Origin: Streptomyces sp. SID12488
GTDB taxonomy: Bacteria > Actinomycetota > Actinomycetes > Streptomycetales > Streptomycetaceae
Assembly (NCBI RefSeq): GCF_010548275.1
Contig: NZ_JAAGLT010000022.1
Span: forward strand, 62,001-126,000
DNA: 64,000 nucleotides
Reading direction: 5' to 3'
Shown here: piece after piece, positions 1-64,000 of the stretch
How positions within the stretch are numbered: the first letter of the stretch is position 1
How the letters are laid out: every line of letters starts with the position of its first letter
Position numbers and translations under genes: made by a program
The notes under the pieces: model-generated
Databases searched by the model: none
What the model was told of the DNA's origin: nothing
The model's input: the letters and a program-made list of their open reading frames with translations, nothing else

Positions 1-659
1 ACTTCGACCTCGTCGACTTCCTGCGCCTGCTGACCGACCGCTGCGTCGGCATGCTCGACGCGAGTGCCGCCGGGGTGCTGCTCGCCGACCAGGACGGCAT
101 GCTCCACGTCATGGCGGCCTCCGACGAGCAGGTGCGACTGCTGGAGCTCTTCCAGCTCCAGAACGACGAGGGCCCCTGCCTCGAGTGCTACCGCACCGGT
201 GCACCCGTGATCGTCCACGACCTGACCCGGGAGGTCCACCGCTGGCCGCGCTTCGTCGAGGCGGCCCACCGCAGCGGATTCGGGGCCGTCCAGGCCCTGC
301 CCCTGCGCCTGCGGGACAACACCGTCGGCGCCCTGAACCTCTTCCGGGCCGCCCCCGGCCCCTTCGACCCGCCCGCCACACTCGTCGCCCAGGCCCTGGC
401 CGACGTAGCCACCATCAGCCTCCTGCAACACCGCACCGCCCACCGCAGCACGATGCTCAACGAACAGCTGCAGACGGCGCTGACCAGCCGGGTGCTGATC
501 GAACAGGCCAAGGGAAAGCTCGCCGAACGCCAGGGCATCGACATGGAGCAGGCGTTCAGCGCGCTGCGCGGTTACGCCCGCTCCCACAACATGCGCCTCG
601 CCGACGTGGCCCGCGCCTTCATCGACGACTCCGAATCCCTTGCCGGTCTGAGTGTCTGA
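1..659 (+). CDS. GAF-ANTAR regulator, 5' end outside window
   Basis: The frame is open from base 3, so the true start is outside the window; about 218 residues are visible. A GAF sensor fold comes first (SAAGVLLAD, GPCLECYRTG, LRDNTVGALNLF), then a C-terminal ANTAR domain (TSRVLIEQAKGKLAERQG, then ALRGYARSHNMRLADVA). ANTAR domains bind paired hairpins in nascent mRNA and act as antiterminators; the GAF part would sense a small molecule or redox state. It is close in sequence over its whole length to the third gene of the window, with which it and the second gene form a same-strand trio. The ligand and target RNA cannot be told from the sequence. The family call is firm. Confidence 0.9.
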   Translation, partial: FDLVDFLRLLTDRCVGMLDASAAGVLLADQDGMLHVMAASDEQVRLLELFQLQNDEGPCLECYRTGAPVIVHDLTREVHRWPRFVEAAHRSGFGAVQALPLRLRDNTVGALNLFRAAPGPFDPPATLVAQALADVATISLLQHRTAHRSTMLNEQLQTALTSRVLIEQAKGKLAERQGIDMEQAFSALRGYARSHNMRLADVARAFIDDSESLAGLSV

Positions 660-778
660 CCCACGCCGTGGCGGGCACCCGCCACTCCAGGACGTACCCG
701 CGGACCGCTCTGTGGCGGACCGTCCCGCGTACGGTACGGCGGGGGCCGAGAGGCTCTCCATCCTGAAGTGCCACGGAC

Positions 779-1540
779 ATGGCCACGGACACGAGACGGA
801 GACCGGTGATCAGCGACAGCATGGCCGAGGTCCTGCGGTCGCTGCGTCAGGGCGAGGTGGCCGACCCGGCCTGCGCGTGTGCGCGGGCGCTGGGCGTCGA
901 GGGTGTCGTGCTGTCGTTACTGGCCGGCCCGGACCCGACGACCGAGCCGGTCTGGTGCCATCCCGAGCTGGGCGCAAGGTTCGAGGAGCTTCAGTTCACG
1001 CTGGGCGAGGGGCCGGGTCCGGACGCGGTCCGCACGGGTTCGCCCGTCGTGGAACCCGACCTGGGCCGGGTACGCCCTGAGCGCTGGCCCGCACTGCTGC
1101 CGGCCGCGCACGAGCTGGGCGTACACGGTGTGTGCTGCTTCCCGCTGGGCATCGGAGCCATCCGGGTCGGGGTACTGACCCTGCTGTGCGACGGTGACCG
1201 GCGGCTGAGCGGGCAGCAGTACACGGACGCCACCGCCCTCACGGCCGCGCTGACCGGCGCCTTCCTGAACGGGGGCCCGGGTGGCGGCGGGAACGGGCGC
1301 GGGTTCGACATGTCCCTGGATCCGCCGGCGGGACTGCGCCGCGCGGTCGTGCACCAGGCGACGGGAATGATCAGCGTCCAACTGGGCGTGGCCATGGCGG
1401 AGGCGCTCCTGCGCCTGCGTGCCCATGCGTACGGCAGTGAGCGCCCCCTCGGAGAGATCGCGGCGGACGTGGTCGCCCGCAGGCTCCGGTTCGAAGACGA
1501 TGTGAGCGGGCCGCAATCGCCCGACGGTGGAAAGGGATGA
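779..1540 (+). CDS. GAF-ANTAR family regulator
   Basis: Protein of 253 residues with an N-terminal GAF-like domain (LGEGPGPDAVRTG, then LGVHGVCCFPLGIGAIRVG) and a C-terminal ANTAR-like helical domain (LRRAVVHQATGMISVQLGV, then ALLRLRAHAYGSERPLGEI). It is more divergent than its two neighbours. The ATG at 779 has no good ribosome binding site; a GTG at 806, preceded by GGAGA, or the ATG of MAEVL may be the real start. Codon 47 (917-919) is TTA, the rare leucine codon read by the developmentally regulated bldA tRNA in Streptomyces, so translation may be limited to later growth (inference). It overlaps the next gene by four bases (ATGA), which suggests translational coupling. Confidence 0.85.
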   Translation: MATDTRRRPVISDSMAEVLRSLRQGEVADPACACARALGVEGVVLSLLAGPDPTTEPVWCHPELGARFEELQFTLGEGPGPDAVRTGSPVVEPDLGRVRPERWPALLPAAHELGVHGVCCFPLGIGAIRVGVLTLLCDGDRRLSGQQYTDATALTAALTGAFLNGGPGGGGNGRGFDMSLDPPAGLRRAVVHQATGMISVQLGVAMAEALLRLRAHAYGSERPLGEIAADVVARRLRFEDDVSGPQSPDGGKG

Positions 1541-2304
1541 TCGGCATGGCCCGTGAACGACGTCTGGCCGAGATCTTCGTGGAGATCGCGGACTCCCTCG
1601 TCGAGGACTTCGACGTGATCGACCTGCTGCACCGGCTGTGCGCGCGCTGCGTCGAACTGCTCGACGTGTCGGCGGCCGGGATCCTCCTCGCGGACGCGCA
1701 CGGTGAACTGCAGGTCATCGCCGCCTCCGACGAGCACACCCGGCTGCTGGAACTCTTCACGCTCCAGCACGACCAGGGGCCCTGCGTCGAGTGCTTCCGC
1801 ACCGGTGTCGCCCGCACGAACATCGACCTGACGCAGCCTCAGGCCACCGCCGGCTGGCCTCGCTTCGCCCCGCAGGCCCACGAGACGGGATACGTGGCCA
1901 CCCACGCGATCCCGCTGCGCCTGCGCAACCGGGTCGTCGGCGCCCTCAACCTCTTCCAGACCACGGCGCACCACCTCGGCGACGACGACATCGCGCTCGC
2001 CCAGGCACTCGCCGACGTGGCCACCATCACGATCCTCCAGCAGCGCACGCTGGAGCAGTCGCACGTGGAGAACAACCAACTGGAGAACGCGCTGATCAGC
2101 CGGGTCCTGGTCGAGCAGGTCAAGGGCGTCCTGGCGGAACGCTGGGAGACCTCCGTCGACAACGCCTTCGAGACGTTCCGGTCGTACGCCCGCGCCCGTC
2201 ACCTGCGCCTGTCGGACCTCGCCGTGCAGATCATCTCGGGCGACTTCGACACCTCGGCCATCCCCGCTCCGGTGCCGGACCGGGCCGGGGACCAGCACGG
2301 CTGA
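1537..2304 (+). CDS. GAF-ANTAR family regulator
   Basis: Protein of 255 residues: a GAF domain in roughly residues 20-165 (SAAGILLADAHGEL, GPCVECFRTGV, LRLRNRVVGALNLF) and an ANTAR domain in the last 75 (ISRVLVEQVKGVLAERW, FRSYARARHLRLSDLA). The ANTAR part predicts RNA binding and transcription antitermination. The start overlaps the preceding stop as ATGA; an ATG at 1546 is a possible alternative. High similarity to the first gene of the window points to duplication, with the more divergent second gene between them. All three may answer related signals, but their RNA targets are unknown. Confidence 0.9.
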   Translation: MIGMARERRLAEIFVEIADSLVEDFDVIDLLHRLCARCVELLDVSAAGILLADAHGELQVIAASDEHTRLLELFTLQHDQGPCVECFRTGVARTNIDLTQPQATAGWPRFAPQAHETGYVATHAIPLRLRNRVVGALNLFQTTAHHLGDDDIALAQALADVATITILQQRTLEQSHVENNQLENALISRVLVEQVKGVLAERWETSVDNAFETFRSYARARHLRLSDLAVQIISGDFDTSAIPAPVPDRAGDQHG

Positions 2305-2423
2305 CCGGCCTCGCCCCTCCGCCACGGGGAGTAGCGTGAGGTCATCGGGAGCACCTCGCGCACCGGCCCCGTTACCGGTGTCGTTCCTGGTGAGCAACGA
2401 CACCGCACACCTGACCGCAGCGT

Positions 2424-2474
2424 CTTCAGATGCCTCCAGACACCTCTAGACGCCTTCTAGATGCCCTCAGACGG
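2424..2474. repeat. Degenerate 10-bp tandem repeat
   Basis: Five head-to-tail copies close to CTYYAGAYGC lie directly upstream of the next gene: CTTCAGATGC, CTCCAGACAC, CTCTAGACGC, CTTCTAGATGC and CCTCAGACGG. The period is close to one helical turn, so a regulator could contact every copy on the same face. The rest of the 2305-2491 gap shows nothing else recognisable. Confidence 0.7.
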
Positions 2475-2491
2475 AACGGAAGCGATCCCCG

Positions 2492-2854
2492 ATGATGTAC
2501 GACCAGACACGCGCCCAGCAGCCCGCGAGCCAACCCCGGGGTTCCGCCGAGCGCCGCAGGCCGGGCCCGGAACCGCTGCTTGCGCAGGACGAACAGGACA
2601 GGATCGTCCAACGCCTGCAACACGCCCTCAACACCTTCGCCGACACCCCGCTCGAGGCGCTGGAGGAGGCCGAGAGCGCCTACGACGAAGCCACCGCCCA
2701 GCTTGTGAACGCCCTCGCGGAACACCGGAGTCTCCTTCGCGCCGGCTGGCAGGACCAGAACCGCGAAACGCAGCCCACCGAAACACAGTCCGAAGAACTC
2801 CGGCTCGCCCTGCGGCAGTACCGCGAGATCACCCAGCGCATGCTCCGTCTCTAG
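2492..2854 (+). CDS. Small helical hypothetical protein
   Basis: Not recognised. A 120-residue polar protein with no signal peptide or membrane segment. The first 35 residues are rich in Gln, Pro and Arg and look disordered; the rest is strongly helical and Glu/Ala-rich (EALEEAESAYDEATAQLV, EELRLALRQYREITQRML), consistent with a helical hairpin or coiled coil. Two ATG codons in a row begin the frame and either may be used; no strong ribosome binding site is visible. It follows the GAF-ANTAR trio on the same strand and is preceded by the 10-bp repeat array. Codon usage is normal for the window, which supports a real gene. Confidence 0.6.
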   Translation: MMYDQTRAQQPASQPRGSAERRRPGPEPLLAQDEQDRIVQRLQHALNTFADTPLEALEEAESAYDEATAQLVNALAEHRSLLRAGWQDQNRETQPTETQSEELRLALRQYREITQRMLRL

Positions 2855-3040
2855 GCCGGGTCGAGTCGGTGTCGGCACCTGCGGGACCGGTCGTCGAGGG
2901 GCACGCGGCGTTGCGGCCCTGAGGATCGTCGCCAGGAAGGCCACCGCGGCAGTCGCCGGACCGGACAGCGGCATGACGATGCGCCGCCGGGACCGGGCCC
3001 GCGGCGCGGTCCCGGCCGACGTCAGCCACCGGATCGGACG

Positions 3041-3065
3041 AGGTCAGGTCAGGTCGGGTCGGGTC
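3041..3065. repeat. 5-bp tandem repeat at a stop codon
   Basis: Five copies of RGGTC (AGGTC three times, GGGTC twice) abut and overlap the stop codon of the minus-strand monooxygenase gene. One of several repeat arrays in the window that span or touch a stop. Confidence 0.75.
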
Positions 3066-3369
3066 AAATCACCGGATCGAGGAAGGTCAGCACTGAGGCG
3101 TCCTCCTCGATCAGCGGGACGAGGGCCGCGTTGAACGGGCCGCCGTACGGTGCCTTCAGGTGTGCCTGGAAGGCGTCCTCGTCGCGGTACGCCTCGAAGA
3201 TCCAGTAGGCGCGCGGGGCGGCCGACCTGGTGTAGACGTCGAAGGCGAGGTTGCCCTCTTCCTCGCGCACCTTCTTGGCGTACTCCACGATCAGGCGGGC
3301 GACCTCGTCCTCCGCTCCCTCGCGGACGGTGAACTCGGCGAGCAGGGTCTTGTTCACGGTATGGCTCAT
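3064..3369 (-). CDS. Antibiotic biosynthesis monooxygenase (ABM) domain protein
   Basis: A 101-residue single-domain protein of the dimeric ferredoxin-like ABM/YgiN fold: TLLAEFTVREGAEDEVARL at the start, central NLAFDVYTRSAAPRAYWIFE, then EAYRDEDAFQAHLKAPY. Family members include quinol monooxygenases and cofactor-free oxygenases; the substrate here is unknown. The start is supported by AAGGG seven bases upstream. It stands alone on the minus strand and is divergent from the sugar transporter operon. The family is confident, the specific reaction is not. Confidence 0.85.
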   Translation of the reverse strand: MSHTVNKTLLAEFTVREGAEDEVARLIVEYAKKVREEEGNLAFDVYTRSAAPRAYWIFEAYRDEDAFQAHLKAPYGGPFNAALVPLIEEDASVLTFLDPVI

Positions 3370-3573
3370 TGGCTGCCCTTCTCTGACGGACGTACGGGCG
3401 TACGGGCACTCCGGTCACCCCAGCCACACCAGTCACCCCAGTCGCGTCGGTCGCCCCGGAGGGCGGCTGTCGGACAGTCCCGGTGGGCGGTGGTCGCGAG
3501 TGTTTGCCGATTTGTGACGAGCGCGGGGCATTGACGTTTCCGGGAAGCGGAGTCCATCATCCTGGCCAGGCAG

Positions 3574-3603
3574 TGTCAACGATGACATAAGTCAACGATG
3601 ACA
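3574..3603. promoter_or_regulatory. Two LacI-type operators before the sugar ABC operon
   Basis: TGTCAACGATGACA (3574-3587) recurs as GTCAACGATGACA (3591-3603), 16 bp apart. Each copy is an inverted repeat around a central CG, the hallmark of LacI-family operators, and a perfect 10-bp palindrome (CCTGGCCAGG) lies just upstream at 3561-3570. The likely binder is the LacI regulator encoded at the end of the same cluster. Confidence 0.75.
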
Positions 3604-3664
3604 CTCCCGGGCGGCGTGCTCTGAACCCAACCCCGTGCCGCTCGCTATCCCACAGGAGCCGATC

Positions 3665-4681
3665 ATGTCTCGCACCACTCGCCTCTCCCCCTCCCTCCTC
3701 AGAGCCGCCGCGGTCACGGGCGTCGCGGCCCTCACCCTGACTGCCTGCGGGTCCGGCTCCGGATCGGGCTCGTCGAGCTCCGGCTCGGGCGAGGTCAAGG
3801 TCGGTCTGATCACCAAGACCGACACCAACCCGTTCTTCGTGAAGATGAAGGAGGGCGCGGAGAAGGCCGCCAAGGAGAACGGTGTCCAACTGTCCACCGC
3901 GGCGGGCAAGTTCGACGGGGACAATGCCGGACAGGTCACCGCCGTCGAGAACATGGTCGCCGCCGGGGTCAAGGGCATCCTGATCACCCCGAGCGACTCC
4001 AAGGCGATCGTGCCCGCGATCGAGAAGGCCCGCGCCAAGGGCGTACTGGTCATCGCCCTGGACACCCCGACCGACCCGGAGAGCGCGGTCGACGCCCTCT
4101 TCGCCACCGACAACCTCAAGGCCGGCGAGCTGATCGGCGAGTACGCCAAGGCCGCGATGGCGGGCAAGACGGCGAAGATAGCCGCGCTCGACCTCGCCCC
4201 GGGTGTCTCCGTCGGCGTTCAGCGGCACGACGGTTTCCTGAAGGGCTTCGGCGCCACCGAGAAGGACGTCGTGTGCGCCCAGGACACCGGCGGCGACCAG
4301 GCCAAGGGCCAGACGGCGATGGAGAACTGTCTCCAGAAGGAATCCGACATCAACGTCGTCTACACCATCAACGAGCCGGCCGCGCTGGGCGCGTACACCG
4401 CGCTGAAGGCCAAGGGCCGGGAGAAGGACGTACTGATCGTCTCCGTCGACGGCGGCTGCACCGGCACCCAGGCCGTCAAGGACGGCAAGATCGCCGCGAC
4501 TTCGCAGCAGTACCCGCTGAAGATGGCGGCCGAGGGCGTCAAGGCCGTTGTGGCGTACGCCAAGGACGGCAAGAAGGCGTCCGGTTACACCGACACCGGC
4601 GTCACGCTGATCAGCGACAAGGCGCAGGACGGGGTCACGTCGAAGGACACCGCCTACGGCCTGGAGAACTGCTGGGGCTGA
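3665..4681 (+). CDS. Sugar ABC transporter substrate-binding lipoprotein (CUT2, FrcB/RbsB-like)
   Basis: Periplasmic-binding-protein-fold lipoprotein of 338 residues that captures a monosaccharide outside the membrane. The signal peptide ends at lipobox LTAC (Cys28), followed by a Ser/Gly linker. The mature part begins [19 protein letters not shown] and contains [17 protein letters not shown] and LVIALDTPT, typical of the ribose/fructose branch (PF13407). The chosen ATG has AGGAG eight bases upstream; a longer in-frame start lacks one. It is first in an operon with permease, ATPase and, further on, LacI. FrcB-like fructose binding is the best guess, but the sugar is not proven. Confidence 0.92.
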
Positions 4682-4713
4682 GCGGGGCACTCCGCTGGGG
4701 GGCGCGGTGCTTT

Positions 4714-4792
4714 GCTGCGGGCCGGGTGGGGGCTGGTCGCGCCCGCGCGGCGGAGCCGCATATCGGCACAGCCCCGCGCCCCTTGAAGGCGC
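4714..4792 (-). repeat. Dispersed Streptomyces-type intergenic element, copy 1
   Basis: Read on the minus strand the segment contains GCGCGGGGCTGTG, then GCGGCTCCGCCGCG, then GGGCGCGACCAGCC. The same ordered blocks recur at 49013-49080 on the other strand. GCGGCTCCGCCGC can form a hairpin. It lies between the binding-protein and permease genes, where it might attenuate or stabilise the operon transcript. Confidence 0.7.
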
Positions 4793-4881
4793 CCCTGCGG
4801 GGCGGCCCTCACCAGAACCACCCCGTTCACCCCGTTCCCTCGCCCGCCGACAAGGACAACTGTCTTCCGACAAGGATTCGC

Positions 4882-5877
4882 ATGACAGCCACGACCACGC
4901 CGTACGCCGAGCTCAAAGCACCGACCACGGCCCGCAGACTGCTCACGGCGCCGACCACGGGACCCCTGGCCGCCCTCCTCCTGGCCTGCGCCTTCTTCTC
5001 CTTCTCGACCGACCAGTTCCTGACCGGCGGGAACTTCTCGCTGATCGTGCAGCAGGTCATGGTCGTGGGCACCCTCGCCATCGGGCAGACCCTGATCATC
5101 CTGACCGCCGGCATCGACCTGTCGTGCGGCGCCGTGATGGCGTTCGGCAGCATCGTGATCGCCAAGATGGCCGCCGAGGGCTCCCTGCCCCCGCTCGTCG
5201 CCATCGCCCTGGGCATCGGCGTCTGCGGCGGCTTCGGGCTGATCAACGGGCTGCTGGTGCAGAAGATCCCGCTGCCGCCGTTCATCGTCACCCTCGGCAT
5301 GCTCAACGTGGCGTTCGCGCTGACCCACATCTACTCCGAGGAACAGACGGTCACCAACCTGCCCGGCCCGCTGACCGCCCTCGGCGAGACCTTCCCCCTC
5401 GGTCACACCGACATCACCTACGGCTCCCTCGTCACCATCGCGCTGTTCCTCCTCCTCGCCTATTCGCTGAGCAACACCGGCTGGGGCCGCCACGTCTACG
5501 CCCTGGGCAACAGCGCCGAGTCCGCCAGGCTGAACGGCATCCGCACCTCCCGCCTGACCATCGGCATCTACACCGTGGCGGGTCTCCTCTACGGCATCGC
5601 CGCCCTGCTGCTCATCTCGCGCACCGGAGTCGGCGATCCGCAGGCCGGGCAGACCGACAACCTCGACAGCATCACCGCCGTGGTCCTCGGCGGCACCAGC
5701 CTCTTCGGCGGACGCGGTTCGGTCCTGGGCACCTTCATCGGCGTCCTCATCGTCGGTGTGTTCCGCAACGGCCTGCAGCTGATGGGCGTCGCCTCCATCT
5801 ACCAGACCCTGATCACCGGCGTCCTGGTGATCCTCGCGGTGACCGTCGACCAGCTCTCCCGGAAGAAGGCCCGATGA
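4882..5877 (+). CDS. Sugar ABC transporter permease (CUT2, FrcC/RbsC-like)
   Basis: A 331-residue inner-membrane permease with eight to ten hydrophobic helices (for example PLAALLLACAFFSF, VVGTLAIGQTLIILTAGID, LGIGVCGGFGLINGLLV, ITAVVLGGTSLFGGRGSVLG). GIDLSCGAVMAFGSIV and GGTSLFGGRGS are BPD_transp_2 family hallmarks. The start at ATG 4882 has AAGGA five bases upstream; the frame is open much further upstream but that part reads as non-coding. About 200 bp with a dispersed element separates it from the binding protein. It overlaps the ATPase gene by ATGA. Confidence 0.92.
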   Translation: MTATTTPYAELKAPTTARRLLTAPTTGPLAALLLACAFFSFSTDQFLTGGNFSLIVQQVMVVGTLAIGQTLIILTAGIDLSCGAVMAFGSIVIAKMAAEGSLPPLVAIALGIGVCGGFGLINGLLVQKIPLPPFIVTLGMLNVAFALTHIYSEEQTVTNLPGPLTALGETFPLGHTDITYGSLVTIALFLLLAYSLSNTGWGRHVYALGNSAESARLNGIRTSRLTIGIYTVAGLLYGIAALLLISRTGVGDPQAGQTDNLDSITAVVLGGTSLFGGRGSVLGTFIGVLIVGVFRNGLQLMGVASIYQTLITGVLVILAVTVDQLSRKKAR

Positions 5878-6710
5878 CCGCCACCTCCTCCCCCACGCCC
5901 GTGCTGCAGGCCCGCGGTCTGGTCAAGCGGTACGGCCAGGTCACCGCCATCGACGGCGCCGACTTCGACCTGCTCCCCGGCGAGGTCCTCGCCGTCATCG
6001 GCGACAACGGCGCCGGCAAGACCAGCCTGATCAAGGCCCTCACGGGTGCCGTGACCCCCGACGCCGGCGAGATCCTTCTCAACGGGCAGCCCATCACCTT
6101 CTCCGGTCCGCAGAGCGCCCGCGCCCACGGCATCGAGACGGTGTATCAGGACCTGGCCGTGGCCGCTTCCATGGACATCGCCTCGAACATGTTCCTGGGG
6201 CGCGAACTCCGCCGCTCCGGCGTCCTCGGCAGTGTCTTCCGCATGCTCGACAAGAAGCGCATGCGTCAGGAGGCCGCCGAACACATGGCCGACCTGAAGA
6301 TCGGCCTGCGCTCGCTCACGCAGTCGGTGGAGACGCTCTCCGGCGGACAGCGGCAGGCCGTCGCGGTCGCCCGTTCCGTCGCGTGGGCCCGCAGCGTCGT
6401 CGTCATGGACGAACCCACCGCCGCCCTCGGCGTCAAGGAGTCCGGCCAGGTCCTCGATCTCATCCGCCGGGTCCGGGACAAGGGCATGCCGGTGGTCCTG
6501 ATCAGCCACAACATGCCGCACGTCTTCGAGATCGCCGACCGGATCCACGTTCACCGCCTCGGCCGCCGCGCCGCGGTGATCAAGCCCTCCGACTACTCCA
6601 TGGCCGAGGTCGTCGCCATCATGACCGGCGCTCTCACCGTCGATGCGGCCGGAGATACTGTCGTAGCGGATTCCGAGGCGGCGAAGGCAGCCGGAGTCCA
6701 GGCCAACTGA
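5874..6710 (+). CDS. Sugar ABC transporter ATP-binding protein (FrcA-like)
   Basis: A 278-residue ATPase that powers the preceding permease. Walker A is GDNGAGKTS (about residues 43-51), followed by Q-loop region VYQDLAVA, signature LSGGQRQAVAVARSVAW, Walker B VVVMDEPTAAL and switch His in LISHNM. It has one nucleotide-binding domain, unlike the double-domain RbsA/XylG proteins, and so matches the FrcA type, which dimerises. The ATGA overlap with the permease implies coupled translation. The C-terminal tail has no added regulatory domain. Confidence 0.93.
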   Translation: MTATSSPTPVLQARGLVKRYGQVTAIDGADFDLLPGEVLAVIGDNGAGKTSLIKALTGAVTPDAGEILLNGQPITFSGPQSARAHGIETVYQDLAVAASMDIASNMFLGRELRRSGVLGSVFRMLDKKRMRQEAAEHMADLKIGLRSLTQSVETLSGGQRQAVAVARSVAWARSVVVMDEPTAALGVKESGQVLDLIRRVRDKGMPVVLISHNMPHVFEIADRIHVHRLGRRAAVIKPSDYSMAEVVAIMTGALTVDAAGDTVVADSEAAKAAGVQAN

Positions 6711-6723
6711 CAGCACGACTCAG

Positions 6724-6764
6724 CTCTCGCAGTTCCCGGCCGAGGCCGCGGCCGGAACCGAGAG
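6724..6764 (+). terminator. Intergenic hairpin between transporter and lacI
   Basis: CTCTCG...GTTCCCGGCC pairs with GGCCGGAAC.CGAGAG around a short loop, with one bulge. There is no T-tract, so it may lower read-through from the transporter into the regulator or protect the mRNA end rather than fully terminate. Confidence 0.5.
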
Positions 6765-6786
6765 CCCTCAGGAGACGGTTTCCTCC

Positions 6787-7809
6787 ATGGCAGCGAACCG
6801 CCGCCCCACCCTTGCCGATGTCGCCCGAGAAGTCGGTGTCAGCGCCAAGACGGTCTCCCGCGTCCTCAACGCGGACGGCCCCGCCTCCGCTCAGACCAGG
6901 GAACAGGTACTCGCCGCGGTGGCCAAGCTCGGCTTCCAGCCGAACCTCATGGCCCGCAACATCCGCGTCGGCGGACCCGACACCACGGTCGGACTGGTCA
7001 TCCCGGACCTCGGGAACCCCTTCTTCGGGGCCGTGGCGCAAAGCATCGAGGACACGGTCCGCGACCGGGGCCTGACCCTGCTCATGGGCTCCTCCGCGGA
7101 CGATCCCGTCCGCGAGCGCGCGCTGACGGACAAGTTCCTCGCCCGGCGGGTCAGCATCCTGATCGTCGTACCGTCCGTCGGCGCCGACCACGCCCACCTC
7201 AGGTCCCACCGTACGGCGGGACTGCCGGTGATCTTCCTCGACCGACCCGGAGTCGGCCTCGCCACGGACAGCATCGTCAGCTCCAACCGTGCCGGAGCCC
7301 ACGACGGCGTCGCCCACCTCATCGCTCACGGGCACCGGCGCATCGGCTTCGTCGGCGACCTGCCGCTGACGCTGTACACGCGCCGCGAGCGGCTGGCCGG
7401 CTACCGCTCGGCGTTGCACGAAGCCGACATCCCCTACGACCGCTCGCTGGACACCAATGCCCACGACCAGCAAGGAGCCGAGGCCGCGACCGCCCGACTC
7501 CTCGGCCTGGCCGATCCCCCCACCGCCCTGTTCGCCGGCAACAACATCATGGCGCTGGGCATAGTCGCCGAACTCGCCCGCAGCAAACGCAAGGACATCG
7601 CCGTCGTCGCCTTCGACGACGTCTCCCTCGCCGAAGCGCTCGAACCCGCCCTGACCGCCGTCGCCCAGGACGCGGAAGAACTCGGCAGGGCCGCGGCGAC
7701 CACCGCCCTGACCCGACTCGACGGCGACCGCACCCGGGCCCGCACCATCACCGTGCCCACTCGGCTGATCGTCCGCGGCTCGGGCGAGCAACCCGCGCCC
7801 AGTCCGTAG
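6787..7809 (+). CDS. LacI-family transcriptional regulator
   Basis: A 340-residue repressor-type protein: N-terminal HTH (PTLADVAREVGVSAKTVSRV, about residues 6-25), hinge LNADGPASAQTREQV, then a sugar-binding core (TTVGLVIPDLGNPFFGAVAQ, GLPVIFLDRPG, HRRIGFVGDLP, PTALFAGNNIMALG). AGGAG precedes the ATG. It follows the transporter on the same strand and most likely controls it through the paired palindromes at 3574-3603, released by the imported sugar or its phosphate (inference). Confidence 0.93.
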   Translation: MAANRRPTLADVAREVGVSAKTVSRVLNADGPASAQTREQVLAAVAKLGFQPNLMARNIRVGGPDTTVGLVIPDLGNPFFGAVAQSIEDTVRDRGLTLLMGSSADDPVRERALTDKFLARRVSILIVVPSVGADHAHLRSHRTAGLPVIFLDRPGVGLATDSIVSSNRAGAHDGVAHLIAHGHRRIGFVGDLPLTLYTRRERLAGYRSALHEADIPYDRSLDTNAHDQQGAEAATARLLGLADPPTALFAGNNIMALGIVAELARSKRKDIAVVAFDDVSLAEALEPALTAVAQDAEELGRAAATTALTRLDGDRTRARTITVPTRLIVRGSGEQPAPSP

Positions 7810-7955
7810 GCGGCTTCTTCCGTTTGCTTCGTCCGTTCGCTTCGGAGAGTTCCTGTACGTCGGCTGCCTTGCCTGCCCGATCGGCCGGCCGGCCGGCCGA
7901 CCGACCGGCAGTGATCCCGTCACCGTCACCGTCGGCGGGCGGCGGGAACCGCCCG

Positions 7956-8474
7956 TCAGTCCGAGGCGAGGAGACCGAAGAGGATGTCGTCGGTCCACTC
8001 CCCCTTGATCCAGGTGCTCTGGACCAGGTGACCCTCGCGGCGGAATCCCACCCGCTCCAGCAGCTTCGCCGAGCGGACGTTGCGTCCGTCGCAGGCGGCC
8101 GAGATCCTGTGCAGGCCCTGCTCCACCAGCAGGAACCGCACCAGCCGCGCGACCGCCTCGGTGGCGTACCCGTGCCCCTGGAACTCCGGGGCGAACGTGA
8201 AGCCCAGCTCGGCCTGGCGTCCGTCCTCGCTGCGGCACACCCCGATGTCGCCGATCAGCCCCGGCACGTCCCGTCGCTCGACGGCGTACTGGAACCATCC
8301 CGGAGCGCCGGGATCCCCGGCCGAGAAGGTGGCCGCCAGCCGCTCGGCCTCCGCCAACGGCACCGGCGCCTCCCAGGACTGGTACCGGCTCACCTCGGGG
8401 TCCGACCGGTACGCCGCCAGGGTCGGCGCGTCCCCTGCGGTGAACCTCCGGATCAGCAGCCTCGCCGTCTCCAT
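7956..8474 (-). CDS. GNAT N-acetyltransferase (RimJ/RimL-like)
   Basis: A 172-residue GNAT protein that transfers an acetyl group from acetyl-CoA to an amine. It opens with ETARLLIRRFTAGDAPTLAA, has ELGFTFAPEFQGHGYATEAV, which carries the acetyl-CoA pyrophosphate-binding Q-G-x-G-Y-A segment, and ends NVRSAKLLERVGFRREG, all typical of the RimJ/RimL branch (Acetyltransf_3). The substrate could be a protein N-terminus or a small amine. It is downstream of the FAD monooxygenase on the minus strand, separated by a tandem-repeat array, so a shared transcript is possible. Confidence 0.9.
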   Translation of the reverse strand: METARLLIRRFTAGDAPTLAAYRSDPEVSRYQSWEAPVPLAEAERLAATFSAGDPGAPGWFQYAVERRDVPGLIGDIGVCRSEDGRQAELGFTFAPEFQGHGYATEAVARLVRFLLVEQGLHRISAACDGRNVRSAKLLERVGFRREGHLVQSTWIKGEWTDDILFGLLASD

Positions 8475-8497
8475 ACCTTCGCCTCCCTTCCCTCCAG

Positions 8498-8557
8498 CGG
8501 TAGTCGAGTCAGCAGTAGTTGAGTCAACGGTATTTGAGTCAGCGGTAGTTGAGCTCC
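8498..8557. repeat. 15-bp tandem repeat spanning a stop codon
   Basis: Four 15-bp units close to CGGTAGTTGAGTCAG. On the minus strand each of the first three encodes Leu-(Asn/Lys)-Tyr-X-stop, so the C-terminal codons and stop of the monooxygenase gene have been duplicated in tandem behind the real stop. Confidence 0.8.
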
Positions 8558-9741
8558 GCCAGCTCGGTCGCGAGCTTCCTCGGCATGGCCGTGTGGCCCA
8601 GCAGGGGAAGCGCGATGTTACGCGCGCGGCGCATCACGGGGTTACGGGTGGTGGCCATTCGGGTCATCCGGTCGGTGAAGGCGACGACCCGCTGGGCGAC
8701 GGGGCGGCGCTGAGCCTCGTAGCCGTCGAGTTGCCCGGTGGCGAAGGCCCGGCCGAGGGCGTAGCCGTCCTGGATGCCGGTGTTCATGCCCTGGCCACCG
8801 GCGGGGCTGTGGACGTGCGCGGCGTCGCCCGCCAGAAGCAGGCGGCCGGCCCGGTAGTGGTCGGCGACCCGGTGGTGCACCCGGAACCGTGACGACCAGG
8901 CGAGACCGGTGACCTTGGCCTGGCCGGGGGCACGCTCGTCGAGCAGCCGCTGGACGAAGTCGAGGTCGGGGGTGGGCGGGGCGTCGTCCACGGTGGCGAC
9001 GACCCGGTAGTGGCCGCCGGGGAGCGGCGCGACGACGGCGAGACCCTGGGTGCCGAAGGTGAGCGACACCTCGGCGGGGCCCGGCGCCCAGTCCATCACG
9101 ACGTCCGCGAGGACGAAGGACTCCTCGTAGGCGCTGCCGGTGAACCCGATGCCGGCGGCTTCGCGGACGGTGCTGTGCATACCGTCGGCACCGACCGCGT
9201 ATGCGGCGCGCAGGGTTTCGCCGGTGCTCATGGTGAGCGTCACGCCGTCGGCGTCCTGGACCACGGAGGCGACCTCGTACGGGCGGTGCACGGCGCCGCC
9301 GAGCGCCCGCAGCCGGTCCAGCAGCACGCTCTCGGTCTCGTACTGGGGAACCATCAGGGTGTACGGGTGGGCCGTGGGCAACCGGTCGAACGGCACCGTC
9401 AGCAGGCGCCGGGAGCCGTCGCGGACGCCGAAGCGGGTGATCCGGATGCCGCGCGCGATCAGCTCCTCGGAGGCTCCCAGCTCGTCGAGGACCTCCAGAG
9501 TACGGGCGTGCACGACGGCGGCGCGCGAGGTGTTGGCGCCCTCAGCCAGCTTGTCCAGGACGACGAAGTCGACGCCGGCGGCGGCGAGCGTGACAGCGAG
9601 CGCGAGTCCGGCCGGCCCGGCACCCACGACGGCGACCTCGGTCCGGGCAGGCAGCGTGGTGCCGTTCATGCCGTTCCTGCCATGCAAGTCGTTCCTGTCG
9701 TTCATGCCGTTCCTGTCGTTCTGGTTGTCCGTGTTGTTCAT
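8539..9741 (-). CDS. FAD-dependent monooxygenase (PheA/TfdB-like)
   Basis: A 400-residue flavoprotein hydroxylase. The Rossmann motif EVAVVGAGPAGLALAVTLA lies near residue 33, the middle part has DGMHSTVREAAGI, and the second FAD motif is LLAGDAAHVHSPAGGQGMN, all typical of aromatic-ring hydroxylases using FAD and NAD(P)H. The TTG/ATG choice is settled by AAGGAGA six bases before ATG 9741. The first 25 residues are a repetitive NDRNGM-type stretch; an inner ATG at 9669 would remove it. It is divergent from a TetR gene across an operator array and so is probably repressed by it. The substrate may be a drug or aromatic compound, which is not deducible here. Confidence 0.9.
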   Translation of the reverse strand: MNNTDNQNDRNGMNDRNDLHGRNGMNGTTLPARTEVAVVGAGPAGLALAVTLAAAGVDFVVLDKLAEGANTSRAAVVHARTLEVLDELGASEELIARGIRITRFGVRDGSRRLLTVPFDRLPTAHPYTLMVPQYETESVLLDRLRALGGAVHRPYEVASVVQDADGVTLTMSTGETLRAAYAVGADGMHSTVREAAGIGFTGSAYEESFVLADVVMDWAPGPAEVSLTFGTQGLAVVAPLPGGHYRVVATVDDAPPTPDLDFVQRLLDERAPGQAKVTGLAWSSRFRVHHRVADHYRAGRLLLAGDAAHVHSPAGGQGMNTGIQDGYALGRAFATGQLDGYEAQRRPVAQRVVAFTDRMTRMATTRNPVMRRARNIALPLLGHTAMPRKLATELAELNYR

Positions 9742-9753
9742 GGCGGTCTCCTT

Positions 9754-9852
9754 GCCAACATGTGTTTGCCAACGAATGTTGGCCAACGCCTGTTGGCATG
9801 ATGCTCTCACTCGCACTGGAAAGTCAACACCCGTTGGCCTACAGTCGTTGGC
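9754..9852. promoter_or_regulatory. Five-site TetR operator array in the divergent promoter
   Basis: 16-bp palindromes of the form GCCAAC-N4-GTTGGC occur at 9754-9769, 9768-9783, 9782-9797, 9823-9838 and 9837-9852. The second and third are perfect; the others have one mismatch. Neighbours overlap by two bases and repeat every 14 bp. The first lies just upstream of the monooxygenase ribosome binding site and the last touches the TetR start codon, so binding should shut both promoters. Confidence 0.85.
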
Positions 9853-10428
9853 ATGAACCAGCACACCGAGCCCACCAGCACGGACAAACGCTCCGACCGC
9901 ACCAAGGCCGCGATCCTGCGTGCCGCACGCGAACGGTTCGCGGCCCAGGGCTACGAGCGCACAACCATCCGGGGTGTGGCCGCCGACGCCGACATCGACC
10001 CGTCCATGGTCATGCGTTACTTCGGCAACAAGGCCCAGCTCTTCGACGCGGCGCTCGCCATCGACCTGCGCCTGCCGGACCTCACCGGCGTCTCGGCGGA
10101 CGAGCTGGCGCGGGTGCTGGTGCGGCACTTCCTCGACCGCTGGGAAGGCGACCCGGCCGATGAGGCACTGCTCGTCCTGCTCCGCTCGGCGGTCACCAAC
10201 GAGCACGCCGCGGCGCGGATGCACGAGATCTTCGCGACCCAGGTCGCCCCGACGCTGGCCGCCGCCCTGGGCCCGGAAACCGCCAGGCGCAAGGCCGGCC
10301 TGGTCTCCGCCCAGCTACTCGGCCTGGGGCTGACCCGCTACCTGCTGCGCCTCCCGGCGGTGACCGCCCTCACCCGGGACGAGATCGAGGACGGCCTCGC
10401 GCCGGCCATCGAGGCGGTTCTTCATTGA
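9853..10428 (+). CDS. TetR-family transcriptional regulator
   Basis: A 191-residue regulator with the usual N-terminal HTH (TKAAILRAARERFAAQGYER, then IRGVAADADIDPSMVMRYFG, ending NKAQLFDAAL) and an all-helical C-terminal ligand domain (TetR_C_17-like, LVSAQLLGLGLTRYLLRLP). No Shine-Dalgarno precedes the ATG; operator half-site GTTGGC abuts it directly, so the mRNA is probably leaderless. The divergent FAD monooxygenase is the obvious target, with its substrate or product as inducer (inference). Confidence 0.92.
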   Translation: MNQHTEPTSTDKRSDRTKAAILRAARERFAAQGYERTTIRGVAADADIDPSMVMRYFGNKAQLFDAALAIDLRLPDLTGVSADELARVLVRHFLDRWEGDPADEALLVLLRSAVTNEHAAARMHEIFATQVAPTLAAALGPETARRKAGLVSAQLLGLGLTRYLLRLPAVTALTRDEIEDGLAPAIEAVLH

Positions 10429-10527
10429 GTGTCTTCCCGGACGGCGGTGGCCGACAACGGGGGCGCCTCCTACAACGTGGTGGTGGGCGCCGGAGACGTC
10501 ACCGGACACGGAAAGGCCCTGTACTGA
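10429..10527 (+). pseudogene. Possible gene remnant, 32 codons
   Basis: Starting from a GTG directly after the TetR stop, 32 codons with normal codon bias end in a stop; the product includes NGGASYNVVVGAGDVTGHGK. It has no ribosome binding site and looks like the tail of a longer lost protein rather than an independent peptide. I do not recognise the family. Confidence 0.35.
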
Positions 10528-10560
10528 CCGCGGAGCGTCGGCGACGACGCTTCGCTTCGC

Positions 10561-11118
10561 CTATTCGGTTGTCCGGCAGTCGTTCCACAGGGTGGCGAGG
10601 TGGGCCGGGATCTCGGGGATGGCGGCACATCCCCGAGGGTCGGCGGGGAATCCGCCGCCGGCCACGTAGCGCCAACCGGTGCCGGGGCGGTCGACGAAGT
10701 ACTTCACCGCGGCTCCGTCGTCCTGCAGGGCGACCTGCTCGGCGTATGTGCTGCCGGGAGTGAGCTGGAAGCGGGTTCCGGCGTAGAGCGTGCCGTCACA
10801 ACTGCCGTAGTAGAACGTGCCCTTGACCGGGGCGATGTGGCTGAGGGGCGGTTGGGCGTGGCTGCGGTAGGCCGCCGTGACGCTCGCCTTGACGGTGGGC
10901 GAGGCCAACAGTGACCGGCAGCCGTCGGGCTTGGCGGGGGAACCGGCGGTGGTGTGCGCAGCCGGCGATGAAGGCGTTCGCGTCGCGTTCGGAGGGCTGC
11001 TGCTGGTCACAGGGCGGCTGTTCTGCGTGCAGCTCGTGAGCGTAAGCAGGGCCACCGCAGCGGCGGCCGTACCCAGAGCGGCAGCGCGGGACAGGGAACG
11101 GTTTCGAGGCAGCACCAT
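10561..11118 (-). CDS. Putative secreted lipoprotein
   Basis: Function not recognised. A protein of 185 residues beginning MVLPRNRSLSRAAALG with a hydrophobic segment and lipobox LTSC, followed by a Ser/Thr/Pro-rich linker (SSPPNATRTPSSPAA) and a small globular part with conserved-looking Cys residues (DGCRSLLASPTVKASV, YYGSCDGTLYAG, RGCAAIPEIP, WNDCRTTE) that could form two disulfides. The ATG at 11118 has AGAGGA upstream; the longer in-frame start lacks a signal-peptide layout. It is probably membrane-anchored on the outer face and stands between the TetR region and the FG-GAP gene. Confidence 0.75.
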   Translation of the reverse strand: MVLPRNRSLSRAAALGTAAAAVALLTLTSCTQNSRPVTSSSPPNATRTPSSPAAHTTAGSPAKPDGCRSLLASPTVKASVTAAYRSHAQPPLSHIAPVKGTFYYGSCDGTLYAGTRFQLTPGSTYAEQVALQDDGAAVKYFVDRPGTGWRYVAGGGFPADPRGCAAIPEIPAHLATLWNDCRTTE

Positions 11119-11191
11119 TTCGGACCATCCTCTGCTCTTCCGGTCTTGCACATCAAGACGCCGCGTCATGCACTGCGGTTTCACCGGGCAC

Positions 11192-11244
11192 GACGGCGAA
11201 GGGCCCCACCGTTCGGAAGGTTCGCGGTGGGGCCCTTCGCCGTC
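11192..11244 (-). terminator. Perfect 20-bp stem hairpin terminator
   Basis: The 20-bp arm GACGGCGAAGGGCCCCACCG is matched without mismatch by its complement after a 13-base loop. It lies about 26 bases past the stop of the FG-GAP gene and upstream of the lipoprotein gene on the same strand, so it insulates the two. Confidence 0.85.
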
Positions 11245-11269
11245 ATCGTCCGGCTGCCAGGTAATTCAT

Positions 11270-14200
11270 TCAGTACAGGCCGGTGTAGCCGCCCCAGCCC
11301 GTCGCGATGCGGGTCTTCGTACCGAAGGTGGCGGACTTCGTACCGTTCCAGCGCCACAGGGCGCCGGCGCGGTCCCGGCCGAGGAGGTCGGGGCGGCCGT
11401 CGCCGGTCAGGTCACCGGGTACGACCAGGGCGTTGACGCTGATCCCGCCGGCGATCCGGACCCGGCTGCCGAAGGCGCCCTTGCCGTTGCCGAGCCACCG
11501 CCACAGCCCGCCCGTGCGGTCAAGCCCGACCATGTCGCCGATTCCGTCGGCGTTCAGGTCGCCCGCGCCGACCAGCCGGGTGTAGCCGCCCTGGCCCGCG
11601 ACCAGCCGGACTCGCGCGGCCAGGCCGCCCTTGCCGTCGTCGGAGTAACGCCACAGCACACCGGCCTTGTCGCGGGCGATCAGGTCGGCGCGGCCGTCAC
11701 CGGTGAGGTCGCCGGGGGAGGTCAGCGCGTTGTACCCGCCGAACCCGGTGCCGAGCAGGCGGTGCGGGGTCCTCGGCGTGAACGCCTTGCCCCACGTGCC
11801 GTCGTACCGGGTCAGTCGCCCGGCGGAGTCCCGGACCAGGAGGTCGTTGCAGCGGTCGCCGCTCAGGTCGCCGAACGGCACGAAGGCCGACGAGGTGGGC
11901 CAACCGCCGGCCTGGACCTTGTGCGCGCTGTCGATGGTGCCGCGCCCGGTGCCGGGCTGGATCGCCAGCCGGCCGGCGCTGTCGCGGGTGATCAGGTCGC
12001 CGATGCCGTCCCGGCCGAAGTCGTGTCGCTCCACCGACCGTACCGGCACCTGCTTGTCGTAGATCACCGTGTCCGCCGTCGCGCCGTTCGCGGCCCGGGC
12101 GGTCAGTCTCATCCGGTAGGTACCGGTACGGACCAGTGCCCCGTTCTCGGCGCGCCCGTCCCAGGTCGCAGTGAGTGTCCCGCGCGCCAGGCCGCCGGTG
12201 ACGGTCCGTACGACGGCGCCGCCGGGGGCGGTGACGGTCAGCTTCCAGCTCGCGGCCGGCCTGTTCAGGTGCCAGATGCCCTGGAAGCCGCTTCCCTGGC
12301 GCAGGTTGACGGAGGTGGGGACGGTGGCGTCGATCGCCGCGAACGGGGAGGTGGTCCCCTGCGGCCATTTCACCGTCACATCACCGGACGCCGTCTGATA
12401 GGCGACCGGACCGCCGAACCGGTCGACGTTCCAGAACCGGGCCCGCCGGTCTGCGGGAGCGTACGGCGGGGACGGCAGCGGGCCGAGCTCCTCCGTTCCG
12501 ACCCGGTCCGCGGGAACCGCGCCCCGCAGGTAGGTGATCAACAGCTTGCCGGCCTCGTCGTCCTGGGAGACCAGATAGCCATCGCCCAGCTGCGCGTAGC
12601 CCCGCGGGACATACTGCTGCGTCCCTGTCTGCTGGTCGAAAACGCCCGCTTCTTCGTTCGGCCCGCAGGACCAGTAGACGTACCGGCCCACCACCTGCAG
12701 ATCGGACGGGAGGCAGTCGTCGAGCGACAGGCTGCCCAGCCGCCGCATCGACGGCAGCGAGAACCTCTCGTACACGGTCGAGCCCCTCGAGTCGGTCCCG
12801 GCCGTCCACAGCGTGTTCCCCCACAGCGCGGCGGCCGGCCAGGAGCCGGTGGCCAGCACCTTGAACCCGTCCCGCACCTCCATCACGCCCCGGGCCGTGC
12901 GGACGACCCGGTACGGGGCGGACGCCGCCACGACCGCCGACACCCCGTCCTCCGGGTAGGGGATTCCGCCCTCCCCGTTGCCGGTGAGCCGCAGGCACTC
13001 CTCGTAGCAGTCGACGTGGTAGCTGCTGCCGACGTCGTACCCGAGATCGCCCAGCTGCTCCGGCGGTGCGGCGGTCAGCGTGCCGTCGGCCGCCAGGGAG
13101 AGCGCGGAGGCGGTGAGATGGGTGCCGTCGACCGGGCCGGACGCGTCCGCGCGCTCGGTGCCGAGCAGCACCCGCCCCTGGTCGACCGCGACGCCGCCGG
13201 CCTCGTACACCGAGACCGGCGGGAGCGGCGCCACCGGCTCGAAGGCCGGGGTCCCGTCCGTGCCCAGGGTGACGCGCTGAACCGCCCAGTGCTCCGCGTC
13301 CGTACCGCCCTCGATGAAGAAACTGCCGTCATCGCCGTCGACGAAGTTGCCGGTCGAGGCGGTCAGCAGCGTGCGCGCCGGGCCGCCGGTCACCGGCACT
13401 GCGCGGATCGCGTTCTTGGCGGTGTCGGGGTACAGCACCCAGTCGCCGATCGCGCGGGCCCTGAGGCGGGCGTCGTACGGAAGATCGATCAGGTGCCCGC
13501 GGGCCTCCGGACGACTGCGGTCGATGACGTACAGGTGCGAGTTCTGGAAGCCCTTGTCGATGGCGTAGAAGAGCACCGTGTCGCCGGCCAGGTGGGGGTA
13601 TTCCAGGAGACCGAAGTCGTCGCTGGGCATGTACGTCAGCGCGGCGGTGTCGAAGTCGAGCAGCGCGGTGCGCCAGGGGTGGTCGCCATCGGCCTGCTTG
13701 TACCAGAACGCGGCCCCACGCGGGTCCGACGCCTCTCCCTGCATCCACCCGTCGAAGTCGTCCTGCACGCCGGTCACCGGCCGGTCGACCGGCTTCCCGC
13801 CGCCCGCCGGCATCTCCAGCAGGCGGAGCGTCCACTTCCCGCCGACCTGGCGGGCGACCACCAGGCGGTTCTCGGCGAAGACTTTGGTGGCCCGGTCACC
13901 GGCCGGCACGTAGAACCGCGTCACCTTGCCGGTGGCGTACTGCCGGATCTGGTACACGTTCTCCGTGTCCGGGACCTTTTCCAGCCCGAGGCCGCCGTTG
14001 TAGGCGATCGCGTACGGGCGGCGCGGGATGTCCCTGGTCGAGCCGTCGCGGCCGATCCACGTCGCAGGGGAGCCGGGCTCGTACGACCTCGGCACGGACA
14101 GGTACCCGGAGTTGTCGGCGGCGGTCAGGAACCCCTGCCGCGGCGCGGCCCGGTGCGCGCCGGTCAGCGTGACGGACGGCATGTCCCCGCCGTCCGCCGC

Positions 14201-14350
14201 TGCGGCCGGTCCCGAGGCGAACTGCAGCAGTCCGGCCACCACCGCCAGGGCCGCCGCGGCCGAGACCGCCCCCGTCATCGACCGTTTCCTTCTTGGCGCC
14301 GTGCGCGGATTCGGCGCCGTACGCAGAGTCGTGCGTCTCACACGTCCCAC
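11270..14350 (-). CDS. Large secreted FG-GAP/VCBS repeat protein
   Basis: About 1026 residues. A basic start (RRKRSMTGAVSAAAALAVV) and AxA-type site predict secretion. The central 600 residues hold propeller-like strands with conserved Trp/Asp-Gly turns (PATWIGRDGS, WTLRLLEMPAGG, LWGNTLWTAGTDSRG). A FlgD-like Ig module follows (TLTATWDGRAENGALVRTGT, PF13860 type), then six or so FG-GAP/VCBS units (GDLTGDGRADLIARD, GDLNADGIGDMVGLD, GDLTGDGRPDLLGRD) carrying calcium-type D-x-(D/N)-x-D-G loops. GTG 14350 has AGGGG ten bases upstream; an upstream TTG at 14383 is less likely. The role may be adhesion or extracellular polysaccharide handling; no catalytic motif is evident. Confidence 0.85.
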   Translation of the reverse strand: MGRVRRTTLRTAPNPRTAPRRKRSMTGAVSAAAALAVVAGLLQFASGPAAAADGGDMPSVTLTGAHRAAPRQGFLTAADNSGYLSVPRSYEPGSPATWIGRDGSTRDIPRRPYAIAYNGGLGLEKVPDTENVYQIRQYATGKVTRFYVPAGDRATKVFAENRLVVARQVGGKWTLRLLEMPAGGGKPVDRPVTGVQDDFDGWMQGEASDPRGAAFWYKQADGDHPWRTALLDFDTAALTYMPSDDFGLLEYPHLAGDTVLFYAIDKGFQNSHLYVIDRSRPEARGHLIDLPYDARLRARAIGDWVLYPDTAKNAIRAVPVTGGPARTLLTASTGNFVDGDDGSFFIEGGTDAEHWAVQRVTLGTDGTPAFEPVAPLPPVSVYEAGGVAVDQGRVLLGTERADASGPVDGTHLTASALSLAADGTLTAAPPEQLGDLGYDVGSSYHVDCYEECLRLTGNGEGGIPYPEDGVSAVVAASAPYRVVRTARGVMEVRDGFKVLATGSWPAAALWGNTLWTAGTDSRGSTVYERFSLPSMRRLGSLSLDDCLPSDLQVVGRYVYWSCGPNEEAGVFDQQTGTQQYVPRGYAQLGDGYLVSQDDEAGKLLITYLRGAVPADRVGTEELGPLPSPPYAPADRRARFWNVDRFGGPVAYQTASGDVTVKWPQGTTSPFAAIDATVPTSVNLRQGSGFQGIWHLNRPAASWKLTVTAPGGAVVRTVTGGLARGTLTATWDGRAENGALVRTGTYRMRLTARAANGATADTVIYDKQVPVRSVERHDFGRDGIGDLITRDSAGRLAIQPGTGRGTIDSAHKVQAGGWPTSSAFVPFGDLSGDRCNDLLVRDSAGRLTRYDGTWGKAFTPRTPHRLLGTGFGGYNALTSPGDLTGDGRADLIARDKAGVLWRYSDDGKGGLAARVRLVAGQGGYTRLVGAGDLNADGIGDMVGLDRTGGLWRWLGNGKGAFGSRVRIAGGISVNALVVPGDLTGDGRPDLLGRDRAGALWRWNGTKSATFGTKTRIATGWGGYTGLY

Positions 14351-14867
14351 CCCATTTGCTTTCCCCTGTAGGTGCGTCCGCAAGGACTGCGACTCCCGTC
14401 GGGGCGGCCGTCAGCTCCTGCCGCCCTGTCAGACTCTCGTCGCGCCAAAGAGTTGTACGGGGGCGGAGTGTTACAGAAGGCGCCGCGTGCCTCTGTTCCC
14501 GCTCGGCTGGGCAGCCGTACGGCAGGTACGCCAATATCCGCTGAAGCGGGGGTCGTCGACTGGTAACCGCGCGACGGACGCCCCGGCATCTCGGCCGCCC
14601 ATGTGGCCAACCTGTGAGTCGCAAGTTCCTGCTCTGCGCAGCGGGACGACGAGTTGGTGTCGCGGGCGGCAAGTCCGGCGCTGTTCGACCGCTTCACCTC
14701 GACGGAGAAGACACCGCACGCCGACCCCGGCAGGCACGGCGATGTCCCGATGTTCGAGGTGTACTGCTCACCTCGGTTCTGCGCCCGGCACCTGAGCCGA
14801 CACCACCCTGAGCCGACATCAACGCCGACCGAGTTCAGCCGACTGACACCGAACGTCCTTCGGCGGC
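14351..14867. other. 517-bp gap with a hydrolase remnant
   Basis: This holds the promoter region of the minus-strand FG-GAP gene and, on the plus strand, the tail of an alpha/beta-hydrolase gene listed separately. No intact gene is seen. Confidence 0.6.
14639..14800 (+). pseudogene. Alpha/beta-hydrolase C-terminal fragment
   Basis: In frame from 14639 the sequence reads QRDDELVSRAASPALFDRF, then STEKTPHADPGRHGDVPMFE and RFCARHL. This matches the end of dienelactone-hydrolase-like alpha/beta-hydrolases, which run (Q)WDDELVPR..ALALFDAF..KTLHANPGGHGxVP..FFARHL, including the region of the catalytic Asp (DDE) and His (PGRHG). Nothing upstream encodes the nucleophile elbow, so this is a decayed remnant. 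The family assignment is from memory of the motif. Confidence 0.6.
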
Positions 14868-16124
14868 CTACGAGTTGACCGGTCTGCGCCTCGCCTCGGC
14901 ACCGCCGCTCACCCCACTCACCCCATTCACCCCTTCCTCGTACCGCCCCCGCATTTCGGAGAGCACGCCGAACGCCGCCGCCGTCAGCGGTACGGCGAGC
15001 AGCATGCCGAGGATGCCGGCGAGGGAGGCGCCGGCGGTGAGGGCGACGAGGATGACCGCCGGGTGCATCTGGAGGGTGCGGCTCTGGATCATCGGCTGGA
15101 ACACGTTCCCCTCCAGGAGCTGGACGAGGGTGACCACGCCGAGGACCCACAGCGCGGTGGTGAGCCCGCCGTCCGCGAACGAGACGAGGACGGCGACCGC
15201 GCCCGACAGGAAGGCGCCGAGGTACGGGATGTAGGCGCCGATGAACACCAGCGCCCCGAGGCCGACGGCGCCCGGTACCTGGAGGATCAGCAGGCCGATG
15301 GTGATGCAGACGGCGTCGATGAACGCGACGATCGTCGTACCCAGCATGAAGCCCTCGATCGCCTGGAAGGCGCGGCGGGCCATGACCTCCAGGGTCGCGC
15401 CGGAGCCGCGGGGCGCCAGCGAGTGCAGCGAGGCGACGGCCCGGTCGGAGTCGCGGAGGAAGAAGAAGAGGAGCAGGATCGCGAGCGTCGCGGTGGCGAT
15501 CATCTCGGTGAGGATGCTGACGCCGCTCAGCACACCGGAGACCGCGGTGCCGCCGAACTTGGACAGCAACTCCTGCGCGTTCGTGGCGAGTTCGTCCAGG
15601 GCGGTGCCGACCACGTCGAACCGCTCGCTGAGGTCCTTCGCCGCGTCCCGCAGCGAGTCGATGATCTGGTCACCGGTGTCGAGCAGGGCGTTCACCACGA
15701 TGTACGCGGCCCCGCCCATGACGAGGACCACGGCGGCGCAGGTCAGCCCGGCGGCGAGCGACTTGTTGAACCTCATCCTGACCAGCCGCCGGTAGAACGG
15801 GCCGAGCAGGGCCGACAGAAGCAGCGCGAGCAGTATCGGCGTGACGGCGGTCTGGAACGTGATGCAGAACCACACACCCACGGTGATCACGCCGCTCACC
15901 AGAAGCAGCAGCACGCTTCCGGCGGCGATGCGCCGGGCGGGCCCCGCCAACAGGGGCGCGCTGCCGCTGTCGGCACGAAGCGATGGCGTGTTCTTGGGCA
16001 CACCGGTGGTGCGTACGGTCGTACGCGTCCGGTGTGCCCGGTGCATCCGCGTGCCGCGTTGCCCCGGCTGCCTGTTCCGGCCCGCGCCGACTCGCCGAGA
16101 GGCTCCCGTACGGCTGCTGTTCAT
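14868..16124 (-). CDS. AI-2E family transporter (UPF0118)
   Basis: A 418-residue membrane protein: about 50 basic N-terminal residues, paired helices (IAAGSVLLLLVSGVITVGVW, TPILLALLLSALLGPFYRRL, LTCAAVVLVMGGAAYIVV), a long loop with SLRDAAKDLSERFDVV, then a helix-rich C-terminal half containing GFMLGTTIVAFIDAVCITIG and IGAYIPYLGAFLSGAVAVLV, the PYLG-type motif of the AI-2E/YdiK/TqsA family. Some members export autoinducer or act as Na+/H+ antiporters; the substrate here is unknown. ATG 16124 is supported by GGAGA. The C-terminus carries repeats (GVNGVSGVSGG) encoded by tandem DNA repeats. Confidence 0.88.
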   Translation of the reverse strand: MNSSRTGASRRVGAGRNRQPGQRGTRMHRAHRTRTTVRTTGVPKNTPSLRADSGSAPLLAGPARRIAAGSVLLLLVSGVITVGVWFCITFQTAVTPILLALLLSALLGPFYRRLVRMRFNKSLAAGLTCAAVVLVMGGAAYIVVNALLDTGDQIIDSLRDAAKDLSERFDVVGTALDELATNAQELLSKFGGTAVSGVLSGVSILTEMIATATLAILLLFFFLRDSDRAVASLHSLAPRGSGATLEVMARRAFQAIEGFMLGTTIVAFIDAVCITIGLLILQVPGAVGLGALVFIGAYIPYLGAFLSGAVAVLVSFADGGLTTALWVLGVVTLVQLLEGNVFQPMIQSRTLQMHPAVILVALTAGASLAGILGMLLAVPLTAAAFGVLSEMRGRYEEGVNGVSGVSGGAEARRRPVNS

Positions 16125-16382
16125 CCTGTTTTCGTCTCCGCTCACCCGCATGACCGCTGGCCACGGCGCTTCGAAGATCGTGCTTTGCCGCGGCGAAAGG
16201 GTAGACCGGCGCGGGCCCCCGCAGGGTTGAGAGGACGCGTGGAGGAGGGCGGAGGCGGGTGGAGTTCGGATGCGGTCCGGGTGGAATCCGGGTGGAGGCG
16301 CGGCGTCCGGTAAGCGGCGCGGAAGCTGTGGAGACCGTAAGAACGCGTGTGGCTCCACCGAGGCGGGGCAGGCGGGGACGTT

Positions 16383-17591
16383 ATGAGCACCCCCACCGAC
16401 CGGAGCACGGTAGACGTCACTGACGCGGCCACGCAGCGGAGCCCGCAGGGCGTACAGACCGCGCGCGGGCCGGTGGCGGAACCGCGGCGCAGATCCGGTG
16501 GTGGCGGGCGGGGTTTTCCGTCAGCGCTGCGTGGTGGCGGACGGGTGGCGGGGCTGGACGGACTGCGGACGGTCGCGGTCGTCCTGGTGATCGTGTACCA
16601 CGTGAAGCCGGATCTGGTACCCGGCGGCTCGGTCGGCGTGGACGTCTTCTTCACGCTCAGCGGTTTCGTCATCACCCGGCTGCTGATCACCGAGTACGCC
16701 CGCACGGGCGGCATCCGCCTGCGGTCGTTCTACAAGCGGCGGTGGCTGCGGCTGGGCCCGGCCATGCTGACGATGTGCGCGGTCACCGCGCTCCTCTCCC
16801 TGGCGCTTCCGCTGCCGCTGTTCGACGGGGCGTGGAAGGCGGCGGCGCTGGCAGCGGTGTCGGTGGTCAACCTCGTACGGGCGAGTGAGTCAGGCCCGTA
16901 CTCGGACCTCACCGCACCCCTCAGCCACACCTGGTCCCTGGGAGTGGAGGAGCAGTTCTACCTGGCCTGGCCGATCCTGTTCCTCCTACTTCTACGGCAC
17001 ACCACGGCACGGAGGGCACTGGCCTGGCTGGCGGCCCTGTGCGTCCTGCCGCTGCTGTGGCGCCTCGCCCTCTGGGACCCCACGGCGGCCCACCGCATCT
17101 ACAACGGCCCCGACACCCGCGCCGACCAGCTCCTGATCGGCGCGCTGCTGGCCGTGGTCCTGGCCCGCCTGCGTGCCGACGATCCCCGACTGGCACTGCT
17201 CGGCCGCTGGGCGGGACGCCTGTGCTGGCCCGCGCTCGCGTTGCTGGCCCTGGTCGCCTGGCAGATCCCGATCGCCGGGGCGAGCGCGTGGAACCCCGTC
17301 TGGTACACGGCCGGTTTCATGGTCGCCGCCGTCCTGACGGCCACGGTGGTGGCAACCCTGGACCTGCTCCCAGGGTCGTGGCCCTCCCGCCTCCTCTCGA
17401 TCGGGGCCCTGGCCTGGGTAGGCCGCAACCTCAGCTACGGGATGTACCTCTGGCACTACCCCGTCATCCGCCTCCTCTCCGACCTGGGCGTACCCGACGA
17501 CCAGTTGCTGCCGATGGGCATGGTGGGGACGGTCGCGGCGGCCCTGGCGTCGTATGCACTGGTGGAACGGCCGTTGCAGCGACGGGGGTGA
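16383..17591 (+). CDS. Acyltransferase family 3 membrane protein (OafA/YrhL-like)
   Basis: A 402-residue integral membrane O-acyltransferase. After a 45-residue polar start comes GLDGLRTVAVVLVIVYHV, with the family His, then GSVGVDVFFTLSGFVITRLL, RSFYKRRWLRLGPAM, and LSHTWSLGVEEQFYLAWPIL with the conserved E-E-Q-F-Y. About ten membrane helices follow and it ends VERPLQRRG. The extracellular SGNH domain of some homologues is absent. It would move acetyl or other acyl groups onto a cell-surface or secreted glycan or a natural product. ATG 16383 follows GGCGGGGACG; a GTG at 16347 is possible. It is divergent from the AI-2E gene. Confidence 0.9.
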   Translation: MSTPTDRSTVDVTDAATQRSPQGVQTARGPVAEPRRRSGGGGRGFPSALRGGGRVAGLDGLRTVAVVLVIVYHVKPDLVPGGSVGVDVFFTLSGFVITRLLITEYARTGGIRLRSFYKRRWLRLGPAMLTMCAVTALLSLALPLPLFDGAWKAAALAAVSVVNLVRASESGPYSDLTAPLSHTWSLGVEEQFYLAWPILFLLLLRHTTARRALAWLAALCVLPLLWRLALWDPTAAHRIYNGPDTRADQLLIGALLAVVLARLRADDPRLALLGRWAGRLCWPALALLALVAWQIPIAGASAWNPVWYTAGFMVAAVLTATVVATLDLLPGSWPSRLLSIGALAWVGRNLSYGMYLWHYPVIRLLSDLGVPDDQLLPMGMVGTVAAALASYALVERPLQRRG

Positions 17592-17638
17592 GGGCCCTCA
17601 GGGGGGCCTCGAGGGGTACGTCCCCGGTGTGGACCAGC

Positions 17639-17668
17639 GGATCGGGGGATCGGGGGATCGGGGGATCG
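17639..17668. repeat. 9-bp tandem repeat
   Basis: About 3.3 copies of GATCGGGGG between the acyltransferase and the next gene. No function is evident. Confidence 0.7.
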
Positions 17669-17733
17669 CGGGCCACCAGGGAACGGAACGCGATGCATCA
17701 ATGTCAGTGGGCCGTCCTAGACTCCGGCGCACT

Positions 17734-18063
17734 ATGACCGACTTCCACACCTACGGCACCAGCGCCCACACCCCCGACGAACTGGTCCGACTCGTCAGCG
17801 ACCGCCTCGGGTTGGACTTCACCGAGCGTGACAGCTACTTCCGGGGTGTGTACCACCTCGCGGAGAGCCCCGACCGTCAGATCGAGATCCAGCCCAACTC
17901 GATTCCCGGCGACGACGAGGACGAAGACGACCTGTATGCCTCCGAACACGCGGCGTTCCAGGTGCTTCTGCTGACCACCACTCCAGCCGCTGATCCAGCC
18001 CTACGGGCCGCCCTGGCCTCTGTCGAAGGGCTCGTTCACCTGGCCCTTGAATCAGAGGCGTGA
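17734..18063 (+). CDS. Hypothetical acidic protein
   Basis: Not recognised. A 109-residue acidic cytosolic protein (MTDFHTYGTSAHTPDELVRL, ERDSYFRGVYHLAE, IPGDDEDEDDLYASEHAAFQ) with alpha/beta character and no membrane segment. No Shine-Dalgarno precedes the ATG; TAGACT ten bases upstream could be a -10 box of a leaderless transcript. An in-frame ATG at 17701 would add 11 residues. It ends seven bases before the NUDIX gene, so the two are probably co-transcribed. Confidence 0.7.
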   Translation: MTDFHTYGTSAHTPDELVRLVSDRLGLDFTERDSYFRGVYHLAESPDRQIEIQPNSIPGDDEDEDDLYASEHAAFQVLLLTTTPAADPALRAALASVEGLVHLALESEA

Positions 18064-18069
18064 AGGAAA

Positions 18070-18588
18070 GTGCAGAAACGCGAACTGCCCCAGCCGACTA
18101 CCACCGCGGACCAGCTCGACCCCCTCAAGCCCGCCTTCGACTCCATGACTGTTCTTGTGGCAGCCGTCATCGTTCACGACCGGGCGGCGGGCCGTGTCGT
18201 CCTTCTCCAGCGCGGCCCGCGTGCCAAGTTCGGGCAGGGCATGTGGGATCTGCCCCTCGGCAAGAGCGAACCCGGCGAACCGATCACCGGCACGGCGGTG
18301 CGCGAGCTGTACGAGGAGACCGGTCTGACGGTGAAACCGGAGTCCCTGAAGGTCGTGCACATCGTCCACGGCTCCCAGGGCGTCCAAGCCCCCAACGGCT
18401 ACCTCACCGTCGTCTTCGTCACCCACGACTGGACCGGCGAGCCCGAGAACCGCGAACCCGACAAGCACGCCGAGGTCCGCTGGGTCGAAGTCGACGCGCT
18501 GCCAGAGGAGTTCGTACGCTCGAGCGCGGGCGCCCTGCGTCACCATCTCGGCGGCGGGCCGCTTATTTCACTGGCCGGCTGGGGGTAG
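18070..18588 (+). CDS. NUDIX hydrolase
   Basis: A 172-residue pyrophosphohydrolase. A perfect Nudix box G-x5-E-x7-REL-x-EE-x-GL covers about residues 64-86 (GKSEPGEPITGTAVRELYEE, then TGL) and binds the metal for cleavage of a nucleoside diphosphate linked to X. PRAKFGQGMWDLPLGK is the usual lead-in. GTG 18070 has GAAGGAA two to eight bases upstream. The substrate may be an oxidised or modified nucleotide. It sits directly behind the small acidic protein gene. Confidence 0.92.
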   Translation: MQKRELPQPTTTADQLDPLKPAFDSMTVLVAAVIVHDRAAGRVVLLQRGPRAKFGQGMWDLPLGKSEPGEPITGTAVRELYEETGLTVKPESLKVVHIVHGSQGVQAPNGYLTVVFVTHDWTGEPENREPDKHAEVRWVEVDALPEEFVRSSAGALRHHLGGGPLISLAGWG

Positions 18589-18657
18589 TCGGGGACTATG
18601 ATCGCAATCTTCGGCTGGCGGAAGCCACCTGGAGTCCCTTGAGGCTGTGCCGACACG

Positions 18658-19458
18658 ATGAACCCGGCGACGACTGACCCGGCAACGACGAACGTCGAGA
18701 ACACTCCCCCCACCCGACTGCGGCTCGACCGCGCCCTGGACCGACTGGACGTCACCTTCCGCGGGATGACCGCCCGCGCCGACGAGGGTCAGTGCGACTG
18801 CCATTGGGGCAGCGCGGAGGAGCTCGCGCTGCTGAAGGTCCCGGACGTGGAGCTCGATCCGGACCTCCTGTATCGCACCTGGCACGCCTTCGACTGGGAC
18901 GACTACGGCGCGGTACTGCGCCGCATCCTGCCCCAGTTCGCCAGAGCACTGGTGGGCGGCCTCGTGGAGCCGTACCTCATGGCCGAGGTCGGACGCTCGT
19001 TCTCTGCCGGCGACTGGCACCGGTGGCCCGTGCGCCAGAGTGCGGTGGTGGGGGAGTTCCTGCACGCCTGGTGGACGCACAGCCTCACCGACCCGGATCC
19101 CGTTGTCCCCGTGCACCAGCTCCTCTGGCTGTGCACCGATGCGTCCGGCATTGTCAGCCCGTGGCTCACGGTCTGGGAGGGACTCGATCACCCGGTGGCC
19201 GACCGGCACTTGGCGGAAGCGGCTGCCGAGTGGGAGTACGACCTGCTGAGAGACGACCTTCCCTGGAACACCTGGCTGTGGGAGGACGACGACGCGGATG
19301 CCCTGCGCACCGAGCTCGCGGCCTGGCTGGTCCGCCACGCCCCCGCACGGCTGCGAGCCCAGGACGACGCGACCAAGGAACTCCTGCACCTGGTACGGCT
19401 GATAGGCCTCACCGGCCCCGCCCGCTATGAGGACCCGCACTGGCCCAGCGACCGCTGA
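18658..19458 (+). CDS. Hypothetical protein with N-terminal CDCHWG motif
   Basis: Not recognised. A 266-residue soluble protein, rich in Trp and acidic residues, with a putative metal-binding EGQCDCHWGSAEE near residue 45 and mostly helical content (LYRTWHAFDWDDYGAVLRRI, LLWLCTDASGIVSPWLTVWE). No signal peptide or repeats. The ATG has only a distant GAGG, so the start is uncertain; TATGAT at 18597-18602 resembles a -10 box. It is on the same strand as the NUDIX gene. Codon bias is typical, so the gene itself is well supported. Confidence 0.75.
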   Translation: MNPATTDPATTNVENTPPTRLRLDRALDRLDVTFRGMTARADEGQCDCHWGSAEELALLKVPDVELDPDLLYRTWHAFDWDDYGAVLRRILPQFARALVGGLVEPYLMAEVGRSFSAGDWHRWPVRQSAVVGEFLHAWWTHSLTDPDPVVPVHQLLWLCTDASGIVSPWLTVWEGLDHPVADRHLAEAAAEWEYDLLRDDLPWNTWLWEDDDADALRTELAAWLVRHAPARLRAQDDATKELLHLVRLIGLTGPARYEDPHWPSDR

Positions 19459-19730
19459 GGGTCGCGCCGGGTCCCTGTGCGCCGGGATCCGGGCGGCCAC
19501 GGCCCTCCTCCTAAAGGACTTTGGGAAAAGAACCAACTACCTTCCCCCTCCCGCCCGTTCATACCTGTTCGCCCCCCGTGCACCCCCGTTCACTCTCAGG
19601 AGTGACGCGGTTGCGGCGAGTGGGTGCGGAGAGTTACGTTCCCCGAAACAACCTCACAAAGACGACGGCCCCCGCCAGGACGGCAATCCTGAACGAGGGC
19701 CTGACCGCTCAGGAAGAGAAGACCTTCCCA

Positions 19731-20666
19731 ATGGCTGAAACGCAGTCTAACGCGCCCTCGTGCGCCAACTCCGGTGCGACGAACGCACCGAACTCACCTT
19801 CGCCGAACACGCCGAACACGCCGAACACACCCACCTACGGTGTGATTCACGTACGCACCCGCCTCGCCGCCAACTTCACCGTGATCTCCAACGTCCTCGC
19901 CCAGCGGCGCGGCAGCGCGGTCACGATCGGCGTCGCGGCCTACATCCTCTCCGTCCCGGACGGCGCCCGCATCAGCATCGCCGCCCTCTGCGCCCACTTC
20001 GACGAGGGCGAGATCCTGATCTCGCGTGCGCTACGGGAGTTGGAGGCAGCGGGCCATCTGGAACGGCGCCGGGTGAGGGAACCGAACGGCAAGGTACGTA
20101 CACAGACCTTCTTCTACGACGTACCGCGCGGCGCTGGTGACCGGGCGACCCCTGCTCCGCAGCCACCCACCCGACCGGCGAAGCCCGAGCCCAAGCCGGA
20201 GTCCGAGTCCGCCGAGGACAACATGCCGGCGGCAACTCCCGTGAATCTCCCGCTGGTTGCTCCGCCGTCCCCTCCCCCTCGCCCGCTGGGTCTCGACGAT
20301 GCCGACCCGCAGGCCGTCGTCATCCTCGCCTCGCTCCGTATCGTCGACCACAGGCTGATCCTGTCCCGCAGCGAGGTCGCCGAGTTGGCCCCGGCGGTCA
20401 GCGAGTGGCTCACGCAGGGCCTTGGCCCCGAGGAGATCACCGAGGCGCTCACCACCAACCTGCCCGCCCCCTTCCGCGCCCGCCCGGCACGCGTACTGGC
20501 GTTCCGCCTGCGCGAAGCCCCGCTTCCGGTACCCACGAGAGCCCTACCGGCCGCCACACCTCTGCCCCTCACCCTCCGCTGGCAGACCTGCGACGGCTGC
20601 GAACGGGCGTTCCGGGCAGCGGAGCCCTCCGCGTGCCGCGACTGCAGGATCGCCGAGGCGGCTTGA
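19731..20666 (+). CDS. Winged-helix (HTH_18-like/replication-initiator type) DNA-binding protein
   Basis: A 311-residue protein. After a low-complexity start (NSPSPNTPNTPNTPTYG) comes a helix-turn-helix region: NFTVISNVLAQRRGSAVTIG, SIAALCAHFDEGEILISRAL, RELEAAGHLERRRV, FFYDVPRG, a wing typical of actinobacterial helix-turn-helix proteins that resemble plasmid replication or conjugation regulators. A Pro-rich linker leads to a C-terminal helical part and a four-cysteine zinc-type motif, CDGCERAF then CRDC. GGAAGAGAAG precedes ATG 19731. It lies upstream of a TPR-type protein on the same strand. Its role is probably regulatory; the targets are unknown. Confidence 0.75.
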   Translation: MAETQSNAPSCANSGATNAPNSPSPNTPNTPNTPTYGVIHVRTRLAANFTVISNVLAQRRGSAVTIGVAAYILSVPDGARISIAALCAHFDEGEILISRALRELEAAGHLERRRVREPNGKVRTQTFFYDVPRGAGDRATPAPQPPTRPAKPEPKPESESAEDNMPAATPVNLPLVAPPSPPPRPLGLDDADPQAVVILASLRIVDHRLILSRSEVAELAPAVSEWLTQGLGPEEITEALTTNLPAPFRARPARVLAFRLREAPLPVPTRALPAATPLPLTLRWQTCDGCERAFRAAEPSACRDCRIAEAA

Positions 20667-20919
20667 TGACTCGGGGAGCCGGTACCAAGGCGCGGCACCA
20701 CACGCCGGGCACGTGCCGTCATGGCGCGCAGTCGACGAACTGGGTGTGCAAGCATGCGAATCCTGGGGATCGACGAGAGGAGGGTCATGGTCGACCGGTT
20801 CAGCGACGGGCTTCTGACGCCCGCGGAGACGGCCACTTCCGAACCTGTCCGGAATGAAGGTTGCGCCCGCCCACGCCCTGAACACCATTGAGGGTCTGGT
20901 TGACACGGGAAGGGCAGAC

Positions 20920-21951
20920 ATGGATCCCTCACGCCGTACGGTCCTCACCACCGCGCTCTACTCCGCAACGCTCGCCGTACCGAACTTCACCGAAGCCGAC
21001 GAGACCCTGGACCGCCTTGAGCACCAGGCCGCAGGCCGCACGGTCAGGATCGGCCCCGGCGATGTGGCCGTGGTCCGCAGCATGACGGACAAGATCGCCG
21101 ACATCCTCGACGAACTCGGGGGCGCCCACGCACGACCGATGGCCGCCGCCTTCATCGTGAACTCGGTCGCTTCCTACCTCCGCGCGGACGGAACCGACAC
21201 CGTCAAGAACGACATGCGCGCCGCCGCATCCGATCTCGTGTACCTCACGGGATGGATGGCCATGTACGAGAAGGCTCACGGACTCGGCCAGCGGTACTAC
21301 CGTCAGGCCCTCGGTCTGGCGAAAGCCGGCGGTGACGAGGTGACCTACTGCCGCACACTGCGCGGAATGGCCCTCCAGGCCGCCAACCTCAACCACGCGA
21401 ACAAGGCCCTCGACCTCGCCGACTCGGCGGCGGAAGCCGCACCGAAGGCCGGCCCACGGCTGCAGGCCTTCCTTCGAGGACAGCAGGCACACGGGGCTGC
21501 TCTGGTCGGCGACAAGGGGCTTGCCTTCACCCGCCTGTCCGAGACAGAAACGGCTCTGTCGAAGGCGGACAACAGACGCGATGCCGTGGGGGGCTACGAC
21601 CAGGCGGCCTACCAGTTCCACGTGTCGAGCGTGCTGTACGCCCTCGGGGACGTCCCCGGCTCGATCGAGGCCATGAAGGCGTCGAACCGCGCGCGGCCCT
21701 CGGTGGAGAAGCAGGGCAACGCACACGCGAACGGCCTGCTCGCGCAGAGGCAACTCGAAGTCGGACACCTCGAAGTCGCGTGCGCGACCTGGCACGAGTT
21801 CCTCGACGACTACGCCTCGTTGTCCTCCGCCCGCGCCGACGAGCACTTCGGCATCATGCGCCGACGCATCCACCCGCACCTCGGTAATCCGAGGGCACGG
21901 GAGCTGAACGAGCGGGCGCGGGAGCTTTCTCGGCAGAAGGCTGCGGCCTAG
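20920..21951 (+). CDS. TPR-like C-terminal half of an XRE-type regulator, HTH absent
   Basis: A 343-residue helical-repeat protein (MAAAFIVNSVASYLRADG, YYRQALGLAKAGGDEVTYCR, LQAFLRGQQAHGAALVG, GDVPGSIEAMKASNRARP) that matches the C-terminal part of Streptomyces regulators, which normally carry an N-terminal XRE HTH followed by a segment like RRTVLTTALYSATLAVP. Here the HTH is missing: neither the 250 bp upstream nor other frames encode it. ATG 20920 has GGGAAGG seven bases upstream; ATG 20854 would add 22 unconvincing residues. It is either a truncated regulator or one that works with the HTH protein just upstream (inference). Confidence 0.72.
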   Translation: MDPSRRTVLTTALYSATLAVPNFTEADETLDRLEHQAAGRTVRIGPGDVAVVRSMTDKIADILDELGGAHARPMAAAFIVNSVASYLRADGTDTVKNDMRAAASDLVYLTGWMAMYEKAHGLGQRYYRQALGLAKAGGDEVTYCRTLRGMALQAANLNHANKALDLADSAAEAAPKAGPRLQAFLRGQQAHGAALVGDKGLAFTRLSETETALSKADNRRDAVGGYDQAAYQFHVSSVLYALGDVPGSIEAMKASNRARPSVEKQGNAHANGLLAQRQLEVGHLEVACATWHEFLDDYASLSSARADEHFGIMRRRIHPHLGNPRARELNERARELSRQKAAA

Positions 21952-22837
21952 CGACTGGAAAGGAACCGGTCGAGCCTCGGATCAACAGCGGCTGGTGAAT
22001 CAATACCGCTGGACCTGTGTACACACCTCGGGGAGTCCGCCGGTGTAGACACCTCGTTGTCAAGAGCTGCGTACAACGCCAACGGGGTTGCACCATCTTG
22101 ATGCAGTCAGGGCGCCTGCCAGATGCAACCTTGCTGGCCGCTCCCGGCACCTGTGCTCGGCATGCCGGTCATTCTCGCGCCGTGTGCCGCCTGCCTGCCG
22201 ATGGTCATCCTGCTGCCCGTCGCGACTGCATCCTGGCGGCCCTGCGCCGGATCGCACTTCGGCGATTGCCCGCGTACGCCAGGGGGCAACAGCCATGTCG
22301 GACACGGGGCCAGGAGCTCCACTGGATCACAAAGCCGACATCGGAGCGGCCATCTCCAGCTACCAGAGCGACAGTTGAGTCCGAGCATGGTCTCAAGGCC
22401 AACCTGCCATGCCCCAGACCAACGCCCCGGCAAGGGGTAGCCCCCTATGACTATTTGCCCATAAATGGCAGGAATTTCCGCAAGGAATTATTAAAGAACG
22501 CCTGCACAGCGAACCCTTTTACGCGTTCCCAAAATCACCATAAAAGCAATAAAACGCCCAGCAAAGAATGCCACCCAGGGGCTCCGGATCTCCCAACACG
22601 CGTGTCTCTTGATCTCACTTTTACCGGAGCATCGGATTCCACATGAGGGTCTCTGCAGCTGACTGCGAAGATCCGCTCACCATCTCTCCGCACATCGCTG
22701 ACCACCGCCACGGCGGCCACCCGCACCTACGAACCTTCGGCCGCACCACCGCAATCCATCATCGGTGGTCGGGATTTTTTCGGCCATAGATTTCTCGGTT
22801 ACCTACCACTCTATCCCGAGGAAGTAGAGGGAAAGAA
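21952..22837. other. 886-bp gap without a convincing gene
   Basis: The first part has the paired GTGTA(C/G)ACACCTCG repeats (listed separately). The middle is normal G+C with only weak short frames. From about 22440 to 22660 base composition drops sharply (runs such as GGAATTATTAAAG and CATAAAAGCAATAAAACG), unlike the rest of the window. It may be a scar of inserted foreign DNA or a large regulatory region for the membrane protein gene downstream. Confidence 0.6.
22017..22056. repeat. Paired 14-bp direct repeat with palindromic heads
   Basis: GTGTACACACCTCG (22017-22030) and GTGTAGACACCTCG (22043-22056) match at 13 of 14 positions, 26 bp apart, about 2.5 helical turns. Each starts with a GTGT-N-ACAC dyad. 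They could be regulator half-sites. Confidence 0.65.
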
Positions 22838-23386
22838 TTGCCAAAAGAAGTGAGTAAACGTGACGCGCATCCGCTCGTTCTCGCTGCGCGGCTGCTGCTC
22901 GCCCAGGCAGTTTTTTGTTACCTGGTGTTCGTGATACTGCTCTTCGCTGAAGGTATGCTCAATTTTGGGGCGCGCGTGGCATTGCGGCACGCGCTCGAGC
23001 GAGCTGCGATAGCGGGCGTGGTGCTCCCCGTGGTAATCACCCTCTCGCAGCTCAAGAAAGCGAAAAGCGGGTCAGGTAGCTCCGCGCTCGCAATGCTTGG
23101 TGTCGAGCGCTTCGATATCCCTCTCGCGATGACCGGATCAGCTTCCCGCGGCATCCAGGAGAAACTGCAGTCGGTACCAGGAGTCTGCAACGTCATAGTT
23201 CTGGGCGACCAGAGTTGGGGCGTGGTCCTGAGAGGTCCCGCCCGGTGGTTCACCAGAGTCCATGTCACCGTGACTGGCGACCGGCTGGCCGTAGTGGAGG
23301 CAGGACCACGGCATCCTTTCTTCTTTCCCACCGATGCCGGGAGGCGAACGGTCAGCGCTTTGGTCAAAAAGCTGGGTGAACGGTGA
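22838..23386 (+). CDS. Two-helix membrane protein of unknown function
   Basis: Not recognised. A 182-residue protein with two membrane segments (HPLVLAARLLLAQAVFCYLV about 11-36; AAIAGVVLPVVITLSQL about 53-69) followed by a cytosolic alpha/beta domain (LGVERFDIPLAMTGSASRGI, VCNVIVLGDQSWGVVLRG, FTRVHVTVTGDRLAVVEAG). The start is TTG with AGAGGGAAAG just upstream; a GTG at 22850 lacks one. Codon usage is less G/C-biased than its neighbours, which with the AT-rich gap in front suggests recent acquisition. Strong hairpins follow the stop. Confidence 0.7.
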   Translation: MPKEVSKRDAHPLVLAARLLLAQAVFCYLVFVILLFAEGMLNFGARVALRHALERAAIAGVVLPVVITLSQLKKAKSGSGSSALAMLGVERFDIPLAMTGSASRGIQEKLQSVPGVCNVIVLGDQSWGVVLRGPARWFTRVHVTVTGDRLAVVEAGPRHPFFFPTDAGRRTVSALVKKLGER

Positions 23387-23415
23387 GGCTCGGGGCGTTT
23401 GAGAGGTGAGGCAGG

Positions 23416-23477
23416 AAGGTGTTCGGGCCCGAACACCTTCGACTGGTCGGCGGCACCATTCGCATGGTGCCGCCGAC
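23416..23477 (+). terminator. Two adjacent perfect hairpins
   Basis: A 24-bp perfect palindrome (AAGGTGTTCGGG and its complement, 23416-23439) is followed six bases later by a 14-bp perfect stem GTCGGCGGCACCAT with loop TCGC (23446-23477). They lie 30 bp past the membrane protein stop and probably end its transcript; the loop-free first palindrome could equally be a protein-binding site. Confidence 0.65.
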
Positions 23478-23669
23478 TAATCCATGCCAGGTGGGAAGTG
23501 GCCGGCGGCCTCGTCGCGGGTGCCGGTGCCAAGACGTTCGAGCGGATCATGGTCAGGGTGCACCGGTATCTGGTGAAGGTCGTGGGGAATTCGATAGCCA
23601 CATGCGGATTCAGCTTCGGCTGCTCCTGAACGGTTCGCAGTGAAACCCGACAAGCGGTAAGGAGTCCTG

Positions 23670-24089
23670 ATGTCGGATCGGCGCTGGGTGCGCGAGGAAT
23701 CCCGCATCACCTGGGAGGCCATGAGCAGGAGTGAACACGCGGCCATCGTCCGAGCCGCCCTCAAGGGCGAATCGACGAAGGACTCCGCCACCGCACTGCT
23801 GGCGCTGCACTGGGCCTGGGCCGTCATCGGCTCGCCCGGTGCGCGCAGACGCTACCCCTGGCAGGACGTCTTCCTTGATGTCAGGCCCACCGCTTTCCTC
23901 ACCGACATCTACGACGGCAAACCGCGGAACGACGTCCGCACGTACGTCCGCCGCGACGCCCGGCGGGTTGAGGCGGCGTACCTGCCGTTCCTGGAATCCC
24001 TTGGCGTGGAAACGGCCGAGAACTCGCGAGCCGTACCGAAGGGCTGCGCCAACACCGCCAGAACGCGGACAGAACACCCGCAGCCGTGA
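23670..24089 (+). CDS. Hypothetical protein
   Basis: Not recognised. A 139-residue, basic, Trp-containing soluble protein (MSDRRWVREESRITWEAMSR, ALLALHWAWAVIGSPGARRR, YVRRDARRVEAAYLPFLESL). AAGGAG six bases before the ATG makes the start secure. Codon bias is normal up to about residue 115; the last 25 residues (KGCANTARTRTEHPQP) read less naturally and may reflect a frameshifted or extended tail. It lies upstream of the isomerase fragment on the same strand. Confidence 0.65.
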   Translation: MSDRRWVREESRITWEAMSRSEHAAIVRAALKGESTKDSATALLALHWAWAVIGSPGARRRYPWQDVFLDVRPTAFLTDIYDGKPRNDVRTYVRRDARRVEAAYLPFLESLGVETAENSRAVPKGCANTARTRTEHPQP

Positions 24090-24132
24090 AAATCGCTGTC
24101 CGATTGTCGGAACGCGGTGATAGAGAGGCCGT

Positions 24133-24330
24133 GTGACAACGCCACTTGGGTTCGCCGTCCCGCTGCGCCTGATCGACGAACGGTCGACCACCTTCCGCGC
24201 CGTGGTCGCCGACGCCACCCTGCGGGGTACGGCGAATGAGCTGACACTCGCCCTGTACGGCCGTATTCCGATGGACTCCCTGAAGATCGACGGCGACCGG
24301 GAGCTCATCGACCTGCTTCAGGCCTGGTAG
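24133..24330 (+). pseudogene. Fragment of a maleylpyruvate-isomerase (MDMPI) family protein
   Basis: 65 codons corresponding only to the C-terminal domain of mycothiol-dependent maleylpyruvate isomerase family proteins: [44 protein letters not shown]. The N-terminal DinB-like catalytic domain with its metal-binding histidines is absent upstream. A GTG with AGAGG in front is present, so the piece could still be translated, but enzymatic function is unlikely. The family call is confident, the fragment status very likely. Confidence 0.7.
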
Positions 24331-24333
24331 CCG

Positions 24334-24364
24334 TAGAAGCAGGAGAAGCAGGAGAAGCAGGACG
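24334..24364. repeat. 9-bp tandem repeat
   Basis: Just over three copies of GAAGCAGGA directly behind the isomerase fragment stop. No other content is evident in this short gap. Confidence 0.7.
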
Positions 24365-24406
24365 AACGAGCAGAACGCAACGCCAGAACGTCACAGGAGC
24401 CCACGC

Positions 24407-25258
24407 ATGTTGTCCGAGAAGCCCGAACACCCGGCTCCCGCCACCGCTGCCGCCGATCCCAACCTGCGATCCGACTGCGGCAGCTGCTTCGGGTTGTGCT
24501 GTGTCGCACTGCCCTTCGCGGCCTCGGCGGATTTCGCGACCGACAAGGACGCCGGGCAGCCCTGCACCAACCTGCGAGCGGACTTCCGCTGCGGTATCCA
24601 CACACAGCTCCGGCAGCGGGGTTTTTCGGGATGCACCGTCTTCGACTGCTTCGGCGCGGGACAGAAGGTCTCCCAGGTCACCTTCGGCGGGCAGGACTGG
24701 CGGCGGGATCAGGGCACGGCCCGGCAGATGTTCGACGTGTTTCCCGTCATGCGGCAGCTCCACGAACTCCTCTGGTACCTGACCGAGGCACTGACACTGC
24801 CGCCCGCCCTCCCCATCCACGGCGAACTGCGCCGCGCGCTGGACAAGACCGAACACCTCACCGGTGGCAGCGCCCAGGAACTCACCGAGCTGGACATGGC
24901 GGCGCACCGGGGCGACGTCAACGCCCTTCTGCTGCGCACGAGCGAACTCGTACGCGCCAAGGTCACGGGCCGTAAGAAGGACAAGAAAGACCGGCGGGGA
25001 GCCGATCTCATCGGCGCCGACCTCAGAGCCGCCGATCTGCGGGGTGCCAACCTCCGCGGCGCCTACCTCATCGCCGCCGACCTCAAGGGCGCCGACCTGA
25101 GAACGGCCGACCTGATCGGCGCCGACCTACGAGACGCGGACCTGAGCGGCGCGGACCTCACCGGCAGCATCTTCCTCACCCAGGCCCAGCTCAACGCGGC
25201 CAAGGGCGACAGCAGCACGAAAGTGCCGCCGGCCCTCGTCCGTCCCGCGCACTGGTAG
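24407..25258 (+). CDS. Cys-rich pentapeptide-repeat protein
   Basis: A 283-residue protein in two parts. The N-terminal 100 residues carry a C-x2-C-x3-CC cluster (CGSCFGLCC) and later cysteines ([21 protein letters not shown]), resembling zinc/iron-cluster YkgJ-like domains. After a helical middle ([19 protein letters not shown]) come about twelve A(D/N)LxX pentapeptide repeats from residue 200 on ([20 protein letters not shown]), which form a right-handed beta-helix that in some families mimics DNA and protects gyrase. No membrane segment. The combination suggests a metal-containing protein with a beta-helical binding face; the function is unknown. Confidence 0.85.
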
Positions 25259-25330
25259 TCCGTTAGCCCGGGGTCGCCACTGCCGCCAGATCCTCGTGCC
25301 CGACACCGAGGCCGATCGCCGCCGGTCCCC

Positions 25331-25372
25331 GATGCCCCTACGCCCCTACGCCCCTACGCCCCTACGCCCCTA
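25331..25372. repeat. 9-bp tandem repeat in an intergenic gap
   Basis: Four to five copies of CCCCTACGC. Further on (25430-25455) CACGGCA-type 8-bp repeats occur. The gap between the pentapeptide and coiled-coil genes holds nothing else I recognise. Confidence 0.7.
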
Positions 25373-25505
25373 CTATCGGGCCGGATCAGGTCAGGCCTGG
25401 TTCGAGGCCCATTGATCATCGAACCCGGACACGGCACACGGCACACGGCACAGGCGGCGAGCCCGAGGTCAACCAGCAAGCTCAGGATCGGCGCATACTG
25501 CCAGC

Positions 25506-26234
25506 ATGGACACTGACCCGCAGGACGGTCCGTCCACCGCGAGTAATGCCACACCGCCCCCCGACAAGCACGGGCAAGAAACCGATGCACAGCAACAGGT
25601 GGCCGACGAGCGAGGGCGCGCCGCTGACGTCCGTGAGGCCACCGCCGATGAGCGTGAGGCCAGCGCCGACAGGCGGGAAACCACCGCCGATGAGCGGGAA
25701 GCCGCTGTGGACGCGTGGCAGGACCAGCTCGCCACTCAGGAGAGCCGCCTGGACACACGGCGTCGTGCGGCGGGGGCTCCGGCTCCCAGCGTGCGCAGGC
25801 GCTCGTACGAGCGGATCGACCGGACCCAGGAACGGCTGACAGCCGGCCAGGAGCGTCTGGACCGCAGCGCGGCGGCCCTGCGCCGGACGGATGCGACGGA
25901 CCGGCGGGAGCAGGAGATCATCGACCGGGAGACAGACGTCTCCACCACGCGGATGGCTGCGCGGGACCCCGTGCCGCTCAGCGTCCTGCAGACCGCGGCC
26001 GATCGGCTGCGCGAGCAGGCCGCGGCGGCGGCCGAGGCACTGGCCGAAGCCGAGGACGCCCTGGTGGACGAGTACGAAGGGCATCACCGAGCCCAGCAGG
26101 CCACCGAACACCGACACCACGCCGCACAGGCCCGCACCGCGGCCGACACCCTGCGCAACATCAACGTCACTATCACCGTCACCGAACCGCCGGAGGGCGA
26201 GGACGGCACTCCCTCAGAACCTCAGGTCCCGTAG
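25506..26234 (+). CDS. Coiled-coil protein with ADEREA heptad repeats
   Basis: A 242-residue, highly charged protein. From about residue 33, seven-residue repeats (VADERGR, AADVREA, TADEREA, SADRRET, TADEREA, AVDAWQD) form a coiled coil; more Arg/Glu/Gln-rich helix follows to residue 205 (RTQERLTAGQERLDRSAAAL, LREQAAAAAEALAEAEDALV), and the C-terminus is short and acidic. No signal peptide or membrane helix. Actinobacteria encode other ADxRE/ADxRD repeat proteins of unknown function. The DNA of the repeat zone (about 25600-25715) is itself repetitive, which indicates growth by tandem duplication. It faces the SIS gene across a bidirectional terminator. Confidence 0.75.
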   Translation: MDTDPQDGPSTASNATPPPDKHGQETDAQQQVADERGRAADVREATADEREASADRRETTADEREAAVDAWQDQLATQESRLDTRRRAAGAPAPSVRRRSYERIDRTQERLTAGQERLDRSAAALRRTDATDRREQEIIDRETDVSTTRMAARDPVPLSVLQTAADRLREQAAAAAEALAEAEDALVDEYEGHHRAQQATEHRHHAAQARTAADTLRNINVTITVTEPPEGEDGTPSEPQVP

Positions 26235-26268
26235 ACCGTCGAGCGGTGTCCGACATGTTGACGTGACG

Positions 26269-26305
26269 ACGGCCCGCCGGAAGCTCAAGTCCTCCGGCGG
26301 GCCGT
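26269..26305. terminator. Bidirectional hairpin terminator
   Basis: ACGGCCCGCCGGA pairs with TCCGGCGGGCCGT, a perfect 13-bp stem with an 11-base loop, between the convergent coiled-coil and SIS genes. Confidence 0.8.
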
Positions 26306-26334
26306 GGTTGTCTCTCCGTCGTCCATGCGTCCGC

Positions 26335-27117
26335 TCAGCTCGCCGGTCGCCGAATCCGACCCCCGTAATGCCGTTCCAGCCCCAGGTTTCCCTCGAATCC
26401 CCCGGGTACGTTCGCCGACACGTACACCGGCGGACGCTCCCCCGACTTGATCAGCGCCGCCGCCGTTTCCGCGACCGCCATCTGAACCAGCATCACGCCG
26501 GTCAGTGTGGACAGCGCGCACACCGCGCCCCCGCCCGGGAGTTCGAGGAGCGCGTCGCCCGTGGGGGCCTCGTTGTCGAGGACCACGTCCGCGATGTCGG
26601 CCAGCTTCTTGCCGCTGGTGTGGCCCGCCGGGACCGTGCGGGTGTGGGTGAGGGACGTGATCGCGAGGATCTTGTGGCCGCGCTCCTTCGCCCGGAGGGC
26701 CATTTCGACGATGACGTTGTTGACGCCCGAGTTGGAGATGATCACGAACAGGTCGGACGGGTGCGGCTCGGCGAGTTCGTACAGGCGCCCGGCGATGCCC
26801 GGCTTGCGTTCCAGGAGCGGGTCGTCGAGGGCGCTGGGGTCGTCGCCGCCGTAGAGGACGAGGTCGGCCATGCTCAGGCGGTTGGTGGGGACGAGGCCGC
26901 CGGCCCTGCCCGCCAGTTCCAGGACGAGGGCCTGGGAGTGGCCCGTGCCGAAGGCCTGGATGACGCCGTCCGCGCGGATGCAGTCCGCGATCAGCCCGGC
27001 GGCGCGGGTCACCGACTCCTGGACCGCCTCCGACCCGGTGATGCGGTCGAGAACGGCCCGGCTCTCGCGCGCGAACCCCTGCGCACTGACGGACGCGCTG
27101 ACGGACTCGACGGACAC
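26335..27117 (-). CDS. SIS-domain phosphosugar-binding protein
   Basis: A 260-residue sugar isomerase-fold protein (RADGVIQAFGTGHSQALVLE, then SDLFVIISNSGVNNVIVEMA, with the Ser/Thr-rich phosphosugar loops, and HKILAITSLTHT). Such proteins bind or isomerise amino-sugar phosphates; homologues without a fused kinase are often annotated YfeU/YjeF-neighbour SIS proteins. GTG 27117 has GGGAG six bases upstream and is preferred over GTG 27147. It is divergent from the RpiR gene, with operator-like dyads in between, so it is probably part of that regulon and may act on GlcNAc-6-phosphate or a related product. Confidence 0.85.
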   Translation of the reverse strand: MSVESVSASVSAQGFARESRAVLDRITGSEAVQESVTRAAGLIADCIRADGVIQAFGTGHSQALVLELAGRAGGLVPTNRLSMADLVLYGGDDPSALDDPLLERKPGIAGRLYELAEPHPSDLFVIISNSGVNNVIVEMALRAKERGHKILAITSLTHTRTVPAGHTSGKKLADIADVVLDNEAPTGDALLELPGGGAVCALSTLTGVMLVQMAVAETAAALIKSGERPPVYVSANVPGGFEGNLGLERHYGGRIRRPAS

Positions 27118-27132
27118 TCGACACTCCCCACC

Positions 27133-27179
27133 GGTGGATTGAACCACCCACTCTATCGCTATAGGTGAATCAATAAATC
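27133..27179. promoter_or_regulatory. RpiR-type operator pair before the SIS gene
   Basis: GGTGGATTGAACCACC (27133-27148) is a dyad with perfect 5-bp arms. GGTGAATCAATAAATC (27164-27179) shares its core with sites at 33572 and 50735. The first overlaps the leader of the SIS mRNA. Confidence 0.65.
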
Positions 27180-27288
27180 ACAGTGTACGGGCTGCGAGCA
27201 ACGCCTCCCGGTCTCACCCCGCTGCACTCAGCCTCTCCGGGCTCCTTCCGGCCTCTTCTGGTCCTGGAATTCAAACTGTCCTGTAGAC

Positions 27289-27304
27289 GGTGGCTGATAC
27301 ATTC
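27289..27304 (+). promoter_or_regulatory. Operator or promoter element before the RpiR gene
   Basis: GGTGGCTGATACATTC matches the element at 47445-47460 (GGTGGTTCATACATTC) at 14 of 16 positions and lies 54 bp before the regulator start, suggesting autoregulation. Confidence 0.5.
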
Positions 27305-27357
27305 GTCCCTGCCATCCGCACTACCGCCAGTACGGCGCCGAGGAGATCGGTAACCCC

Positions 27358-28269
27358 ATGGAACGGACCGGCTCCGGCAACGGGATGCCCCCGACCGATG
27401 TCACCACCCTCATCCGTACGGAGCTGCCGCGCCTCGCCGGTTCCCTGCGGAAGGTGGGTGAGCTGATCCTCGAGGATCCCGCCGCCGTCACCCACTGCTC
27501 CGCCGCCGAGCTGGGCCGGCGTACCGGCACCTCCCAGGCCACCGTCACCCGGTTCTGCCGCGCCATCGGCCTCGACTCCTACCAGCATCTCCTCATCGAG
27601 CTGGCCCAGGAACGCGGTCGCGGCGAGGTTTCCGACTGGGGCACCGCCGAGATCGGGCCCGACATCTCGCCCGACGACAGCCTGGAGCGGGTCGTCCAGG
27701 TCGTCGGCAGCGCCGATCTCCGTGCCATCCAGCAGACCATCGACCGTATCGACCTCGACTCCATCGAGCGCGCCGGCCAGGCCGCCGCCCGCGCCCGCCG
27801 CATCGACGTGTACGGCGTCGGCGGCAGCGGAGCCGTCGCCCAGGAGACCGAGACGCGGCTCTTCCGCATCGGATGCGCGGTGCGCGGCTGGACCGAGGTG
27901 CACGCCGCCCTCACCTCCGCCGCCCTCCTCACCCCCGCCGACGTCGCCATCGGCATCTCGCACTCCGGCTCCACCCGCGAGACCATCGAGCCCTTCGAAC
28001 TGGCCAAGCAGCGCGGCGCCACCACCGTGGCCATCACCGCCGATCCGAAGTCGCCGCTGGCCCGCGCAGCCGACGTACGGCTCATCTCCTCCTCCTCGGA
28101 GACCAGTTTCCGCACCGAGAGCATCGGCGCCCGCCACTCCGTGCTCGTCCTCATCGACCTGCTGTACGTCCGGGTCGCCCAGCTCTCCTACCAGCGCGCC
28201 AGCGCCTCCCTCGCCCTCACCGACCACATCGCCAGGGAGCACGCGGTGAAGTCCCGCCGCACGCGCTGA
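27358..28269 (+). CDS. MurR/RpiR-family transcriptional regulator
   Basis: A 303-residue regulator: an N-terminal RpiR HTH (about 15-85: LAGSLRKVGELILEDPAAVT, AAELGRRTGTSQATVTRFCR) and a C-terminal SIS effector domain (about 125-270: IDVYGVGGSGAVAQETETRL, VAIGISHSGSTRETIEPFEL, GATTVAITADPKSPLAR). It should sense a phosphorylated sugar. It sits between the SIS gene and the alpha-mannosidase, and similar dyads in front of five loci in the window make it the probable local regulator of the glycan genes. A rho-independent terminator follows. Confidence 0.93.
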   Translation: MERTGSGNGMPPTDVTTLIRTELPRLAGSLRKVGELILEDPAAVTHCSAAELGRRTGTSQATVTRFCRAIGLDSYQHLLIELAQERGRGEVSDWGTAEIGPDISPDDSLERVVQVVGSADLRAIQQTIDRIDLDSIERAGQAAARARRIDVYGVGGSGAVAQETETRLFRIGCAVRGWTEVHAALTSAALLTPADVAIGISHSGSTRETIEPFELAKQRGATTVAITADPKSPLARAADVRLISSSSETSFRTESIGARHSVLVLIDLLYVRVAQLSYQRASASLALTDHIAREHAVKSRRTR

Positions 28270-28290
28270 GCAGTCGCACAGAAGGACATG

Positions 28291-28327
28291 AAAGCCGCCT
28301 CGGGTGACCTCACCCCGAGGCGGCTTT
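28291..28327 (+). terminator. Rho-independent terminator after the RpiR gene
   Basis: AAAGCCGCCTCGGG pairs with CCCGAGGCGGCTTT, a perfect 14-bp stem with a nine-base loop, ending in TTTT. Confidence 0.9.
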
Positions 28328-28328
28328 T

Positions 28329-28376
28329 GCATGGATGAACCACCAAGGAAACTTGAAGATGGTTGTTTGAACCATC
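28329..28376. promoter_or_regulatory. RpiR-type operators before the alpha-mannosidase
   Basis: 28329-28344 read on the minus strand is GGTGGTTCATCCATGC, 14 of 16 identical to the 47445 site. 28358-28376 is a dyad GATGGTT-N5-AACCATC. Both lie about 100-145 bp ahead of the mannosidase start. Confidence 0.65.
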
Positions 28377-28474
28377 CGGACGGTGCACGATAGGCGCCGC
28401 TGTTCCCCTCGCTCCCCTCGCTCCCACCGTTCTTCCCGTTCCCCCGTTTCCCTCGTAGGCCTCGTAGGAGACCC

Positions 28475-31400
28475 ATGCGCGTCACCTCAGTCGAGTCGAC
28501 CGAGCTGTTCGTCGGCAGCGCCGAGCACCCGCGTCAGGTGGTGACCGCCGGGATCGGCCACACCGCCGGACGGACGGTTCGTCTCACCGCCGAAGGCCCC
28601 GGCGTTCGCGCCGACGGGGAGACCCTCGCGACCCTCGGTGACGACGGCACCCTCCGCGTCGAGATACCCGTGGTCTGCGACCTGCCCCCCGGGGAGCGCA
28701 CCCACGTCACCGTCACCGCCGAGGACACCGCCGACCCAGACCAGCGGGCCTCGCTCACCGGCAGCCTCCTCGTCGCCGAGCCCGGCTGGACCATGTTCAT
28801 GGTCAACCACTTCCACTACGACCCGGTCTGGTGGAACACCCAGGCCGCCTACACCGAGACCTGGGACGACGTCGACGACCCGGCCGCCTCCGGACTGCCC
28901 GCCCGCACCTACGACTGGCGCGGCCAGTCGGGCATCAGCCTCGTCCGCGCGCACATCGATCTCGCGCGCCGTGACCCCGCGTACACCTTCGTGCTCGCCG
29001 AGGTCGACTACCTGAAGCCGTACTGGGACGCCTTCCCCGAAGAGCGCGCGTTCCTACGGCAGTTGCTGCGCACCGGGCGCGTAGAGATCATGGGCGGCAC
29101 CTACAACGAGCCCAACACCAACCTCACCGGCGCCGAGGCGACCGTACGCAACGCCCTCTACGGCGACGGCTTCCAGCGCGGGATCCTCGGCGCCGACCCG
29201 CACACCGCCTGGCAGTTGGACGCCTTCGGGCACGACCCCCAGTTCCCTGGGCTGATGGCCGACGCGGGGCTCTCCTCCAGCTCCTGGGCCCGTGGACCCT
29301 TCCACCAGTGGGGGCCCACCATGTCGGTCTTCGGGGACGAACCCCGCGACCCCCAACGGATGCAGTTCCAGGCCGAGTTCGACTGGATCGCCCCCTCCGG
29401 ACGCGGCCTCCTCACCGCGTACATGGTCAATCACTACGCCGCCGGCTGGGCCATCGACAACGCGCCCACGCTTCCGGACGCGGAGGCCGCCGCCCTCAAA
29501 CTGTTCACCGGGCTGAAGAAGGTCGCGCTCACCCGCAACATCCTTCTCCCCGTCGGTGGCGACTACGCGCCGCCCTGCCGCTGGGTCATGGCCATCCACC
29601 GCGACTGGAACGAGCGGTACGTCTGGCCGCGCTTCGTCTCCGCGATCCCCCGCGACTTCTTCGCCGCCGTACGCGCCGAACTCGCCGCCGAGGGGCGCAG
29701 GGCCTCGCCGCAGACCCGGGACATGAACCCGGTCTACACCGGCAAGGACGTCTCGTACATCGACACCAAGCAGGCCCAGCGGTACGGCGAGACGCTTCTC
29801 GCCGACGCGGAGGCCTGGGCGACACTCGCCTCCCTCGTCACCGGGCGCGCCTATCCCGACGCCGCCCTCGACAAGGCCTGGCGGCAGCTGATCTACGGCG
29901 CCCACCACGACGCGGTCACCGGCTCCGAGTCCGACCAGGTCTACATCGACCTGATGACCGGCTGGCGCGAGCTGTACGACCTCGCCGAGTCCGTGCATGC
30001 CGACGCCACCCAGGCCCTCGCCGACCGGGTGGCCCCGCTGCCCGGCGGCGGCCCCGACCTCGTCGTCCTCAACTCCGCGACCTGGCAACGCCGGGACGTC
30101 CTGACCGTCCCGGCCGTCGACCTGCCCGACGGCCTCGTCCCCCTCGACAACACCACCGGGCTGCCGCTGCCCGCCGTACGGGACGGGAGTGGTGAGCTGC
30201 GGGTCGTGGTGCCCGACGTACCCGGCCTCGGGCTCAAGGCGCTGCCGCTCGGGGAGGGTTCGGTTCCCGGCTGGGCTCCGGGCGACGGACTGACCATCCG
30301 CAACGAGTTCTACGAGGTGACGGTCGATCCCGGTCGCGGCGGTGGCGTCAGCAGTCTGCGGCAACTCGGCGTGGGTGGGCGGGAGTTGCTGCGCGCCGGT
30401 GACATCGGCAACGAGCTGGTCGTACAGGAGGAGTATCCGACGCACCCGAAGTTCGGCGAGGGACCCTGGCATCTCACCCCGACCGGGACGACCGCCGCCC
30501 GCAGCCGCGACATCACCGACGCGGACGTACGCGTCGAGCACTCGGCCGCCGGGGCACGCATCACCGTCACCGCCGCCCTCGGCCAACTCTTCACCTACAC
30601 GCAGCAGTTGACCCTGTGGAAAGGCGTCGACCGGCTCGACGCATCGACGACCATCGACGGGTACGACGGTTCCGACCGGCTCATCCGGGTCCGCTGGCCC
30701 TCGAACGTCCAGGGCGGGCTGCCCGTTCACGAGGTGGCCGACGCGGTCATCGGGCGTGGGTTCGGTTTCGTGGAGGTGGACAGCGAGCAGTTCCCGTGGA
30801 CGCTCGACAACCCGGCCAACAACTGGTTCGGGCTGGGGAGCACCGCCCGGGTGGCCGTGCACGACGACTCCGGCGCGCTCCTCGGCCAACGGGCCGTCGG
30901 TGTCGCCGAGTTGGTCTACCCGTCCTGGAGCGAGGCCGGCGAACTCGGTGTCGAACTCGCCGCCGCCCTCGTCCGGGTGGGGGTGACGGCCACCTCGACG
31001 ATCGCCGACGGCCAGCGCTACGGCGACCTGGAGATCGACTCCAACCTCCCCGACATCCGGATCGCCGTGGGCACCCCCGACCGCAACTCCGTCGTCGCCG
31101 AGGCCCTCGGCATGGACCCGGCCGCCGGTCGTGAACTCCGGTGCCAGCTAGCCGAGTCGGGCGTCGCCACCGTATGGGTCGCACCGCGTGCCGGACTGCG
31201 CGAGGAGTGGGTGCCGGGGGCCGACCTGCGGGATCTGGAGCGGCTGCCGCTTCTCGTGGTGGCGGGCAGCGGTCCGGAGGGCGACGCCAAGGCGGTGGGC
31301 GCGCTGATCGCCGACCTCGGCGACGCCGTCGTCCATGCCACGGCGGCCGGTGGCGGCGAGGCGCTGCCGCCGGGTGACACCTGGGACGGCACCGGCTTCG

Positions 31401-32773
31401 CCGTCCTCAACCGGGGCACACCCGGCTGCGTGATCACGCCCTCCGGCGACCTCTACATGTCCCTGATGCGCTCCTGCACCGGCTGGCCGTCGGGCTTCTG
31501 GGTCGACCCGCCCCGCCGCACGGCCCCCGACGGCTCCGCGTTCCAGCTCCAGCGCTGGTCGCACACCTTCGAGTACGCCGTGCTCGGCGGCACCGGCGAC
31601 TGGCGCGAGCAGCGGCTGCCGCAGGCGGGGCACGCGTACAACCACCCGTTGCGGGCGCGGCTGCGCGGGCAGCAGTCGCCGGGCAACGTCAACCTCCCTC
31701 GTACAACAACCCTGTTGAGCCTCGAACCCGCTGGTGAGGTGCTCCTCGACGCGCTCAAGCCCGCCGGGTCGCCGCTCGCCCGGGGAAGCGTGGCGCCCGC
31801 CGATCCGGGGCGCGGTGTCGTCGTACGGATGCACGAGGTGAACGGCCGGCCGACGTCGGCGCGAGTGCGCGGGCCGGTGGCCTGGACGGACGGCGCCCGT
31901 ACCGACGTCCTGGAGACACCCGGGGAACCACTGACCCCGGACGCGGAGGGCGGCCTCTCGGTCGACCTAACCGGCTTCGAGGTCGCCACCGTACTCATAA
32001 CTCCCTCCGACACACCGGCCGCTGAAGGTGTGGGCATCGACGCCTACGAGCCCGCCCAGCCCGTCCACACCCGCTACTGGCTGCACAACTCGGGCCCGGC
32101 CCCACGCGGCAACCTGCCCGTCGCCGTCTGTCTCTCCCCCAGCGCCCTCACCGCCTCCGGGCCGGTTACGGCGACGGTCCGGATCAGCTCCGAGCTGACG
32201 GACTCCCCCGTCTCCGGCACGCTGGCCCTCGGCGTCCCGCCGGGCTGGTCCGCCGAACCGGCCGAGCTGCCGTACGCGCTCGGCCCCGCCGGCTTCACCC
32301 TCACCGAGGTCACGGTGACCCCGCCGAAGGACGCCCCACCCGGCCGCCACTGGCTCAGCGCCCGCCTGCCGTACGGCGGTCAGGTGTACGAGGATGTCGT
32401 GGCCCTGGACGTGCCGGGCACCGTGCCGGAGGGCACGCCGGACGGGCGTACCGGACCGACTCTGGTGACGCGGCTGGGGGTTGACCGGGTCGTCGTGCGG
32501 CGCGGGGAGCGCCTGCGAGTTCCGGTGAGCCTGCGCAACACCACCCTCGGGGAGATCAACGGCACGTTGTGGGCCGTGTCCTCGTGGGGGACGTGGGCGG
32601 GGGTCGGGCCCGGGATGCGGGGGTTCGCCGTACCGGCCGGGGAGTCGGTGGAGTGCGGGATCGAGGTGGACGGCGGGGCGCTGGCACCGGGGTCGTACTG
32701 GCTGATGGCGAAGGTCGGCTGGCACGGGTGCGTGGCGTACACGGAGGCCGTGGTCCTGGAGGTGACGCCGTGA
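28475..32773 (+). CDS. GH38 alpha-mannosidase, cytoplasmic
   Basis: A 1432-residue zinc-dependent alpha-mannosidase. An N-terminal beta domain (1-105) precedes the catalytic part with HFHYDP (112-117; zinc ligands His114 and Asp116), WQLDAFGHD (probable nucleophile/ligand Asp249) and HHDAVTGS (zinc His). A middle helical domain and long beta-sandwich region follow, then NEW3-like beta modules (GTLALGVPPGWSAEPAELPY) at the C-terminus, longer than the usual 900-1050 residues. There is no signal peptide, so it acts on imported oligosaccharides, releasing terminal alpha-mannose. AGGAG precedes the ATG. Its stop overlaps the next gene as GTGA. Confidence 0.95.
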   Translation: MRVTSVESTELFVGSAEHPRQVVTAGIGHTAGRTVRLTAEGPGVRADGETLATLGDDGTLRVEIPVVCDLPPGERTHVTVTAEDTADPDQRASLTGSLLVAEPGWTMFMVNHFHYDPVWWNTQAAYTETWDDVDDPAASGLPARTYDWRGQSGISLVRAHIDLARRDPAYTFVLAEVDYLKPYWDAFPEERAFLRQLLRTGRVEIMGGTYNEPNTNLTGAEATVRNALYGDGFQRGILGADPHTAWQLDAFGHDPQFPGLMADAGLSSSSWARGPFHQWGPTMSVFGDEPRDPQRMQFQAEFDWIAPSGRGLLTAYMVNHYAAGWAIDNAPTLPDAEAAALKLFTGLKKVALTRNILLPVGGDYAPPCRWVMAIHRDWNERYVWPRFVSAIPRDFFAAVRAELAAEGRRASPQTRDMNPVYTGKDVSYIDTKQAQRYGETLLADAEAWATLASLVTGRAYPDAALDKAWRQLIYGAHHDAVTGSESDQVYIDLMTGWRELYDLAESVHADATQALADRVAPLPGGGPDLVVLNSATWQRRDVLTVPAVDLPDGLVPLDNTTGLPLPAVRDGSGELRVVVPDVPGLGLKALPLGEGSVPGWAPGDGLTIRNEFYEVTVDPGRGGGVSSLRQLGVGGRELLRAGDIGNELVVQEEYPTHPKFGEGPWHLTPTGTTAARSRDITDADVRVEHSAAGARITVTAALGQLFTYTQQLTLWKGVDRLDASTTIDGYDGSDRLIRVRWPSNVQGGLPVHEVADAVIGRGFGFVEVDSEQFPWTLDNPANNWFGLGSTARVAVHDDSGALLGQRAVGVAELVYPSWSEAGELGVELAAALVRVGVTATSTIADGQRYGDLEIDSNLPDIRIAVGTPDRNSVVAEALGMDPAAGRELRCQLAESGVATVWVAPRAGLREEWVPGADLRDLERLPLLVVAGSGPEGDAKAVGALIADLGDAVVHATAAGGGEALPPGDTWDGTGFAVLNRGTPGCVITPSGDLYMSLMRSCTGWPSGFWVDPPRRTAPDGSAFQLQRWSHTFEYAVLGGTGDWREQRLPQAGHAYNHPLRARLRGQQSPGNVNLPRTTTLLSLEPAGEVLLDALKPAGSPLARGSVAPADPGRGVVVRMHEVNGRPTSARVRGPVAWTDGARTDVLETPGEPLTPDAEGGLSVDLTGFEVATVLITPSDTPAAEGVGIDAYEPAQPVHTRYWLHNSGPAPRGNLPVAVCLSPSALTASGPVTATVRISSELTDSPVSGTLALGVPPGWSAEPAELPYALGPAGFTLTEVTVTPPKDAPPGRHWLSARLPYGGQVYEDVVALDVPGTVPEGTPDGRTGPTLVTRLGVDRVVVRRGERLRVPVSLRNTTLGEINGTLWAVSSWGTWAGVGPGMRGFAVPAGESVECGIEVDGGALAPGSYWLMAKVGWHGCVAYTEAVVLEVTP

Positions 32774-33462
32774 ACGAGCAACATGGGCGCGGGTATCCGC
32801 ACGCGCATCCACACGCACATGCACATCCGCCTGAGGGTGCCTGCGCTCTCGTACGCGGTGAACCCATCGCCCGGGAGCAGGTCGACGCGGTTCTGGCGGC
32901 CGTACCGGCGCGCGATGGCGACAGGGCGCGGCCCGAGGCGCTCGCGCGAGCGGAGCGGCAGCGGCGGCGCTGGGCGACTCAGGTGGTCGTGGCGGACGTA
33001 CTCGCGCGGCGGGCGTGTGCCGAGCGGGGGCTGAAGCCTCCTCCGGAACCACCCCGAGCAGGCGTACTGACCGCCGTGCCGGAGGCGGATGTCGCCGGGC
33101 TCGGGAGCATCGTCGCGGTCGTGCTGGCCTACTCGGCCGCCGCGCGGGCACTGCTGGGGCACCTCGAAGGGCACCAGGCGATCCCCGAGGCGGCCCTGTG
33201 GGAGTACTACGAACGCAACCGGGACCGGTTCCTGACCGTGGAGTCCCTGCGTGGCGGCGTAGATCCGTTCGGTGCCGCGAGGGATGCCGACTTCCTGCCG
33301 TACGAGCAGGTGAAGGCCGGTATCGAGGGCGAGTTGAGGCAGGCGGCGGGCCGGCGCGCCTTCTTCTCGTGGCTCGACCTGGCGCGGGTGGACGTGGTGT
33401 ACGCGCCCGGGCACGAGCATCCCGGGGACCCGTCCCAGCCGGACCACGAACACCGCCACTGA
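32770..33462 (+). CDS. His-rich protein coupled to the alpha-mannosidase
   Basis: Not firmly assigned. A 230-residue protein whose ends are both His-rich (RGYPHAHPHAHAHPP near the start, GHEHPGDPSQPDHEHRH at the end), with a helical middle (RRRWATQVVVADVLARRACA) and LWEYYERNRDRFLTVESLR, which resembles the lead-in of parvulin/SurA-type foldases though no complete PpiC domain is visible. No signal peptide. The GTGA overlap means it is translated with the zinc-dependent mannosidase. A metal-delivery or folding helper for that enzyme is an attractive but unproven idea. Confidence 0.75.
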   Translation: MNEQHGRGYPHAHPHAHAHPPEGACALVRGEPIAREQVDAVLAAVPARDGDRARPEALARAERQRRRWATQVVVADVLARRACAERGLKPPPEPPRAGVLTAVPEADVAGLGSIVAVVLAYSAAARALLGHLEGHQAIPEAALWEYYERNRDRFLTVESLRGGVDPFGAARDADFLPYEQVKAGIEGELRQAAGRRAFFSWLDLARVDVVYAPGHEHPGDPSQPDHEHRH

Positions 33463-33570
33463 AGCGGTTGCCGGACGGGCCTCGTTCCCGTCCGGAACCT
33501 AAAAGCAACACGGCACCCCATTGACCTCCGATGAATTCTGGTCCACATTTTCATCAATCGGAGTCGAAGT

Positions 33571-33587
33571 TGGTGAATCAAACCAGC
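33571..33587 (+). promoter_or_regulatory. RpiR-type operator before the CUT1 transporter
   Basis: TGGT-GAATCAA-ACCA dyad; GGTGAATCAAACCAGC (33572-33587) shares GGTGAATCAAAC with the site before the NagZ-type gene. It lies 33 bp before the lipoprotein start. Confidence 0.65.
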
Positions 33588-33619
33588 ATCCAGCATCCGC
33601 ATCCAGGAGGGCAGCAGCA

Positions 33620-34996
33620 ATGCGCGCAAGAAGACTGACCGGATCCCTGTCCTGTCTCGTCGTACTGACGTTGACGGCCGCCGGATGCGGCCTCTCCGGA
33701 GGCTCCGACGACAGCGGCGGCGCCACCGCGGGCGGCTGCTCGGTCGACAAGGGCAACGTCGACTCCGGGAAACTCACCGGTGACGTCAAGGGCACGATCA
33801 CCTTCCAGACCACCAACCTGAAAAAAGACTTCGGCGACTTCTTCAACGGCGTGATCGCCGACTTCCAGAAGGCTCACCCCGGCACCAAGGTCAAGTGGAT
33901 CGACGACCCCGGCGACAACACCTTCACCAACCGGACCGTCGCCGATGCCCAGGCCTGCACGATGGCCGACGTCATCAACGTCAACGCGCCGACGGCGACC
34001 GCCCTCACCAAGGCCGGCTACCTGCTCGACATCGGCACCAAGGACCCGGCCGCCTCCAAGCCCTTCGTCCCGTCGTTCTGGAAGACCGCCACCTTCGCGG
34101 ACGCCTCCGGCAAGTCGATCCACACCACGCTGCCCTGGTACACCGGCGGCGTCCTGCTGACGTACAACAAGGACCTGCTGGAGAAGGCCGGCATCGACCC
34201 GGCGAAGGCGCCGACGAGCATCTTCGGGCTCTTCGCCGACTACGAGAAGATCGCCAAGGCCTCCGAAGGCAAGTACTTCGCGACGATGGCCAACCCGATC
34301 TGGCGCATCCCGGCCGACTTCGACCAGATGGGCATCAAGGTCCTCTCCACCGACGGCAAGTCCGCCGTCTTCGGCGACGACCCGCGCACCACCCAGTGGG
34401 TGGAGTGGATGGCGAAGCTGTACAAGGAGGGCGCGATGCCGAAGGACTCGCTGTCCTCCAGCAACGACCCGTCCACGCTCTACAGCCAGGGCAAGGTGGC
34501 CTACGGTTCGACGAACCCGAGCTTCGTGCGGTTCGTCAAGCAGAACAGCCCGTCGGTCTACGGCAAGACGGCCGTCGGCCAGCAGCCCTACGACGCCCTC
34601 GGCGTCGCCTCCGCCGGCGCCCCCCAGTACATCTCGGTCGCCGCGACCAGCAAGCACGCCCCGGTGGCGCTCGCGTTCGCGGAGTTCCTCACCAACGTCG
34701 AGAACCAGACGGCCTGGTGCAAGGACCCGGCCGTGGTGATCTTCCCGACCACCACCGAGTCGCTGAACGACCCGTTCTTCCAGAACGTCACCGGCACCGA
34801 CCCGTTCTCCCAGGCCCGCAAGCTCGTCGCCGACCAGCTCAAGACGGCCTCCACCAACCAGACCAACCTCTCCCCGGCCGTGCAGAACGCCATCGTGTCC
34901 CAGGTGCAGCTGGCCATGCAGGGCAAGAAGAGCGCGGCGGACGCCGTGAAGGACGCCCAGGAGAAGTCGAACGAGCTGCTGAAGCAGGGCAGCTGA
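33620..34996 (+). CDS. CUT1 sugar-binding lipoprotein
   Basis: A 458-residue extracellular solute-binding protein (family 1). The signal peptide RRLTGSLSCLVVLTLTAAGC ends in lipobox TAAGC, then a Ser/Gly/Asp linker. The mature part has GTITFQTTNLKKDFGDFFNG, TKVKWIDDPGDNTF, PWYTGGVLLTYNKDLLEKAG and, near the end, AFAEFLTNVENQTAW, as in oligosaccharide-binding proteins. GGAGG nine bases before ATG 33620 fixes the start. First gene of a three-gene transporter operon behind an RpiR-type operator; the likely ligand is a mannose- or GlcNAc-containing oligosaccharide (context inference). Confidence 0.93.
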   Translation: MRARRLTGSLSCLVVLTLTAAGCGLSGGSDDSGGATAGGCSVDKGNVDSGKLTGDVKGTITFQTTNLKKDFGDFFNGVIADFQKAHPGTKVKWIDDPGDNTFTNRTVADAQACTMADVINVNAPTATALTKAGYLLDIGTKDPAASKPFVPSFWKTATFADASGKSIHTTLPWYTGGVLLTYNKDLLEKAGIDPAKAPTSIFGLFADYEKIAKASEGKYFATMANPIWRIPADFDQMGIKVLSTDGKSAVFGDDPRTTQWVEWMAKLYKEGAMPKDSLSSSNDPSTLYSQGKVAYGSTNPSFVRFVKQNSPSVYGKTAVGQQPYDALGVASAGAPQYISVAATSKHAPVALAFAEFLTNVENQTAWCKDPAVVIFPTTTESLNDPFFQNVTGTDPFSQARKLVADQLKTASTNQTNLSPAVQNAIVSQVQLAMQGKKSAADAVKDAQEKSNELLKQGS

Positions 34997-34998
34997 CA

Positions 34999-36018
34999 GT
35001 GACGGCACAGATCACGAACCCGGTGTCCGGCGTGGAGCCCCTGCCCTCCACGCCGGCCCCGGCCACGTCCACGGCTCGCCTCCGCCGACTCGCCAGGGCC
35101 GCGCTGCCCGGTCCCGCTCCCGGGGCCAACGGAGCGTCCATGTACCGCCGTTGGTGGCTGCCGTGGCTGTGGACCGCCCCCGCGATCGTGTGCGCGGTGG
35201 TCTTCGGGGTGTTCCCGTTCCTCAACACGGTCCTGCTGTCGTTCACCAACGCCAAGCCGCTGGGCGGCGCTGCGGGTTTCGTCGGACTCGACAACTACAC
35301 GCGGATGCTCCAGGACGACGACTTCTGGCTCGCGACCCGCAACAGCATCCTGTACGCGGTGATCGTCGTGCCGCTGATGGTGCTGCTGCCGTTGATGCTC
35401 GCCGTCCTGGTGGAGAAGAACCTGCCCGGCATCGGCTTCTTCCGCTCCGCCTTCTACACGCCGGTGCTCGCCTCCAGCGTGGTCGTGGGCCTGAGCTGGC
35501 AGTGGTTGCTCGCGGACGACGGCCTGGTCAACACCTGGCTGGAGAAGGCCCACTTGATCAGGTCGGCGATCCCCTTCCTCTCCGACTCGTGGCTGATCCT
35601 GCTCTCCGCGATGGGCCTGACCCTGTGGAAGGGCCTTGGCTGGTACATGGTCTTCTACCTGGCCGCCCTCGGGAACGTGCCCAAGGAACTGCACGAGGCC
35701 GCCCAGATGGACGGCGCCGGCGCGGTCCGCCGCTTCTGGAACATCACGATCCCCGGCGTCCGGACGGCCATGATGCTCGTCGGCACGCTCACCGGCATCG
35801 GCTCCCTGCGGGTCTTCACCGAGATCTACATGCTCGGCAGCTCCACCGGCGGCCCCGGCGGCGCCGACCGCACCCTGCCGTTCTACATCCGGGACGTCGG
35901 CCTGGACCCGATCACCGGCAACGCCGGCTACGGCTCGGCCGTCAGCGTGGCCCTGTTCGCGCTGACGCTGGGCCTGACCCTGCTGGCGCAGCGTCTGACC
36001 AAGGAGGACGAGTCATGA
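34999..36018 (+). CDS. CUT1 sugar permease, MalF/UgpA-type
   Basis: A 339-residue permease with a 45-residue cytosolic start and six membrane helices (WLWTAPAIVCAVVFGVFPFL, ILYAVIVVPLMVLLPLMLAV, LILLSAMGLTLWKGLGWYMV). The EAA loop that contacts the ATPase reads HEAAQMDGAGAVRRFWNITI. The GTG start lies two bases after the lipoprotein stop; the protein ends LAQRLTKEDES and overlaps the next permease by ATGA. No ATPase gene follows, as is usual in Streptomyces where one MsiK serves many CUT1 systems. Confidence 0.92.
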   Translation: MTAQITNPVSGVEPLPSTPAPATSTARLRRLARAALPGPAPGANGASMYRRWWLPWLWTAPAIVCAVVFGVFPFLNTVLLSFTNAKPLGGAAGFVGLDNYTRMLQDDDFWLATRNSILYAVIVVPLMVLLPLMLAVLVEKNLPGIGFFRSAFYTPVLASSVVVGLSWQWLLADDGLVNTWLEKAHLIRSAIPFLSDSWLILLSAMGLTLWKGLGWYMVFYLAALGNVPKELHEAAQMDGAGAVRRFWNITIPGVRTAMMLVGTLTGIGSLRVFTEIYMLGSSTGGPGGADRTLPFYIRDVGLDPITGNAGYGSAVSVALFALTLGLTLLAQRLTKEDES

Positions 36019-36899
36019 CGACGACCGTCGTCGAGACCAAGGGCCGTCGCCTGATGCCGCGTTGGCGTGACTACGGCCGCCCGCGCCAGCTGGTCGTCCG
36101 CTATCTGCTCCTCCTCCTGGTGCTCGGCCTCACCGTGGGCCCGCTGCTGTGGCAGCTGCTGGCCTCCCTGAAGGGCACGAGCGAGGACGTCTTCGGCGCG
36201 AACGCCACCCTGCTGCCGCACGACCCGACCCTGCGCGCGTACCGGACGGTCTTCGACCAGGTGCCGGTGTGGTCGTACATCAAGAACAGCCTGATCGTGG
36301 TCGCCCTGTCGGTCACCAGCCAGCTGGTCTTCTCCACGACGGCCGGCTACATGCTCTCCAAGCCCTCCTGGAAGGGCCGCAGGGCGGTCTGGGTGGTGCT
36401 GATCGCCTCGATGATGTTCCCCTTCGAGTCGATCATGGTCTCGCTGTTCATCAGCATCCGCGACCTGGGCCTGGTCGACAGCCTGGCCGGCGTGTGGCTA
36501 CCGGGCTTCGTCGGCGCCATCAACGTCATGCTGATGCGCGGCGCGTTCCTCGCGGTCCCGCGCGAGATCGAGGACTCGGCGATGCTGGACGGCGCGAACG
36601 AGTGGCAGCGCTTCAAGTACCTGTATCTGCCGTCCGCGTGGGGCGCGATCATGGTGGTCGTCATCAACACGTTCATCAGCGCCTGGGACGACTTCCTGTG
36701 GCCGCTGATCGTGCTGCGCTCCGAGAGCAACATGACGCTCACACTGGGGCTTTCACGCCTGCAGAGCTCGTCGTTCGGCTACGACCAGCGGATGGTCATG
36801 GCGGGGTCGGTGATCTCGGTGATCCCGGTGCTGGTGCTGTTCGTGATCACTCAGCGGTGGTTCTATCGGGGGGTGGCTGCGGGGGCTGTGAAGATCTGA
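36015..36899 (+). CDS. CUT1 sugar permease, MalG/UgpE-type
   Basis: A 294-residue permease, six helices (VVRYLLLLLVLGLTVGPLLW, SLIVVALSVTSQLVFSTTAG, GAIMVVVINTFISAWDDFLW), EAA-like loop REIEDSAMLDGANEWQRFKY and the MalG-type end RWFYRGVAAGAVKI. Translationally coupled to the preceding permease. With the lipoprotein it forms a complete importer except for the ATPase. Behind it (36913-36942) are 10-bp repeats (TCACAGGGG). Confidence 0.92.
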   Translation: MTTTVVETKGRRLMPRWRDYGRPRQLVVRYLLLLLVLGLTVGPLLWQLLASLKGTSEDVFGANATLLPHDPTLRAYRTVFDQVPVWSYIKNSLIVVALSVTSQLVFSTTAGYMLSKPSWKGRRAVWVVLIASMMFPFESIMVSLFISIRDLGLVDSLAGVWLPGFVGAINVMLMRGAFLAVPREIEDSAMLDGANEWQRFKYLYLPSAWGAIMVVVINTFISAWDDFLWPLIVLRSESNMTLTLGLSRLQSSSFGYDQRMVMAGSVISVIPVLVLFVITQRWFYRGVAAGAVKI

Positions 36900-37014
36900 G
36901 GGTGGCCTCCCAGTTCACAGGGGCTCACAGGGGTTCACGGGGGGACGGATAGCCTGCGTCCATGGGTTCAGGTGAGGGGACCGAGGGCGTCGGCGCGGAT
37001 CTTGACAGTCAGGG

Positions 37015-37440
37015 GTGGGGCGCCACGCGCTCCTGGGTGGAGAAGCGGGTTGCTTCCTGCACCGGGACTTCCATCCCGGCAACATCCTCTTCACGGGCAT
37101 CGCCGATGATCTTCAGATCAGTGGTGTCGTCGACTGGGTGGAGACCTCCTGGGGGCCGGCCGACTTGGACGTGGCTCATTGCTCAACGGCCCTCGCTCTG
37201 CTGCACGGGATTCCCGCAGGCATGCGATTCGCCGACCGCTACATCGCTGCGGGAGGAACCCTGGCCGAAGACGGCCCCGCCCATCTCTACTGGCGGCTGC
37301 TCGACGCGTTGGCTTTCGCTCCGGACGCGGAGAAGGTCGCTGTTCCCTGGCGCGAACTGGGCCGCGTCGATCTGACAGCCGGTGTCCTGACTCAAAGGTT
37401 GGAGGAATACATGGAATCCCTTTTCAGTCGATACACCTGA
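37015..37440 (+). pseudogene. Truncated aminoglycoside/choline phosphotransferase
   Basis: 141 codons covering only the C-terminal lobe of APH-family kinases: the catalytic loop FLHRDFHPGNILF (Brenner-type H-x-D-x4-N) and metal-binding DWVETSWGPADLDVAH, followed by the usual helices. The N-terminal ATP-binding lobe is missing; a second frame that overlaps from 36962 does not restore it. The GTG start at 37015 lacks a good ribosome binding site. Such a fragment should be inactive. Confidence 0.75.
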
Positions 37441-37753
37441 ACTCGCGACCATTGGTGCGACTTTGCATCACCTCGACGGTGCAGTCGTTCGGTAAGGCGG
37501 TTTGGGCGGAGGTGACCGCTTGTGAGTGGGAGCGCCGCTGATGTGGCGCGGCCACCATTGACCATCTCGACGAGACCGGCCGCGCCATCGGCGGCGTCCA
37601 TCCCTCTCTGCCTACTTGAGTCCACCGAGACGAAGGGCATCCTCGATCTCGCTGAGCTTCGGCCGCCGCCTACTCCAGGCACAGATCGTAATGTTGGCTG
37701 GTCAGGGCCGACGATAAGACGGCTGCGGCCACCGGAGCAGCCCGCCAACACGA
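37441..37753. other. 313-bp gap, no recognisable gene
   Basis: Short open frames exist on both strands but none has a ribosome binding site or recognisable motif. The flanking broken genes suggest decayed DNA. Confidence 0.5.
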
Positions 37754-38308
37754 TCACGACCTGAGGGCGGGCTGAGGCCCGGTCCAACCGGTGGCGGCCA
37801 CCACCTCCCGCGCAATGTCCACGACAGGCCGTCCGTCCGTCACCACCCGCACTGCCTCCGCCGGGGCCCGCTGGTCCAGGAGCCGTGCTTTGCGGACACT
37901 GCTTTCCACCTCATGCTCAAGCTCCGAGCCGAGTTCGCGTCCCACCAGCCGCTCGCGGGTGGTGGCGTCGGAAGCGGTGAGCAGGACTCGTATGATCCCC
38001 ACTCCGGCCCCCATGGCGCGCTCAAACATGCCCGTCGTCTCAGGCAGCACACTCACGGTGTTCGTATAGATCAGGCGCCGATACCCGCGCCGGGCGAAGT
38101 TCGCCCACACGGCAGCCAGATTGCTCTCGGTGATCTCCGCACGGTGCGGATCCCCGTCGGGTGCCGGATGCACCTGCCCCATGAAGTCACCCTCGATGAT
38201 CGCGTGAGGGACCTCCGCGGCGCGCAACAGTGCCGAGACTTCCCACCCCACCGTCGTCTTACCAACACCAGCTCGCCCTCCGATGAGCAGCACTTCCGCG
38301 TGATCCAT
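37754..38308 (-). CDS. P-loop kinase/AAA_33-type ATP-binding protein
   Basis: A 184-residue P-loop protein: Walker A GGRAGVGKTT (about 10-19), then VPHAIIEGDFMGQVHPA with an acidic Walker-B-like position, a lid-type helix (SDATTRERLVGRELGSELEH) and a C-terminal segment RVVTDGRPVVDIAREVVAAT. This layout fits small-molecule kinases of the zeta-toxin/AAA_33/adenylylsulfate-kinase-like group; the substrate is unknown and no antitoxin gene is visible. ATG 38308 has no clear ribosome binding site; a GTG at 38341 is the alternative. It lies between two broken genes yet seems intact itself. Confidence 0.75.
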   Translation of the reverse strand: MDHAEVLLIGGRAGVGKTTVGWEVSALLRAAEVPHAIIEGDFMGQVHPAPDGDPHRAEITESNLAAVWANFARRGYRRLIYTNTVSVLPETTGMFERAMGAGVGIIRVLLTASDATTRERLVGRELGSELEHEVESSVRKARLLDQRAPAEAVRVVTDGRPVVDIAREVVAATGWTGPQPALRS

Positions 38309-38373
38309 GAAGGCAAGCGTGCCAGCGGGCGACCACCTCACGCGATCCGATATCGATCCGGGCGCCTGATCGC

Positions 38374-38652
38374 AGCCCCGCCAACAAGATCACGTTCTAC
38401 GACGGCAGCAGCGAGATCAGCACCGGCGCCGGGCCCGACAACCAGCCCCGTCCCGTCACGCTCGGCCCCGGCGAGTCGGCGCTCGCCAGCCTGGTCTGGC
38501 GCAACACCACCGAGTCCGGCACGCCGGTGAACGCGCCCTATGTGCGAGTGCGGGCGAAAGCCGGCGCCGACCCGGTGACGGTGACCCCACACCTCGACCT
38601 CGGAACCACCGGAAAGCTCGGCGTCAGACGATGGGAGAAGACGGAGCGGTAG
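38374..38652 (+). pseudogene. DUF4232 C-terminal remnant
   Basis: About 92 in-frame codons read NKITFYDGSSEISTGAG, VTLGPGESALASLVWRNTT, VRVRAKAGADPVTVTPHLDL, GTTGKLGVRRWE and stop. This is the second half of DUF4232-type secreted domains (PG-E-S-A-x-A near the middle, Leu-Gly-Thr-Thr-Gly-x-Leu-x-V near the end). No start, signal peptide or first half is present, and the frame upstream merges into the neighbour's promoter. Confidence 0.65.
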
Positions 38653-38915
38653 ATTTTCCGCCCTTTGTGGCAGCCGATTTCATAATTCCACATTTCGTGC
38701 CAGATTTTCAGCAGGCCCCGTCTTCGCAGCTCAGAGGCGTTTTTGTTTTCTTGACCATATTTCAACCACTCCTCCAGGATGGTCAATGCATAAGAAAACC
38801 TTAAGTCGACCTTAATGATTCATGTGCGCGTCCGAGTTGGTGCGTTTGTCTAATGTGCGGTCGCTAGCGTGAGCGACTGTCAATCAGGCGATCGCATTCG
38901 AAGGGCGAACAATTC
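38653..38915. promoter_or_regulatory. Low-G+C leader of the chitosanase gene
   Basis: Much poorer in G+C than the window average. It contains an 8-bp inverted repeat TTGACCAT-N20-ATGGTCAA (38751-38786) and an 11-bp-spaced direct repeat ACCTTAAGTCG/ACCTTAATGAT (38798-38819), one helical turn apart, of the kind bound by OmpR-type regulators. Both lie 95-165 bp ahead of the chitosanase start. The regulator is not identifiable. Confidence 0.5.
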
Positions 38916-39812
38916 ATGAGGGTTATTCCTGACCGGCGCCTGTCGCGTCGGACGACCGGGCTGGTGTTTGGATCGGCGTTGCTCGCGGCGGCAGCCGTGT
39001 CTCTTGGCACCGCACACGCCGGTAGCACCGTGGATGCCGGGCTGCCGGATCCGGGCGCGAGCGTCAGCGCCCCGGCCCCGGCAGCGGAAGCCGTGGTGGG
39101 GGTCGGGCTGGACGATGCCCGGAAGAAGGAGATCGCGATGCAGCTGGTCTCCAGTGCGGAGAACTCCTCGCTGGACTGGAAGGCCCAGTACCAGTACATC
39201 GAGGACATCGGCGACGGCCGGGGCTATACGGCCGGGATCGTCGGGTTCTGTTCCGGGACCGGGGACATGCTGGAGCTGGTCCAGGCGTACACGCAGGCGA
39301 AGCCGGGCAACGTGCTGGCCAAGTACCTGCCGGCGCTCAAGCGGGTGAACGGGTCCGATTCGCACAGTGGACTTGGCGACGCGTTCGTGGCGGACTGGCG
39401 TACGGCGGCCAAGGACAAGACGTTCCAGCAGGCCCAGGACGCGGAGCGGGACCGGGTGTACTTCGACCCGGCGGTCAAGCAGGCCAAGAGCGACGGGCTG
39501 AGGACGCTGGGGCAGTTCATCTACTACGACGCGATCGTGATGCACGGTCCCGGTGACGACACGGTCAGTTTCGGCGGCATACGCAAGACCGCCCTGAGGA
39601 AAGCCAAAACACCTGCCCAGGGTGGTGACGAAACGGCCTACCTGAACGCTTTCCTCGATGCCCGCAAGGCGGCGATGAAGACCGAGGAAGCGCACAGCGA
39701 CACCAGCCGCGTCGATACCGAACAGCGGGTGTTCCTGCGTGCGGGCAACCTCGATCTGAATCCGCCGCTGCGGTGGAAGGTCTATGGAGACCCCTACACC
39801 ATCGAGAACTGA
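38916..39812 (+). CDS. csnA: Secreted GH46 chitosanase
   Basis: A 298-residue endo-chitosanase that cleaves beta-1,4-GlcN linkages. The signal peptide contains LSRRTTGLVFG with a twin Arg, suggesting Tat or Sec export, and ends near AHA; a 25-residue linker follows. The catalytic core starts LDDARKKEIAMQLVSSAENS (general acid Glu82) and IEDIGDGRGYT (Asp100), 18 residues apart as in the Streptomyces sp. N174 enzyme, and ends DLNPPLRWKVYGDPYTIEN. GAAGGG precedes the ATG. It is followed closely by a second secreted protein gene. Confidence 0.95.
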   Translation: MRVIPDRRLSRRTTGLVFGSALLAAAAVSLGTAHAGSTVDAGLPDPGASVSAPAPAAEAVVGVGLDDARKKEIAMQLVSSAENSSLDWKAQYQYIEDIGDGRGYTAGIVGFCSGTGDMLELVQAYTQAKPGNVLAKYLPALKRVNGSDSHSGLGDAFVADWRTAAKDKTFQQAQDAERDRVYFDPAVKQAKSDGLRTLGQFIYYDAIVMHGPGDDTVSFGGIRKTALRKAKTPAQGGDETAYLNAFLDARKAAMKTEEAHSDTSRVDTEQRVFLRAGNLDLNPPLRWKVYGDPYTIEN

Positions 39813-39847
39813 TTGCCGACAGTAGGGCCGGCAGAAGGGATACGACC

Positions 39848-40714
39848 ATGGGGTCGCACGCACATACACGCCGTAAGAAGGCCGTTATGGCCGCTACTGC
39901 CGGCGCGGCGGCGATATCGGCGCTTGTCGCCCTGAGCCTTGGCACCAACGCCATGGCGGGAGAGGCACAGCCGGACCAGAAGGCCAAGGTCGAAGTCAGA
40001 GCGGCCACAGCCTCCGACGCCAACGCCGACGCCGGGTGGACGTTGCGTTGGAGTCCGGATCCGGTGAAAGACGGGTTGGAGGCGTTCGAAGGAGTGGAGG
40101 ACGACCGGGCGGGATCCGACCCGGGGGTCAAGCACATATACGTCGAGGATGGCGCGTACCGCTTCGACATGCCTCTGGAGGAAAGGGACTCCAGCCCGGA
40201 CCGGCAGCGCAACGAGGTCAAAGGGATGAGCGCCGAAGGTCGGGATCTGACGATTTCCGAGGGGGAGACCTGGCGCTTCACCGACTCCCTGTTCATACCT
40301 TCAAGCCTGGAGGCGACCAGCAGTTTCACCCACATCATGCAGTTCAAGATGCCGGGGGCCGGGAGCGGGCCGATCATCGTCATGTCGTTGCGGCAGCATG
40401 ACGGCAAACCCACCATCGAGCTGAACTCCGCCCTCAGCGGCAGGATCGTCGGCCGTACCGACCTTGCTCCGCTCCAGAACAAGTGGATCGGCTTCGACCT
40501 GCAGATCACCTTCGGTGACGGCGACGGCAAGATCCGCTGGGTGGTCACCGACGGCTCCAGCACGGTCGCCGATGCGAGCGCGTCCGGGCTCGACACCTGG
40601 TTGGGCGAGCGGGCGCGGCCCAAGTGGGGAATCTACCGCTCGCTCAAGGACAGCGCGCATCTGAAGAACACCTACCTGCTCGTCAAGGACCTGAAGGCGT
40701 ATCAGCAGACCTGA
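39848..40714 (+). CDS. Secreted polysaccharide-lyase-like beta-sandwich protein
   Basis: A 288-residue exported protein: basic start RRKKAVMAATAGAAAISAL, A-x-A site, then a jelly-roll type sequence (GAYRFDMPLEERDS, RNEVKGMS, GETWRFTDSLFIPSSLE, FTHIMQFKMPGAGSGPIIVM, WIGFDLQITFGDGDGKIRWV, KWGIYRSLKDSAHLKNTYLL) matching the PF14099-type polysaccharide lyase/concanavalin fold. AGAAGGG seven bases before ATG 39848. It comes 35 bp after the chitosanase stop on the same strand, so both enzymes may be secreted together. The substrate is unproven; it may bind rather than cleave. Confidence 0.8.
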   Translation: MGSHAHTRRKKAVMAATAGAAAISALVALSLGTNAMAGEAQPDQKAKVEVRAATASDANADAGWTLRWSPDPVKDGLEAFEGVEDDRAGSDPGVKHIYVEDGAYRFDMPLEERDSSPDRQRNEVKGMSAEGRDLTISEGETWRFTDSLFIPSSLEATSSFTHIMQFKMPGAGSGPIIVMSLRQHDGKPTIELNSALSGRIVGRTDLAPLQNKWIGFDLQITFGDGDGKIRWVVTDGSSTVADASASGLDTWLGERARPKWGIYRSLKDSAHLKNTYLLVKDLKAYQQT

Positions 40715-40768
40715 CCGTCAGACAGCGAAAGGGCCGCGTAGGCGGTGATGGGGGTCGGACCGGCCGAT

Positions 40769-40799
40769 CCGGCCCGCCCGGCTTTGTCGGGCGGGCCGG
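40769..40799 (+). terminator. Hairpin terminator after the lyase-like gene
   Basis: Perfect 12-bp stem CCGGCCCGCCCG/CGGGCGGGCCGG with a seven-base loop. Confidence 0.8.
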
Positions 40800-40863
40800 T
40801 TGCCCTGGACACCGGACCCCGCTTCGGGTGTCGGTGTCAGTCCCCTCCCTTAAAGTCCCCCGC

Positions 40864-41550
40864 GTGACCCACAACCCCTCCCCCGCCCACCTCACCGCGA
40901 TCCGCGACTCGTACGACACCGTCGCCGCCGACTACGTCCAACTCGTCAAGAATCCGGCGGAGTTGGACCCTCTGTCACGCGCGATGCTGGCCGCTTTCGC
41001 CGAAGCCCTGCGAGTGGCCGACGCCGGCCCGGTCGCGGACCTCGGATGCGGACCCGGCAAGGTGACCGCGCATCTGGCAGGCCTCGGAGTGCCCGCGTTC
41101 GGCGTCGACCTGTCCCCGAAGATGATCGAGCTGGCCCGCCGGGCCCACCCGCACCTGAGCTTCACCGTGGGCTCGATGACCGACCTCGCGCTGCGGGACG
41201 ACGAACTCGGCGGCATCCTCGCCTACTACTCCACCCACCACACCCCGCCCGAGCAACTACCCACCGTGTACGCCGAGTTCCACCGCACCCTCGCACCCGG
41301 CGGCCTCCTGATGCTGGCCGGCTACGTGGGAGACGACGAGTATCTGCATCTGCGTCCGACCCAGGCTTACGGCGGCCATCCGGTGTCCTACGAGGCCCAT
41401 CTGCTGCCGGTGGAGCGGATCGCCGAACTGCTCACCCGGGCCGGTCTCGTGATCACGGCGCGACTGGTGCAGGCGCCCGACGAAAACGTACGGAGGACAG
41501 TCGCCACCTTCCTCGCCCGGAAACCCGAACGCCCCCTCGCGCCACAGTGA
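40864..41550 (+). CDS. Class I SAM-dependent methyltransferase
   Basis: A 228-residue methyltransferase. SAM-binding motif I is VADLGCGPGKVTAHLAGLG, the acidic residue of motif II is in FGVDLSPKMIELAR, and motif III is HRTLAPGGLLMLAGYVGDD. YYSTHHTPPEQLPTVY lies in the substrate region (Methyltransf_25/11 type). The GTG start has no Shine-Dalgarno; TTAAAGT about ten bases ahead may be the -10 box of a leaderless mRNA. It is a lone gene between the chitosanase pair and the ECF41 pair; the substrate is unknown. Confidence 0.88.
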   Translation: MTHNPSPAHLTAIRDSYDTVAADYVQLVKNPAELDPLSRAMLAAFAEALRVADAGPVADLGCGPGKVTAHLAGLGVPAFGVDLSPKMIELARRAHPHLSFTVGSMTDLALRDDELGGILAYYSTHHTPPEQLPTVYAEFHRTLAPGGLLMLAGYVGDDEYLHLRPTQAYGGHPVSYEAHLLPVERIAELLTRAGLVITARLVQAPDENVRRTVATFLARKPERPLAPQ

Positions 41551-41649
41551 TTGTCACGTTCCCGAGTCCGCCGGTGTCTTCATGTCCAACAGGCCGACAG
41601 GCCTGGGAAATCGACAAGGAACCGTCAAGGAACCGACGAGGAGAACACC

Positions 41650-42291
41650 GTGACACTGCGCATTCCGAAAGCACAGCTCCCCGCCGAGATCAGTGAGAAC
41701 CTGGTCAAGCAGTTCGGTGCCGTGCCCGAGCCCTTCGAGGTGACGGCGCACAACCCCAAGGTCGCCCGGGACTCCTCGGAGATCGGGGGCAGGGTGGGCG
41801 AGTGGGACATGGCCGACGAGGGGCTCAAGATCTTCGCGCACATGGCGGTCGCCGCGCAGGTCGGCTGCGGTTGGTGCCTCGACATCAACTACTTCCAGGC
41901 GCTGCACAAGGACCTGGACCTGACCAAGGCGAGCCAGGTGCCGCGCTGGCGCGAGTCGGAGGTGTTCACGCCGCTGGAACGGGACGTACTGGAGTACGCC
42001 GAGGCCATGACGAACACGCCGCCGACCGTCGACGACGAACTGTACGCGGGCCTGCTCGACCGGCTCGGTCCGGCGGCGATGGTCGAGCTCACCGCAGGCA
42101 TCGGCTTCGCCAACATGGCGACGCGGAACAACTCGGCGCACGGGATCACCTCGCAGGGCTTCTCCGACGCGTGCGGGATACCGCTGGCCGCACGTCCCGA
42201 GGAGGCGGGCAACAACAGGTCCGGTGCCGAGAGGCCCGCCATCGCGAAGTCCGGCATCGACAAGCCCGGCGTGGTGTCGGCGGCGATATGA
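41650..42291 (+). CDS. Carboxymuconolactone decarboxylase/AhpD-like protein (ECF41 partner)
   Basis: A 213-residue AhpD-fold protein: KIFAHMAVAAQVGCGWCLDI with a redox CxxC (GWC) followed by NYFQALH, and the helical segment LERDVLEYAEAMTNTPPTV. Proteins of this family are the usual genomic partners (COE group) of ECF41 sigma factors. GAGGAGAA precedes the GTG start, and the stop overlaps the sigma factor gene as ATGA. The last 30 residues (PEEAGNNRSGAERPAIAKSG) are low-complexity. It may supply or sense the redox signal for the sigma factor (inference). Confidence 0.9.
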   Translation: MTLRIPKAQLPAEISENLVKQFGAVPEPFEVTAHNPKVARDSSEIGGRVGEWDMADEGLKIFAHMAVAAQVGCGWCLDINYFQALHKDLDLTKASQVPRWRESEVFTPLERDVLEYAEAMTNTPPTVDDELYAGLLDRLGPAAMVELTAGIGFANMATRNNSAHGITSQGFSDACGIPLAARPEEAGNNRSGAERPAIAKSGIDKPGVVSAAI

Positions 42292-43166
42292 CCGAGGATT
42301 CGACTGCCGATCCCTTCGTCACCCACCGCAGCCTGCTCTTCACTGTCGCCTACGAGATGCTCGGCTCGGCGGCCGACGCGGAGGACGTACTGCAGGAGTC
42401 CTGGCTGCGGTGGGCCGGCGTCGACAGGTCCCAGGTGCGTGAGGCTCGGGCGTACCTCGTCCGGATCGTCACCCGGCAGGCACTCAACCGGCTGCGTACG
42501 TTGTCCCGCAGCCGTGAGGAGTACGTGGGCGAGTGGCTGCCTGAACCCCTGCTGACCAGCCCTGATGTCGCCGAGGACGTCGAACTCGCGGAGAGCGTCT
42601 CGATCGCGATGCTGACCGTCCTCGAAACCCTCGGGCCCACCGAGCGCGCGGTGTTCGTGCTGCGCGAGGTCTTCGAGATGCCGTACGGCGAGATCGGCGA
42701 GGCCATCGGGAAGTCCGCGGCGACGGTACGGCAGGTCGCGCGGCGGGCGCGTGAGCATGTGGCCGCCCGGCAGCCGCGGGTGCGGGTGAGCCGGGCCGAG
42801 CAGCGGACCGTCGTGGACCGCTTCCTTCTCGCCCTGCGCACCGGGCAGTTGCAGGACCTGCTGGAGGTCATGGCGCCGGATGTCGTCCTGATCGCCGATG
42901 GTGGCGGGGTCGTGGCCGCCGTGCTGGCTCCGATGCACGGGGCCGAACCGGTGGCGAAGCTGCTCACGCGCGCGAACCAGGTCGCGGTCCCGTTCGAGAT
43001 GACGACCGTATGGCTCAACGGCGCGCCCGCGGGCCGGATCGAGATGAACGGCGAGCCGACCGCCGTGAGCCTCGTGGTGGAGAACGGGCAGGTAACCCGG
43101 ATCTACATCGTGCGCAACCCGCAGAAGCTGACACGGCTCGACGAACCGGCCGAACTCGCCAGGTGA
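42288..43166 (+). CDS. ECF41-type RNA polymerase sigma factor (SigJ-like)
   Basis: A 292-residue sigma factor: region 2 (RSLLFTVAYEMLGSAADAED, VLQESWLRWAGV), linker motif WLPEP (83-87), region 4 (LGPTERAVFVLREVFEMPYG, EIGEAIGKSAATVRQVARRA), then a SnoaL-like C-terminal extension of about 110 residues with DGGG and the terminal NPQKLTRL motif. These three signatures define ECF41, whose extension substitutes for an anti-sigma factor. The start is coupled to the AhpD-like gene. Confidence 0.94.
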   Translation: MTEDSTADPFVTHRSLLFTVAYEMLGSAADAEDVLQESWLRWAGVDRSQVREARAYLVRIVTRQALNRLRTLSRSREEYVGEWLPEPLLTSPDVAEDVELAESVSIAMLTVLETLGPTERAVFVLREVFEMPYGEIGEAIGKSAATVRQVARRAREHVAARQPRVRVSRAEQRTVVDRFLLALRTGQLQDLLEVMAPDVVLIADGGGVVAAVLAPMHGAEPVAKLLTRANQVAVPFEMTTVWLNGAPAGRIEMNGEPTAVSLVVENGQVTRIYIVRNPQKLTRLDEPAELAR

Positions 43167-43249
43167 ACCCGCCGCCGCCCGCACAAGAGACAGCCCGCTC
43201 CGGCCGGAATTCGTTTCGTTCCCCGCAGCGGGCGCCCTAGTGTGGCGCG

Positions 43250-43882
43250 GTGGCGATTCCGGTTCGGGCGCAGGCTCAGGTCCAGATACAGGGCGAGATG
43301 CAGGTCGAGATGCAGGCTCAGATGATCATTCTCAACGGTGGTTCCAGCTCGGGGAAGTCCGCGATCGTACGGTGTCTGCAGGCCGAACTGCCGGACCCGT
43401 GGCTGGCGTTCGGGTGCGACTCGTTCGTCGACGCCCTGCCCGCGAGGATGCGGGAGTCGGACGCGGGGATCGCGATCGCGGCGGACGGCGAAGTGAGCGT
43501 CGGGGCGGACTTCCTGGCGCTGGAGGCGGCCTGGCGGGAAGGCGTCGTGGCAATGGTCCGGGCCGGCGCCCGGGTCGTCATCGACGACGTCTTCCTCGGC
43601 GGAGCGGCGTCCCAGCAGCGCTGGCGCAAGGCTCTTGGTGAAGTGGGTGAAGTGGGTGACCTGCCCGTGCTGTGGGTCGGCGTCCGGTGCGAGAGCGCCG
43701 TCGCCGCGCGCCGCGAGATCGCCCGGGGAGACCGGGCTCCGGGGATGGCCGCCGCGCAGGCGGACGTCGTCCACGAGGGCGTCGTCTACGACCTGGAGGT
43801 CGACACGTCGCACACCGAGTCCCTGGCGTGCGCGCGAACCATCGCCGCGCGCGTCCACGGCGGTGAGGACCGAGTCGGCTGA
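43250..43882 (+). CDS. Chloramphenicol-phosphotransferase-like (CPT) kinase
   Basis: A 210-residue P-loop kinase: Walker [57 protein letters not shown] and [20 protein letters not shown], the CPT-family layout. The enzyme phosphorylates chloramphenicol in the producer, but most relatives have unknown substrates. The first 24 residues are a repetitive Gln/Met stretch ([18 protein letters not shown]) encoded by tandem DNA repeats; ATG 43322 would remove it. TAGTGT seven bases ahead of GTG 43250 fits a leaderless transcript, favouring the longer form. Confidence 0.85.
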
Positions 43883-43955
43883 TCCGGCGCCCCCACCGCC
43901 TCACTCAGGCCGTCGCGTTCACGACCGTGTTCAGCGCTGATCGAGAACATGACGA

Positions 43956-46274
43956 TCACCCCTTGATGCCGAGGACGACCGGTACGACCCCCAACGCCCC
44001 CCGCGCCGACTCCGCCACCCGGATCTCCACGCTCCCGGGCAGTACTGCCGCCTTCAAATCGGCCCCGACCTGGGCGAGTTGGTCGGGGCCGAGGGAGAAC
44101 GTGACCGTACGGCACTCACCAGAAGCCAGGTCGACGCCCTGGAAGGCGCGGAGTTCCAGGGTCCGGGGCCACACCGTCGTACGCAGCGGGCGGATGTAGA
44201 GCTGGGCCACCGAACGCCCCGCCCGTCCACCGGTGTTGGTGACCGCGACCTCGACCTCGACCTGGTCACCGCAACTGGCGCCATCCGGCCTGATGTTCGG
44301 GACGCCGTACTCGAACGTCGTGTACGTCAGGCCGTGGCCGAAGGAATACTGCGGCTCGGCGTCCTCGTCCACGTACGACCCGTACTCCGTGTCCTTGTGG
44401 TTGTAGTAGACGGGGAGTTGGGCCGCCGAGCGCGGTACCGACACGGGGAGGTGGCCGGTCGGGGCGGTGTGGCCGAGGAGGATCTCGGCGATCGCCTCGC
44501 CGCCCCAGGGGCCCGGATACCAGGCCGTGAGCAGTGCGGCGGCGTGTTCCGCCGCCTCCGGGACAGCGTGCGGGCGGCCCTGGATCAGGACGACGACCGC
44601 GGGTGTGCCCGTCGCCGTCACCGCGTCCAGCAGGGCGTGCTGGGCCCGGCCCAGCCGCAGGTCGGCCAGGTCGACACCCTCGCCGCAGGTCATCTCCGAC
44701 ACCGCGGTGCGCGCCGCGCCGTTGGCGTCGAACTCCGTGTCCGGGGTACGGGCGCTGCTGCCGCCCAGGACCAGTACGGCCAGGTCGGAGGCCGCCGCTG
44801 CCGCCACCGCCTCGGGGATGCCGGAGAGGTCGTCGCCGGTCAGGGCACAGCCTTGGGCGTAGCGGAGCTCCGTCTCCTGGTGGGTGAGGTCGCGGAGGGC
44901 GGCCAGGACACTGGTCCCTGTGCCGGGGCGCTGGGGGGCGGTGTAGTCGCCGAGTTGGTGGGCCGTGGTGGCGGAGTGCGGGCCGAGGACGGCTATACGG
45001 GAGATCCTCGCCTGGTCGACGGGCAGGACGCCCGCCTTGTTGTGGAGGAGGGTGACGGCCGAGCGCGCGAGGGCTGTGCTCAGGGAACGGCCGGCGTCGG
45101 CGGACGGCAACTCCGGTGTCACATAAGGGTGTTCGAAGAGGCCGAGGCGGAATTTCAGGGTCAGGACCCGGGATACGGCCGTGTCGAGCACCGACTCCTT
45201 CACCAGGCCTCGTTCCACCGCCTCCGCCAGGTGCGTGAAGCCCTCGTCCCAAAGGCTCAGGTCGATACCGGAGTTGAGGGCGAGAGCACCTGCGGAGACC
45301 TTGTCGCCGGTGATGCGGGCGAGGCGGTCCACCGCCAGCCCGTCCGCCATGACCAGGCCCTCGAAGCCCCAGCCACCACGATCCCCGCTGCCGCGCAACA
45401 ACCCGTTCAGCAAAGGGCCGTTGGCCGAGCACGGGATGCCGTCCACCTCGTTGTAGGCGGCCATGACCGCCGCCGCACCGGCCCGTACCCCGGCCCTGGC
45501 TGCCGGGAGGTGGATCTCATGGAGTTCACGGGGACCCAGCTCCGACTCGGCCGAGTTCCGGCCGCCGACCGTCGCACCCTGGCCGGCGAAGTGCTTCAGG
45601 ACCACCGGGGCCTTGTCCGAGGAGAATCTCCCCTGCTCGTCCATGTCCCCCTGCGCGCCTCTCACCAGCGCCTCCGTCAGGCGCGCGGCGAGGTACGGGT
45701 CCTCCCCGAAGCACTCCTCCGTACGGCCCCAGCGAGGGTCACGGGCGATGTCCAGCGCCGAGACCAGGGCCAAGTGGCCGCCCCTGGCGCGGAGTTCGGC
45801 GGCGGCGTGGGATGCCGCCCGCTCGTACAGGTCCGGGTCCCAGGTGGCGCCCACCGCCAGGTTGACGGGGAGGACCGTGCCGTCGAGGGCCATGAGGCCG
45901 TGCGGTACCTCCTCGACGAAGAGAGTGGGGATGCCGAGGCGGCTGCGTTCGAGTACGTGGCGCTGGACCAGGTGGGCCAGCGCCGGGCCCGTTTGCGCGT
46001 CGGCGCCGGTCGAGTGGTCGACGCCGGACCAGGCGTCGGCGCGCAGGAGTCCGTACAGGGCGCCGAGGCCCTCGAAGCGGTCGGTCTCCTCGTACAGGGC
46101 CCGGGTCAGCTCGAACTCGCCGTCGGGGCGGCGGCGGTAGGCGTCCCAGCCGTACATCCGCTGGTTGAGCTGGCCCACCTTCTCCCGCAGGGTCATCCGC
46201 GCCAGGAGGTCGGCGACGCGGGCGTCGACGGGGGCGGCGGGGTCACGGTAGAGGGGGGACACGGTCACGGTCAC
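43956..46274 (-). CDS. GH3 beta-glycosidase, cytoplasmic
   Basis: A 772-residue GH3 enzyme without signal peptide. The N-terminal barrel has VEEVPHGLMALDGTVLPVNL, the conserved KHF (227-229) and nucleophile Asp311 in FEGLVMADGLAVDRL; the alpha/beta sandwich and a C-terminal Fn3-like domain (DQVEVEVAVTNTGGRAGRSV) follow. Specificity is likely beta-glucosidase, beta-xylosidase or similar. Its GTG start overlaps the stop of the sugar kinase gene (GTGA), so the two are co-translated. It is part of the operator-linked glycan set. Confidence 0.92.
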   Translation of the reverse strand: MTVTVSPLYRDPAAPVDARVADLLARMTLREKVGQLNQRMYGWDAYRRRPDGEFELTRALYEETDRFEGLGALYGLLRADAWSGVDHSTGADAQTGPALAHLVQRHVLERSRLGIPTLFVEEVPHGLMALDGTVLPVNLAVGATWDPDLYERAASHAAAELRARGGHLALVSALDIARDPRWGRTEECFGEDPYLAARLTEALVRGAQGDMDEQGRFSSDKAPVVLKHFAGQGATVGGRNSAESELGPRELHEIHLPAARAGVRAGAAAVMAAYNEVDGIPCSANGPLLNGLLRGSGDRGGWGFEGLVMADGLAVDRLARITGDKVSAGALALNSGIDLSLWDEGFTHLAEAVERGLVKESVLDTAVSRVLTLKFRLGLFEHPYVTPELPSADAGRSLSTALARSAVTLLHNKAGVLPVDQARISRIAVLGPHSATTAHQLGDYTAPQRPGTGTSVLAALRDLTHQETELRYAQGCALTGDDLSGIPEAVAAAAASDLAVLVLGGSSARTPDTEFDANGAARTAVSEMTCGEGVDLADLRLGRAQHALLDAVTATGTPAVVVLIQGRPHAVPEAAEHAAALLTAWYPGPWGGEAIAEILLGHTAPTGHLPVSVPRSAAQLPVYYNHKDTEYGSYVDEDAEPQYSFGHGLTYTTFEYGVPNIRPDGASCGDQVEVEVAVTNTGGRAGRSVAQLYIRPLRTTVWPRTLELRAFQGVDLASGECRTVTFSLGPDQLAQVGADLKAAVLPGSVEIRVAESARGALGVVPVVLGIKG

Positions 46275-47434
46275 TGGTTCTTCTCCAGGTGCTGCGGGGC
46301 AGGGCCCGGTGCGAGTCGGGCCAGGGCCACCGCGCCCCGGCTGCCGTCGGGGACCCAGTGCGCCACCAAACCGAGGGCACGCAGATGCGGCTCAAGGGGG
46401 GCGGTCAGTGGGCCTTCGGGGCCGAGCAGGCCGCCCGTCGCGACCACCGACTCGCCCGGCCTCGGCTCCAACGCCCGTACGCAGTCGGCGAGATGACCGG
46501 CGGCCTCGTCGAGGATCGCCCGCGCGAGGGTGTCCCCCGCGCGGGCCGCCCCGGCGACCAGCGGGGCGAACCGGGCCAGCCCGACCGGCGGTTCGGCCAT
46601 GACGGCGGGGAGGACGTACCGGCGAAAGGCCTCACGGGCGGAACGGGTCCAGGGCTGCTGAGCGGCGCCCTCACCTTCGTACGCCGACATCTCACCCTCG
46701 TACGCCGACACCTCACCCTCGCGCGGGAGGACCGCGACCGGCACCCCCAACTCCCGTCCCACCAGCGCCGCCAGAGTCGTGTCGCCGCCCCGCCGGTCCG
46801 CCATGCGCAGCGCGACCCGGACCGCTTCCCGGCCGATCCAGAAGCCGCCGCCGTCGTCGCCTAGGAGCCAGCCGTCGCCGCCTACCGTCTTCTCGCAGTG
46901 GCGGGCGGTGATGCGCATCGCGACGGCGCCCGTACCGGCGACGAGGGCCAGCCCGTCGGCAGGGGGACCCGGGGTGTCCGGGGCGGCGGCGAAGGCGGCC
47001 TCGATGTCGCTGCAGATCCGGATCTCGCGCGCGGGGACGCGGATGCCGAGTCGGCGCAGGGCTTCCGTCAGCGCGGTGAGGGCGTTGACGCGGCCGGGTT
47101 CGTCGGCGGTGCCGGCGGCGCCCGCGAAGCCGCCCGCGACGGCGACGACCCGGCGGCGGTCCGGCTCCGGCACCGCCAGGGCGAGGGCCTCGACGAGGTG
47201 CTCGGTGAGCTGCGGCACGGCGACGGTGAGGGCGTTGCCCGGCCCGGCGACGCCCTCACCGAGCGTTCGCCCGTCGAAGGCGGACGCCAGCACGGCGCGC
47301 GTACGGGTGCCACCGGCGTCGAGCCCGACGACGAGGGCGCCGGCCGCCGGAACACCGTGTTCGCCCGGGCCGGAATCCTGACCCGATTCCCGGCCCGAGT
47401 TCCGACTCGAATGCTGGTTCAATTCATTGCTCAT
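46271..47434 (-). CDS. BadF/BadG-type N-acetylglucosamine kinase
   Basis: A 387-residue ASKHA kinase: phosphate-1 loop GLDAGGTRTRAVLA (about 37-50), VALVAGTGAVAM-type central motif (LALVAGTGAVAMRI), GGDGWLLGDDGGGFWIGREA, typical of GlcNAc kinases of the BadF group, and adenosine motif SVVATGGLLGP near the end. The first 33 residues are variable and polar. A 21-bp tandem duplication around 46671-46721 adds SAYEGE repeats in a loop. No Shine-Dalgarno, but CATAGT five bases before the ATG suggests a leaderless mRNA. Divergent from the GH5-like gene. It would phosphorylate the released amino sugar. Confidence 0.9.
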   Translation of the reverse strand: MSNELNQHSSRNSGRESGQDSGPGEHGVPAAGALVVGLDAGGTRTRAVLASAFDGRTLGEGVAGPGNALTVAVPQLTEHLVEALALAVPEPDRRRVVAVAGGFAGAAGTADEPGRVNALTALTEALRRLGIRVPAREIRICSDIEAAFAAAPDTPGPPADGLALVAGTGAVAMRITARHCEKTVGGDGWLLGDDGGGFWIGREAVRVALRMADRRGGDTTLAALVGRELGVPVAVLPREGEVSAYEGEMSAYEGEGAAQQPWTRSAREAFRRYVLPAVMAEPPVGLARFAPLVAGAARAGDTLARAILDEAAGHLADCVRALEPRPGESVVATGGLLGPEGPLTAPLEPHLRALGLVAHWVPDGSRGAVALARLAPGPAPQHLEKNQ

Positions 47435-47460
47435 CGCGCACTATGGTGGTTCATACATTC
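47413..47460. promoter_or_regulatory. RpiR-type operators in the kinase/GH5 divergent promoter
   Basis: GCTGGTTCAATTCATT (47413-47428) lies inside the first codons of the kinase gene and GGTGGTTCATACATTC (47445-47460) just upstream of its -10-like CATAGT. They bracket the kinase start and the GH5 promoter, so one regulator could control both directions. Confidence 0.65.
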
Positions 47461-47518
47461 GCCGAGGACAAGACCCGACTCGCGGCCCGGCGCAGTCACG
47501 CACGTCCGTGGAGGACCC

Positions 47519-48775
47519 GTGAGCACATCCACCGCCCCCTCTTCTCCGTCTCCCGCTCCTCGTTTCGGCGTCAACTACACGCCGCGCCGGGGCTGGTTCC
47601 ACTCCTGGTACGACTTCGACCCGGCCCTCGCCCGCGAGGATCTCGACCAGATCGCCGGGCTGGGCCTGGACCACGTACGGATCTTCCCGCTCTGGCCGCT
47701 GCTCCAGCCGAACCGCACGCTGATCCGCGCGTCGGCCGTGGACCAGGTGGCGCAGCTGGTCGACGTGGCGGCGGAGGCGGGCCTCGACGTCATGGTGGAC
47801 GGTGTGCAGGGCCACCTCTCCAGCTTCGACTTCTACCCGGAGTGGACCCGCAGCTGGCACCACCGCAACGTCTTCACGGACCCGGAGGCGATCGAGGCGC
47901 AGGCCAACCTGCTGCGCACCCTCGGCAGCGCGCTGACCGGCCGCCCGAACCTCCTCGGCCTCCAGCTCGGCAACGAGCTCAACAACCTGGTCGAACACAA
48001 CCCGGTGACGGTGGCCGACATCGACCACTACCTGGACACCCTGCTGGCCGCCGCGCGAACAGGGCTGGGACCGGCGGGCGCGACAGGCCTGGTCACGCAC
48101 TCCGCGTACGACGCCGCCTGGTACAGCGACGACCACCCCTTCACGCCGGAGGCCTCGGCCCGCAAGGGCGACCTGACGACCGTCCACCCCTGGGTGTTCT
48201 CGGCCGACTGCGCCCGCCGCTACGGCCCCCGCTCCCCGCAGGTCCAGCATCTCGCGGAGTACGGCGTGGAACTGGCCACCGCGTACGCCGAGGATCCCGC
48301 CCGGCCCGTCTGGGTCCAGGAGACCGGCGCCCCCGAACCGCACATCCCGGCAGCCGACGCACCCGGCTTCGCCCGCGCGACCGTACGCAACGCCGCCGAG
48401 TGCGCCAACCTGTACGGGGTCACCTGGTGGTGCTCCCACGACGTCGACCGTTCCCTGGCCGACTTCCCCGAACTGGAGTACACCCTCGGCCTGTTCGACT
48501 CCACGGGCCGCCCGAAGCCCATCGCCGAGGCCCTCGCGGAGACGGTCACCGAGCTGCGCGCCGCCCCCCGCCCGGCCGAGCCCCGTACGACCGCCCTGAT
48601 CCTGGACTGCACACCGGGCACACGCTCGGTGTCGGGCCCGGGAGGCGCGTACTTCGAGGCGTGGATGCGACTGCGGGCGGAGGGCACGCGCCCGGCGGTG
48701 GTACTGGCGGAACACGCCGAGGACGAGACCTACCTGACGGCCCGGGGCATCAAGGAAGCCGCACGCCCCCGTTGA
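47519..48775 (+). CDS. GH5-like glycosidase, candidate intracellular beta-mannosidase
   Basis: A 418-residue clan GH-A enzyme without signal peptide. It opens RFGVNYTPRRGWFHSWYDFD, then LGLDHVRIFPLWPLLQPNR; the acid/base is Glu153 in LQLGNELNN and the nucleophile is Glu268 in VWVQETGAPE. The opening resembles GH5_18 enzymes which split Man-beta-1,4-GlcNAc from N-glycan cores (from memory, to be tested). GGAGG five bases before the GTG start. Beside an amino-sugar kinase and convergent with a NagZ-type gene, the mannosyl-GlcNAc role fits the context well. Confidence 0.85.
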   Translation: MSTSTAPSSPSPAPRFGVNYTPRRGWFHSWYDFDPALAREDLDQIAGLGLDHVRIFPLWPLLQPNRTLIRASAVDQVAQLVDVAAEAGLDVMVDGVQGHLSSFDFYPEWTRSWHHRNVFTDPEAIEAQANLLRTLGSALTGRPNLLGLQLGNELNNLVEHNPVTVADIDHYLDTLLAAARTGLGPAGATGLVTHSAYDAAWYSDDHPFTPEASARKGDLTTVHPWVFSADCARRYGPRSPQVQHLAEYGVELATAYAEDPARPVWVQETGAPEPHIPAADAPGFARATVRNAAECANLYGVTWWCSHDVDRSLADFPELEYTLGLFDSTGRPKPIAEALAETVTELRAAPRPAEPRTTALILDCTPGTRSVSGPGGAYFEAWMRLRAEGTRPAVVLAEHAEDETYLTARGIKEAARPR

Positions 48776-48870
48776 CCGGAGCGAGCGGCAAGGACCGAGG
48801 GCGCGCCCCCGACCGGAAGCGAGCGGCACGCTCCCAGGGCCGGGGTCCAACCGGAGACCAGCAGCAAGGG

Positions 48871-48920
48871 AGGGCTCCCCAGGGGCCCGGGCCCCTGGGC
48901 CCGGGCCCCTGGGGAGCCCT
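48871..48920. terminator. Perfect 50-bp palindrome, bidirectional terminator
   Basis: The 24-base left arm (AGGGCTCCCCAGGGGCCCGG, then GCCC) is the exact complement of the right arm around a two-base centre (CT). The very stable cruciform or hairpin lies between convergent genes and should stop transcription from both sides. Confidence 0.85.
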
Positions 48921-49012
48921 AGCAGTGGCCCGGCCAGTGGCCGGAGGCCGCGAGGGCGAGCGCTCCCAGGGCGCGAGTCCACCCGGCGCAGACAGCAACC
49001 GGCTGCCTTCAG

Positions 49013-49080
49013 GAGCGCGGGGCTGTGACATTTGCGGCTCCGCCGCGTGGGCGCGGCCGGCCTCCACCGGCCCGCACCCC
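49013..49080 (+). repeat. Dispersed Streptomyces-type intergenic element, copy 2
   Basis: GCGCGGGGCTGTG, GCGGCTCCGCCGCG and GGGCGCGGCC blocks in the same order as copy 1 (4714-4792), on the opposite strand. Both copies are intergenic. Confidence 0.7.
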
Positions 49081-49090
49081 ACACACCACC

Positions 49091-50659
49091 TCAGACACCC
49101 CCTACCAACACCTCGGCCAACGCCCGCAAATTGACCCGCCCCCGCCCGTAGGAACACAACGCACCCGCACCGGAACGCGCACCGACCCCACCGTCGGTCA
49201 ACCCGGTCTCCACCACCACCGCGTCCCCCCGCCCGGCCACCAGCGCGTCCCGCAGCTCCTCCTGCCACGGATACAACCCCGCATCCGACGTGGCGACCAC
49301 CAGCGGCACCCCCACCGCCCACCACAGAATCCCCTCGGCCAGGGCAGCGGGATCCACTGGAGCCTCGTTCAGCACCATGCCCGCAGCCGTGGGATCCAGC
49401 GCCCGCACCTCGCTCAGCAGGTCCTCGCCACCCCAGTTCAGCGCGGGATGCGGCGGCGGAAACAGATCGACGACATACGCACCCCGCCCCGCGGACACCG
49501 CACCGACACCATCCCCGAAACCGGCAGCGCCACCCCGTACAGCCCGCCGAGCCGCGTCAAGCCCCGCGCCCGCGTCCCACGGCGCGACCGCGCCCTCCCC
49601 CACCGCCCCCGCATACCGCTCCGCCAGCTTCCGCACCCGCCCGGCGGCCTCCCGTACCCGCTCCTCCGCGAGCATCCCGTCCCGCAGCGCGTCGATCACC
49701 GCGTCCCGGCAGGCCAGGGTGGTCGCCAGGTCCGGTACGGCCACGATCACCTGGTCGGCGCCCGCGGCCAGGGCGAGCCGGGCGCCGGCCGCCTCGCCGT
49801 ACCGGTCGGCTATCGCCTTCATCTCCAGGGCGTCGCTGACCAGGACCCCGTCGAAACCGAGGTCGTGGCGAAGCAGGTCGCCCAGGATGCGGCGGCTGAG
49901 GGTCGCGGGCCGTTCCGGATCCAGCGCCGGGTACACCACATGCGCGCTCATCAGCATCGGCACGCCCGCCGCCACAGCGGCCCGGAACGGCTCGACATCG
50001 GCGCGGATCTCGTCGTACGACCGCAGGTCGACCGCCATCTCGTGGTGGCTGTCGGTCACCGTGCCGCCGTGGCCGGGGAAGTGCTTGGCGCAGGAAGCGA
50101 CGCCGCGCGCCTCGGTGGCCGTGATCCAGGCGCGGAGGTGACGGGCGGCGAGTTCCGGATCGGAGCCGAAGGAGCGGGTACGGACGATCGGGTTGTCGGG
50201 GTGGTACTGGAGGTCTGCCACGGGGGCGTACGAGACGGTGATGCCCAGCGAGGAGAGGTGACCGGCGAGGGCGTCGGCGCAGCGGGCGGTGAGGTCCGGG
50301 TCGTCGACGACGCCGAGGGCGTACGAGCCGGGCACCTCGGGCGCGCCCGCGGCGACGAGGTGGCCGATGCCGCCGCCCTCGTTGTCGATGGCGACGAGGA
50401 GATCGGGCCGCAGGGCGCGCAGCTCGTCGGTGAGGCGGCGGACCTGGCCCGCGTCGCGCACGTTGCGGGTGAAGAGGATCACTCCGCCGAGGCCGCGCTC
50501 GATGAGCCGCTTGAGGGTGTCCGGGACACCCGTGGTGCCGTCGAAACCGGCGACGAGGCACCGGTGGACGGCTTCGTCGAGGTCGACAGGCAGGTCGAGG
50601 GGCAGGTCGAGGGGCAGGTGATTCCGGGGCTGCTGCTGCATCGACTTCATCGACTTCAT
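49091..50659 (-). CDS. GH3 beta-N-acetylhexosaminidase (NagZ-type)
   Basis: A 522-residue GH3 enzyme. The NagZ signature KHFPGHGG (192-199) continues to Asp203-Ser-His205, the flexible-loop His/Asp dyad specific for GlcNAc-releasing members, and nucleophile Asp276 lies in GVLVSDALEM. A C-terminal alpha/beta domain makes it longer than single-domain NagZ. The beginning is low-complexity (LPLDLPLDLPVDLDE, DNA repeats at 50575-50625). ATG 50659 has AGAGG seven bases upstream. No signal peptide, so it acts on imported or recycled GlcNAc glycosides. Confidence 0.92.
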   Translation of the reverse strand: MKSMKSMQQQPRNHLPLDLPLDLPVDLDEAVHRCLVAGFDGTTGVPDTLKRLIERGLGGVILFTRNVRDAGQVRRLTDELRALRPDLLVAIDNEGGGIGHLVAAGAPEVPGSYALGVVDDPDLTARCADALAGHLSSLGITVSYAPVADLQYHPDNPIVRTRSFGSDPELAARHLRAWITATEARGVASCAKHFPGHGGTVTDSHHEMAVDLRSYDEIRADVEPFRAAVAAGVPMLMSAHVVYPALDPERPATLSRRILGDLLRHDLGFDGVLVSDALEMKAIADRYGEAAGARLALAAGADQVIVAVPDLATTLACRDAVIDALRDGMLAEERVREAAGRVRKLAERYAGAVGEGAVAPWDAGAGLDAARRAVRGGAAGFGDGVGAVSAGRGAYVVDLFPPPHPALNWGGEDLLSEVRALDPTAAGMVLNEAPVDPAALAEGILWWAVGVPLVVATSDAGLYPWQEELRDALVAGRGDAVVVETGLTDGGVGARSGAGALCSYGRGRVNLRALAEVLVGGV

Positions 50660-50734
50660 CGGAAGGCCTCTGGGTTCGCGGGCAGATACTTGGCAGACAC
50701 TTGGATGATAGAAGTCACCAAAACTGCAGCACAA

Positions 50735-50750
50735 GGTGAATCAAACAACC
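50735..50750 (-). promoter_or_regulatory. RpiR-type operator before the NagZ-type gene
   Basis: GGTGAATCAAACAACC, identical in its first 12 bases to the site before the CUT1 transporter, 76 bp upstream of the hexosaminidase start. It could also act on the divergent phosphatase gene. Confidence 0.6.
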
Positions 50751-50838
50751 AGAATCTCGCAGCGCACATGCCCCATACGCCCCGCATGCGCCATTCCACG
50801 GCCATCCCGGGTTCACCCGCGCCACCGACGATGCGCCC

Positions 50839-52257
50839 ATGAACCGCACCGCCCTCGCCCTCGCCGCACCCTTGTGCGCCCTGCTGGCCACCGCACTCCC
50901 CGCCCACGCGGCGGACCGTTCCACTTCCTCCTCCGGCTCCACTTCCTCCTACGGCTCCGGATCCGCCTCCGCCTCCGCCGACAGCTACGGCACCAAGGCC
51001 TCGTACGCCCCCCAGCAGAGCCTGCGGAGCTATCAGCAGCCCCCGAAGGGCTTCGTCCCGGTGTTCACGGAGAACGTCTCCCGGCACGGCTCCCGGGCCG
51101 CGACCGACAGTTCGGACGGCGACCTGATCCTCAAGCTGTGGGACCAGGCCGAGAGCGAGGGCCAACTCACCGCGCGCGGCAAGGAGTTCGGGCCGAAGGT
51201 GCGGGCCCTGCTCGCCGCCATGACCAAGGTCGGCTACGGCAACCTCAGCGGGCGCGGCAAGAGCGAGATCGCGGGCACCGCCGTACGGATGGAGAAGCGG
51301 CTGCCGGGCCTCTTCGCCGGTATCGCGAGGAACGGCGAGAAGATCGACGTCGTCAGCTCCGGACAGGGCCGCGCCGTCGACAGCGGGCAGCTCTTCGCGG
51401 ACACCCTGGCGGCCACCGACCCGGCACTCAAGCCGCTCATCGGCGCGGGCCGCACCGACAAGGACCTGCTCTACTTCCACAAGGCCGCCGGGGGCGCCGC
51501 CTACCGCGACTACATCGCGAACGACCAGCGTCTCGCCACCACCCTCACGTCGATCACCGACCAGCCGGCCACCCACCGCGCCGCGTCGGACGTACTGCGG
51601 AAGATCTTCAAGCGCGGCTTCGTGCAGCGCATCGTCGACGGCGAGTTCGCGAGCACCGCCGGCAGCGCGGTGGACGCGGCCGAGGCGGTCTACAACCTGT
51701 ACGGGATCGCCCCGGCCATGAGCGACGAGAGCCCCGGCGGCAAGGGCTGGCACATGGACCGGTACATCTCGCAGCGCGATGCCGCCTGGTTCGGGTACCT
51801 GAGCGACGCCGAGGACTTCTACGAGAAGGGTCCCGGCTTCTCCGACAGCGACATCACCTACAAGATGGCGGGCGTCCTGCTCGACGACTTCTTCAAGAAG
51901 GCCGAGACCGCGCAGGACAGCACCGCCGCCACCGGCACCCTCGGCGCCGAACTGCGCTTCACGCACGCCGAGGAGATCATCCCGCTGGCCGCACTGATGG
52001 GCCTGCCGGGCAGTACGCGGGGAGTGAGCGCCGAGCGGCCGTACACGTACGGCGACAACGCGTGGCGGGGCGCGGCGGTGGCGCCGATGGCCTCGAACAT
52101 CCAGTGGGACGTGTTCCGCAAGGGCGACACCACCCTCGTACGGATGCTCTACAACGAGAAGGAGACCGCCTTCAAGGCCGGCTGCCGACCCGTGTCCAAG
52201 GGCAGCAAGTTCTACGCCCTGGATGAGCTGGAGCGCTGCTTCGGCCGTACTTCCTGA
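50839..52257 (+). CDS. Secreted histidine acid phosphatase (branch 2)
   Basis: A 472-residue exported phosphatase. The signal peptide (ALALAAPLCALLATALPAHA) is followed by a Ser/Tyr/Gly-rich linker. The catalytic RHG lies at 82-84 in ENVSRHGSRAAT and the proton-donor HAE in ELRFTHAEEIIPLAAL; the length and spacing fit the histidine phosphatase branch 2, which includes phytase and multiple inositol polyphosphate phosphatase. It would release phosphate from organic esters outside the cell. Four 16-bp repeats begin at its stop codon. Confidence 0.9.
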   Translation: MNRTALALAAPLCALLATALPAHAADRSTSSSGSTSSYGSGSASASADSYGTKASYAPQQSLRSYQQPPKGFVPVFTENVSRHGSRAATDSSDGDLILKLWDQAESEGQLTARGKEFGPKVRALLAAMTKVGYGNLSGRGKSEIAGTAVRMEKRLPGLFAGIARNGEKIDVVSSGQGRAVDSGQLFADTLAATDPALKPLIGAGRTDKDLLYFHKAAGGAAYRDYIANDQRLATTLTSITDQPATHRAASDVLRKIFKRGFVQRIVDGEFASTAGSAVDAAEAVYNLYGIAPAMSDESPGGKGWHMDRYISQRDAAWFGYLSDAEDFYEKGPGFSDSDITYKMAGVLLDDFFKKAETAQDSTAATGTLGAELRFTHAEEIIPLAALMGLPGSTRGVSAERPYTYGDNAWRGAAVAPMASNIQWDVFRKGDTTLVRMLYNEKETAFKAGCRPVSKGSKFYALDELERCFGRTS

Positions 52258-52316
52258 CGTACGAGGTACCTGACGTACGAAGTGCCTGACGTACGAGGTG
52301 CCTGACGTACGGCGCG
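52253..52316. repeat. 16-bp tandem repeat spanning a stop codon
   Basis: Four units close to CCTGACGTACGAGGTG; the first contains the phosphatase stop TGA. Each unit holds a CGTACG dyad. Confidence 0.8.
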
Positions 52317-52322
52317 CCGCGA

Positions 52323-52341
52323 ATATAGGGGTACCCCGTAT
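52323..52341. promoter_or_regulatory. Copper-type palindrome
   Basis: ATATAGGGGTACCCCGTAT: a GGGGTACCCC dyad with AT-rich flanks, similar in style to CsoR-class operators, 32 bp before the DUF6153-like gene. Its link to copper is inferred from the Met/His-rich proteins downstream. Confidence 0.5.
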
Positions 52342-52372
52342 CCGTATACGCCCGCCGGGCTAACATGGCCGT

Positions 52373-52804
52373 GTGACAGCCCGCGCACAGCGACCGCAGC
52401 GCACGTACCCACCGTCCTGGTGGACGCGTGCGTTCGTCGTGCTCGGGCTGCTGGCAGGCGTCCTCGCGATGCACGGCCTCGGGCCGGGTGGCATGTCCGC
52501 CGGGATGGCGGACAGCGCCCATCACGGGCACCGGGCCCAGGCATCGCAGCCGATGAGCATGCGGGCGGGGCCTGCCGAGGAATCCGTCTGCCACGGCATG
52601 GGCTCGCACGGCGGCCACACCCAGCACGCCGACGCGACCTGCGCGTCCGGCGCCGTCCCGGCGGGGCACACCTTCGCCGCCCTCGCGCCCGACCCGGCCG
52701 GTGCCTCGGACCTGGCCGCCCGCGCCGACCGCTCGCTGCCCCGGTCCCCCGAGGGCGCCCGCGCGCCACCGTCCCTCGCCGAACTCCAGCTCCTGCGGAT
52801 CTAG
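52373..52804 (+). CDS. DUF6153-like His/Met-rich membrane-anchored protein
   Basis: A 143-residue protein with one N-terminal helix (WWTRAFVVLGLLAGVLAMHG) and an extracellular part rich in His, Met and Cys (GGMSAGMADSAHHGHRAQ, CHGMGSHGGHTQHADATC), ending RAPPSLAELQLLRI, the pattern of the Streptomyces DUF6153 family. The GTG start has no strong ribosome binding site. It is followed after 66 bp by the DUF305 lipoprotein, the usual arrangement. Probably involved in binding or sensing a metal such as copper (inference). Confidence 0.8.
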   Translation: MTARAQRPQRTYPPSWWTRAFVVLGLLAGVLAMHGLGPGGMSAGMADSAHHGHRAQASQPMSMRAGPAEESVCHGMGSHGGHTQHADATCASGAVPAGHTFAALAPDPAGASDLAARADRSLPRSPEGARAPPSLAELQLLRI

Positions 52805-52870
52805 AGGTCACCGCACGTCCCAGGCGTGCCCGCGTACCTCAATTCCCTTTCGCACAGCAGGAGTTCCAGC

Positions 52871-53464
52871 ATGCGCAAAACCCGTAGGACCCTCGTCGTC
52901 ATGGCCGCCGCAGCCGCACTCGCCGTCACCCTCACCGCGTGCGGCAGCGACGACGGCAACAGCGACACCAGCACCAGCAACGCCGGCAGTGGCGCCAAGG
53001 CCGAGGACCACAACGCCCAGGACGTCACCTTCGCGCAGGGCATGATCCCTCACCACAAGGGCGCCCTGGCGATGGCGGAAGAGGCTGCCGACAAGGCCTC
53101 GTCGGCCGAGGTCAAGTCCCTCGCCGCCCGCATCGAAAAGGCTCAGACCCCGGAGATCGAGACCATGTCGGGGTGGCTGAAGACCTGGGGCAAGGACGTC
53201 CCGACGTCGACGGAGTCGATGCCAGGCATGGAGTCCATGGAAGGGATGGAATCGATGCCCGGCATGGACCACGCCGCCACCGGCAAGGAGTTCGACAAGA
53301 ACTTCCTGACCATGATGATCGAGCACCACAAGGGCGCCGTGAAGATGGCCACCACCGAGAAGGCCAAGGGCGAGTACGGCCCCGCCACCTCCATGGCCGA
53401 CGACGTCATCCGCACCCAGAACGCCGAGATCACCGAGATGAACAAGCTCCTCGGCAAGAGCTGA
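52871..53464 (+). CDS. DUF305 lipoprotein with Met-rich segment
   Basis: A 197-residue lipoprotein: signal peptide to lipobox LTAC (Cys24), then the DUF305 four-helix fold with two signature His pairs (QGMIPHHKGALAMAEEA and LTMMIEHHKGAVKMATT). Between the helices lies MPGMESMEGMESMPGMDH, a run of Met-x-x-Met likely to bind Cu(I). AGGAG eight bases before the ATG. DUF305 proteins are ferritin-like and often found with copper or heme genes. It is convergent with the histidine kinase gene. Confidence 0.9.
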   Translation: MRKTRRTLVVMAAAAALAVTLTACGSDDGNSDTSTSNAGSGAKAEDHNAQDVTFAQGMIPHHKGALAMAEEAADKASSAEVKSLAARIEKAQTPEIETMSGWLKTWGKDVPTSTESMPGMESMEGMESMPGMDHAATGKEFDKNFLTMMIEHHKGAVKMATTEKAKGEYGPATSMADDVIRTQNAEITEMNKLLGKS

Positions 53465-53487
53465 CACCGGCACCGACACCACTGGAA

Positions 53488-53521
53488 AGCCGGCCGGCCG
53501 CCGCTACCGGGCCGGTCGGCT
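53488..53521. terminator. Bidirectional hairpin
   Basis: AGCCGGCCGGCC pairs with GGCCGGTCGGCT (11 of 12) around a ten-base loop, between the convergent DUF305 and kinase genes and touching the kinase stop. Confidence 0.7.
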
Positions 53522-54948
53522 CACCCCTGCCCACCCACCGTGAACCCGATGACCGCCCCGCCCCCGTCCCGCCGGTTCGCGAAGGGTGCCCCGCCGTGGG
53601 CGATGGCCACCTCGCGGACGATCGACAGCCCGAGGCCCGAACCGGGGAGGCTACGGGCGTCGGCGGCGCGGTAGAACCGGTCGAACAGGCGCAGCAGATC
53701 GCCCTCGGCGACTCCGGGCCCCCGGTCGAGCACCTCGACCCGGATCGCGCCCTGCCGCCCGCCGCCCTGCCGGGCCCGGTCCGGACCGGTGACCGCGATC
53801 TCGATCGGCGTCGTACCGCCCCGGTCGAACTTCGAGGCGTTCTCGACGAGGTTGGAGATCGCGCGCTGGAGCGCGGCGGGGCGGGCGTCGGCGGCCGTCT
53901 CGCCGCTCACCCGGACGACGACTTCCCGCCCGGTACGCCGCCGGGCCACCACCGCGACCTCGTCCGCGATGTCGGCGACATCGAGCCGCTGCTTGGGCTC
54001 GGTGTCCGACTGCCCGGCCGCCAGGTCCACCAACTCGTTGACCAGATCGGTGAGTTCACGCGCCTCAATGGCCAGGTCGTCGACCAGGTCCTCCCGGGTC
54101 GCGGGCGGCAGTTCGTCGATCCGGCGCAGCAACGAGATGTTCGTACGGAGGGAGGTGAGCGGGGTACGCAGCTCATGCCCCGCGTCCTGGACCAGTCGGC
54201 GCTGGTCCTCCTCCGACTGGGCGAGCCGGCCGAGCATGCGGTCGAAGGACCGGCCCAGGCGTCCCACCTCGTCGGACCCGGTCACCGGCACCTGGATGCC
54301 GAGCCGGCGGGTGCGGGCGACGTCCTCGGCGGCCGAGGCGAGGATGCGCAGCCGGTGCGTGATCCGCCGGGCCAGCCACCACCCGAACAACCCGGCCGCG
54401 ACGACGACCGCGGCCATCATCAGGATCGTCCGCTGCTGAAGCTCCCGGAGCAGGTCCTCCGTGTCGCTGAACTCCTGCGCGACCTGCACCGCGCCCCGGC
54501 CCTCGCTCCGCTCGCCGCCCAGCGAGACGGTCGCGATGCGGTAGACGTCCTGGCCGACGGCGACGTCCTTGTGCTGCACGGCCAGCCCGGCGACCGGGGA
54601 GCCGGCGATCCGGCGGTCGGCGGCGGTGACGGGCAGCGCCGGACTCCCGCTGTCGACCACCTCACCCGCCGGTCCGAGCACCTGCACATCGGTACGGCTG
54701 GGCCGGACGATGTCGTGCCCCGGCTCGGACGACGAGAAGTCCTGCGGCGTCATCTTGTTGTGCCGCACCTCGTCCTGGAGGTCCTGCACGACCTCGGCGA
54801 AGGCGGACTGCTGGTCCACCCGGACCAACCGCGCGGCGGCGTCGTACGACAGGAACCCGACCAGCACGGTCACCCCGGCGGCGACCGCGGCGAACGACAC
54901 GGCGAAGGTGGTCCGCAGCGAGGCCAGTCCCGCCCTCCGCTGGGTCAC
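53521..54948 (-). CDS. Sensor histidine kinase (MprB-like)
   Basis: A 475-residue membrane kinase: helix 1 (about 12-34), an extracytoplasmic sensor of about 140 residues, helix 2 (about 175-193, MMAAVVVAAGLFGWWLARRI), HAMP, H-box DAGHELRTPLTSLRTN (phospho-His258), then N (NLVENASKFDRGG), G1 (VLDRGPGVAEGD), F (LFDRFYRA) and G2 (GSGLGLSIVREVA) boxes. The GTG start immediately follows the response-regulator stop, so both are co-translated. The signal is unknown. Confidence 0.94.
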   Translation of the reverse strand: MTQRRAGLASLRTTFAVSFAAVAAGVTVLVGFLSYDAAARLVRVDQQSAFAEVVQDLQDEVRHNKMTPQDFSSSEPGHDIVRPSRTDVQVLGPAGEVVDSGSPALPVTAADRRIAGSPVAGLAVQHKDVAVGQDVYRIATVSLGGERSEGRGAVQVAQEFSDTEDLLRELQQRTILMMAAVVVAAGLFGWWLARRITHRLRILASAAEDVARTRRLGIQVPVTGSDEVGRLGRSFDRMLGRLAQSEEDQRRLVQDAGHELRTPLTSLRTNISLLRRIDELPPATREDLVDDLAIEARELTDLVNELVDLAAGQSDTEPKQRLDVADIADEVAVVARRRTGREVVVRVSGETAADARPAALQRAISNLVENASKFDRGGTTPIEIAVTGPDRARQGGGRQGAIRVEVLDRGPGVAEGDLLRLFDRFYRAADARSLPGSGLGLSIVREVAIAHGGAPFANRRDGGGAVIGFTVGGQG

Positions 54949-55698
54949 TCAGTCCTCCCGGAGGACGTAACCCACGCCTCGCACCGTGTGGATCAGCTGC
55001 GAGGCGCCCGGCTCGTCGAGCTTGCGGCGCAGATAACCGACGTACACGGCAAGGTTCTTGGACCCCGGGCCGAAGTCGTAGCCCCAGATACGGTCGTAGA
55101 TCGTGGAGTGGTCGAGGACGATCCCGGCGTTGCGCACGAGCAGTTCCAGCAGCTCGAACTCGGTCCGGGTCAGCTCCAGTTCGCGCGTCCCGCGCCACAC
55201 GCGCCGCGCCTGGAGGTCCATCCGCAGCCCGGCGGCGGTGAGTTGCCGCTCGGGAACGGCGGGTTCCTTCAGTGCGGGGGACGCGGACAGGCCGACGGGG
55301 GCGACGCCCCTGACGGGACGCTGCTCGCCGGGGCCGGTGCGCCGCAGCAGCGCCCGGAGGCGGGCGAAGACCTCCTCGACGTCGAACGGCTTGACGACGT
55401 AGTCGTCGGCGCCCGCGTCCAGGCCGGCGATCCGGTCGGCGGTCTCCACCAGCGCGGTGAGCATCAGGATCGGCGTACGGTCCCCCTCGGCGCGCAGCAC
55501 CCGGCACACCTGGAGCCCGTCGATGCCGGGCATCATCACGTCCAGCAGGAGTACGTCCGGCGGCGTGCGATGCGCCTGGGCGAGCGCCTCGACGCCGTCG
55601 GCGACCGCGGTGACCCGGTAGCCCTCCAGGGTCAGGGCCCGCTCCAGGGCATGGCGGATGGCACGGTCGTCCTCGGCGAGCAGCACGGTTTGGGGCAC
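54949..55698 (-). CDS. OmpR-family response regulator (MprA-like)
   Basis: A 249-residue regulator: receiver domain with acidic pocket AEDD, phospho-acceptor Asp53 (LLLDVMMPGID), Thr (LMLTALVE) and Lys (YVVKPFDVEEVFARL), and a C-terminal winged helix (LTRTEFELLELLVRNAGIVL, KNLAVYVGYLRRKL, TVRGVGYVLRE). The linker is about 30 residues longer than usual and Pro-rich. GTG start. It lies 54 bp behind the FMN reductase gene on the same strand and could be read through from the monooxygenase operon or have its own promoter. Confidence 0.94.
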   Translation of the reverse strand: MPQTVLLAEDDRAIRHALERALTLEGYRVTAVADGVEALAQAHRTPPDVLLLDVMMPGIDGLQVCRVLRAEGDRTPILMLTALVETADRIAGLDAGADDYVVKPFDVEEVFARLRALLRRTGPGEQRPVRGVAPVGLSASPALKEPAVPERQLTAAGLRMDLQARRVWRGTRELELTRTEFELLELLVRNAGIVLDHSTIYDRIWGYDFGPGSKNLAVYVGYLRRKLDEPGASQLIHTVRGVGYVLRED

Positions 55699-55752
55699 CC
55701 GCCCAGTGTGCCAAGGGGGGCTCTTACTCGCCTCTCACCGTCACTCCCGCGC

Positions 55753-56364
55753 TCACCCCCGCAGCGCGTCCAAGCGCTCGGCGAACGGGACCACCTCGAA
55801 CCCGCCCGACGCGGGCTTCGGTACCGGCCGCCGCTGAGCCGACAGCCCCGACATCAGAGCCGTCAGCTCCCCCGCCGCCCGCTCCACCCGCTCGGCCAGC
55901 CCCTCCGCACCCCAGTCCTCCGAGGCCGCGTACACGGCCGTCGGAACGACCACGGCCCGCAGATACGCGAACAACGGCCGCATGGCGTGCTCCAGGACCA
56001 GCGAATGCCGGGCCGAGCCGCCGGTCGCGGCGACCAGCACCGGTTTCCCGGCCAGCGCGTCCTTCTCCAGCACGTCGAAGAACGACTTGAACAGACCGCT
56101 GTACGAGGCCGAGAACACGGGCGTGACGACGATCAGCCCGTCCGCCCGAGTCACCGCGTCCAGGGCGTCCGCCAGCTTCCGCCCCGGGAACCCGTTGGTG
56201 AAGTTGTGCGCGATCTCCACGGCCAGCTCGCGCAGTTCCACGACCTGGATGTCGACCTGAACGCCGGCGTCCGCCTTCCGGTCCACCGCGGCGGCCAGCC
56301 GGTCGGCCAGCAGCCGGGTGGACGACGGAACGCTCAGCCCTGCCGAGACAACGACGAGCTTCAT
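55753..56364 (-). CDS. NADPH-dependent FMN reductase (CE1759-like)
   Basis: A 203-residue flavodoxin-like reductase: MKLVVVSAGLSVPSSTRLLA binds the FMN phosphate, and IVVTPVFSASYSGLFKSFFD and PVLVAATGGSARHSLVL complete the site. It should supply reduced FMN. It overlaps the luciferase-like gene by ATGA, the standard CE1758/CE1759 two-component monooxygenase pairing. The substrate of the pair is unknown. Confidence 0.9.
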   Translation of the reverse strand: MKLVVVSAGLSVPSSTRLLADRLAAAVDRKADAGVQVDIQVVELRELAVEIAHNFTNGFPGRKLADALDAVTRADGLIVVTPVFSASYSGLFKSFFDVLEKDALAGKPVLVAATGGSARHSLVLEHAMRPLFAYLRAVVVPTAVYAASEDWGAEGLAERVERAAGELTALMSGLSAQRRPVPKPASGGFEVVPFAERLDALRG

Positions 56365-57479
56365 ACCGCGGCCTCTTCCTTCTGGTCCTTCTGGTCCATC
56401 TCCTGCTGCTGCGCGGCGGCCAGCAGTGAGGCGTGCGTGGGCGCGTTCGGCACATCGGCCGCCCGTCCCTTGGCGAACTCCGCCCGCAGTACCGGCACGA
56501 CCTCCTCGCCGAGCATGTCGAGCTGCTCCAGCACCGTCTTCAGCGGCAGCCCCGCGTGGTCGACCAGGAACAGCTGACGCTGGTAGTCACCGGCGTACTC
56601 CCGGAAGGCCAGCGTCTTCTCGATGACCTCCTGCGGTGACCCGACGGTCAGCGGGGTCTGGTCGGTGAAGTCCTCCAGGGAGGGCCCGTGTCCGTACACC
56701 GGCGCCTCGTTGAAGTACGGCCGGAACTCCCGTACCGCGTCCTGCGAGTTCTTCCGCATGAACACATGGCCGCCCAGCCCCACGATGGCCTGCTCGGCGG
56801 TGCCGTGCCCGTAGTGGGCGTACCGGGACCGGTAGAGCTCGATCATCTTCTTCGTGTGCTCGGCGGGCCAGAAGATGTTGTTGTGGAAGAAGCCGTCGCC
56901 GTAGTAGGCCGCCTGTTCGGCGATCTCGGGCGAGCGGATGGAGCCGTGCCAGACGAACGGCGGTACGTCGTCCAGGGGCCGGGGTGTCGACGTGAACCCC
57001 TGCAACGGCGTCCGGAACTTCCCCTCCCAGTTGACGACGTCCTCGCGCCACAGCCGGCGCAGCAGGGCGTAGTTCTCGACGGCGAGGTTGATGCCCTCGC
57101 GGATGTCCTGCCCGAACCACGGGTACACCGGGCCGGTGTTCCCGCGCCCCATCATCAGGTCCACGCGCCCGTCGGCCAGGTGCTGGAGCATCGCGAAGTC
57201 CTCCGCGATCTTCACCGGGTCGTTGGTGGTGATGAGGGTGGTGGAGGTGGAGAGGATCAGCTTCTCGGTCCGCGCGGCGATGTAGCCGAGCATCGTGGTC
57301 GGCGACGACGGCACGAACGGCGGGTTGTGGTGCTCGCCGGTCGCGAAGACGTCAAGACCGACCTCCTCGGCCTTGAGCGCGATGGCGACCATGGCCTTGA
57401 TGCGCTCGCGTTCGGTCGGCGTCCGTCCCGTGGTCGGATCCGGTGTGACGTCGCCGACGCTGAAGATCCCGAACTGCAT
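56361..57479 (-). CDS. Luciferase-like FMN-dependent monooxygenase (CE1758-like)
   Basis: A 372-residue LLM-class TIM-barrel oxygenase: MQFGIFSVGDVTPDP, LDVFATGEHHNPPFVPSSPT, TEKLILSTSTTLITTNDPV, DFAMLQHLADGRVDLMMGRG (LLM signature) and QAAYYGDGFFHNNIFWPAEH. The Lys/Glu/Gln-rich C-terminal tail may be flexible. It uses reduced FMN from the reductase encoded next. Upstream, a GTTTACTCTTCAACTATAG segment probably holds the promoter; a GGAGG-like site precedes the ATG. Confidence 0.92.
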   Translation of the reverse strand: MQFGIFSVGDVTPDPTTGRTPTERERIKAMVAIALKAEEVGLDVFATGEHHNPPFVPSSPTTMLGYIAARTEKLILSTSTTLITTNDPVKIAEDFAMLQHLADGRVDLMMGRGNTGPVYPWFGQDIREGINLAVENYALLRRLWREDVVNWEGKFRTPLQGFTSTPRPLDDVPPFVWHGSIRSPEIAEQAAYYGDGFFHNNIFWPAEHTKKMIELYRSRYAHYGHGTAEQAIVGLGGHVFMRKNSQDAVREFRPYFNEAPVYGHGPSLEDFTDQTPLTVGSPQEVIEKTLAFREYAGDYQRQLFLVDHAGLPLKTVLEQLDMLGEEVVPVLRAEFAKGRAADVPNAPTHASLLAAAQQQEMDQKDQKEEAAV

Positions 57480-57636
57480 GGTCGCTCACCCTCCAGGTTG
57501 TTTACTCTTCAACTATAGCGTCCGAGTGCGACAACCGCGCGCCTTCCAGAGGTATTCCGCAGACCTCCCCCTCCCCCTCTCCCACCCGCTCTCCCTCTCC
57601 CTCCGCTCCTCCCCTCGGACGCCGCCGTACAGCGCT

Positions 57637-57668
57637 ACGGGGTCACCGTCCTGGAGGTGACGGTGACC
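57637..57668 (-). terminator. Hairpin after the secreted-protein gene
   Basis: GGGGTCACCGTC pairs perfectly with GACGGTGACCCC around an eight-base loop, 80 bp beyond the minus-strand stop at 57749. A long pyrimidine-rich tract (57563-57616) lies beside it. Confidence 0.65.
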
Positions 57669-57715
57669 CCGCGCGCGAGCCGGAAACAGGGGGCGCCGAC
57701 AGGGCGCGCCAGAAG

Positions 57716-57755
57716 CAGTCAGAGGTAGTCAGAGATAGTCAGAGATAGTCAGAAG
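57716..57755. repeat. 10-bp tandem repeat spanning a stop codon
   Basis: Four units close to TAGTCAGAGA; on the minus strand each carries TGA, repeating the end of the gene that stops at 57749. Confidence 0.8.
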
Positions 57756-58228
57756 TAGTACGCGTCCCCGGTGTCGAGCACGAGCACGCGCTGCCGGTCG
57801 TTGTCACGGTTGCGGTCGACGACATCGCCGCTCCAGACCGTACCGATCTCCAGCGTCACCTCGGCGGGCCTGCCCTGCAGCCGCATCCGGAGCCCGATCT
57901 GCTCGCCCACACCATCGGCAGCCAGCGCCCCCGTACGGCACACGACCACCCGCGCCCCGAGCCGCGCGCACCCGTCCGGCAGCTTCTGCCGGGCGGCCAG
58001 CGGGGCCGACCAGGTCAGCCGCACGGTCGCGTCGGCGACAGCGGACGGCCCGTGGTTGCGCGGAGTCACCCGCAGGTCGATCCGCCCACGGTCCAGCGAG
58101 ACGGCCCCGTGATACGCGAGATCTGCCTCGGGCCCCCCGCTGTCGGCACCGGCGACCCCTCCGACCCCGCTCCCGACCACACCGACAGCCACCGCACCCG
58201 CCACCAGCCCACGCACCCAGACCCGCAT
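57749..58228 (-). CDS. Small secreted protein, DUF11/CARDB-like
   Basis: A 159-residue exported protein: signal peptide [19 protein letters not shown] with an AxA-like end, then a single beta-sandwich ([79 protein letters not shown]), where two cysteines could pair. DUF11-type modules are usually surface or adhesion parts; here one stands alone. Start and length are plausible; the function is unknown. Confidence 0.75.
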
Positions 58229-58360
58229 GCTCACGCCACCCACTCCTCGCCCGGAAGACCGTTGACGCCGTTGACGGCGTCGAAGCGATGTATCCCACCT
58301 GACGCGCCCCGCAGGCGCCCTCCAACAGGTGACGGTGAACCAACATGCAAAGCTGCCCGA

Positions 58361-58696
58361 ATGTCGGTCCTGCGCTCCGTAGCCCTGTTCCTGGTCGCCG
58401 CCCTGTTCGAGATCGGCGGCGCCTGGCTGATCTGGCAGGGCGTACGGGAGCACCGCGGCTGGGTGTGGATCGGCACGGGCGTGCTGGCGCTGGGCGCGTA
58501 CGGGTTCGTCGCCACCCTCCAGCCCGACGCGGAGTTCGGCCGCATCCTGGCCGCGTACGGCGGAGTCTTCGTCGCCGGTTCACTGGTCTGGGGCATGGCG
58601 GCGGACGGCTACCGCCCGGACCGCTGGGACGTGACGGGCGCGCTGATCTGCCTCGCCGGTATGGCCGTGATCATGTACGCCCCCCGAGGCAACTGA
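58361..58696 (+). CDS. YnfA/UPF0060 family membrane protein
   Basis: A 111-residue protein with four helices in the YnfA pattern: [60 protein letters not shown] and [20 protein letters not shown], ending MYAPRG. The Glu in helix 1 ([12 protein letters not shown]) and R-Y-D-type loop are family features. It is related in fold to small multidrug transporters; export activity is not proven. The ATG has a weak ribosome binding site. Confidence 0.9.
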
Positions 58697-58855
58697 CGAA
58701 GCCCGGCAAGGCACGGCCACACCCGGCGAAGCTCAGCGAAACCAGCTGGAGGCGACGGCACCGGCCCACCCTCCGGACACCCCGTCCCCGGCTCCCGCCG
58801 CCTGCCTATCCTGAGCAGCACAACCCGCACGCCCAGTACCCCGAGGAGCAGTCCC

Positions 58856-59632
58856 ATGGCCAGCGCCGCCCCGTCCGCCGCCTCCCGCATCGCCGTGATC
58901 ACCGGCGCGAGCAGCGGAATCGGCGCCGCGACGGCCCGCCGACTCGCCGCCGCCGGCTACCGCGTCGTGCTGACGGCCCGCCGCAAGGACCGTATCGAGG
59001 CGCTGGCCGAGGAGATCAACGCGACGGGCGGCCAGGCAACGGCGTACCCCCTGGACGTCACCGACCGCACGGCGGTCGACGAGTTCGCGACCGCCTTCAA
59101 GACGATCGGCGTCCTCGTGAACAACGCGGGCGGCGCACTCGGCGCCGACCCGGTGGCCACCGGCGACCCGGCCGACTGGCGCCAGATGTACGAGACGAAC
59201 GTCATCGGCACCCTCAACCTCACCCAGGCCCTCCTCCCCGCCCTGACGGCGAGCCGCGACGGCACCATCGTGATCGTCTCCTCCACCGCCGGGCACGGCA
59301 CGTACGAGGGCGGCGGAGGCTACGTCGCCGCCAAGCACGGCTCCCACGTCCTCGCCGAGACACTGCGCCTGGAGATCGTCGGCACCCCGGTCCGGGTGAT
59401 CGAGATCGCGCCGGGCATGGTGAAGACGGACGAGTTCGCCCTGACCCGCTTCTCCGGCGACACGGAGAAGGCGGCCAAGGTCTACCAGGGCGTGGCCGAG
59501 CCCCTCACCGCGGACGACGTGGCCGAAACGATCACCTGGACGGTGACCCGCCCCAGCCACGTCAACGTCGACCTCCTGGTCCTGCGCCCCCGCGCCCAGG
59601 CATCGAACACGAAGGTGCACCGGGACGCGTGA
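58856..59632 (+). CDS. Short-chain dehydrogenase/reductase
   Basis: A 258-residue classical SDR of the YdfG/serine-dehydrogenase type: cofactor motif TGASSGIG (16-23), Arg-rich ARRKDR that prefers NADP(H), NNAGGALG, catalytic Ser in VIVSSTAGHG, and YxxxK in YVAAKHGSH. C-terminal ITWTVTRPSHVNVDLLVLRP is typical. AGGAG precedes the ATG. It would reduce or oxidise a small hydroxy acid or aldehyde. It stands alone, convergent with the MarR gene. Confidence 0.92.
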   Translation: MASAAPSAASRIAVITGASSGIGAATARRLAAAGYRVVLTARRKDRIEALAEEINATGGQATAYPLDVTDRTAVDEFATAFKTIGVLVNNAGGALGADPVATGDPADWRQMYETNVIGTLNLTQALLPALTASRDGTIVIVSSTAGHGTYEGGGGYVAAKHGSHVLAETLRLEIVGTPVRVIEIAPGMVKTDEFALTRFSGDTEKAAKVYQGVAEPLTADDVAETITWTVTRPSHVNVDLLVLRPRAQASNTKVHRDA

Positions 59633-59700
59633 GCGCCCCCGCCTCCGCAGGAAACGGTCCACAGGTCTCGTTGCACGTTGCCCAGCAGCGGCTTGCCGAC

Positions 59701-60141
59701 TCACCAGGCGGGGCGGATCGGCCCCGTCGGCGTGAACCGGGCCAGATCGGCGACAAGTTCGCTGAAGCGTGCCTCGCCCAGCGCCTCTCGCCATGGCGCG
59801 ACGGCATCCCGGGCCGCCTGATCGGCGGCGCGCGTGGCGGCCCAGCCGGCCTCGGTCAGCTCCAGGAGCCGGGCACGGGCATCGTGGGGGTGCGGACGCC
59901 GCTCCACGTACCCCTTGCCGACCAGCTCCTCGACCAGCTGGGCGGCGGCCTGCTTGGTCACGCCCAGGTGCTCGGCCAGCGCGGCCGTAGTGGCGCCTCC
60001 CCGGGAGATGCGGACAAAGACGAAGCCGTGCGCGGGCCGTAGATCCTCGAATCCCTGCTGGGACACGCGAGTGTGGATCTCCTGCACCAACTGTCCGGAG
60101 AGCGCCAGCACAAGCGCGGAGAAAGCCAGAGCGTCGTCCAT
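59701..60141 (-). CDS. MarR-family transcriptional regulator
   Basis: A 146-residue winged-helix regulator: FVRISRGGATTAALAEHLGV (HTH), TKQAAAQLVEELVGKGYVER and the wing RRPHPHDARARLLELTEAG, flanked by dimerisation helices. TATAGT sits six bases before ATG 60141 with no Shine-Dalgarno, so the mRNA is probably leaderless; an in-frame TTG at 60183 is less likely. It is divergent from the cupin gene, with two palindromes in between. Confidence 0.92.
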   Translation of the reverse strand: MDDALAFSALVLALSGQLVQEIHTRVSQQGFEDLRPAHGFVFVRISRGGATTAALAEHLGVTKQAAAQLVEELVGKGYVERRPHPHDARARLLELTEAGWAATRAADQAARDAVAPWREALGEARFSELVADLARFTPTGPIRPAW

Positions 60142-60147
60142 GGCTTG

Positions 60148-60193
60148 ACTATAACTCGACAAGCTGCTTGTCTTCATGGACAAGTAGCTTGTC
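60148..60193. promoter_or_regulatory. Two phased MarR operators in the MarR/cupin promoter
   Basis: GACAAGCTGCTTGTC (60158-60172) and GACAAGTAGCTTGTC (60179-60193) are palindromes whose centres lie 21 bp apart, two helical turns. The first overlaps the MarR promoter (TATAGT at 60148-60153 on the minus strand), the second the cupin promoter (TTGTCT, 17 bp, TCTATT). Confidence 0.85.
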
Positions 60194-60217
60194 TATTGGG
60201 AGGGGATTGGAGCTGAC

Positions 60218-60592
60218 ATGCCTTTCATCCGCAGCACCGAGGCCGTCGCGCACGAAATCCACGGTGGCCGCTTCGTTTCCTACATCCGTCCGGACACGGG
60301 CAGCCGGGACCTCGCCGCCTGGCGCACCGAGATCCCAGCCGGAACGGTCGGCCCGGCCCACACGATCAGTCACGAGGAAACGTTCTACGTCCTGTCCGGT
60401 CGCCTCCGGCTCACCATCGGCGGCGAGAGCGCCGAACTCGGCGCCGGTGACGCGGCGGTGGCTCCGGCGGGCTCCGAACTGGCGGTTGCCAACACCACCG
60501 ACCGGCCCGCCCACATGTGGGTCACCACACGCGTCGGACTCAGCGCCGAACTGGCCGACGGCAGCACCATCACACCGCCTTGGGCTCATTAG
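60218..60592 (+). CDS. Cupin-domain protein
   Basis: A 124-residue single cupin_2 beta-barrel: metal motif 1 GPAHTISHEETFYVLSGRL (His, His, Glu) and motif 2 GDAAVAPAGSELAVANTTD, in which the usual second His is replaced, then RPAHMWVTTRVG. It may bind a small ligand or be a minor dioxygenase or isomerase. GGAG five bases before the ATG. It is divergent from MarR and probably repressed by it. Confidence 0.88.
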   Translation: MPFIRSTEAVAHEIHGGRFVSYIRPDTGSRDLAAWRTEIPAGTVGPAHTISHEETFYVLSGRLRLTIGGESAELGAGDAAVAPAGSELAVANTTDRPAHMWVTTRVGLSAELADGSTITPPWAH

Positions 60593-60639
60593 TCCACGGA
60601 GGGATCGGCGCCGGCCTCCCTTCCGGGAGGACCGCGAAC

Positions 60640-60668
60640 GAGGTCCCCGGACCGAAGCCGGGGACCTC
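60640..60668. terminator. Bidirectional hairpin terminator
   Basis: GAGGTCCCCGG/CCGGGGACCTC, an 11-bp perfect stem with a seven-base loop, between the convergent cupin and rtcB genes. Confidence 0.8.
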
Positions 60669-60673
60669 ATGGG

Positions 60674-61867
60674 TCAACCCTTCACACAGACGACCTGCTT
60701 CAGCTTCGCCACGACCTCCACCAGGTCCCGCTGCTGGTCGATGACCTGCTCGATCGGCTTGTACGCGGCAGGAATCTCGTCCACGACGCCGGAGTCCTTA
60801 CGGCACTCCACGCCCCGCGTCTGCTCCTCCAGGTCCTTCGTCGAGAAGCGCCGCTTGGCCGCGTTGCGGCTCATGCGCCGACCGGCGCCGTGGGACGCCG
60901 AGTTGAAGGCCTTCTCGTTCCCCAGACCCTTCACGATGTACGAACCCGTGCCCATGGAACCCGGGATGATCCCGTACTCACCGGCCCGGGCGCTGATCGC
61001 ACCCTTGCGGGTGACGAGCAGGTCCATGCCCTCGTAGCGCTCCTCGGATACATAGTTGTGGTGAGCACTGATCTCCGGCTCGAAGGCGGGCTTCGCCTTG
61101 CGGAACTCCTTGCGGATCACGTCCTTCAGGAGCGCCATCATGATCGAGCGGTTGTACTTCGCGTACTCCTGCGCCCAGAAGAGGTCGTTGCGGTAGGCCG
61201 CCATCTGCGGGGTGTCCGCGATGAAGACGGCGAGGTCGCGGTCGACCAGCCCCTGGTTGTGCGGCAGCTTCTGGGCCACGCCGATGTGGAACTCGGCCAG
61301 CTCCTTGCCAATGTTGCGGGAACCGGAGTGCAGCATCAGCCAGACAGACCCAGTCGTATCTGTGCATACTTCGACAAAATGATTGCCCCCGCCGAGCGTT
61401 CCGATCTGCTTCGTGGCCCGCTCCTCCCGGAACTTCACCGCCTCAGCAACCCCGTCGAACCGCCCCCAGAAGTCCTCCCACCCCCCGGTGGCAAACCCGT
61501 GCAGCCGCCCCGGATCGACGGGACTGTCATGCATCCCCCGCCCCACCGGAATCGCCTCCTCGACCTTCGACCGCAGCCGGGACAGGTCGCCCGGCAGGTC
61601 GTTCGCCGTGAGCGACGTCTTGACGGCGGACATCCCGCAGCCGATGTCGACCCCCACCGCCGCCGGGCACACCGCACCCTGCATCGCGATGACCGACCCG
61701 ACCGTCGCACCCTTGCCGTAGTGCACATCCGGCATGACGGCGAGGCCCTTGATCCACGGCAGCGTCGAGACGTTCCGCAGCTGCTGCATCGCGACGTCCT
61801 CGACCGACGCCGGGTCGGCCCACATGCGGATGGGCACCTTCGCGCCCGGCACTTCCACGTACGACAT
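60674..61867 (-). CDS. rtcB: RNA-splicing ligase RtcB
   Basis: A 397-residue GTP- and Mn-dependent ligase that joins RNA 2',3'-cyclic phosphate or 3'-phosphate ends to 5'-OH. Metal ligands Asp74/Cys77 in GVDIGCGMS, LGGGNHFVEV, LHSGSRNIGKEL, GTGSYIVKG and the guanylated His326 in SASHGAGRRMSR all match the family, and length is standard. ATG 61867 has GAGGAC five bases upstream. No RtcA or RtcR gene is adjacent, so it is a stand-alone repair ligase here. Confidence 0.97.
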   Translation of the reverse strand: MSYVEVPGAKVPIRMWADPASVEDVAMQQLRNVSTLPWIKGLAVMPDVHYGKGATVGSVIAMQGAVCPAAVGVDIGCGMSAVKTSLTANDLPGDLSRLRSKVEEAIPVGRGMHDSPVDPGRLHGFATGGWEDFWGRFDGVAEAVKFREERATKQIGTLGGGNHFVEVCTDTTGSVWLMLHSGSRNIGKELAEFHIGVAQKLPHNQGLVDRDLAVFIADTPQMAAYRNDLFWAQEYAKYNRSIMMALLKDVIRKEFRKAKPAFEPEISAHHNYVSEERYEGMDLLVTRKGAISARAGEYGIIPGSMGTGSYIVKGLGNEKAFNSASHGAGRRMSRNAAKRRFSTKDLEEQTRGVECRKDSGVVDEIPAAYKPIEQVIDQQRDLVEVVAKLKQVVCVKG

Positions 61868-62099
61868 ATCGTCCTCATTCCCCCGAAAAACCAACAGAAG
61901 TCTTCAAACGCAAAACCGGCGCCAAGGTCAACGAAAGGGATGCCGGACCGGCGTTCACGGTGGTGCGTGCGATACACATTGTCTGCCGGTGACGCCCCCG
62001 TGCGGCAAGTGAATAACCAGCGGGGACACTGGAGCGAGCACCGTCCACAAAGATCATCCACAAAGATCGTCGAGTAAGACCGTCGAGAGGAACCTGACC

Positions 62100-62945
62100 G
62101 TGCAGCGGAAGGCCTACGTACCCGGCGTCGCCGCCCTCCTCGCGGCGCTGCTGGCCGGCTGCACAGGCGGCTCGGGCGGCGATGACACCGCCGAGGACGC
62201 CAAGCCCGGCGACAGCGGCACCACGACCGCCGCGGCGCAGCCCGGCCGGTACCTCACCCTCCCCGAGCCCTGCGGCGCGGTCGGTCACGGCACTCTCGAC
62301 TCGCTGCTGCCCGGCATCAGGCAGATCACGGACGAGGACCAGCGCGAGGAGGCGTACGACGGCGAGTCGACCCTCACGTACAACACGGACCGCAAGGTCG
62401 GCTGCCGCTGGAAGGTGGAGTCCACGGACGCCACCGACCATCTCCTCGTCGACTTCGAACGGGTGGTGTCGTACGACAACTCCGTGAGCGACGACAGCCA
62501 GGCGACGGACCTCTTCGCGACCAAGGTGGTGGCCGCCGACCTCCCGGAGCCGGTCGTCTCGACCACAGCCTCCCCCACCCCCACCGCGTCCGCGTCCGCG
62601 TCGGCATCCGGCTCCCCCTCCCCCTCCTCGGGCACTCCCACCGACGCGGCCTCCGCCTCCGCCTCACCGGACACGGACAGCACCGCCGCCGCCGAGTCGG
62701 CCGCCGCCCTCCAGCCCCGCCTCCTCGACGGCCTCGGCGACGAGGCGTTCCTCGACGACGAGCTGACCCCCGCCGGTTCAACGGACCAGCGGCGCACGGT
62801 AACTGTGGCGTTCCGCACGTCCAACGTGATCGTGACCATCGAGTACGTCGAGCAGCCGACGGCACTCGGCACCGTGCCCGACAGCAAGGAAATGCAGGAC
62901 AGGGTGCAGAAACTGGCCTCGCAGCTCGCCGGCGCGTTCGACTAG
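62100..62945 (+). CDS. DUF3558-like lipoprotein
   Basis: A 281-residue lipoprotein: signal peptide GVAALLAALLAGC (lipobox LAGC), Ser/Thr/Gly linker, then LPEPCGAVGHGTLDSLLPGI and KVGCRWKVES, the paired cysteines of DUF3558-type actinobacterial lipoproteins, followed by a Ser/Pro/Ala-rich insert (SPTPTASASASASGSPSPSS) and a C-terminal alpha/beta part. GTG start with GAGAGGAA seven bases upstream. It is a paralogue of the next gene; the function of the family is unknown. Confidence 0.82.
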   Translation: MQRKAYVPGVAALLAALLAGCTGGSGGDDTAEDAKPGDSGTTTAAAQPGRYLTLPEPCGAVGHGTLDSLLPGIRQITDEDQREEAYDGESTLTYNTDRKVGCRWKVESTDATDHLLVDFERVVSYDNSVSDDSQATDLFATKVVAADLPEPVVSTTASPTPTASASASASGSPSPSSGTPTDAASASASPDTDSTAAAESAAALQPRLLDGLGDEAFLDDELTPAGSTDQRRTVTVAFRTSNVIVTIEYVEQPTALGTVPDSKEMQDRVQKLASQLAGAFD

Positions 62946-62948
62946 GAC

Positions 62949-62976
62949 ACGGCCGGTGTGCCCTCGTACCGGCCGT
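62949..62976 (+). terminator. Hairpin terminator
   Basis: ACGGCCGGT/ACCGGCCGT, a 9-bp perfect stem with a ten-base loop, just behind the lipoprotein stop. Confidence 0.65.
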
Positions 62977-63081
62977 CCGCAAAGGGCGTGAAGCAGAACC
63001 CCATGCCCCCCTCACCGCGTACCGTGGCCCCTCGGACCCGATCCGACCGCAGGAACCGAGAGCCGCAGGAACCACCGCGCG

Positions 63082-64000
63082 ATGAGTGAAGGAACCATGC
63101 ACCGACCCGCACAGCGAGACCAGCGCAGCCGGAACAGCAGCCTGAACACCGGAGTGACGACGAGGCGGCTGCACCGCGCCCTCGCCACCCTGGCCGCCGT
63201 CCCCGTCATCCTCCTCGTGGCCGTCGGCTGCTCCTCCGACTCGGGATCCGACTCCGACTCGGGATCCGGTTCCACCGACAAGGCGGCGCAGGAGACGGGG
63301 GCCGGCGCGGGCGAGACGGTGAGCGCGTCGCCGACCGTGCAGGCGGCGGCGTACCAGAAACTTCCGGAGCCGTGCGCCGTGCTGTCGACGAAGACGCTGG
63401 AGGACCTGGTCCCCAAGGGCGTGAAGTCGGGCAAGGAGGGGTCGTCCAACGACACCTCGACGCGCGGCAGTTGCTCCTGGACGAGCCTCGCCAACAACGG
63501 CGTGAAGGGCTCCCAGTTCCGGTGGCTGAACGTGTCGCTGCTGCGCTTCGAGTCGACCGCGTCACGCGGCTCCGGCGACGAGCTGGCGCAGGCGTACTAC
63601 AAGAGCCAGGTGCAGGACGCCGAGTCGACGGCGGGTGCGAAGAACACCAAGTCGGAGCCGGTGGCCGGGGCGGGCGACGCCGCGACGTCGGTGCACTACG
63701 ACCTGAAGAAGAAGGAAGGGTCCTTCCGGCAGCAGACGGTGGTGGTCCAGGTCGAGAACGTCGTCGTGACCCTCGACTACAACGGTGCCGGGCTCGCGGG
63801 CGAGAAGACGCCGAGCGCGGAGAGTCTGACGAAGGCGGCGGTGAAGGCCGTCAAGGAAGCCGTCGCGAAGGTCTCGTCGGAGAACGGCGAGGGCGGTGCG
63901 GGCACTCCGGCCACCCCGGCCCCCACCAACTCCCCTACGGCGTCGGCGAGTTCGTCGGCGAAGCCGAGCGCGTCCCCGTCGAAGTCGGCAGCCAAGGCGG
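63082..64000 (+). CDS. DUF3558-like lipoprotein, 3' end outside window
   Basis: At least 306 residues, open to the window edge. After a basic start comes RALATLAAVPVILLVAVGC (lipobox), a Ser/Gly/Asp linker, LPEPCAVLSTKTLEDLVPKG and GSCSWTSLANNG (DUF3558 cysteines), a globular part ending VVVQVENVVVTLDYNG, and a Ser/Pro/Ala-rich tail (PTNSPTASASSSAKPSAS). ATG 63082 has AGGA 11 bases upstream, ATG 63097 has AAGGA three bases upstream; which is used is unclear. Paralogue of the previous gene. Confidence 0.82.
   Translation, partial: MSEGTMHRPAQRDQRSRNSSLNTGVTTRRLHRALATLAAVPVILLVAVGCSSDSGSDSDSGSGSTDKAAQETGAGAGETVSASPTVQAAAYQKLPEPCAVLSTKTLEDLVPKGVKSGKEGSSNDTSTRGSCSWTSLANNGVKGSQFRWLNVSLLRFESTASRGSGDELAQAYYKSQVQDAESTAGAKNTKSEPVAGAGDAATSVHYDLKKKEGSFRQQTVVVQVENVVVTLDYNGAGLAGEKTPSAESLTKAAVKAVKEAVAKVSSENGEGGAGTPATPAPTNSPTASASSSAKPSASPSKSAAKA

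Follow-up and report, generated by a model that had tools for sequence, protein, structure and literature searches.

The Locus and Its Palindromic Sites

The window, a stretch of 64,000 nucleotides from Streptomyces sp. SID12488, carries a gene for a TetR-family regulator and, divergent from it, a gene for a FAD-dependent monooxygenase. Regulators of the TetR family rank among the most common repressors in bacteria. The region between the two start codons contains five predicted operators and candidate promoter elements:

8539..9741, minus strand: FAD-dependent monooxygenase gene (FAD_binding_3), divergent, 400 aa, start codon inferred
9748..9753, minus strand: ribosome-binding site AAGGAG of the monooxygenase gene, read directly
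9754..9769, no strand: predicted operator 1 (GCCAACATGTGTTTGC), in the monooxygenase-proximal cluster, adjoining the ribosome-binding site
9768..9783, no strand: predicted operator 2 (GCCAACGAATGTTGGC), a perfect palindrome
9782..9797, no strand: predicted operator 3 (GCCAACGCCTGTTGGC), perfect, over the monooxygenase start point expected from the -10 hexamer
9798..9803, minus strand: monooxygenase -10 hexamer CATCAT, 18-bp spacer, adjoining operator 3
9822..9827, minus strand: monooxygenase -35 hexamer TTGACT from a promoter scan, overlapping the complement of the left half of site 4
9823..9838, no strand: predicted operator 4 (GTCAACACCCGTTGGC), with its GTC within the monooxygenase -35
9837..9852, no strand: predicted operator 5 (GCCTACAGTCGTTGGC), containing the tetR -10-like box
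9840..9845, plus strand: putative tetR -10-like box TACAGT, 7 nt before the ATG, in the left half and centre of site 5
9853..10428, plus strand: TetR-family regulator gene, 191 aa (TetR_N + TetR_C_16), starting directly after site 5

The regulator matches the N-terminal helix-turn-helix model PF00440 (49 bits against a cutoff of 24) and the C-terminal domain PF17920 (101.7 bits against 26.2). Its AlphaFold2 model (mean pLDDT 88) has an all-helical fold like that of solved TetR-family members, the best fold match being 2np3 (SCO0857), with a Z score of 15.3 over 171 residues, an rmsd of 3.7 and a Foldseek E value of 5.5e-06. The monooxygenase belongs to PF01494; its best NCBIfam models include the rifampin monooxygenase family, and all of those shown score below their cutoffs. 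Within the 5' end of its gene, at 9660-9721, lies a 9/18-bp tandem repeat (CGTTCATGCCGTTCCTGT) that encodes an Asn/Asp/Arg-rich, low-complexity N-terminus, and a similar stretch is visible in the relative locus L005. Elsewhere in the window (4273-7809), open reading frame translations judged by eye indicate sugar ABC transporter-like genes, followed by a gene for a LacI-type regulator that resembles ribose repressor models.

The sites begin at 9754, 9768, 9782, 9823 and 9837, exactly as the original prediction had placed them. Those at 9768 and 9782 are perfect palindromes, and the other three have one mismatch each: in the right half at 9754 (GTTTGC), and in the left half at 9823 (GTCAAC) and 9837 (GCCTAC). 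The prediction had also described five overlapping sites with a 14-bp period, whose neighbours share a terminal GC. The period and the shared GC both hold inside each cluster, but the sites form two clusters (3 + 2) and not one run. The dyads on either side of the gap are 41 bp apart, with the promoter core between them. Among 20,000 dinucleotide-preserving shuffles of the 111-bp intergenic stretch 9742-9852, 40 contained one site (at most one mismatch), none contained two, and none contained a 14-bp pair. The five palindromes are thus genuine, and chance falls far short of explaining them.

Counted genome-wide with one mismatch allowed, single sites number 24, these five included, against 21 for the reversed control, which is background. 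The signal is therefore the array, not the motif. Tandem pairs with up to three mismatches occur 71 times on the forward and 50 times on the reverse strand, below the 92 and 109 of the control, and a regulon elsewhere in the genome was accordingly rejected. Among the matches listed, sorted by mismatch, the three exact tandem pairs are all at this locus, and the same scan showed no second array. One tandem half-site pattern with a single mismatch lies off the locus, at G000:C161:65709-65728, and might be a second target or a chance match.

Conservation and Copy Number in Relatives

The comparison set comprised the best 80 of 156 loci with relatives of the regulator, which are 52 to 98% identical in their best segment. 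These loci are related by descent, so counts drawn from them are not independent. Mean identity to the regulator of the window is 78% in the DNA-binding domain, 90% in the recognition helix and 56% in the ligand domain. At least two sites lie upstream of the regulator gene in 79 of these best 80 loci, in genera including Streptomyces, Mycobacterium and Nocardia, with the consensus GYCAAC-RNNY-GTTGRC. The sole locus without sites by this count, L026, is re-arranged.

A homologous monooxygenase is divergent and adjacent in 76 of the best 80 loci. The homologue is only 36-41% identical in L034, L035, L065, L068, L071 and L084, and is a partial match in L016. It lies downstream in L008 and upstream, in the same direction, in L026, while the DNA fetched around L030 and L047 contains no monooxygenase homologue. 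One member of the set, L027, comes from a metagenome-assembled genome labelled Methylococcaceae, which is not an actinobacterium; it too has this regulator and monooxygenase, with operators in 2+2 form, and it sits on a long branch of the tree. This outlier reflects either mis-binning or horizontal transfer.

The association can also be approached from the motif. A 30-bp pair pattern with one mismatch allowed was scanned against 396 genomes of the phylum, some of which may overlap with the 80 loci. Matches occurred in 12 genomes, the window's own included, and the reversed control gave none. All 13 loci found (fetched as 17 stretches) adjoin homologues of both the regulator and the monooxygenase. 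In relatives and in scan loci alike, the palindromes are kept beside the regulator gene, which supports the original assignment of these palindromes as TetR sites.

Site number is far less constant than site presence. When runs are extended with up to three mismatches, and architecture is written as monooxygenase-side plus tetR-side sites, the 80 loci and the window (81 in all) are divided as follows: 1+2 in 39, 2+2 in 19, 3+2 in 12 (the window among them), 2+3 and 1+1 in two each, and 2+1 and 3+3 in one each. L035 has three clusters, three loci have tetR-side sites only, and L026 scores none in this count. On a quick tree of the regulators, monooxygenase-side site number changes at least eight times; the 3+2 form is found in the window's Streptomyces group and, separately, in one Embleya locus. 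Five is not a special number of sites, as relatives score from 2 to 6 and one scanned genome has nine by a loose score. In that genome (G219, locus L100), nine GTTGGC-type sites with up to two mismatches lie between the regulator and the monooxygenase homologue, one of them fitting the strict consensus. The steps in L100 are 14, 27, 53 and 43 bp, and it stands at the extreme of the copy-number series.

Promoters Written into the Sites

In a promoter scan of 9700-9900, the monooxygenase promoter was the sole sigma-70-type promoter-like site (shuffle mean 0.0). The tetR -10-like box was not among the finds of this consensus scan, and no good candidate for a tetR -35 was seen. The promoter elements account for two of the imperfect half-sites. 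The left half of site 4 is GTCAAC because the monooxygenase -35 overlaps its complement, and that of site 5 is GCCTAC because the putative tetR -10 (TACAnT) occupies the half and the centre.

The same arrangement recurs among relatives. The first tetR-side site starts GTCAAC, giving TTGAC on the other strand, in 77/77 two-cluster loci, whereas 44 of the 126 monooxygenase-side sites have T at the second position. In the same 77/77 loci, a -10 carrying A2 and T6 is found 17-18 bp from the -35; this count takes the best of four spacings with a score favouring A2 and T6, so that chance alone is estimated to give about one in five. At the other end, the last tetR-side site runs straight into an ATG or GTG in 76 of 80 loci. 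The exceptions, judged from the last scored site, are L039, L058, L059 and L063; L039 and L063 do have an ATG, placed after a second site that has diverged further. The tetR message is apparently leaderless; a start codon right behind the last site fits the expectation for such a message.

The tetR-side consensus of these related loci reads GTCAAC-RNNY-GTTGGC-CTAC-RNTY-GTTGRC-ATG. Its column counts draw on 80 of 81 rows, L026 (nine mismatches) having been dropped, and in L035, L056, L058, L059, L065 and L068 the best match falls on some cluster away from the tetR promoter. For these reasons, the T of GTCAAC is taken from the count of two-cluster loci instead.

Re-arranged loci separate the two promoters. 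In L008, where the monooxygenase is downstream, its promoter keeps a single site upstream and a tandem pair downstream. In L035, the promoters lie apart and each has sites of its own; the tetR-side pair there starts with GCCAAC. A further separated case is found in genome G251 (L104/L108), again with the monooxygenase promoter having its own sites. Among tetR-side pairs freed from the monooxygenase promoter, GTCAAC has reverted to GCCAAC in two (L008 and L035), a change that L030, L047 and G251 do not show. Lastly, in L026 a tandem pair lies at the -35 of the upstream monooxygenase gene, with one site downstream. Since this upstream pair persists without a divergent tetR promoter, the tandem pair seems to be useful in itself.

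Spacing and Geometry

When each half-site is allowed at most one mismatch, neighbouring sites on the monooxygenase side are 14 bp apart in 44/44 pairs, the window included, and those on the tetR side in 74/76. The two exceptions are a 28-bp step over a weaker site (L071) and a 111-bp step between clusters (L035). Between clusters, the dyad-to-dyad gap takes every value from 41 to 49 bp across 75 loci, and a gap of 57 bp in L021 becomes 43 once a weaker site is counted. Other steps between runs, seen in the genome scan, are 27 and 53 bp (L100), 52 bp (L103) and 54 bp (L104).

The gap thus drifts while the clusters stay fixed, which indicates that indels occur in the gap, whereas none was observed inside a cluster. 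Since no promoter element lies between the monooxygenase-side sites, their fixed 14-bp step points to a fit requirement on neighbouring dimers. At 10.5 bp per turn, 14 bp corresponds to a computed rotation of 120 degrees, in agreement with the angle originally proposed. A crude straight-helix calculation places the facing DNA-binding domains of neighbours 31-38 Å apart, against 34 Å within one dimer, and closer still at 12-13 bp; it is a plausibility argument, not a model. Filament-like or graded repression had also been suggested; one continuous filament over all five sites is unlikely, as each cluster serves a promoter of its own and the distance between the clusters drifts through most of a helical turn.

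A Proposed Mechanism and Its Alternatives

The sites and their register, the promoter overlap, the conservation, the gene linkage and the fixed 14-bp spacing are read from the sequence. They make it quite likely that the locus encodes an autoregulated TetR-family repressor of the regulator and monooxygenase genes, with dimers stacked on 16-bp sites, probably cooperatively. Binding, repression, start points, the leaderless message, cooperativity and the ligand are inferred. The 9853 protein would repress its own gene and that of the divergent FAD monooxygenase, each 16-bp palindrome (GYCAAC-RNNY-GTTGRC) binding one dimer. Sites 4 and 5 would cover the tetR promoter, site 5 holding the -10 and ending at the ATG, and site 4 would also cover the monooxygenase -35. 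Sites 1-3 would cover the monooxygenase start point and leader. Neighbouring dimers, 14 bp and about 120 degrees apart, would bring the DNA-binding domains that face each other together in a single stretch of major groove; binding is probably cooperative, so that extra copies may raise affinity and steepen the response. A ligand, perhaps an aromatic substrate of the enzyme, would release the stack.

Some observations sit less easily with this reading. L030 and L047 keep the tetR-side pair, with no monooxygenase found beside it. A single monooxygenase-side site in 39/81 loci means that stacking is not required there, and the 14-bp spacing could partly be inherited from tandem duplication. The available text on CprB describes dimers that bind cooperatively without touching, so cooperativity need not mean contact (PMC4150764).

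It is possible, though not probable, that the same repressor occupies the same sites as independent dimers, with extra copies only raising local occupancy and the 14-bp step arising from the two-base overlap and tandem duplication. The lone monooxygenase-side site is indeed the commonest state, and with GC shared between neighbours, losing bases at the junction would impair both of them. However, an insertion between the shared bases would spare the core halves, yet spacings of 15 or 16 bp occur in 0/44 pairs, and the gap between clusters has varied in the same loci in which the 14-bp step has stayed. At the other extreme, the array might be an open-ended helical stack, in which dimers follow one another at 14 bp, three of them filling 42 bp (four helical turns), and assembly starts from the conserved tetR-promoter pair. 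Repression strength and steepness would then be tuned by gain or loss of 14-bp units (2 to 6 sites, up to nine by the loose score), with the promoter hexamers lying in half-sites. This extended reading is tentative and on balance doubtful.

Three further readings fare much worse. A short repression loop bridging the two clusters, in place of stacking within them, is very unlikely: the clusters do flank the monooxygenase promoter core in 77/81 rows, but a gap that ranges from 41 to 49 bp takes the clusters through most of a helical turn and leaves no fixed face, and about 45 bp is very short for a loop. That the monooxygenase-side palindromes act as hairpins in the mRNA leader, affecting stability or translation, is highly improbable. 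The array adjoins the ribosome-binding site and the leader strand folds unusually well (z = -3.4, with 0/200 shuffles as good), but palindromes fold well by construction. Moreover, all six pairs are kept in 67/126 sites on the mRNA strand against 87/126 on the opposite strand, and the conserved tetR-side pair lies upstream of the monooxygenase leader. Finally, the true dyad might be the GTTGG-CCAAC junction, leaving the window with three sites and orphan halves and not five, as suggested by GTTGGCCAAC and two one-mismatch forms at 9778, 9764 and 9833. Such a junction dyad, centred on GGCC, is scarcely credible and was rejected. In 39 loci, the lone monooxygenase-side site is scored as an N4-centred palindrome without a neighbour, the N4-centred register pairs all ten half-sites of the window, and the central RNNY is kept in 126/126 monooxygenase-side sites. 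The N4 register of the original prediction is thereby upheld, and stacked dimers on N4-centred sites remain the preferred reading.

Comparison with Known Systems

The nearest functional precedents are EthR-ethA, SCO7222-SCO7223 and, from another protein family, CodY. In EthR-ethA, the genes of the repressor and a flavin enzyme are divergent, and about 55 bp accommodates four dimers, which is about 14 bp per dimer. EthA, a Baeyer-Villiger enzyme, belongs to a different flavoprotein class, and the EthR operator has degenerate repeats. EthR of Mycobacterium tuberculosis reportedly 'octamerizes cooperatively on its operator', in the words of the title of Engohang-Ndong 2004. The likeness lies in a TetR-family repressor, here a predicted one, of a monooxygenase, the regulator of the window being likewise divergent from a flavin monooxygenase (PF01494). 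For a possible cooperative multi-dimer assembly of the EthR kind, the fixed 14-bp register counts as indirect support. Unlike those of EthR, the palindromes of the window are near-perfect, in exact 14-bp register and variable in number, with both promoters built in. No molecule named EthR is among the 23 PDB sequences that match the regulator (E <= 0.001), a comparison in which EthR itself was not aligned. EthR2 (6hs0) ranks 37th among fold matches, with a Z score (12.8) that many other TetR-family proteins equal or exceed.

As far as the available text describes it, SCO7222 of Streptomyces coelicolor is a TetR-family repressor with a divergent monooxygenase, SCO7223, and three operators, two nearer its own gene and one nearer the enzyme; it was footprinted, gave three shifts and showed repression in a lux reporter (PMC3511530). 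It resembles the repressor proposed here in being a TetR-family repressor of a divergent monooxygenase with several operators, but its operator as given there, TGGAACGNCGTTCCA, is unlike the sites of the window. Operators of this kind, one-mismatch copies included, were seen in the window's own genome (G000:C22:163690, L091) and in two other Streptomyces genomes (L089, L090). In these three stretches they are 24-33 bp apart and do not overlap. The idea that SCO7222 is the same system was rejected, as the operator differs and neither the TetR protein nor the monooxygenase gives a tblastn match (E <= 1e-3) in the 3-kb stretches L089-L091.

Other TetR-family proteins bind as pairs. QacR, CgmR, Ms6564 and CprB are described, in the accessible portions of the reports, as placing two dimers on 22-32 bp, those of CprB on opposite sides of the DNA (PMC4150764, PMC6449355). 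From the same portions, QacR, CprB and FadR-Sa share with the present model dimers that bind cooperatively side by side on one stretch of DNA. In contrast to QacR and CprB as described there, the dyads of the window are 14 bp (120 degrees) apart in an open-ended series. A solitary 16-bp site in 39 loci, and clusters that lengthen by 14 bp at a time, tend to argue against two dimers interleaved on one 22-32 bp element as in QacR and CprB. Rv3160c was considered as a relative and rejected, since the available description gives an operon that has one inner and one outer palindrome, a different layout (PMC7810876).

CodY offers a parallel in operator design. According to the available text, its 15-nt sites overlap at a fixed spacing, an insertion of 1-2 bp reduces binding to single-site affinity, and a three-site operator assembles three dimers (PMC10415144). 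Overlapping sites at a fixed spacing are the likeness; the protein family is unrelated, and on the same description the overlap is 6 nt and the rotation 60 degrees. For the operator or the regulator-monooxygenase pair itself, no description appeared among the literature matches listed, a search of titles and abstract openings that took in few subscription journals and is weak evidence.

Significance

To the original prediction, the analysis adds the two-cluster layout with its embedded promoters, conservation across genera, variable copy number and the strict 14-bp step. The multi-dimer TetR cases met in the comparison are mostly dimer pairs or degenerate operators. Here, relatives offer a natural graded series in strict register, with one to three overlapping sites on one side and usually two, up to four, on the other. 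The sites provide a clean, modular operator part (GYCAACRNNYGTTGRC), and the matches listed for the window's own genome include no second array. With the re-arranged loci serving as controls, the relationship of operator copy number and spacing to cooperativity becomes directly testable.
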